Origin: a virus
IMG/VR virus record: IMGVR_UViG_3300028115_000123
Span: 1-23,292 of that record
Direction: 5' to 3' (one strand)
DNA length: 23,292 bases
Under the pieces are notes generated by a model, which saw only the letters and a list, made by a program, of their open reading frames with translations, made no database searches and was not told where the DNA came from. Both the position numbers and the translations under genes were made by a program. Positions 1-23,292 of this stretch are shown in pieces (within the stretch, counting starts at the first letter, position 1; every line of letters begins with the position of its first letter).

Positions 1-3000
1 CGTTTGCTTTTGATTCTTCTAGTGGTAATCTTACTATCGGAACTGCCGATGGTGCTTCGTTTGTCACTACTGCAACACTTGACCCATATACAACAACCAA
101 TTTAGTTGAAGGTAGTAACCTCTATTATACTCGTGCGAGATTTGATTCTGCATTGGGTGACACTACATCTACACAAACAATCCGTGGAATGTTTAGTTCT
201 GGCGGAGACTTGACTTATGATTCTGCGACAGGTAACTTTACCTTCGATGTAGAACAGGTTTATACCAAGTCTAACTTTGATTCTGATTTAGGTGCTGCCC
301 TTGATGGTGGTACGGGAATCACGTATGATAGTTCAACTGATACAATTTCTATTACTGACACTGGTGTTGTCGCAGGTACATATGGTTCTGCAACACAAAT
401 TCCAGTATTTACTGTCAATGCACAAGGTCAGTTAGATAGTGCAGGTAGTGTAGCTGTTGCGGGTGTATCATCCTTCTCGTTTGATTCCGCAAATGGAAAT
501 ATCTCTATTGGTACTGTCGATGGTAACACTTTCCTCACAACTATTACCCTTGACCCATATACAACTACAGATTTAACTGAAGGGACAAATCTCTATTATA
601 CAACTGTTCGTGCGGACTCTGACTTTGATGTTAGACTTGCTACGAAAACAACAGATGATGTCACAGAAGGGACTAATCTCTATTATACCACTGCAAGATG
701 GGATGCTCAACTTGCTACGAAAACAACAGGCGATGTAACCGAAGGGTCAAATCTTTACTATACCACTGCTCGTGCAGATAGTGATGCAAAGAATTCTGTA
801 TCAGTCACCGATGCGGGTGGAGATGGTTCGTTAAGTTATAATGCGGGTACTGGTGTAATTACATATACTGGGCCGAGTTCATCTGAGGTGAGAGCGCACT
901 TTAGTGCGACAGGTGACCTATCCTACGATTCTTCTACTGGTGTATTTTCAATTGATGTTGAGAACGTATACTCTCAAGCAAACTTTGATAGTGACTTCTT
1001 AACTAGACTGACATCACAAATTGATAGTGCAGGTATCACTACACTTACGACTACTAACGGCACAATTACTAATATTATATCCGATAGTGCGAGTATTGGC
1101 AACCTTTCTTTCACAAATCTTGCAAACACTACTTCAGATATTACTGAAGGGTCTAATCTTTACTATACGACAGTAAGAAGTGATTCGGACTTTGATGTTC
1201 GTCTTGCAACTAAGTCTACCACAAACCTTGTAGAAGGTTCTAATTTATACTATACATTAGCACGTGACGATAGTGCGTTTGATGTTAGATTTGCGATTAA
1301 ATCTACAACAGACTTGACAGAAGGGACTAATTTATATTATACTACTGCTCGTCAGAACACAGACTTTGACACCAGATTAGGTACAAAGTCTACCTCAGAT
1401 GTTTCTGAAGGAACGAATCTTTATTACGTAAAATCTCGTGTAGATAGTGATATTGATTCTAAGTTCACTGCAAACTCTACGTCAGACTTATCAGAAGGGT
1501 CTAACCTCTATTATACTACTGCAAGAGCAGACAGTGATGCAAAAGCGTCTCTCTTAGTCAATGACGCAGGTGGTGATGGTTCACTTACCTACGATAGTGG
1601 TACTGGTGTATTTACCTATACGGGGCCAAGTGCGACAGAAGTAAGAGCGCATTTCAATGGTGGTTCTGGTGTTACTATCAATGCAGGTGGAACGATTTCT
1701 ATTGGTCAACCTGTAGGAACTACCGATGACGTAGTATTCGGTAAATCAACTATTGACTCTGCGGTTGTTGATGGAATTAACTTTAATGTTCTTACATCAA
1801 GACATTCAAATGCTGCTGGAACAGTATTCTTTGACTCAGACCACCAAAAAGGTCTGTCTGTTGTCATGGACACTCAGAACAATCCAAATCCTGATGTAAC
1901 TCTTAACCTTGGTCAAGAGATATTCTTATATGTCCATAACTTAACTGGCGCTCAGATTAACAACGGTGATGCAGTATACATCTCTGGAACTGCACACGGT
2001 AAACACCCACAAGTATCTCTTGCTCGTGCGGATATGTCGTCAACAGGTAATCCTTCTGGTCTTGCGACTATGGACATTCCAGATGGCGCTCACGGTTGGG
2101 TAACAAGATACGGTATTGTCCGTGATGTAAACACTGGTAGTTTTGCTGAAGGTTCTACACTATATCTTTCCGCTGATTCCGCAGGTAAGTGGACATCAAC
2201 CGAAGTTACTGTAGATACTGGATATCCTTTCCATATTGGTCAGGTTCTGACTGCTGACTCTAATGTTGGTACAATCCTTGTAGACGGATTTAGTGAACAC
2301 TTTGAGTATCTGCGTATTGAAGATAGACTGAAAGTCTCAGGTAGACTTGAAGCTGACTCTGCGTCACTTCTGAATGTTCAATTTAATACTACACTGTTTG
2401 ATTCACATCAACCGTATAGTGAAGGTCTGTTGTATTATGATAATGCACACAAGACTCTGAACTATAATGATGACATCACTGGTATGGTTCACGAAATTGG
2501 TATTCAAGAACACCAACGTGTTTATAATAATAGTGGTGCAACCATTAAGAAAGGTAATGCACTATACTTTAGTGGTAACTACCTATCAGGTGATATTGAT
2601 GTTCCGACTATTGGTCTTGCAGACGCAACGGACGTAAACGCATATAACGCTCAAGGTATTGCTGCCCAAGATATTGCAAACAACTCTTATGGTCACTGTT
2701 TGATTGCTGGTCAATTAACCGAAGTTGATACCTCACACTTGAGTGACGGTTCAAACTTCTTCGTATCCGTGACTACGCCTGGGTCTCACCAAAACGCATC
2801 TCCGACATATCCAAACTTCCCTATGTGTTTGGGTTGGGTTGTTAAGGCTGGTGATTCAGATAATGGTATCTTACTTGTCAATCAACAGAACCACTCGGTT
2901 AACTCATTCCGTGTAAGAACTTCTGCACACATTGGTACAGACTTACAGGTTGACGGTAACTTAACGATTTTAGGTAGTCAGACCACTGTAGGTACATCTA

Positions 3001-4847
3001 ATGTAACTCAGGGTTCTCCAATCTATCGTCTTAATGAAGGTGATGCGATTGGTGAAGCAGGAACAGTCTTTACTGGTACTGGTCTTGACGATGCCTTCTT
3101 TGCAGGTCACTTTACAGGAACTTCTTCACAAACTTACTATGTAAGAATTGATGGTGTAGGAACTGGTGCAGGTGGTGTAGATACCTTTGCTGTTGCACTT
3201 GGTAACGATAGTGCGTTTACTTCACCAGTTTTAATTAAACAGAATATTACTGGTGAACCACAACTTATTCACTCTGCCGATAATATCTCGGTTGATTTTG
3301 GTGCGACTACAGGTCACGATAGTGGTGATAGATGGGCTGGTACTGCATCTCCTGTTAATGTAGATACTGGTTTCTTCACAAACCGAAATACTGGCACAAG
3401 TGGTGTCGGTTATACCCATATGGGTCTATGGTTTGATGTCACTGACGAGAAGTGGAAAATCATTGATGAGTATGACTCAACACCTACAGGAACAATTAAT
3501 GCTGCCGACTCTTCGTTCAGTCTTGCAACTCTAGTTGCAAATACGTTTGAAGGTAATCTGATTGGTGCGGTAACAGGTAATGCTCAAACCGCTTCTGCTC
3601 TTGCAACTGGTCGTAACTTCTCCTTAACAGGTGATATTACTGCAAGTGCGGTATCCTTTGACGGAACAGGTAACGTAACACTTACAACTGCATACAATCC
3701 AGGCAGTATCGTAAACGCAGATATCAATGCAACTGCAAATATCGCTGATAGTAAACTCGCAACCATTACTACTGCGGGTAAGGTAAACAACTCTGCAACG
3801 ACCGCTACAAGTGCAAATACTGCTTCTGCAATTATTGCTCGTGATGCAAGTGGTAACTTTGCGGGGGGTACATTCACTGGTGAAGTGAATCGTGACGCAC
3901 AGACTACAGTAACCGCTGGAACATATGGTTCTGCAACTGCAATCCCTGTAATAACAGTTGATGCAAATGGTTTTGTAGATAGTATGGGAACAATCGGTGT
4001 ATCAGGTATTACTGGTATAGACTTTAATAATTCAGACGGAACACTTACTATCAATACAAGTGGTAGTGACTTCTCTGATGTCCTTACCCTTGACCCATTC
4101 ACTACTGCGGACTTGACAGAGAATACTAATCTCTATCACACAACCGCAAGAGTAAGAAGTGCCATTAGTGTAGATTCTGGCAGTGACTTGTCATACAACT
4201 CAACTACTGGTGTAATATCATTTACTGAATCGGATAGAAGTCCTGCTGATATTAGAGGATTATTCTCCGCAGGTGGTGATTTAAGTTATAACGATAGTAC
4301 TGGACAATTCTCATTCACCGATTCTGCACAACATACGAGTGCAGAGATTCGTGCAATGTTCTCTGCGGGTGGAGACCTTACATTTAATAGTGGTACTGGT
4401 CAATTTAGTGTAACTAAGTTTACTACCGCAAACGCAAGAAGTTCAATCTCATTGACAGACGCTGGCGGTGCTGGTTCTGCTTCATATAACTCTGGTACTG
4501 GTGTGATTACCTATACAGGGCCGAGTGATGCGGAGATTCGTGGTAAGATTAGTGTAGATTCTGGCGGTGACTTGTCATACAACTCAACTACTGGCGTGGT
4601 ATCATTTACTCAAAGAACCGATGCTCAAGTAAGAGGTCTTATCTCTGCTGGCGGAGACTTATCATATAATAGTAGTACTGGTGTCATGTCATTCAGTGAA
4701 ACATATTCTACTGCAAGTGAACTTCTGACCGCAGTTAAGACTGTAGATGGCGATTCGAGTGGATTGAACGCTGACCTATTAGACGGTCAAGAGGGTTCTC
4801 ATTACAGAATTAATGTTTATAACAATGCAGGCACGTTGTTAAACTAA
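1..4847 (+). CDS. Large repetitive tail-fibre-like virion structural protein (5' end outside window)
   Basis: The reading frame is open from the left edge (first full codon at base 3) to TAA at 4845-4847, so the true start lies upstream and about 1,614 residues are visible. A TTG at 153 is an internal codon, not a start: homologous repeat sequence precedes it. The protein is built of repeats: NLYYTTAR-type modules (NLYY at 117, 588, 675, 750, 1155, 1242, 1329, 1416, 1503 and 4128), [12 protein letters not shown]-type modules and three TYTGPS modules. Two related domains in the middle contain [18 protein letters not shown] (about 1950) and a matching [18 protein letters not shown] segment (about 2525). 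The C-terminus carries the [10 protein letters not shown] phrase seen in many phage fibres. It sits where T4 has gp12/wac, just before gp13, so a fibre, whisker or collar-associated role is inferred. Receptor binding is possible but not shown. No catalytic motif was seen. Confidence 0.8.
588..1540 (+). repeat. In-frame 87-nt (29-residue) tandem modules inside the fibre gene
   Basis: The codons for the NLYY motif begin at 588, 675, 750, 1155, 1242, 1329, 1416 and 1503. Five consecutive copies (1155 to 1503) are exactly 87 nt apart, as are the copies at 588 and 675. The 675-750 step is 75 nt. Each module reads roughly D-(L/V)-x-E-G-(T/S)[10 protein letters not shown](S/T)-D-F-D-x-R-L-x-T-K-(S/T)-T. 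Further copies occur at 117 and 4128. Bases differ between copies much more than residues, so these are old duplications held by selection on the protein. Confidence 0.85.
4164..4226 (+). repeat. 63-nt near-identical repeat, copy 1 (partner at 4548-4610)
   Basis: The stretch coding ISVDSG(S)[14 protein letters not shown] matches 4548-4610 with only four mismatches in 63 bases. The offset is 384 nt (128 codons), so both copies are in frame. The high base identity, against the diverged modules elsewhere in the gene, points to a recent duplication or gene conversion. Confidence 0.8.
4548..4610 (+). repeat. 63-nt near-identical repeat, copy 2 (partner at 4164-4226)
   Basis: This is the second copy of the in-frame repeat, coding [21 protein letters not shown]. 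Recombination between the copies would delete or duplicate exactly 128 residues without a frameshift. Confidence 0.8.
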
Positions 4848-4848
4848 G

Positions 4849-4856
4849 GATAAATA
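4849..4856 (+). promoter_or_regulatory. Weak T4-late-promoter-like box (GATAAATA) before gp13
   Basis: GATAAATA differs from the T4 late box TATAAATA by one base. By T4 spacing (start about 6 nt after the last A) transcription would begin at or next to the gp13 ATG at 4862, giving a leaderless message. This is a low-confidence call. An AAGG at 4846-4849 could instead serve as a distant Shine-Dalgarno on a read-through transcript. Confidence 0.3.
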
Positions 4857-4861
4857 GATAA

Positions 4862-5659
4862 ATGGCATCATATACAAGAATACAAACTAGACAAGAGTTC
4901 ATTGAATATTGTCTACGTAGGTTAGGTTATCCCGTTATTGAAATTAATGTGGATGACGAACAAATCGAAGACCGTGTCAATGACGCATTGCAATTGTTTA
5001 ATGAATATGGTGGGGAAGGTAGTTTTCGTGCATATATTCCATTCACAATAACACAAGCTATTATTGACCGTGGGTTTATTGATTTTGACTTAGACCCTAT
5101 TACTGGTGTTACTGACCCCAATAATATTCTAAATGTTGTTCGTGTATTGCCAATTGATTCTCAAGTAGAAAGTGTTAATTTCTTTGATGTAAAATATCAA
5201 ATGCGTCTTAACGATATGTGGGATTTGAACACTGGTGTCGGAGACCTTGCATACTATGAACAAATGCAACAGTATCTCTCTACTATTGATATGAAACTAA
5301 GCGGCACTCCTCAGATTCAGTTTGTTCGTGCAGGTAATACCTTGAATATCTTTGGTGATATTTCTGGAAGTAAGGGTGACCTACAAGCTGGTGATAAAAT
5401 TTTAATGGAAATGTATTTTACAACTGACGCAAATGTCAATGGTAAAATCTATAATAATATCTTCTTAAAAGAATACGCAACCGCACTTATCAAAGAACAG
5501 TGGGGACAGAATCTTATTAAGTTTGAAGGAATGGTATTGCCTGGCGGTGTTCAGTTGAATGGTAGACAGATATTTGAAGATGCACGACAAGAAATAGAAG
5601 TAATTCGTCAACGAATATATAATGAGTATGACACACCACCAGACTTCTTTGTAGGATAA
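4862..5659 (+). CDS. 13: Neck protein, T4 gp13-like
   Basis: This 265-residue protein opens with SYTRIQTRQEFIEYCLRRLG and continues with IEINVDDEQIEDRVNDALQLFNEYG, the hallmark N-terminus of the gp13 neck family in marine T4-like phages. T4 gp13 is 309 residues, so this version is somewhat short. In T4, gp13 and gp14 form the neck that closes the filled head and provides the tail attachment site. It is followed after 4 nt by gp14 and then gp15, exactly the T4 order, which makes the assignment firm despite low residue identity expected with T4 itself. No membrane segment or signal peptide is visible, as expected for a virion protein assembled in the cytoplasm. Confidence 0.9.
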   Translation: MASYTRIQTRQEFIEYCLRRLGYPVIEINVDDEQIEDRVNDALQLFNEYGGEGSFRAYIPFTITQAIIDRGFIDFDLDPITGVTDPNNILNVVRVLPIDSQVESVNFFDVKYQMRLNDMWDLNTGVGDLAYYEQMQQYLSTIDMKLSGTPQIQFVRAGNTLNIFGDISGSKGDLQAGDKILMEMYFTTDANVNGKIYNNIFLKEYATALIKEQWGQNLIKFEGMVLPGGVQLNGRQIFEDARQEIEVIRQRIYNEYDTPPDFFVG

Positions 5660-5663
5660 CATA

Positions 5664-6533
5664 ATGGCAACGAACCCGTATTTTAAACAAGGTGTTCGTT
5701 CTGAACAGACCGTTTATGAGGACATTATCATTGAAGCCCTCAAAATGTATGGTCAGGATGTGTATTACCTTCCACGAGAAATCATCAATCAAGATAACAT
5801 CTTTCTTGATGACGTACCGTCACGTTTCGGTTCTTCTTATAAAGTTGAAATGTATATTGAGAACACCGAAGCATTTGATGGTGAAGGTGACCTGTTCACA
5901 AAATTCGGTATCGAATTAAGAGACCAAGCTAATTTTGTTGTTTCTAGAAAGAGATGGAAACAACTTGTCGGTACTCGTCTAGCTGAGAACAACTTCCGTC
6001 CTCGTGAAGGCGACCTAATTTATCTGACACTATCTAAATCTATATTTGAGATACGTAGAGTAGAAACCGAAACTCCATTCTATCAGTTATCAAATCTACC
6101 CACATTCCGTATGCAGTGTGAGTTATTCGAATATAATGACGAAGACTTTGATACAGGTATTGATGATATCAATAAAGTTGAAGAAGAGTCAGCATATCAA
6201 ATTTCATTGACAATGGATTCTGCGGCAGGATATGACATTGGAGAAACCGTTACTCAGGTATTTGAAACATATAGTATGAAGGGTGAAGTTATTGATTGGT
6301 CTGATTCTGATGGTATTCTTCAACTTGCACATGTTGGCGCTACCGATGGTAAGTTCCACACATTTAACACATCAAGACTTATCACTGGGGACACCTCTGG
6401 TGCGAAAGCAAATGCAACACTAGTCGCTGAACTACAGAATATTCAAAGAGATGCACAGAACGCTATCTTTGATGATTTTGAAGGGGACTTCTTGGACTTC
6501 AGTGAGTCTAATCCATTCGGAGACATATCATAA
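5664..6533 (+). CDS. 14: Neck protein, T4 gp14-like
   Basis: This 289-residue protein starts ATNPYFKQGVRSEQTVYEDI and includes ALKMYGQDVYYLPREIINQDNIFLDDVPSRF and ELRDQANFVVSRKRWKQL, segments characteristic of gp14 homologues. T4 gp14 is 256 residues. In T4 it acts with gp13 as the head-completion and neck component after DNA packaging. An AGGA Shine-Dalgarno sits in the last codons of gp13. The stop codon TAA shares its last A with the gp15 ATG (TAATG), indicating translational coupling. The C-terminus is rich in D and E. Confidence 0.92.
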   Translation: MATNPYFKQGVRSEQTVYEDIIIEALKMYGQDVYYLPREIINQDNIFLDDVPSRFGSSYKVEMYIENTEAFDGEGDLFTKFGIELRDQANFVVSRKRWKQLVGTRLAENNFRPREGDLIYLTLSKSIFEIRRVETETPFYQLSNLPTFRMQCELFEYNDEDFDTGIDDINKVEEESAYQISLTMDSAAGYDIGETVTQVFETYSMKGEVIDWSDSDGILQLAHVGATDGKFHTFNTSRLITGDTSGAKANATLVAELQNIQRDAQNAIFDDFEGDFLDFSESNPFGDIS

Positions 6534-7312
6534 TGTTTGGCACATGGTTTTATCATAAGAGAGTAAGAACAGCCGTATCTGTATTTGGTTCGATGTTCAA
6601 CAACCTATATGTTCTAAGACAGAACAGTTCGGGCGAAACTATTTCTCAAGTAAAAGTTCCGTTATCCTATGCACCCAAAAGAAATTTCATCTCACGATTA
6701 GAAGAGATGAGTAAGGGTGAGGATGCAGAACGTAGGGTTGCAATCAAGTTACCTCGAATGTCGTTTGAGATTACGAACATGCAATATGATGCAACTCGAC
6801 AGTTACCCAAGAACAATAATATCTCATCCCTCGTTGAGAACAGTATCACAAGTAGACGTAAACTTTATACGTCCACCCCATACACAATATCATTTCAATT
6901 AAATATATATGCTAAATCACAAGACGATGCACTACAAATTGTAGAACAGATTCTACCATACTTTGCACCACAATATACTTTAACTATTAAACCCTTTGCT
7001 GATGTCGATACTTTGACCGAAGACGTTCCCGTTACATTATCGGGAGTCACCTTTCAAGATGACTTTGAGGGTTCGGTTGAACAACGTAGAACAATTATAT
7101 ATACATTAGACTTTGAAATGAAAATCTCTCTATATGGCCCAGAGTCTAATAAGAATATTATTCGTGATGTACGTAGTAATTTATTCTTACAGGAAGCTGG
7201 ATTATCTGATAGTGATGTGTATATCAAAACTATAAAGGTTACACCAGACCCTTCAACCATAAGTGCGGATAGTGATTACGGATTTGTTGAAACCGACTTG
7301 GATAGTGCATAA
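6533..7312 (+). CDS. 15: Tail sheath stabiliser / proximal tail completion protein, T4 gp15-like
   Basis: This 259-residue protein starts MFGTWFYHKRVRTAVSVFGSMFNN. It aligns by eye with T4 gp15, whose start is similar (MFG then aromatic residues), and shares the DALQIVEQILPYFAPQYTLTIKPF segment (T4: MFQIVEQILPYFQPHF). T4 gp15 is 272 residues and forms the hexameric ring that caps the tail tube and sheath and connects to the neck. The start codon overlaps the gp14 stop, and the stop overlaps the gp16 start (TAATG at both ends), so neck, tail terminator and terminase are probably translated as a coupled set. Confidence 0.93.
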   Translation: MFGTWFYHKRVRTAVSVFGSMFNNLYVLRQNSSGETISQVKVPLSYAPKRNFISRLEEMSKGEDAERRVAIKLPRMSFEITNMQYDATRQLPKNNNISSLVENSITSRRKLYTSTPYTISFQLNIYAKSQDDALQIVEQILPYFAPQYTLTIKPFADVDTLTEDVPVTLSGVTFQDDFEGSVEQRRTIIYTLDFEMKISLYGPESNKNIIRDVRSNLFLQEAGLSDSDVYIKTIKVTPDPSTISADSDYGFVETDLDSA

Positions 7313-7665
7313 TGAGTGATAATGAAAAGAATATAAAAGACGACTACACCACCTCCCGTGACACCTATCACGATATAATTGAGAAGGGACGGGAGAGTAT
7401 GGACTTGATGATTGAAGTCGCACGAGAGAGTGAACACCCCCGTGCCTTTGAGGTGTTGTCTGGCATGATGAAGAACATGGCGGATGTCACTGATAAACTG
7501 ATGGACTTGAATAAGAAACACAAGGAAATCAATCAGACAGACGAACCCAAACAAATTGGTAACACAACCAATAACCTGTTCGTAGGAACTACTACAGACC
7601 TACAGAGACTTATACAGAATGAGAGAGTGGAAAAAGTAATAGATGTTGAACCCGAATCAGAATGA
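7312..7665 (+). CDS. 16: Small terminase subunit, T4 gp16-like
   Basis: This 117-residue protein is shorter than T4 gp16 (164 residues). The core DDYTTSRDTYHDIIEKGRES, then SEHPRAFEVLSGMMKNMADVTDKLMDLNKKHKEI, matches the T4 segment (DDY...SPRHMEVFATLMGQM...KLHKDMKDI). The NNLFVGTTTDLQRLI tail matches the T4 VFMGSPTELMDEI segment. Small terminases recognise concatemeric DNA and regulate the large subunit. The long central helices are the expected oligomerisation core. It overlaps gp17 by 23 nt in another frame. Confidence 0.9.
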   Translation: MSDNEKNIKDDYTTSRDTYHDIIEKGRESMDLMIEVARESEHPRAFEVLSGMMKNMADVTDKLMDLNKKHKEINQTDEPKQIGNTTNNLFVGTTTDLQRLIQNERVEKVIDVEPESE

Positions 7666-9262
7666 AAGTTATCTTGGCAATATTAATGTCAAGCGTGATG
7701 GAGTTCAACACAATTTTACTGAAGAAGAAGTCAAAGAATACATTAAGTGTTCTAAAGACCCTGTATATTTCTGTAAAAAATATCTAAAAGTTATTTCTCT
7801 TGATGAGGGTTTAGTACCCTTTACACTTTATCCCTATCAAGAGAAAATGTTTGACCACTTCAATAACAATCGATTCTCTATCGTACTTGCGTGTAGACAG
7901 TCTGGTAAATCGATTAGTTCCGTAGGATATATAATCTGGTTTGCTTGTTTCCATAGTGAGAAGACTATTGCGATACTAGCAAACAAGGGTGCAACTGCAA
8001 GGGAGATGTTGGCTCGTGTTACACTCATGTTGGAAAATCTACCATTCTTTTTGCAGCCTGGCACAAAGGCACTCAACAAAGGTTCGATTGAGTTTAGTAA
8101 TAATTCTCGTATCATTGCCGCTGCTACCTCTGGTAGTTCCATTAGGGGTATGTCTGTTAACCTACTATTTCTTGACGAGTTTGCCTTTGTGGAAAGAGCA
8201 AATGAATTCTATACTTCTACATATCCAGTTATCTCAGCAGGTAAAGATACTAAGGTTATCATTACATCAACTGCAAACGGTATCGGTAATACGTTTCATA
8301 AGATTTGGGAAGGGGCGGTACAGAAGGTAAACGAATTCGTACCATTTACCGTTAACTGGTATGATGTGCCTGGACGTGACGAAGAGTGGAAAAGACAAAC
8401 AATTTCCAACACGTCTCAGTTACAGTTCGACCAAGAATTTGGTAACACCTTTTTTGGTACAGGTGATACACTAATCAATGCCGAAACACTGTTATCATTT
8501 AGAGCATTCAACCCAAAAGAATTTCTTGAGGGTGGCGACTTATTAATATATGAACGCCCAGACAAAGACCATGAATATATCATGACTGTGGACGTATCAA
8601 AAGGAAGAGGTCAGGATTATTCTACGTTTAACGTAATCGACATTAGCACGAGACCGTTCAAACAGGTTGCTGTCTATCGCAATAATACTATATCTCCAAT
8701 ACTCTTTCCTAATATTATATATAAGTACGCAAATCTCTACAACGAGTCATATGTTGTTATCGAATCAAATGACCAAGGAACATTGGTCTGTCAAGGACTG
8801 TATCAAGACTTAGAATACGAGAATATCCATATGGAATCTGCCGTCAAAGCAGACCGTATTGGTATTGAAATGAATCGAAAGGTTAAACGATTGGGTTGTT
8901 CTGCAATCAAGGATATTCTAGAGAATACTAAACTAAATATTATTGATGAGAATACCATCATGGAAATCTCTACTTTTGTGTCAAGGGGTCAATCATACGA
9001 AGCTTCGGATGGTAATCACGATGACTTAATGATGAATCTAGTTATGTTTGGTTACTTTGTATCATCTCAATTCTTTGCTGATATGACTGATATTAACCTA
9101 AAAGAACTCATGTTTGCGAAGAAGATGAAAGAAATTGAGGATGATGTACCACCCGTAGGTTTCATTGATGATGGGTTATCCCAAGTCAGAGAAGAAGAAG
9201 AACAGAAAACGGCAGGTTGGCATACGTTCGAAGGTATGGATACTGGTGTGGAAGAATGGTAA
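7643..9262 (+). CDS. 17: Large terminase subunit (packaging ATPase/nuclease), T4 gp17-like
   Basis: This 539-residue protein has the two-domain plan of T4 gp17. In the ATPase half, the Walker A variant CRQSGKS lies at residues 84-90, Walker B LLFLDE at 174-179 with catalytic E179, and the coupling motif TST at 208-210. In the RNase-H-like nuclease half, acidic residues lie in MTVDVSKG (D317), VVIESND (E374) and DGNHDD (D460/D461), matching the T4 triad D401/E458/D542 in order. It drives ATP-dependent filling of the prohead at the portal and cuts the concatemer at headful. It is shorter than T4 gp17 (610), mainly at the N-terminus, as usual in marine relatives. The start at 7643 lies within gp16. 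No intron or homing endonuclease interrupts it. Confidence 0.96.
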   Translation: MLNPNQNESYLGNINVKRDGVQHNFTEEEVKEYIKCSKDPVYFCKKYLKVISLDEGLVPFTLYPYQEKMFDHFNNNRFSIVLACRQSGKSISSVGYIIWFACFHSEKTIAILANKGATAREMLARVTLMLENLPFFLQPGTKALNKGSIEFSNNSRIIAAATSGSSIRGMSVNLLFLDEFAFVERANEFYTSTYPVISAGKDTKVIITSTANGIGNTFHKIWEGAVQKVNEFVPFTVNWYDVPGRDEEWKRQTISNTSQLQFDQEFGNTFFGTGDTLINAETLLSFRAFNPKEFLEGGDLLIYERPDKDHEYIMTVDVSKGRGQDYSTFNVIDISTRPFKQVAVYRNNTISPILFPNIIYKYANLYNESYVVIESNDQGTLVCQGLYQDLEYENIHMESAVKADRIGIEMNRKVKRLGCSAIKDILENTKLNIIDENTIMEISTFVSRGQSYEASDGNHDDLMMNLVMFGYFVSSQFFADMTDINLKELMFAKKMKEIEDDVPPVGFIDDGLSQVREEEEQKTAGWHTFEGMDTGVEEW

Positions 9263-9264
9263 TG

Positions 9265-9272
9265 TATAAATA
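9265..9272 (+). promoter_or_regulatory. T4-type late promoter for gp18
   Basis: An exact TATAAATA box lies just after the gp17 stop. By T4 spacing, transcription would start near 9278, leaving a leader of about 54 nt before the gp18 ATG (9332) with AAGGAAAA as the Shine-Dalgarno. A dedicated late promoter fits the high copy number of the sheath protein. Confidence 0.75.
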
Positions 9273-9331
9273 AAGGTATGTGAATATAATCGTATTATGA
9301 AAACTTATAATTAAACTAAAGGAAAAAAGTT

Positions 9332-11098
9332 ATGGCTCTTTTTACACCCTCTGCTTCTCCTGCTGTAACAGTAAAAGAAATTGACCTGACGGGCGTAGTG
9401 CCTAACGTTCAAACTTCTACTGGTGCAATTGTAGGAAACTTCGGTTGGGGGCCTGTTGGAGTTGCGACTCTGGTTTCAGATGAATCTGGACTAGTTAGCA
9501 CTTTCTCGGCACCGACTGACGAAAACACAGTAGATTTTCACTCTGCTGCGTATTTTTTAAGATATTCTAACTCACTCTATGTTGTGCGTGAGCAGGACAG
9601 TGATGGCGTTAATGCTGTCGCAAACCACACCTCCCTCGGTTCATTGACTGCACAAGCAATCAATAATCTAGACGCATTCGAAGGTCTGTCGCTTGACAGT
9701 TCTGATGGTGCATTCATCGCTAAGTACCCAGGCGAACTAGGTAACTCTCTAAAAGTTTCTATTGTAGGAACGGATAGTGCCGCCGGCGCCACAACCAACT
9801 TTAATAGTTGGGCATATAAAGACCAGTTTGATGCTGCTCCAGGCACTTCAACCTTCGTATCTAACCTCGGTGGTAGTAATGACGAAATCCACGTTGCGGT
9901 TATTGACGAAGATGGTGAATTGACTGGAACCGCTGGAACAGTTCTTGAAACATTCCCGTTCTTGTCCGTTGCTAAAAACGCAAAGGCATCTGACGGTACA
10001 TCTAACTACTATAAAGATGTGTTAAAGACTCGTTCAAATTGGGTATATGCTGGTGGATTCCATACGGGTGACTCAGATAGTCTGAGTGACTTTGTAGGTA
10101 CAAACTGGGGTAATAACGCAACAACAACTGGTGAGAACTTTGCGACTGGACAAAACTTCAGCGCAACTCAAAACACTTGGTCATTTGCTTCTGGTGTTAC
10201 TTCAAGTTCAATCGGAACTGACGACATTATGCGTGGTTACGATAACTTCAACGACAAGGATAATATCGAGATTGACTTCTTGATTAGTCCTGAGTCTGTG
10301 TCAGATGCAACCGCAACAACTGTGGTCAATGATTTGGTAAGTATTGCAACTGCTCGTAAAGACTGTGTGGTTACTGCCTCACCTTCTCGTGCTGCTGTAG
10401 TTACAACTGGCACGAACGCTGCTGTTCTTGCTTGTAACAACACATACACCAAGTCTTCTTACTTGATACATGACAACAACTATATCAAAATATTTGATAA
10501 GTATAATGACAAATATATTAAGATTCCTGCTAACTCCTCAACTGCGGGTCTCATGGCTGCAACCGACTTAGTCGCTGCACCGTGGTACTCTCCTGCTGGT
10601 GCTAGACGTGGTAGATATCTTGGTATTACAGATATTATTGTGTCTCCAACTAAAGTAGAAAGAGACGCACTATATAAGGTAGGTATCAACCCTATTGCAA
10701 ACATCCCTGGCGAAGGCGTTATGCTCTTCGGTGACAAGACTAACGAATCAAGACCTTCTGCATTTGACAGAATCAATGTTCGTAGATTGTTCCTCGCTGT
10801 GGAACGTGCAATTAGTATAGCTGGTAGAAACGTAATGTTTGAATTCAATGACGAGTTTACTCGTGCAGAATTCGTTAACATCGTTGAACCGTTCTTACGT
10901 GAGATTCAAGGAAGACGTGGTATCACTGACTTCCGTGTAGTCTGTGACGCAACGAACAATACACAAGCTGTGGTTGACCGTAATGAATTCATCGCAAGTA
11001 TCTTCATCAAACCTGCACGTTCTATCAACTATGTAACATTGAACTTTGTTGCTGTTAGAACTGGTGTAGACTTTGAAGAAGTTGTTGGCACAGTTTAA
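9332..11098 (+). CDS. 18: Contractile tail sheath protein, T4 gp18-like
   Basis: This 588-residue protein (T4 gp18: 659) begins with the family-typical SPAVTVKEIDLTGVVPNVQTSTGAIVGNFGWGPV. It ends with FVNIVEPFLREIQGRRGITDFRVVCDATNNT and FIKPARSINYVTLNFVAVRTG, the conserved C-terminal sheath domain that contacts the tube and neighbouring subunits. The variable middle (about residues 100-330) corresponds to outward-facing domains and is rich in G, S and T. Sheath subunits stack around the gp19 tube and contract to drive it into the host envelope. It lies 12 nt before gp19, so sheath and tube are cotranscribed from the late promoter upstream. Confidence 0.95.
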   Translation: MALFTPSASPAVTVKEIDLTGVVPNVQTSTGAIVGNFGWGPVGVATLVSDESGLVSTFSAPTDENTVDFHSAAYFLRYSNSLYVVREQDSDGVNAVANHTSLGSLTAQAINNLDAFEGLSLDSSDGAFIAKYPGELGNSLKVSIVGTDSAAGATTNFNSWAYKDQFDAAPGTSTFVSNLGGSNDEIHVAVIDEDGELTGTAGTVLETFPFLSVAKNAKASDGTSNYYKDVLKTRSNWVYAGGFHTGDSDSLSDFVGTNWGNNATTTGENFATGQNFSATQNTWSFASGVTSSSIGTDDIMRGYDNFNDKDNIEIDFLISPESVSDATATTVVNDLVSIATARKDCVVTASPSRAAVVTTGTNAAVLACNNTYTKSSYLIHDNNYIKIFDKYNDKYIKIPANSSTAGLMAATDLVAAPWYSPAGARRGRYLGITDIIVSPTKVERDALYKVGINPIANIPGEGVMLFGDKTNESRPSAFDRINVRRLFLAVERAISIAGRNVMFEFNDEFTRAEFVNIVEPFLREIQGRRGITDFRVVCDATNNTQAVVDRNEFIASIFIKPARSINYVTLNFVAVRTGVDFEEVVGTV

Positions 11099-11110
11099 GG
11101 AGTAGGAAAA

Positions 11111-11638
11111 ATGGCAATATTAGGCGTAGATGATTTTAAATCGAAACTCAGAGGGGGCGGTGCTCGTCCTAATCTGTTTAAAGCGACCGTCAACTTTCCA
11201 GGCTATGCAGCGGGAGATGTAGAACTTACATCTTTCCTTTGTAAGACTGCTCAGTTGCCAGCGTCCGTAATGAATGTGTTTGAAGTTCCGTTCCGAGGTC
11301 GTCAATTAAAAATGGCAGGCGATAGAACATTTGAACCTTGGACAGTAACCATTATCAATGATACTGACTTCAGCATCCGTAACGCTATGGAACGTTGGAT
11401 GAACGGTATCAATGCCCACCAAGCTAATACTGGTCTGAGTAATCCTATTGATTACCAATCAGACTTGATTATTGAGCAGTTGGATAGAGATGGTGAAACA
11501 CTCAAAACTTATAACTTCCGTGGTTGTTTCCCGACTAATGTCAGTGCAATCGATGTGAGTTATGAGACTGTAGATGCTATCGAAGAGTTTACAGTTGAGT
11601 TCCAAGTTCAATATTGGGAATCTGATACCACTAGTTAA
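11111..11638 (+). CDS. 19: Tail tube protein, T4 gp19-like
   Basis: This 175-residue protein (T4 gp19: 163) has the tube fold signature FLCKTAQLPASVMNVFEVPFRGRQLKMAGDRTFEPWTVTIINDTDFSIRNAMERWM. The C-terminal half includes YNFRGCFPTNVSAIDVSYE and ends in an alternating beta-strand segment. It polymerises on the baseplate into the inner tube through which DNA passes. AAGGAG upstream, overlapping the gp18 stop region, is a strong Shine-Dalgarno. A second protein of the same family is encoded at 20814-21341. Confidence 0.93.
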   Translation: MAILGVDDFKSKLRGGGARPNLFKATVNFPGYAAGDVELTSFLCKTAQLPASVMNVFEVPFRGRQLKMAGDRTFEPWTVTIINDTDFSIRNAMERWMNGINAHQANTGLSNPIDYQSDLIIEQLDRDGETLKTYNFRGCFPTNVSAIDVSYETVDAIEEFTVEFQVQYWESDTTS

Positions 11639-11651
11639 TCTAGTTATAGAT

Positions 11652-11683
11652 AGAGGGGTAAGGGGATAATCTCTTACCTCTTT
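11652..11683 (+). terminator. Hairpin between gp19 and gp20, possible weak terminator or processing site
   Basis: AGAGG (11652-11656), a GG bulge, TAAGGG (11659-11664), loop GATAAT, CTCTTA (11671-11676) and CCTCT (11677-11681) form an 11-bp stem with one G-U pair. Only TTTATT follows, so termination would be leaky. It would lower readthrough from the abundant gp18-gp19 message into the portal gene, or mark an RNA 3' end. Confidence 0.45.
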
Positions 11684-11707
11684 ATTATATACATTGAAGG
11701 TACATAA

Positions 11708-13219
11708 ATGGCAGAACAAGACAATAGTATTCTCAAACTATTTGGTTTTGAAATCAAGAGACAAGACTCTAAATCAGACCAAAAAGAAAAAGAGAAGTTA
11801 AAATCAATTGTTGCTCCCACCGATGAAGATGGTGCGGGGTATGTTACTGCGTCTGGTAGCCACTACGGTCAATATATTGACATGGAAGGTAGTCAGGCAA
11901 AGGACAACCAACAACTCATTATGAAATATCGTGGTGTCGCATCACACCCTGAAGTAGATGCAGCTGTTGAAGATATCGTTAACGAATCAATTGTTGGTTC
12001 AGAAATGGATGTCACATGTGAATTGAATCTGGACAAAGTAGACGCACCAGATAGTATTAAAAAACAAATGACCGAAGAGTTCAACAACGTTTATGGTATG
12101 TTGAAATTCACCGATTTGGGTCATGACATATTCCGTTCATTCTATGTTGATGGTCGTATCTATCACCACCTCGTAGCGAATGAATCAAATCTTAAAGCTG
12201 GTATCCAAGAAATCAGAACGATTGATGCCGCAAAGATTCGTAAAGTAAAAGAAGTAAAACATAAGAAAGACCCAATAACTGGCGCAAAGGTTGTTGAGAA
12301 GGTCTCCGAATTTTATATCTATCAAGAAAGAGCAGGTGCAAATCAAGGCGTAAGACTTTCTCCTGATAGTGTTTCATATGTGTCTAGTGGTCTCCTTGAC
12401 CCTAGTAAGAAACAGGTTGTGTCCTATTTACACAAGGCACTAAAACCAATTAACCAATTACGTATGATGGAAGACAGTCTTGTTATCTATCGTCTCGCAC
12501 GTGCCCCCGAACGTAGAATTTTCTACATCGATGTCGGTAACATGCCACGTAATAAATCAGAATCATATATGCGTGACATTATGTCTCGTTATAGAAATAA
12601 GATTGTATATGATTCAAGTACTGGTCAACTTAAAGATGACCGCAAACACATGTCTATGTTGGAGGACTTCTGGTTACCTCGTAGAGAAGGTGGTCGTGGT
12701 ACAGAGATTAGTACATTGCCTGGCGGTGAGAACCTTGGTCAGATTGATGACATCCTGTACTTCCAGAAGAGACTGTATCGTTCATTGAACGTACCTGTCA
12801 ACCGATTGGAACAAGAAGCGCAATTTACACTAGGTAGGTCAACAGAGATTTCTAGGGACGAAGTTAAGTTCCAGAAGTTTATTGACCGTCTACGTAGAAG
12901 ATTCTCAATGTTGTTTACTGGTATTCTCAAGAAACAACTTATCATGAAAGGTATTATTACCGAACAGGATTGGGAAGAGTGGAAGAATTCTATTACAGTT
13001 GACTTCCAAAGCGACAACCACTTCTCGGAACTAAAGGATGCAGAACTGTTACAAAACAGACTACAAACTCTAGACCAAGTATCACAATATGTTGGTGAGT
13101 ACTTCTCACGTGAGTGGGCAATGAAAAACGTCATGATGATGTCTGACGAGGACATCGAAGAAATGAAAAAACAAGTCGAAGCTGAAAACTCAGTAGTAGA
13201 CGAAGATGAGGAAATTTAA
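11708..13219 (+). CDS. 20: Portal vertex protein, T4 gp20-like
   Basis: This 503-residue protein (T4 gp20: 524) carries the conserved blocks of the family: YRGVASHPEVDAAVEDIVNE, then RLARAPERRIFYIDVGNMPRNKSESYMRDIMSRYRNKIVYD. These are followed by WLPRREGGRGTEISTLPGGENLGQIDDILYFQKRLYRSLNVPVNRLE and LGRSTEISRDEVKFQKFIDRLRRRF. It forms the dodecameric portal ring at one capsid vertex, initiates prohead assembly and is the docking site for gp17 and later the neck. GAAGG upstream is the Shine-Dalgarno. The gene is separated from gp19 by a hairpin. The acidic C-terminus is normal for the family. Confidence 0.96.
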   Translation: MAEQDNSILKLFGFEIKRQDSKSDQKEKEKLKSIVAPTDEDGAGYVTASGSHYGQYIDMEGSQAKDNQQLIMKYRGVASHPEVDAAVEDIVNESIVGSEMDVTCELNLDKVDAPDSIKKQMTEEFNNVYGMLKFTDLGHDIFRSFYVDGRIYHHLVANESNLKAGIQEIRTIDAAKIRKVKEVKHKKDPITGAKVVEKVSEFYIYQERAGANQGVRLSPDSVSYVSSGLLDPSKKQVVSYLHKALKPINQLRMMEDSLVIYRLARAPERRIFYIDVGNMPRNKSESYMRDIMSRYRNKIVYDSSTGQLKDDRKHMSMLEDFWLPRREGGRGTEISTLPGGENLGQIDDILYFQKRLYRSLNVPVNRLEQEAQFTLGRSTEISRDEVKFQKFIDRLRRRFSMLFTGILKKQLIMKGIITEQDWEEWKNSITVDFQSDNHFSELKDAELLQNRLQTLDQVSQYVGEYFSREWAMKNVMMMSDEDIEEMKKQVEAENSVVDEDEEI

Positions 13220-13220
13220 A

Positions 13221-13514
13221 ATGAGTGAAGTAGAAAATCAAGAAATTGAAACCGTACAACCCCATGCGGTAGAAGAACTAATTAATCAAATCACTTCGGG
13301 TGACTTGACTAATGCAGAGGGTTCGTTCCATAGTATCGTTCAAGATAAGATGGCAGATGCACTAGAAGCACAACGTATTGCGACTGCACAAGCAATCTTT
13401 AACGACCAAGACGATGACATCGAAGACGAAGATGACTTCGAAGTGGACGAAGAATCCGAAGAAAATGAAGAAATTATTGCAGAATTAGAGGATGATGACG
13501 AAGAAACTGCATAA
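13221..13514 (+). CDS. 67: Acidic prohead core protein, T4 gp67-like
   Basis: This 97-residue protein starts at ATG 13221, preceded by GAGGA (13208-13212) at good spacing. An in-frame ATG at 13206 overlaps the gp20 end and destroys that spacing, so it is not preferred. The N-terminal half (SFHSIVQDKMADALEAQRIATAQAIFN) resembles T4 gp67, and the C-terminal half is almost pure D and E, as in T4 gp67 (80 residues). T4 gp67 is an internal core component cleaved by gp21 during head maturation and needed for correct head shape. Position between portal and protease genes supports the call. Confidence 0.8.
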   Translation: MSEVENQEIETVQPHAVEELINQITSGDLTNAEGSFHSIVQDKMADALEAQRIATAQAIFNDQDDDIEDEDDFEVDEESEENEEIIAELEDDDEETA

Positions 13515-13540
13515 ATATGTTGTTTCAAAAACATTATTCT

Positions 13541-13548
13541 TATAAATA
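13541..13548 (+). promoter_or_regulatory. T4-type late promoter for the prohead core-protease-scaffold-capsid genes
   Basis: An exact TATAAATA box lies in the 39-nt gap after gp67. T4 spacing puts the start site at about 13554, which is the A of the next ATG. The box sits inside a short inverted repeat, ATTATT (13533-13538) and AATAAT (13545-13550). It would drive gp68-like, gp21, gp22 and gp23, for which no nearer promoter was found. Confidence 0.7.
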
Positions 13549-13553
13549 ATACT

Positions 13554-13772
13554 ATGAAAACATACAAAGAACTTTTGTCAGAATTAAAAGAACGCAAGCC
13601 AAAAGGTGAAGTGGTCTTAGACAAGAAAGTTAAACGTATCCCTGTTCTTATCACTAAGGAGAAGGGTACTTTACCTTTTGTGGTACATATTGATGGTGAC
13701 CGATTGGACGCTTTCAAATCACTAAAGGATGCAGAGAAGTCTGCGATGAGAGTAATAAAGGAATTAACCTAA
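13554..13772 (+). CDS. Small basic prohead core protein, gp68-like by position
   Basis: This 72-residue protein, KTYKELLSELKERKPKGEVVLDKKV followed by an alpha/beta segment ending KSLKDAEKSAMRVIKELT, is lysine rich. It lies where T4 has gene 68 (141 residues), between gp67 and gp21. The MKTYKELLSEL opening resembles the N-terminus of several marine T4-like head proteins and may be a core-targeting peptide, which is inference. No Shine-Dalgarno precedes the ATG. The predicted late transcript starts at the ATG itself, so translation may be leaderless. The stop codon overlaps the gp21 start (TAATG). The gp68 identity rests on synteny rather than recognisable sequence. Confidence 0.7.
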   Translation: MKTYKELLSELKERKPKGEVVLDKKVKRIPVLITKEKGTLPFVVHIDGDRLDAFKSLKDAEKSAMRVIKELT

Positions 13773-14434
13773 TGAAGTTAATTACAGAATTTACAGAAAA
13801 CGAAACTCTACAATGTATAGTAGAGAAGAAAGAGAATGGCGAGAAAAGTTACGTCATCGAAGGCGTTTTCGCACAGGCAGACAAAAAGAATAGAAACGGA
13901 CGTGTTTACCCCAAGGCCATTATGGAGAATGCGGTAAACAAATACGTAACAGAACAAGTATCTAAGAAACGGGCAGTAGGGGAACTAAACCATCCCGAAG
14001 GGCCGACAGTTAACTTAGACAAAGTTTCACATCTCATCACAGACCTCAGATTTGAGGGAAATGATGTGGTTGGAAAGGCACAAATATTGGAAACTCCAAT
14101 GGGTAAGATTGTAAAAGGTCTCCTTGATGGTGGTGTCCAACTAGGAGTGTCAACTCGTGGTATGGGTAGTCTTGAGCAGAGAAACGGCGCAATGGTCGTC
14201 AAAGACGACTTTATTCTTAGTACGATTGACATCGTACAAGACCCTAGCGCACCTGAAGCTTTCGTTAATGGTATAATGGAAGGTGTAGACTGGGTTTGGA
14301 ATAACGGTGTTTTAACGCCTCAAGTAATTGAAAAAATGGAGACTGAAATTAAACACGCTCCGAAAACTGTCTTATATGAGACAAGTGTTCGAGAGTTCAA
14401 GAATTTCCTCTCGTTAATTAAATCTAATATGTAA
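13772..14434 (+). CDS. 21: Prohead core serine protease, T4 gp21-like
   Basis: This 220-residue protein (T4 gp21: 212) has the herpesvirus-assemblin-like protease layout: NRNGRVYP near residue 41, GELNHP with candidate catalytic H74, DLRFEGNDVVGKAQILETPMGK, then LGVSTRGMGS with candidate nucleophile S127, and DIVQDPSAPEAF with D157 nearby. The H and S correspond in order to T4 H85 and S140. Inside the prohead it degrades the scaffold gp22 and trims gp23 and core proteins so that DNA can enter. It is coupled to the upstream core gene by TAATG and followed after 10 nt by gp22, its main substrate. Confidence 0.94.
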   Translation: MKLITEFTENETLQCIVEKKENGEKSYVIEGVFAQADKKNRNGRVYPKAIMENAVNKYVTEQVSKKRAVGELNHPEGPTVNLDKVSHLITDLRFEGNDVVGKAQILETPMGKIVKGLLDGGVQLGVSTRGMGSLEQRNGAMVVKDDFILSTIDIVQDPSAPEAFVNGIMEGVDWVWNNGVLTPQVIEKMETEIKHAPKTVLYETSVREFKNFLSLIKSNM

Positions 14435-14444
14435 GGAGTCAATT

Positions 14445-15497
14445 ATGACTGAAGAAAGTAAAGTCGAAGTTGAACTTCACGATGAAGACATTAACGACAT
14501 TGTGGAAGAAACTCTCGAAGAAGGAAGCGCTCCTGCTCCTAAAGGGAAACCTGATACAAATGCAACTGACGAAGAAGAGTCAATCGCATCTGTAGATAAA
14601 GCAGCAGACGCAACCAAAGCAAAACAAGCTCCTGCACCGAAAACAAAAGCGGGCATGATTAATGCAATGAGCATGAAGTTACACGCTATGAAAAAAGCAG
14701 ACCTTCAAGCCTCATACGGCAAGATGATGGGCGAAGAAGTTGAAGTAGACGATGCAATCGTGGAAACACAGATTGATACCTCTGCTGAACTGGACGCATT
14801 AGTCGAGTCTGAAGCTACTCTCAGTGATGAGTTTAAAGCTAAAACCGCAGTAATTTTCGAAGCAGCTGTAAAATCAAAACTATCAGAAGAAGTTGATAGA
14901 ATTGAAGCGCAGTACAAGGAAGAGTTGGCAGAAGAAATTTCTTCTACTAAATCAGAACTTGTAGAGAAAGTAGACAGCTACCTGAACTACGTAGTTGAAA
15001 CTTGGATGGAAGAAAATCAAGTTGCAATCCAGAGCGGTCTCCGCACTGAAATTGCCGAGACTTTCATGGACAAAATGAAAGACCTGTTTACAGAGTCTTA
15101 CATTGAAGTACCTGAATCCAAGGTTGACCTAGTTGACGAACTGGCTGAGTCAGTAGAAGAACTTGAGACTCGTCTCAACGAAACTACTCAGAAAGTTATT
15201 GACACTACAGAGGAACTGGAAGTATACAAACGTGAAACGATTATTCGTGAAGCGACACGTGAACTTGCAGAAACTCAAGTTGAAAAATTGAAATCACTCG
15301 TTGATGGTTTGGATTTTGATGACGAAGAATCTTTCGCATCTAAAGTAAAAACTGTAAAAGAGTCGTATTTCTCAAAAGAAATCACTGATAAGGGTGAAGT
15401 AGAACAAATCATTGAAGACGCTGATGAAACATCTGAAGTATCTTCTGTGATGGAATCCTATCTAGCAACTATCAGAAAAACAGCATCTAAATCATAA
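14445..15497 (+). CDS. 22: Prohead core scaffold protein, T4 gp22-like
   Basis: This 350-residue protein is highly charged and predicted mostly helical, longer than T4 gp22 (269). An acidic N-terminus with an A/P/K-rich linker (about residues 25-70) precedes KAGMINAMSMKLHAMKKADLQASYGKMM. Then come long heptad-rich stretches such as VEELETRLNETTQKVIDTTEELEVYKRETIIREATRELAETQVEKLKSL, a coiled coil. The segment ESFASKVKTVKESYFSK and a C-terminus with ESYLATIRKTASK are typical of scaffold homologues in this group. It forms the transient core on which gp23 assembles and is destroyed by gp21. AAGGAG is its Shine-Dalgarno, and it lies 12 nt upstream of gp23. Confidence 0.93.
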   Translation: MTEESKVEVELHDEDINDIVEETLEEGSAPAPKGKPDTNATDEEESIASVDKAADATKAKQAPAPKTKAGMINAMSMKLHAMKKADLQASYGKMMGEEVEVDDAIVETQIDTSAELDALVESEATLSDEFKAKTAVIFEAAVKSKLSEEVDRIEAQYKEELAEEISSTKSELVEKVDSYLNYVVETWMEENQVAIQSGLRTEIAETFMDKMKDLFTESYIEVPESKVDLVDELAESVEELETRLNETTQKVIDTTEELEVYKRETIIREATRELAETQVEKLKSLVDGLDFDDEESFASKVKTVKESYFSKEITDKGEVEQIIEDADETSEVSSVMESYLATIRKTASKS

Positions 15498-15509
15498 GGA
15501 AAAATTAAA

Positions 15510-16823
15510 ATGCAATCTTACGACACATTAATCGAAAAGTGGGCTCCAGTTCTTAACGAAGAGTCCGCTGGCGTGATTGGCGATAATCACCGCCGTGCAG
15601 TTACCGCTGCAATCTTAGAAAACCAAGAAAGAGCAATGATGGACGACCGTCAGGCTTCTCATGGTTTTATGACCGAAAACGCTGCTGCTGGTGCTAATAA
15701 CACTGGTTCAGTAAATAACTTTGACCCAGTACTAATCTCATTAGTACGCCGTGCAATGCCTAACCTCATCGCTTATGATGTGTGTGGTGTTCAACCTATG
15801 AATGGCCCAACTGGTCTCATCTTTGCGATGAAATCACGTTACCAAGGTGGCGCTACTGCAAATCGTGAAGCACTATTCAACGAAGCTGAAACTCAGTTCT
15901 CTGGTGATAGTTCTGGTACTCACGACAGTGACAACGCTTCTGGTTGGAATGGTGTTGACAGTGAAGGCGCTCGTTTGACTGACCTTGCTGCTGGCGGAAT
16001 GCCAACTGCGGACGCTGAAGCACTTGGTCGTGTTGGTGGTTCATCTTTCAACGAAATGGGTTTCACCATTGAAAGACAGACTGTAACTGCTAAGTCACGT
16101 GCTCTTAAAGCTGAGTACACTTTAGAACTTGCACAAGACCTTAAAGCGATTCATGGTCTTGACGCAGAAACAGAATTGGCTAACATCCTCTCTACTGAAA
16201 TCCTTGCGGAAATCAACCGAGAAGTTATCCGTACTGTTAACAGCCAAGCGAAAACTGGTGCTCAACAAGCTAACGTTACTGCAAAAGGTATCTTTAACTT
16301 GTCTTCTGACGCTGATGGTCGTTGGTCTGCTGAGAAGTTCAAAGGTCTAACTGTACAGATTGACCGTGAAGCAAACGTAATTGCAAAAGAAACAAGACGT
16401 GGAAAAGGTAACGTAGTTATCTGTTCTTCAGATGTTGCTACTGCACTTGCTGCTGCTGGTTCTTTGGACTACTCACCTGCAATCAGCAACAACCTTCAGG
16501 TTGATGACACTGGTAATACTTTTGCTGGTGTATTAAACGGACGTATCCGTGTATACATCGACCCTTATGCTAGCACTGATTATATCACTGTTGGTTATAA
16601 AGGTACTAACCCGTATGACAGTGGTGTATTCTACTGCCCATACGTACCGTTGCAAATGGTTAAAGCAGTTGGTGAAGATGACTTCCAACCACGTATCGGG
16701 TTTAAAACTCGTTACGGTATGGCTTCAAACCCATTCGTTGGTGCTACACCTTCTGACGGTCTTGCTGCTGCAAAGACTAACCAGTACTACAGAATCTTCA
16801 AGGTTACTAATATCTTGACTTAA
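15510..16823 (+). CDS. 23: Major capsid protein precursor, T4 gp23-like
   Basis: This 437-residue protein (T4 gp23: 521) has the diagnostic block LVRRAMPNLIAYDVCGVQPMNGPTGLIFAMKSRY at residues 71-104, followed by FNEMGFTIERQTVTAKSRALKAEYTLELAQDLKAIHGLDAETELANIL and, near the end, YCPYVPLQMVKAVGEDDFQPRIGFKTRYG. The N-terminal 50-60 residues correspond to the T4 propeptide removed by gp21. The best visible cleavage candidate is FMTE|NAAAG (after E56), close to the T4-type (L/I)xE|(A/G) rule. It forms the hexameric capsid shell. AAGGAA is the Shine-Dalgarno. A structured 3' UTR and a strong terminator follow. No gp24 vertex-protein gene follows within the window. Confidence 0.96.
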   Translation: MQSYDTLIEKWAPVLNEESAGVIGDNHRRAVTAAILENQERAMMDDRQASHGFMTENAAAGANNTGSVNNFDPVLISLVRRAMPNLIAYDVCGVQPMNGPTGLIFAMKSRYQGGATANREALFNEAETQFSGDSSGTHDSDNASGWNGVDSEGARLTDLAAGGMPTADAEALGRVGGSSFNEMGFTIERQTVTAKSRALKAEYTLELAQDLKAIHGLDAETELANILSTEILAEINREVIRTVNSQAKTGAQQANVTAKGIFNLSSDADGRWSAEKFKGLTVQIDREANVIAKETRRGKGNVVICSSDVATALAAAGSLDYSPAISNNLQVDDTGNTFAGVLNGRIRVYIDPYASTDYITVGYKGTNPYDSGVFYCPYVPLQMVKAVGEDDFQPRIGFKTRYGMASNPFVGATPSDGLAAAKTNQYYRIFKVTNILT

Positions 16824-16838
16824 TCTGTAATAAGAAGA

Positions 16839-16873
16839 GTGATTGGATTGGGAGCGCCCAGTCGTTAAATCAC
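16839..16873 (+). promoter_or_regulatory. Extended stem-loop in the gp23 3' UTR
   Basis: GTGATT (16839-16844), one unpaired G, GATTGGG (16846-16852), loop AGCG, CCCAGTC (16857-16863), GTTA, and AATCAC (16868-16873) form a two-part stem of 13 pairs with one G-U. It has no T-run, so it is not itself a terminator. It lies between the gp23 stop and the terminator. A role in 3' end protection of the abundant capsid message is inferred. Confidence 0.6.
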
Positions 16874-16881
16874 CGTTCTTT

Positions 16882-16911
16882 AAGGGAGACTTTCGGGTCT
16901 CCCTTTTTTTT
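16882..16911 (+). terminator. Rho-independent terminator after gp23
   Basis: AAGGGAGAC (16882-16890), loop TTTCGG, GTCTCCCTT (16897-16905) form a perfect 9-bp stem. A run of eight T covers 16904-16911. It ends the late head-gene transcript before the opposing - strand cassette. Confidence 0.92.
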
Positions 16912-16916
16912 GGCAT

Positions 16917-16938
16917 AAAAAACCCCACCGAAGTGGGG
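16917..16938 (-). terminator. Rho-independent terminator of the - strand cassette
   Basis: Read on the - strand, CCCCAC (16938-16933), loop TTCG and GTGGGG (16928-16923) form a perfect 6-bp stem closed on a stable TTCG tetraloop, followed by six T (16922-16917). It lies 11 nt downstream of the tRNA-Gly and faces the gp23 terminator. Confidence 0.9.
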
Positions 16939-16949
16939 TAAAGGAAAGT

Positions 16950-17024
16950 TGGAGCGGAGAGATAGAATTGCACTACCACTTCTAGGTTGGAAACCTAATG
17001 TTCTACTCTTTGAACTATCTCCGC
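16950..17024 (-). tRNA. tRNA-Gly (anticodon UCC), CCA encoded
   Basis: On the - strand the acceptor stem is GCGGAGA (17024-17018) paired with TCTCCGC (16960-16954), a perfect 7 bp. The D stem is GTTC/GAAC with loop AAAGAGTA. The anticodon stem is TTAGG/CCTAG with loop TTTCCAA, giving anticodon TCC (16991-16989), which reads GGA/GGN. The T stem is GGTAG/CTATC with loop TGCAATT. Discriminator U73, normal for bacterial tRNA-Gly, is followed by an encoded CCA (16952-16950). Odd points: position 55 is G instead of U, and the D loop lacks an adjacent GG pair, so the usual elbow contact is altered. It would supplement host decoding of Gly codons for a Gly-rich virion proteome. Confidence 0.9.
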
Positions 17025-17035
17025 ATTGTTTGTAT

Positions 17036-17064
17036 ATAGTACCACACTATACAGTTAAAGTCAA
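17036..17064 (-). promoter_or_regulatory. Possible sigma70-type promoter for tRNA-Gly
   Basis: On the - strand TTGACT (17064-17059) is separated by 17 nt from TACTAT (17041-17036), 4 of 6 bases of the -10 consensus. Initiation would fall about 5 nt before the mature tRNA 5' end. The 11-mer CACTATACAGT (17045-17055, + strand) recurs exactly at the main - strand promoter (19280-19290). Cotranscription with the ParB-like gene 36 nt upstream is the alternative. Confidence 0.4.
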
Positions 17065-18035
17065 GCCACTTTTACCAATTCTTTTACATTTTCTGTTTCC
17101 CTATTTTGCGGTAGGAATCCAAGAACACGTAAAGGAAAAACTTTCAGTCCACAATGTTCCAACGCAGCCTTGTGTTGATTCAGTTGTTCTATGAATTTCT
17201 TTCTTTTTAGTTCAAGTGGCAACTTTGCAGTTGGCGCTTTCACATGTCCAATTAAGTCAGTATACTTCCCTGTTTCCATGTAACGTTGAACAGCTTGCAT
17301 GATAACACGATACTGATAACCTTCACCAATACACACACCGTATGTATCACTATCTTCATTATATTCACCACCAACGACATGTTCAGTCGATGCGTGATTT
17401 TCAACCCACTCTTGTACTCTTACGGGTGAGGGAAATAATCTGTAAGGTTGTGGGGTTCCAACTTCTTCCATAACCATATTCAGTACACGACCCTTACATG
17501 ATGCATCACGAGTTCTACCGTAAATACGTGTGAACTCTTTACGAATAGCATCTTCGGTGTTAGGGATACGTCCGTCAGATACCTTACGACTAAGGTGATG
17601 TCGCATATCCACTTCCTTGTTGAGATGTTTGGGATAACCCTCATTCTCTCGTGCTTGTACATCTTCCATCTGTGATGGTGTACCAACAAGTAGTGTGAAT
17701 ATCCAGTCCTTTTGTCCTAAGGCACGGATTGCGTCACTACGTCCATATCCATAGACTAGGACATAACGTTTCGCATGGCCATCACCACGGTCATATACAG
17801 CTGGGGGGAACTCTGCCGTATCAACACCGTTTGCGAATGACAAACGAAGTTGTTCAAGTTCTTGTGCTGTGTGGGTTTCTACTTTTTGGTTATTACCCCC
17901 TTCATCATCGATATGAATATTATCGAAAGATATCTTGAGGTTTTTTACTGAAGTTACACCAAGGTCGGTGTAGTTGGGTAACGCAATTGCGTCAGGGTTT
18001 GATGCAGAATAATCTGCGAGTGCTATAATAGCCAT
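17061..18035 (-). CDS. ParB-like (ParB/sulfiredoxin-fold) protein of unknown role
   Basis: This 324-residue protein has a region at about 53-135 that looks like a ParB N-terminal domain. An EQLRLSFANG helix is followed by PPAVYDRG, the YVLVYGYGRSDAIRALG segment (residues 91-107) in the place of the ParB GxRRxxA box, and a later QARENE segment (128-133) in the place of the ParB E-N motif. ParB-fold proteins are CTPases, nucleases or DNA-binding regulators; which applies here cannot be read from sequence. The remaining about 190 residues have no recognised domain, though RVQEWVENHAS and EYQYRVIMQAVQRYME-like helices are visible. AGGAG (18046-18042) is a good Shine-Dalgarno. It lies downstream of the DruA-like gene on the same strand. 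Alternatives are a phage transcription or genome-segregation factor, or an anti-host nuclease. Confidence 0.6.
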   Translation of the reverse strand: MAIIALADYSASNPDAIALPNYTDLGVTSVKNLKISFDNIHIDDEGGNNQKVETHTAQELEQLRLSFANGVDTAEFPPAVYDRGDGHAKRYVLVYGYGRSDAIRALGQKDWIFTLLVGTPSQMEDVQARENEGYPKHLNKEVDMRHHLSRKVSDGRIPNTEDAIRKEFTRIYGRTRDASCKGRVLNMVMEEVGTPQPYRLFPSPVRVQEWVENHASTEHVVGGEYNEDSDTYGVCIGEGYQYRVIMQAVQRYMETGKYTDLIGHVKAPTAKLPLELKRKKFIEQLNQHKAALEHCGLKVFPLRVLGFLPQNRETENVKELVKVA

Positions 18036-18106
18036 AGTTTTCTCCTATTGGATTAAAGTTAAGTGAAGTAGAATGCCAAAGAGGTTTCCTAAAACACAAT
18101 AATATA

Positions 18107-18126
18107 TATAAGACTTTTATCTTATA
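18107..18126. repeat. Perfect inverted repeat between the two - strand genes
   Basis: TATAAGA (18107-18113), loop CTTTTA, TCTTATA (18120-18126) form a 7-bp AT-rich hairpin overlapping the stop codon of the DruA-like gene. On the - strand it is followed by TATATATT rather than a T-run, so at most it is a weak attenuator or RNA-processing site. The rest of the 81-nt gap holds only the ParB-like gene RBS. Confidence 0.4.
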
Positions 18127-19256
18127 ATATCAATATCGTCTGCGTTTGTATTCCAAGTCTCTATAACAGAACGCAAACGTCCATCTGCTTTTAGAGTTTC
18201 GTATCGATTGGTCGCCTTCTTACGCCACCAATCTGTCACACCCTCAAGACTGAACCTATCAAAGTTATCTGCTTTGACAATGGTATCCGACTCAAGGTTG
18301 AGATACTTCTTCACACTCTCACGGTCAAATCCCATGCAAGAGTAATATGAATTCTTTTGTTGTGTTAGTCCCTTCGCATCAATAAAGGTTTGACAGAACT
18401 TGTCGTATGCATTTACGTCATATTCCTTTAGAGAGTTTTTGATGATAGACACCATCTTCTGTTGTGTCTTCAACTTACGAGATGATGCATCCTTTGGTAC
18501 AAGAGACTCACCGTTGTTACGTTTAATAAACCAGTCACTCAATGTACGATAGTTGTTGTCATTGATAAGTGGTGCAAAATTAGAGTCTGTCTGGCCATTA
18601 CCAATCAATAGTGGTTTCATACCAGAGTACATAGACACACCACCCTTGGCATTACCGTACAGGGACGTGGTCTCGAACATACAGATGTTTGAGTCATACT
18701 TCTTATTGAGTGCGTCACGTACCGTATGAGAGGTACATATAGAGGCGAGTAACTTACCACCAAGGTAGTTGAACCCGAATGGTTGCACAGGTACGATATT
18801 GAATCCCATGATACAGGACTCATTGAATCGTTTCATAACCTCTGCATTCATAGTATCAAGAGGTTTACCCAACCACTCATTACGTGGTCGGCTATTAATA
18901 GTGGGTGACCCGAATCGAATCATACCAATGACCATACCCGTGTTCTTCTCACGTACTACCCAGTTCATCATCTTGCCAGGAATTGACGCTTCTACAGGTG
19001 CGGATGTGGTGATATCCATATAGGACATGAATTGGTCACGTTTCGCCTCTGCGATAGTGAACTCCATATCTTGGGGGTGCATATCGAAGTTGTTGAACAG
19101 GTCTTCCTCTGGGCCCATGCCAGGCAGAGTGAACGGCATAGAGTCCATCCGTTCCAATTTAATCTGTCGCATATAGTCATCGATACGGTCAAAGTTCGCA
19201 AAGAACTCCGTAAAGACGTTTGCAGCATATTCTGCATCTGTTTTCGATAGAATCAT
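18117..19256 (-). CDS. DruA-like (DUF4338-type) protein
   Basis: This 379-residue protein has a central region that matches my recollection of the DUF4338/DruA family block order: VIGMIRFGSPTI (109-120), RNEWLGKP (125-132), IMGFNIVPVQPFGFNYLGGKLLAS (149-172), a VRDALNKKY helix, then MFETTSLYGN (193-202) and KPLLIG (214-219). DruA is the defining protein of Druantia anti-phage systems, and the family also occurs alone in mobile elements; its biochemical activity is not settled. No DruB-E-like helicase accompanies it here. The C-terminal 150 residues are basic and helical with YYSCMGFDRESVKKYLNL and WWRKKATNRYETLK. A strong sigma70-type promoter lies about 25 nt upstream of the ATG, suggesting expression before late genes. 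Function is unknown; DNA binding or processing is inferred. Sequence similarity is judged by eye only. Confidence 0.6.
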   Translation of the reverse strand: MILSKTDAEYAANVFTEFFANFDRIDDYMRQIKLERMDSMPFTLPGMGPEEDLFNNFDMHPQDMEFTIAEAKRDQFMSYMDITTSAPVEASIPGKMMNWVVREKNTGMVIGMIRFGSPTINSRPRNEWLGKPLDTMNAEVMKRFNESCIMGFNIVPVQPFGFNYLGGKLLASICTSHTVRDALNKKYDSNICMFETTSLYGNAKGGVSMYSGMKPLLIGNGQTDSNFAPLINDNNYRTLSDWFIKRNNGESLVPKDASSRKLKTQQKMVSIIKNSLKEYDVNAYDKFCQTFIDAKGLTQQKNSYYSCMGFDRESVKKYLNLESDTIVKADNFDRFSLEGVTDWWRKKATNRYETLKADGRLRSVIETWNTNADDIDIIR

Positions 19257-19280
19257 GTATATCTCTCAGTTATGTGTACC

Positions 19281-19309
19281 ACTATACAGTATATAGCAAA
19301 TAATGTCAA
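19281..19309 (-). promoter_or_regulatory. Strong sigma70-type promoter for the DruA-like/ParB-like cassette
   Basis: On the - strand a perfect TTGACA (19309-19304) is followed after 17 nt by TATAGT (19286-19281). The expected start is near 19274, giving a leader of about 18 nt to the ATG at 19256. There is no TATAAATA, so this belongs to the host-polymerase early or middle class. Confidence 0.85.
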
Positions 19310-19334
19310 GGGTTAATTTAATTAAAAAAAAGTG

Positions 19335-19363
19335 TTGCCAAAGGTTGCTGTTGTTGTTATAAT
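19335..19363 (+). promoter_or_regulatory. Sigma70-type promoter for the small-gene cluster
   Basis: TTGCCA (19335-19340), 17 nt, then a perfect TATAAT (19358-19363). It is divergent from the promoter at 19281-19309; the two -35 boxes are 25 nt apart across an A/T-rich tract. The first gene starts at 19394 with AAAGGAAAG as its Shine-Dalgarno. Confidence 0.85.
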
Positions 19364-19393
19364 AAGTACATAAACTAAAGAAAGGAAAGAAAT

Positions 19394-19684
19394 ATGACAC
19401 CATTTACTAAAGAAGACTTCACTTGGGACGGTATGTATCTCATGTATAGGGGTAAACATACTAAGAGTGTGAACATGGAGGTCGCAAGACCAAACTGTCA
19501 TCCATCTTGGGTTGGTCTACCAAAACCAGAGTTCATCGCAAGGTTCAAGTATGGTTACAAACCTTGGAAGGCATGGGTTAACTTCCTTGTGAAGAATGTT
19601 ACTGTTGAACAGTACCTTGCATTGTCTGAAGAGATTCATCCCGCTCCTGCAATGAAAGCCCTTGGTTATAGAGGTAAGTGTTAA
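19394..19684 (+). CDS. Small protein of unknown function (96 aa)
   Basis: The protein reads TPFTKEDFTWDGMYLMYRGKH and continues with an aromatic-rich segment, HPSWVGLPKPEFIARFKYGYKPWKAWVNFLVKNVTVEQYLALSEEI. It is basic and W/Y/F-rich, with no transmembrane segment or known motif that I can place. AAGGAAAG lies 7-10 nt before the ATG. A close sigma70-type promoter indicates early or middle expression. Its stop codon TAA shares its final A with the next gene (TAATG), so the two are likely coupled. No function is assigned. Confidence 0.8.
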   Translation: MTPFTKEDFTWDGMYLMYRGKHTKSVNMEVARPNCHPSWVGLPKPEFIARFKYGYKPWKAWVNFLVKNVTVEQYLALSEEIHPAPAMKALGYRGKC

Positions 19685-19878
19685 TGGAATATTTACAAGA
19701 GATTACTGATTGGGGAGAACACAATGTCCCCAATCACACATACATTGTGAACCAAGCGGGACAACTTGCTGGTTATATTAAGGTAGGCACTACTGAAGAA
19801 ATCATGTTTAAGAAGCCCATGAAACAGTGGTCAAAGGCACGAAGAAAGTTTAAAAAACTTGTTGCCAAAACTAGTTAA
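19684..19878 (+). CDS. Small basic protein of unknown function (64 aa)
   Basis: I choose ATG 19684, which overlaps the preceding stop (TAATG). A GTG two codons upstream would need a longer overlap. The protein runs EYLQEITDWGEHNVPNHTYIVNQAGQLAGYIKVGTT and then PMKQWSKARRKFKKL, ending in a strongly basic tail that could bind nucleic acid. The pattern of a short beta-hairpin domain plus a KxFSKxxRxF-like tail recurs among small marine T4-like phage proteins of unknown function. The last codons overlap the -35 box of the next promoter. Confidence 0.75.
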   Translation: MEYLQEITDWGEHNVPNHTYIVNQAGQLAGYIKVGTTEEIMFKKPMKQWSKARRKFKKLVAKTS

Positions 19879-19890
19879 ATATAGTATAAT
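19862..19890 (+). promoter_or_regulatory. Sigma70-type promoter for the 172-aa gene operon
   Basis: TTGCCA (19862-19867), 17 nt, then TATAAT (19885-19890). It shares the GTTGCCAAA extended -35 sequence with the promoter at 19335-19363. The start is expected near 19897, with AAAAGGAAA as the Shine-Dalgarno for the ATG at 19924. Confidence 0.85.
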
Positions 19891-19923
19891 ACTTGTATTG
19901 ATAATGAGAAAAGGAAATAAATT

Positions 19924-20442
19924 ATGAAGATTGTAATCCAAACCCAAATCCTTGAAAACTATGCCGCTCATGATGAGAACTATTCTCATGGGGTTGATGA
20001 GGCATACTGGAAGGCCAAAGGTGGTAACACCTACGTGGTCGAGGGTGTATCTATTGAGGACGCACAGTCCGAAGGTTACTACGATACAATCTTCGATTTA
20101 ATCACGGAGAACAACCCGTCATTCCAAGAGTACATCTTGGGTTCCGACCTGATTGATGATGCAGACTTTGTTGAGTCTGACCACAAACAACCGTGGGAAT
20201 CAATCACCTATATCACCCAAGAGGGTGAACAGTTCCGTGCAACCAAGGCCTTGGAGAACGGTGAGTATGGTTACATGAGAAAGGAAATCGCAAAGACCGT
20301 TGAGACCTATATAATGAAAGATAGGGACTTTGATGGTGCGAATTCGTTCTTCGAGAACGGAACATTCCGTAAACAGTTTCATCTTGTTGATGGTACTGTT
20401 TGTCAAAACCAAAGTGAATTTTTAAATGTGATAGGAGCATAA
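19924..20442 (+). CDS. Conserved phage protein of unknown function (172 aa)
   Basis: The N-terminus KIVIQTQILENYAAHDENY and then YWKAKGGNTYVVEGVSIEDA is a pattern I associate with a widespread uncharacterised family in marine T4-like phages. A mid-segment, ESITYITQEGEQFRATKALENGEYGYMRKEIAKTVE, follows. The protein is acidic, soluble and single-domain in appearance, without catalytic motifs I can name. It has its own promoter and is followed one base later by a 66-aa gene. No function is assigned. Confidence 0.85.
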   Translation: MKIVIQTQILENYAAHDENYSHGVDEAYWKAKGGNTYVVEGVSIEDAQSEGYYDTIFDLITENNPSFQEYILGSDLIDDADFVESDHKQPWESITYITQEGEQFRATKALENGEYGYMRKEIAKTVETYIMKDRDFDGANSFFENGTFRKQFHLVDGTVCQNQSEFLNVIGA

Positions 20443-20443
20443 T

Positions 20444-20644
20444 ATGAAAAAGGTATATGAAGTACGATTGGCCAATCAAGGTCGTGAGTGTTTGAAGTGG
20501 TATTCTTTTGATACCGCAAAAGAGGCAGTGAAGTTTGTTTTGAAACAACTGCACGAAGTTGGGTTTACTGTTGATGGTAAAACCTATGAAGAGAAGTTCG
20601 AGGAAATCGAATGGGTAGGAAAGGGGAGAATCGTCAATGTATGA
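20444..20644 (+). CDS. Small protein of unknown function (66 aa)
   Basis: The sequence KKVYEVRLANQGRECLKWYSFDTAKEAVKFVLKQLHEVGFTVDGKTYEEKFEEIEW suggests a compact beta-alpha-beta domain. AGGAG at the end of the 172-aa gene is its Shine-Dalgarno. Its 3' end overlaps a 45-codon gene by 8 nt in another frame. No recognised family. Confidence 0.75.
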   Translation: MKKVYEVRLANQGRECLKWYSFDTAKEAVKFVLKQLHEVGFTVDGKTYEEKFEEIEWVGKGRIVNV

Positions 20645-20774
20645 TTATCATCGATTAATCGCAGCTGCCATGGTTGCACAACAACGTGGCACATCCGATT
20701 GGTGTAAAAAGTACTGGGGTGGTGTTATTGACCAACTCGTAAAAAATATGCATGAATCAGAAACCGTTCATTAA
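20637..20774 (+). CDS. Very small protein of unknown function (45 aa)
   Basis: ATG 20637 to TAA 20772-20774. The product reads MYDYHRLIAAAMVAQQRGT, then SDWCKKYWGGVIDQLVKNMHE, an amphipathic pattern. GGGGAG (20623-20628) lies 8 nt before the ATG, which is a strong Shine-Dalgarno. The 8-nt overlap with the preceding gene and absence of any other frame in this interval support it as real. It ends just before the late promoter inverted repeat. No family recognised. Confidence 0.65.
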   Translation: MYDYHRLIAAAMVAQQRGTSDWCKKYWGGVIDQLVKNMHESETVH

Positions 20775-20775
20775 A

Positions 20776-20807
20776 CTCTTATAAATAGTAGTATAGACTA
20801 TTAAGAG
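20776..20807 (+). promoter_or_regulatory. Inverted repeat joining late promoter and RBS of the gp19-family gene
   Basis: CTCTT (20776-20780), ATA bulge, AATAGT (20784-20789), loop AGTATAG, ACTATT (20797-20802) and AAGAG (20803-20807) form an 11-bp stem. The right arm contains most of the Shine-Dalgarno AAGAGG (20803-20808) for ATG 20814, and the left arm overlaps the TATAAATA box. Upstream read-through RNA would hide the RBS. RNA begun at the late promoter (near 20793) would lack the left arm. This mirrors T4 genes e, soc and 49. Confidence 0.6.
20780..20787 (+). promoter_or_regulatory. T4-type late promoter for the gp19-family gene
   Basis: An exact TATAAATA box. By T4 spacing transcription starts near 20793, giving a leader of about 20 nt with AAGAGG as the Shine-Dalgarno. 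It marks the downstream gene as a late virion gene even though its upstream neighbours have sigma70-type promoters. Confidence 0.8.
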
Positions 20808-20813
20808 GACATT

Positions 20814-21341
20814 ATGGCAGTTAATTCAAAAGTTCAGATTCTAGATGAAGAACTGACAACCAATTTAAACTATCTCCAACCTACGGGGTTTCGTGTTGTT
20901 ATTGACAGAACGAGATACCCGAACTTGGAATATTTTTGTCAATCGGTGTCACATCCTGGCGCACAGTTAACTCCACTAGAATTACCTGTACGTAGGATTA
21001 CTTCCGTACCTTTGGCTGGTGATAAGATGACATTCTCGGAAGTGTCGTTTTCTATCATCCTTGATGAGAACATGACCTCCTATCGTGAGATGTATGACTG
21101 GATGGTTCGTATTACTAATGACGGTCAAGTGTCTGCATCTGAGAGAGATACCAAAGTCCCTACATATGCTGACGTTACATTACATGTGTTGTCTAGTCAC
21201 AATAACACAACACAGAAGATTAAGTATTTTGATTGTGTGCCTACTGGAGTTGGTTCTATTGAATTCAATTCAACGCAAGGTGATACAACCTACGTTACCT
21301 TTGACGCAACATTTAGGTTCTCACAATTTACAATAGTTTGA
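20814..21341 (+). CDS. Second gp19-family tail-tube-fold virion protein
   Basis: This 175-residue protein contains YLQPTGFRVVIDRTRYPNLEYF and then a block that aligns by eye with gp19: FCQSVSHPGAQLTPLELPVRRITSVPLAGDKMTFSEVSFSIILDENMTSYREMYDWM against FLCKTAQLPASVMNVFEVPFRGRQLKMAGDRTFEPWTVTIINDTDFSIRNAMERWM. It is therefore a tube-fold paralogue. Candidate roles are a baseplate tube-initiator component (T4 gp48/gp54 also carry tube-like domains) or a tail terminus component. In related marine phages the slot between gp23 and uvsY is often annotated as tail-completion gp3, so gp3 is an alternative. A late promoter confirms structural timing. The uvsY promoter begins in its stop codon. Confidence 0.8.
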   Translation: MAVNSKVQILDEELTTNLNYLQPTGFRVVIDRTRYPNLEYFCQSVSHPGAQLTPLELPVRRITSVPLAGDKMTFSEVSFSIILDENMTSYREMYDWMVRITNDGQVSASERDTKVPTYADVTLHVLSSHNNTTQKIKYFDCVPTGVGSIEFNSTQGDTTYVTFDATFRFSQFTIV

Positions 21342-21367
21342 CATTAACCCTTTAGTTATGGTATAAT
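21338..21367 (+). promoter_or_regulatory. Sigma70-type promoter for uvsY
   Basis: A perfect TTGACA (21338-21343) overlapping the preceding stop codon, 18 nt, then a perfect TATAAT (21362-21367). Only 5 nt separate the -10 box from the uvsY ATG, so transcription is expected at or within a base or two of the start codon. Confidence 0.8.
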
Positions 21368-21372
21368 ACATT

Positions 21373-21822
21373 ATGATTGACTTAGAAAGCATCCTTGCGG
21401 AGTGGAAAGAAGACTCCCAAATATCACCACATCAACTTGATGAAACCTCACGTGTGACGCCTGCGTTACACTCAAAGTATCTTGAGTATCTGTCACTGAC
21501 TAAACTTCGTCTGAAGAAGTCGGAGTTTAAACAGAAGGAACTACTCAAGGACAAGTATCTTTACTACGAAGGAAAGATGTCTAGAGAGGAAATTGAATCT
21601 CGTGGTTGGGCATATGACCCGTATGATGGCCTCAATGCAACAACCAAAAACTTTAAGGAGTACTACTACGACTCCGATAAAGAGATTCAGGATTCTGAGA
21701 TGAGAATCCAATACCTCAAAACAACTGTTGAAACTCTCACTGAAATTGTATCTAATCTTAACTGGAGACACCAGACGATTGGTAACATGATTCGATGGAG
21801 AAGTTTCGAAGCAGGTATGTAA
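21373..21822 (+). CDS. uvsY: Recombination mediator UvsY
   Basis: This 149-residue protein (T4 UvsY: 137) resembles UvsY in its acidic N-terminus (IDLESILAEWKEDSQISPHQLDETS), the HSKYLEYLSLTKLRLKKSEFKQKELLKDKYLYYEGK helical segment (T4: YSKWLNKHSSIKKEMLRIEAQKKVALKARLDYYSG) and the C-terminal RSFEAGM (T4: RAFEAGK). UvsY loads the UvsX recombinase onto Gp32-coated single-stranded DNA during recombination-dependent replication. No Shine-Dalgarno is visible; with a -10 box 5 nt upstream, translation is probably leaderless or relies on a longer read-through transcript. It is followed by uvsW. Confidence 0.9.
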   Translation: MIDLESILAEWKEDSQISPHQLDETSRVTPALHSKYLEYLSLTKLRLKKSEFKQKELLKDKYLYYEGKMSREEIESRGWAYDPYDGLNATTKNFKEYYYDSDKEIQDSEMRIQYLKTTVETLTEIVSNLNWRHQTIGNMIRWRSFEAGM

Positions 21823-21837
21823 GGCATATATAGATGC

Positions 21838-23292
21838 ATGACACTACCTAATACTATTACCGTTGGTTTAAGAGACCACTCGATGATGTTGGTTGATTGT
21901 AACCAACACCAACTCCAAGAACTGAGAGACTACTTCTCATTTTATGTCCCAGGCCATAAGTTCATGCCGGCTTTCAAATCAAGAAAGTGGGACGGTAAAA
22001 TCAAACTCTTCAATCAGATTACCCGTGAATTAAATACGGGTCTCTACGAACATCTGAAGAAATTCTGTTCTGACCGCATGTATCCTCTCCAACTACAGGA
22101 GACTGCATATGGTCATCCCGCACAATTCAATCATGTGCAACACCAGAATCTAGTTAAGTTCCAAAGCGAACTCAACCTACCGTTCGAACTACGTGACTAT
22201 CAATATGATGCGGTAACCCACGGTATTGAAAAGAAACGGGCAATTCTTCTATCACCTACGGGTAGTGGTAAGTCGTTTATCATCTATAATCTACTACGAT
22301 GGTATCTTGATAACTTTGATAAACAGGTTCTTATCGTTGTTCCGACAACAAGTCTGGTAGAACAGATGTACAAGGATTTTGAAGACTATGGGTATGATGT
22401 CACAGACAATGTGCATCGCATCTATAGTGGTAAGGATAAGACCACCGATAAACCCATCATCATTTCTACGTGGCAGTCAATCTATAAGTTCCCGAAGGAA
22501 TGGTTCGAGACTATGGGGTGCGTGTTTGGTGACGAGGTACACCTGTTCAAAGCAAAGTCTCTGTCAGGTATCATGAACAAGTGTGTCAATGCGGAGTATC
22601 GTTTCGGTACTACAGGTACACTAGATGGTACAGAGACGAACAAACTCGTATTAGAAGGACTCTTTGGCCCGACTAAACGAGTGACCGCAACCAAGGACTT
22701 GCAAGAGAAGGGTACACTGGCAAAATTAGATATATCTGTCCTATTACTGCGTTACCATAATGATGTGTGCCACATGATGAAGGACAAGACCTATCAAGAA
22801 GAGATGGATTATATTGTCACCAATGAGAGTCGTAATAGACTTATAAGTAATCTTGCATTAGACCAAAAAGGTAATACTCTGGTCATGTTTCAGTTCGTAG
22901 AGAAACATGGTAAACCTTTATTTGATATGATTAAGGATAAAGCGGGTGACCGACCAGTGTATTATGTGAGTGGTGAAGTCGAGACAAAAGACCGTGAACA
23001 GATACGTGGTATCGTAGAAGGACAAAAGAATGCAATTATTGTTGCTAGTTTGGGCACTTTCAGTACTGGTATTAATATTAGGAATTTGCATAATATAGTA
23101 TTTGCATCCCCTAGTAAGAGTCAAGTTAAGGTGTTACAATCGATAGGGCGTGGTCTGAGGAAGTCTGACGATGGCTCTGTGACCAAGTTATATGATATTG
23201 CGGATGATATGCACATCAAGTCTCATAAGAACTTTACACTGCGACACAGCGCAGAAAGAATTAAGATATATACTAAGGAACAGTTCCCCTAC
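21838..23292 (+). CDS. uvsW: ATP-dependent DNA/RNA helicase UvsW (3' end outside window)
   Basis: The frame runs open from ATG 21838 to the right edge: 485 residues visible against about 503 for the classical T4 protein, so little is missing. The N-terminal domain (residues 1-110) includes FYVPGHKFMPAFKSRKWDGKIKLF, typical of UvsW. The SF2 helicase core follows: Q-like motif LRDYQYDAV (118-126), motif I SPTGSGKS (139-146), motif II DEVH (232-235), motif III TGTL (259-262), later a VYYVSGEVE segment, ASLGTFSTGINI and motif VI QSIGRGLR. T4 UvsW unwinds R-loops and branched DNA, drives branch migration, and switches replication from origin to recombination mode. It is separated by 15 nt from uvsY. 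An ATG at 21834 is out of frame and stops at once. Confidence 0.95.
   Translation, partial: MTLPNTITVGLRDHSMMLVDCNQHQLQELRDYFSFYVPGHKFMPAFKSRKWDGKIKLFNQITRELNTGLYEHLKKFCSDRMYPLQLQETAYGHPAQFNHVQHQNLVKFQSELNLPFELRDYQYDAVTHGIEKKRAILLSPTGSGKSFIIYNLLRWYLDNFDKQVLIVVPTTSLVEQMYKDFEDYGYDVTDNVHRIYSGKDKTTDKPIIISTWQSIYKFPKEWFETMGCVFGDEVHLFKAKSLSGIMNKCVNAEYRFGTTGTLDGTETNKLVLEGLFGPTKRVTATKDLQEKGTLAKLDISVLLLRYHNDVCHMMKDKTYQEEMDYIVTNESRNRLISNLALDQKGNTLVMFQFVEKHGKPLFDMIKDKAGDRPVYYVSGEVETKDREQIRGIVEGQKNAIIVASLGTFSTGINIRNLHNIVFASPSKSQVKVLQSIGRGLRKSDDGSVTKLYDIADDMHIKSHKNFTLRHSAERIKIYTKEQFPY

Follow-up and report, generated by a model that had tools for sequence, protein, structure and literature searches.

A hairpin enclosing a T4-type late promoter as a probable timing switch for the tail completion gene gp3 of a marine myovirus

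Upstream of the tail completion gene gp3 of a T4-like marine myovirus, a hairpin encloses a T4-type late promoter and is predicted to bury the Shine-Dalgarno (SD) sequence of the gene. The DNA analysed here, referred to as the window, is a 23,292-bp IMG/VR record. We conclude, with a probability of about 0.78, that the hairpin acts in cis as a timing switch, by which gp3 is silenced on early read-through RNA and released by a late transcription start. A late-promoter/RBS hairpin switch had been proposed in a preliminary description of the sequence, and this reading gained support from RNA folds, from a comparison with T4 gene e, from compensated arms among relatives, and from the loss of the hairpin at loci with a divergent neighbour. 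The evidence in view consists of sequence elements and predicted structures, of the way in which these are conserved and compensated among relatives, and of a link to gene orientation. As judged from its sequence, the locus has every testable feature of the kind of switch represented by T4 e, soc, 49 and I-TevI. What is new is the occurrence of this known T4 switch type at another gene, gp3, and in marine phages.

The window contains portal, sheath, tube, head protease and scaffold genes with T4-type family matches. The gene that follows the hairpin had been described as a gp19-family gene, which holds at the level of the superfamily (tail-tube, phrog_45) but not at the level of the orthologue. 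By its protein matches, the gene is the gp3 (tail completion) orthologue. Assignment as the gp19 orthologue was rejected because a better phrog_45 match, at 11111-11638, adjoins the sheath gene and is gp19 proper. The gene neighbourhood is as follows:

19862-19890, plus strand: putative early sigma70-type promoter of the small-gene cluster, TTGCCA-17-TATAAT (11/12 matches)
19924-20442, plus strand: small-cluster ORF, 172 aa, no family match
20444-20644, plus strand: small-cluster ORF, 66 aa, conserved 5' of gp3 in relatives
20637-20774, plus strand: small-cluster ORF, 45 aa, with a stop codon ending 1 nt 5' of the hairpin
20814-21341, plus strand: gp3-type tail completion protein, 175 aa, phrog_45 tail-tube superfamily, matching proteins annotated as gp3 or tail completion
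21338-21367, plus strand: consensus sigma70 promoter TTGACA-18-TATAAT (12/12), position conserved in most hairpin-bearing relatives

The sigma70 promoter claimed earlier for the small-gene cluster is thus present, and no terminator-like site was found between it and the hairpin at 20776, in agreement with what had been claimed for that interval. The promoter at 21338-21367 appears, from its sequence and position, to restart early transcription into uvsY/uvsW. With early-type promoters at both 19862-19890 and 21338-21367, gp3 is placed as a late gene with an early unit on either side. Minus-strand genes of 324 and 379 aa break up the plus-strand late/early region at 17061-19256 (minus strand); the 379-aa gene matches phrog_19197, of unknown function.

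The elements of the hairpin are as follows:

20776-20789, plus strand: left arm, CTCTT (20776-20780), bulge ATA (20781-20783) and AATAGT (20784-20789), expected in read-through RNA only
20780-20787, plus strand: T4-type late promoter box TATAAATA, -13 to -6, conserved 5' of gp3 in nearly all relatives
20790-20796, plus strand: hairpin loop AGTATAG
20793, plus strand: predicted late transcription start (+1) in the loop, from T4 geometry
20797-20807, plus strand: right arm ACTATTAAGAG (ACTATT 20797-20802, AAGAG 20803-20807), covering most of the SD
20803-20808, plus strand: SD AAGAGG, with the gp3 ATG at 20814

The inverted repeat of 11 bp that had been reported is confirmed as 11 pairs, in which 20776-20780 and 20784-20789 pair with 20797-20807 around a 7-nt loop, together with a 3-nt bulge that had been left unmentioned. 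The reported overlap of the repeat with the late box and the SD is likewise found, with the box lying inside the repeat and 5 of the 6 SD bases paired in the stem. In T4, the late box occupies -13 to -6 (PMC1524935), and this geometry places the predicted +1 at 20793, the same position inside the loop as the start proposed in the preliminary description. The sequence TATAAATA by itself is not rare, occurring 3 times in the window versus 1.39 expected. The gap to the upstream gene is 39 nt here versus 37 nt in T4 gene e.

In the proposed switch, early RNA from about 19890 or further upstream would pass through the small genes into gp3, carrying both arms. The hairpin on this RNA would bury the gp3 SD, and gp3 would be made poorly. 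After the onset of replication, gp55-directed polymerase would start at 20793; because this start lies inside the loop, the late RNA would lack the left arm and its SD would be free. gp3 would then be produced alongside the other tail proteins. The early read-through RNA, the late start and the differing translation are parts of the switch whose existence we infer. gp55 was found in relatives, including a 149-kb genome (G001) with an identical gp3 hairpin, and not within the window.

Taken in isolation, the fold is ordinary, at -7.4 kcal/mol (z -0.78, with 44/200 shuffles equally good), and the stability of the isolated stem was dropped as evidence. At 20 C, the stem reaches -11.2 kcal/mol. 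Folding of the long and late transcripts, a check named beforehand, gave a predicted mean unpaired probability of the SD of 0.17 in the long RNA (buried) and 0.66 in the late RNA (free). In a null model where the late box and SD were held fixed and the remaining letters were shuffled, the mean unpaired probability was 0.56, versus the 0.17 observed (p 0.017 and 0.033 in two runs). The unusual property in these folding models is SD burial, not stem stability. The same test applied to T4 gene e gave SD unpaired probabilities of 0.00 in the long and 0.65 in the late RNA (p 0.010).

Searching phage records with the DNA of the locus yielded weak matches only, and IMG/VR relatives were therefore used instead. 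Searching with the gp3 protein yielded 80 IMG/VR loci, nearly all of which conserve the late box. SD unpaired probability was 0.17 or lower in 13 of the 18 distinct codirectional SD-led gp3 leaders of this protein-search set. Adding leaders found via the hairpin pattern itself, which form a biased set, brought the count of buried leaders to 25 of 30 (22/30 at p<0.05). Two leaders, L143 and L126, were not significant against the null preserving the box and SD.

The bulge measures 0, 3 or 4 nt among relatives, so that an alignment with one fixed pairing scheme could not be used for covariation, and the arms were compared by register. Upper-arm pairs are rebuilt on both sides, as AATAGT/ACTATT in the window, ATAGAA/TTCTAT in L014, ATAGAGG/CTTCTAT in L015 and ATAGTAT/ATACTAT in L143, while the lower stem varies solely to G-U pairs (GAGAGG in L012, AAGGGG in L023). 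Arms varying without compensation among relatives had been named beforehand as a refutation; most lineages pass this test, and L038-L041 fail it. These four related leaders have an open SD (0.68-0.71) and no hairpin, although their small genes are codirectional and a sense promoter with 11/12 matches lies near -700. They are a real exception. The SD of L022 is likewise open (0.43). In L006 and L023, the hairpin is present and no strong sense promoter lies within 1.6 kb. The CTCT 5' of the box is kept in every near-clade codirectional gp3 leader but L038-L041, and is missing in the divergent ones. A distant gp3 clade (26-28% identity; L096, L106) has the stem CCTCTTATAAA/TTTATAAGAGG, which is complementary through the whole SD (p 0.003 for L096). 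L298, a cousin of that clade, has a box-enclosing stem of unrelated sequence, with the SD partly buried (0.28, p 0.14).

At gp3 loci with a divergent neighbour, a minus-strand promoter with 11-12/12 matches lies 54-89 nt upstream and the hairpin is absent. The SD is open at the divergent loci L033 and L036 (0.78-0.83), its burial at L072 is no greater than in the null, and most divergent loci are without any SD-length leader. Loci that follow gp23 (L075-L081) have a terminator immediately upstream, and the apparent partial SD burial in L075-L079 is not beyond the null. On the gp3 tree, where L038-L041 are nested next to hairpin carriers and support for the deep branches is weak, there are 4 changes of the hairpin label and 3 of the divergent label; the association between orientation and hairpin thus rests on few independent events. 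The statement that the hairpin occurs solely where read-through occurs was rejected as too strong, L152 and L094 being divergent yet with a hairpin and L038-L041 the opposite. In L152 and L094, a 12-bp perfect palindrome between divergent genes, 5' of a 251-aa tail-tube-family gene, carries TATAAATA on both strands and an SD on each side. This palindrome probably serves as a late promoter in both directions.

Scanning for CTCT-TATAAATA..AAGAGG..ATG gave 90 stretches, most of them gp3, whereas two permuted left arms gave 5 and 13. An unconstrained scan for TATAAATA..AAGAGG..ATG revealed no general CTCT preference among the 80 matches listed. The box/SD hairpin layout was also found at other places where early genes give way to late ones, namely after uvsX-helicase genes (L098, L122, L142) and after an RNR-like gene (L123). 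In L097 and L118, the late box lies in an SD-burying hairpin before a GIY-YIG nuclease gene and after a recombination-nuclease-like gene. These neighbours were named uvsX, helicase, recombination nuclease and RNR from a reading of their translations. Most other SD-led late genes of G001 are as open in the long RNA as in the late RNA. In L349, a piece of the genome of Methylophilales phage Melnitz, a cultured relative, a 10-bp stem AATCCCTTG/CAAGGGATT 5' of a 346-aa gp5-like gene encloses a late box and SD, with T6 downstream and a tRNA-like end just upstream. From this arrangement, the stem could be a terminator and a late-promoter switch at once.

Translational coupling is the main rival to the silencing switch: with the upstream stop codon directly next to the left arm, terminating ribosomes could open the hairpin. 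Ribosomes finishing the 45-aa ORF would sit on the left arm and leave the SD accessible, and gp3 would be made early with the small genes. At nearly all hairpin loci, the upstream stop codon indeed ends 0-12 nt ahead of the left arm; in L014-L021 it lies inside the late box, so that ribosomes on the upstream ORF would translate through the left arm. However, T4 nudE/e are spaced alike, and long e transcripts are nevertheless silenced about 100-fold (PMC3014915). Coupling also leaves the position of the late box inside the hairpin unexplained, and the gp3 protein is structural and required late. We consider coupling unlikely. Chance pairing of an AT-rich promoter with a purine-rich SD, which would make the palindrome a by-product with no regulatory role, accords with the ordinary stability of the isolated stem (z -0.78, 44/200 shuffles equal) and with the non-significant leaders L143 and L126. 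It is nonetheless quite improbable, as CTCT is kept in the codirectional near-clade gp3 leaders (L038-L041 apart) but not in the divergent ones, the arms are compensated, the same form recurs in the distant clade, and permuted left arms are 7-18 times rarer.

The inverted repeat might instead act at the DNA level, as a repressor operator at the late promoter or as an aid to gp55 recognition. The repeat overlaps the box, and T4 I-TevI represses its own late promoter via an overlapping operator (PMC2988022). Such a role is very improbable here, since other late promoters of the same phages are without the repeat (G001) and the symmetry of the repeat tracks the SD; the asymmetric bulges of 0, 3 or 4 nt among relatives fit RNA better than a dimer operator. 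Structured leaders often serve mRNA protection or processing, and the hairpin could chiefly be an RNase target or 5' stabiliser. We regard this as the least probable of the alternatives, because the productive late RNA would be without the hairpin and the pairing always involves the SD. The operator, RNA stability and by-product readings all fit less well than the silencing switch.

A second arrangement of the late box was observed, in which it lies exactly 5 nt before the ATG. This spacing occurs in 18 of 46 distinct sites, with none at 4, 6 or 7 nt, and the late mRNA from such sites is predicted to start at the AUG and hence be leaderless. The sites include 13541-13554 in the window, those 5' of gp3 in L031 and L042-L071, and others in the G001, G002 and Melnitz genomes. 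Among TATAAATA sites, a spacing of 5 was found for 6 in G001, 4 in G002, 2 in Melnitz and 0/23 in T4, and several orthologues common to G001 and G002 carry it. Leaderless late starts, if real, would be a different translation-initiation mode for several structural genes.

A broader reading, offered tentatively, is that late genes of marine T4-like phages are silenced on early RNA by interchangeable late-promoter devices, and that gp3 swaps its device as its neighbours change. The devices would be an SD hairpin around the box, a leaderless start, a terminator just upstream, and divergent transcription. The leaderless device is without an SD, so translation would occur only from RNA starting at the AUG. 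For pelagimyophages, a published attempt at late-promoter prediction did not succeed (PMC7029224). At the present locus, a clear late box is found at a structural gene, and the presence of the hairpin follows orientation across uncultivated ocean phages. The hairpin and box together provide a sequence-only signature for locating early/late boundaries, and the orientation-dependent presence provides a natural experiment on hairpin retention.

Early/late switches of this type were elucidated in T4 and closely related phages. T4 gene e resembles the locus studied here in having the late box within a hairpin and the SD buried only in upstream-initiated RNA (PMC3014915), in its similar spacing from the upstream stop codon (about 37-39 nt), and in the outcome of the folding test. 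It differs in having two late boxes and encoding a lysis enzyme (lysozyme), whereas here there is one box and a tail completion protein, and the arms are unrelated in sequence. T4 soc and 49 have been grouped with e and I-TevI among genes whose initiation regions carry an inhibitory structure (PMC3014915), and the preliminary description had cited e, soc and 49 as examples of the same logic. Of the two T4 genes folded, e reproduces the pattern, but soc has its AUG paired rather than its SD. I-TevI, I-TevII, I-TevIII, segB and Aeh1 mobE have a nested late promoter and an RBS buried on early/middle transcripts (PMC2988022), as proposed here. These five are homing endonucleases inside early genes, whereas gp3 is a core virion gene; the GIY-YIG gene of L097 and L118 is a closer parallel to them than gp3.
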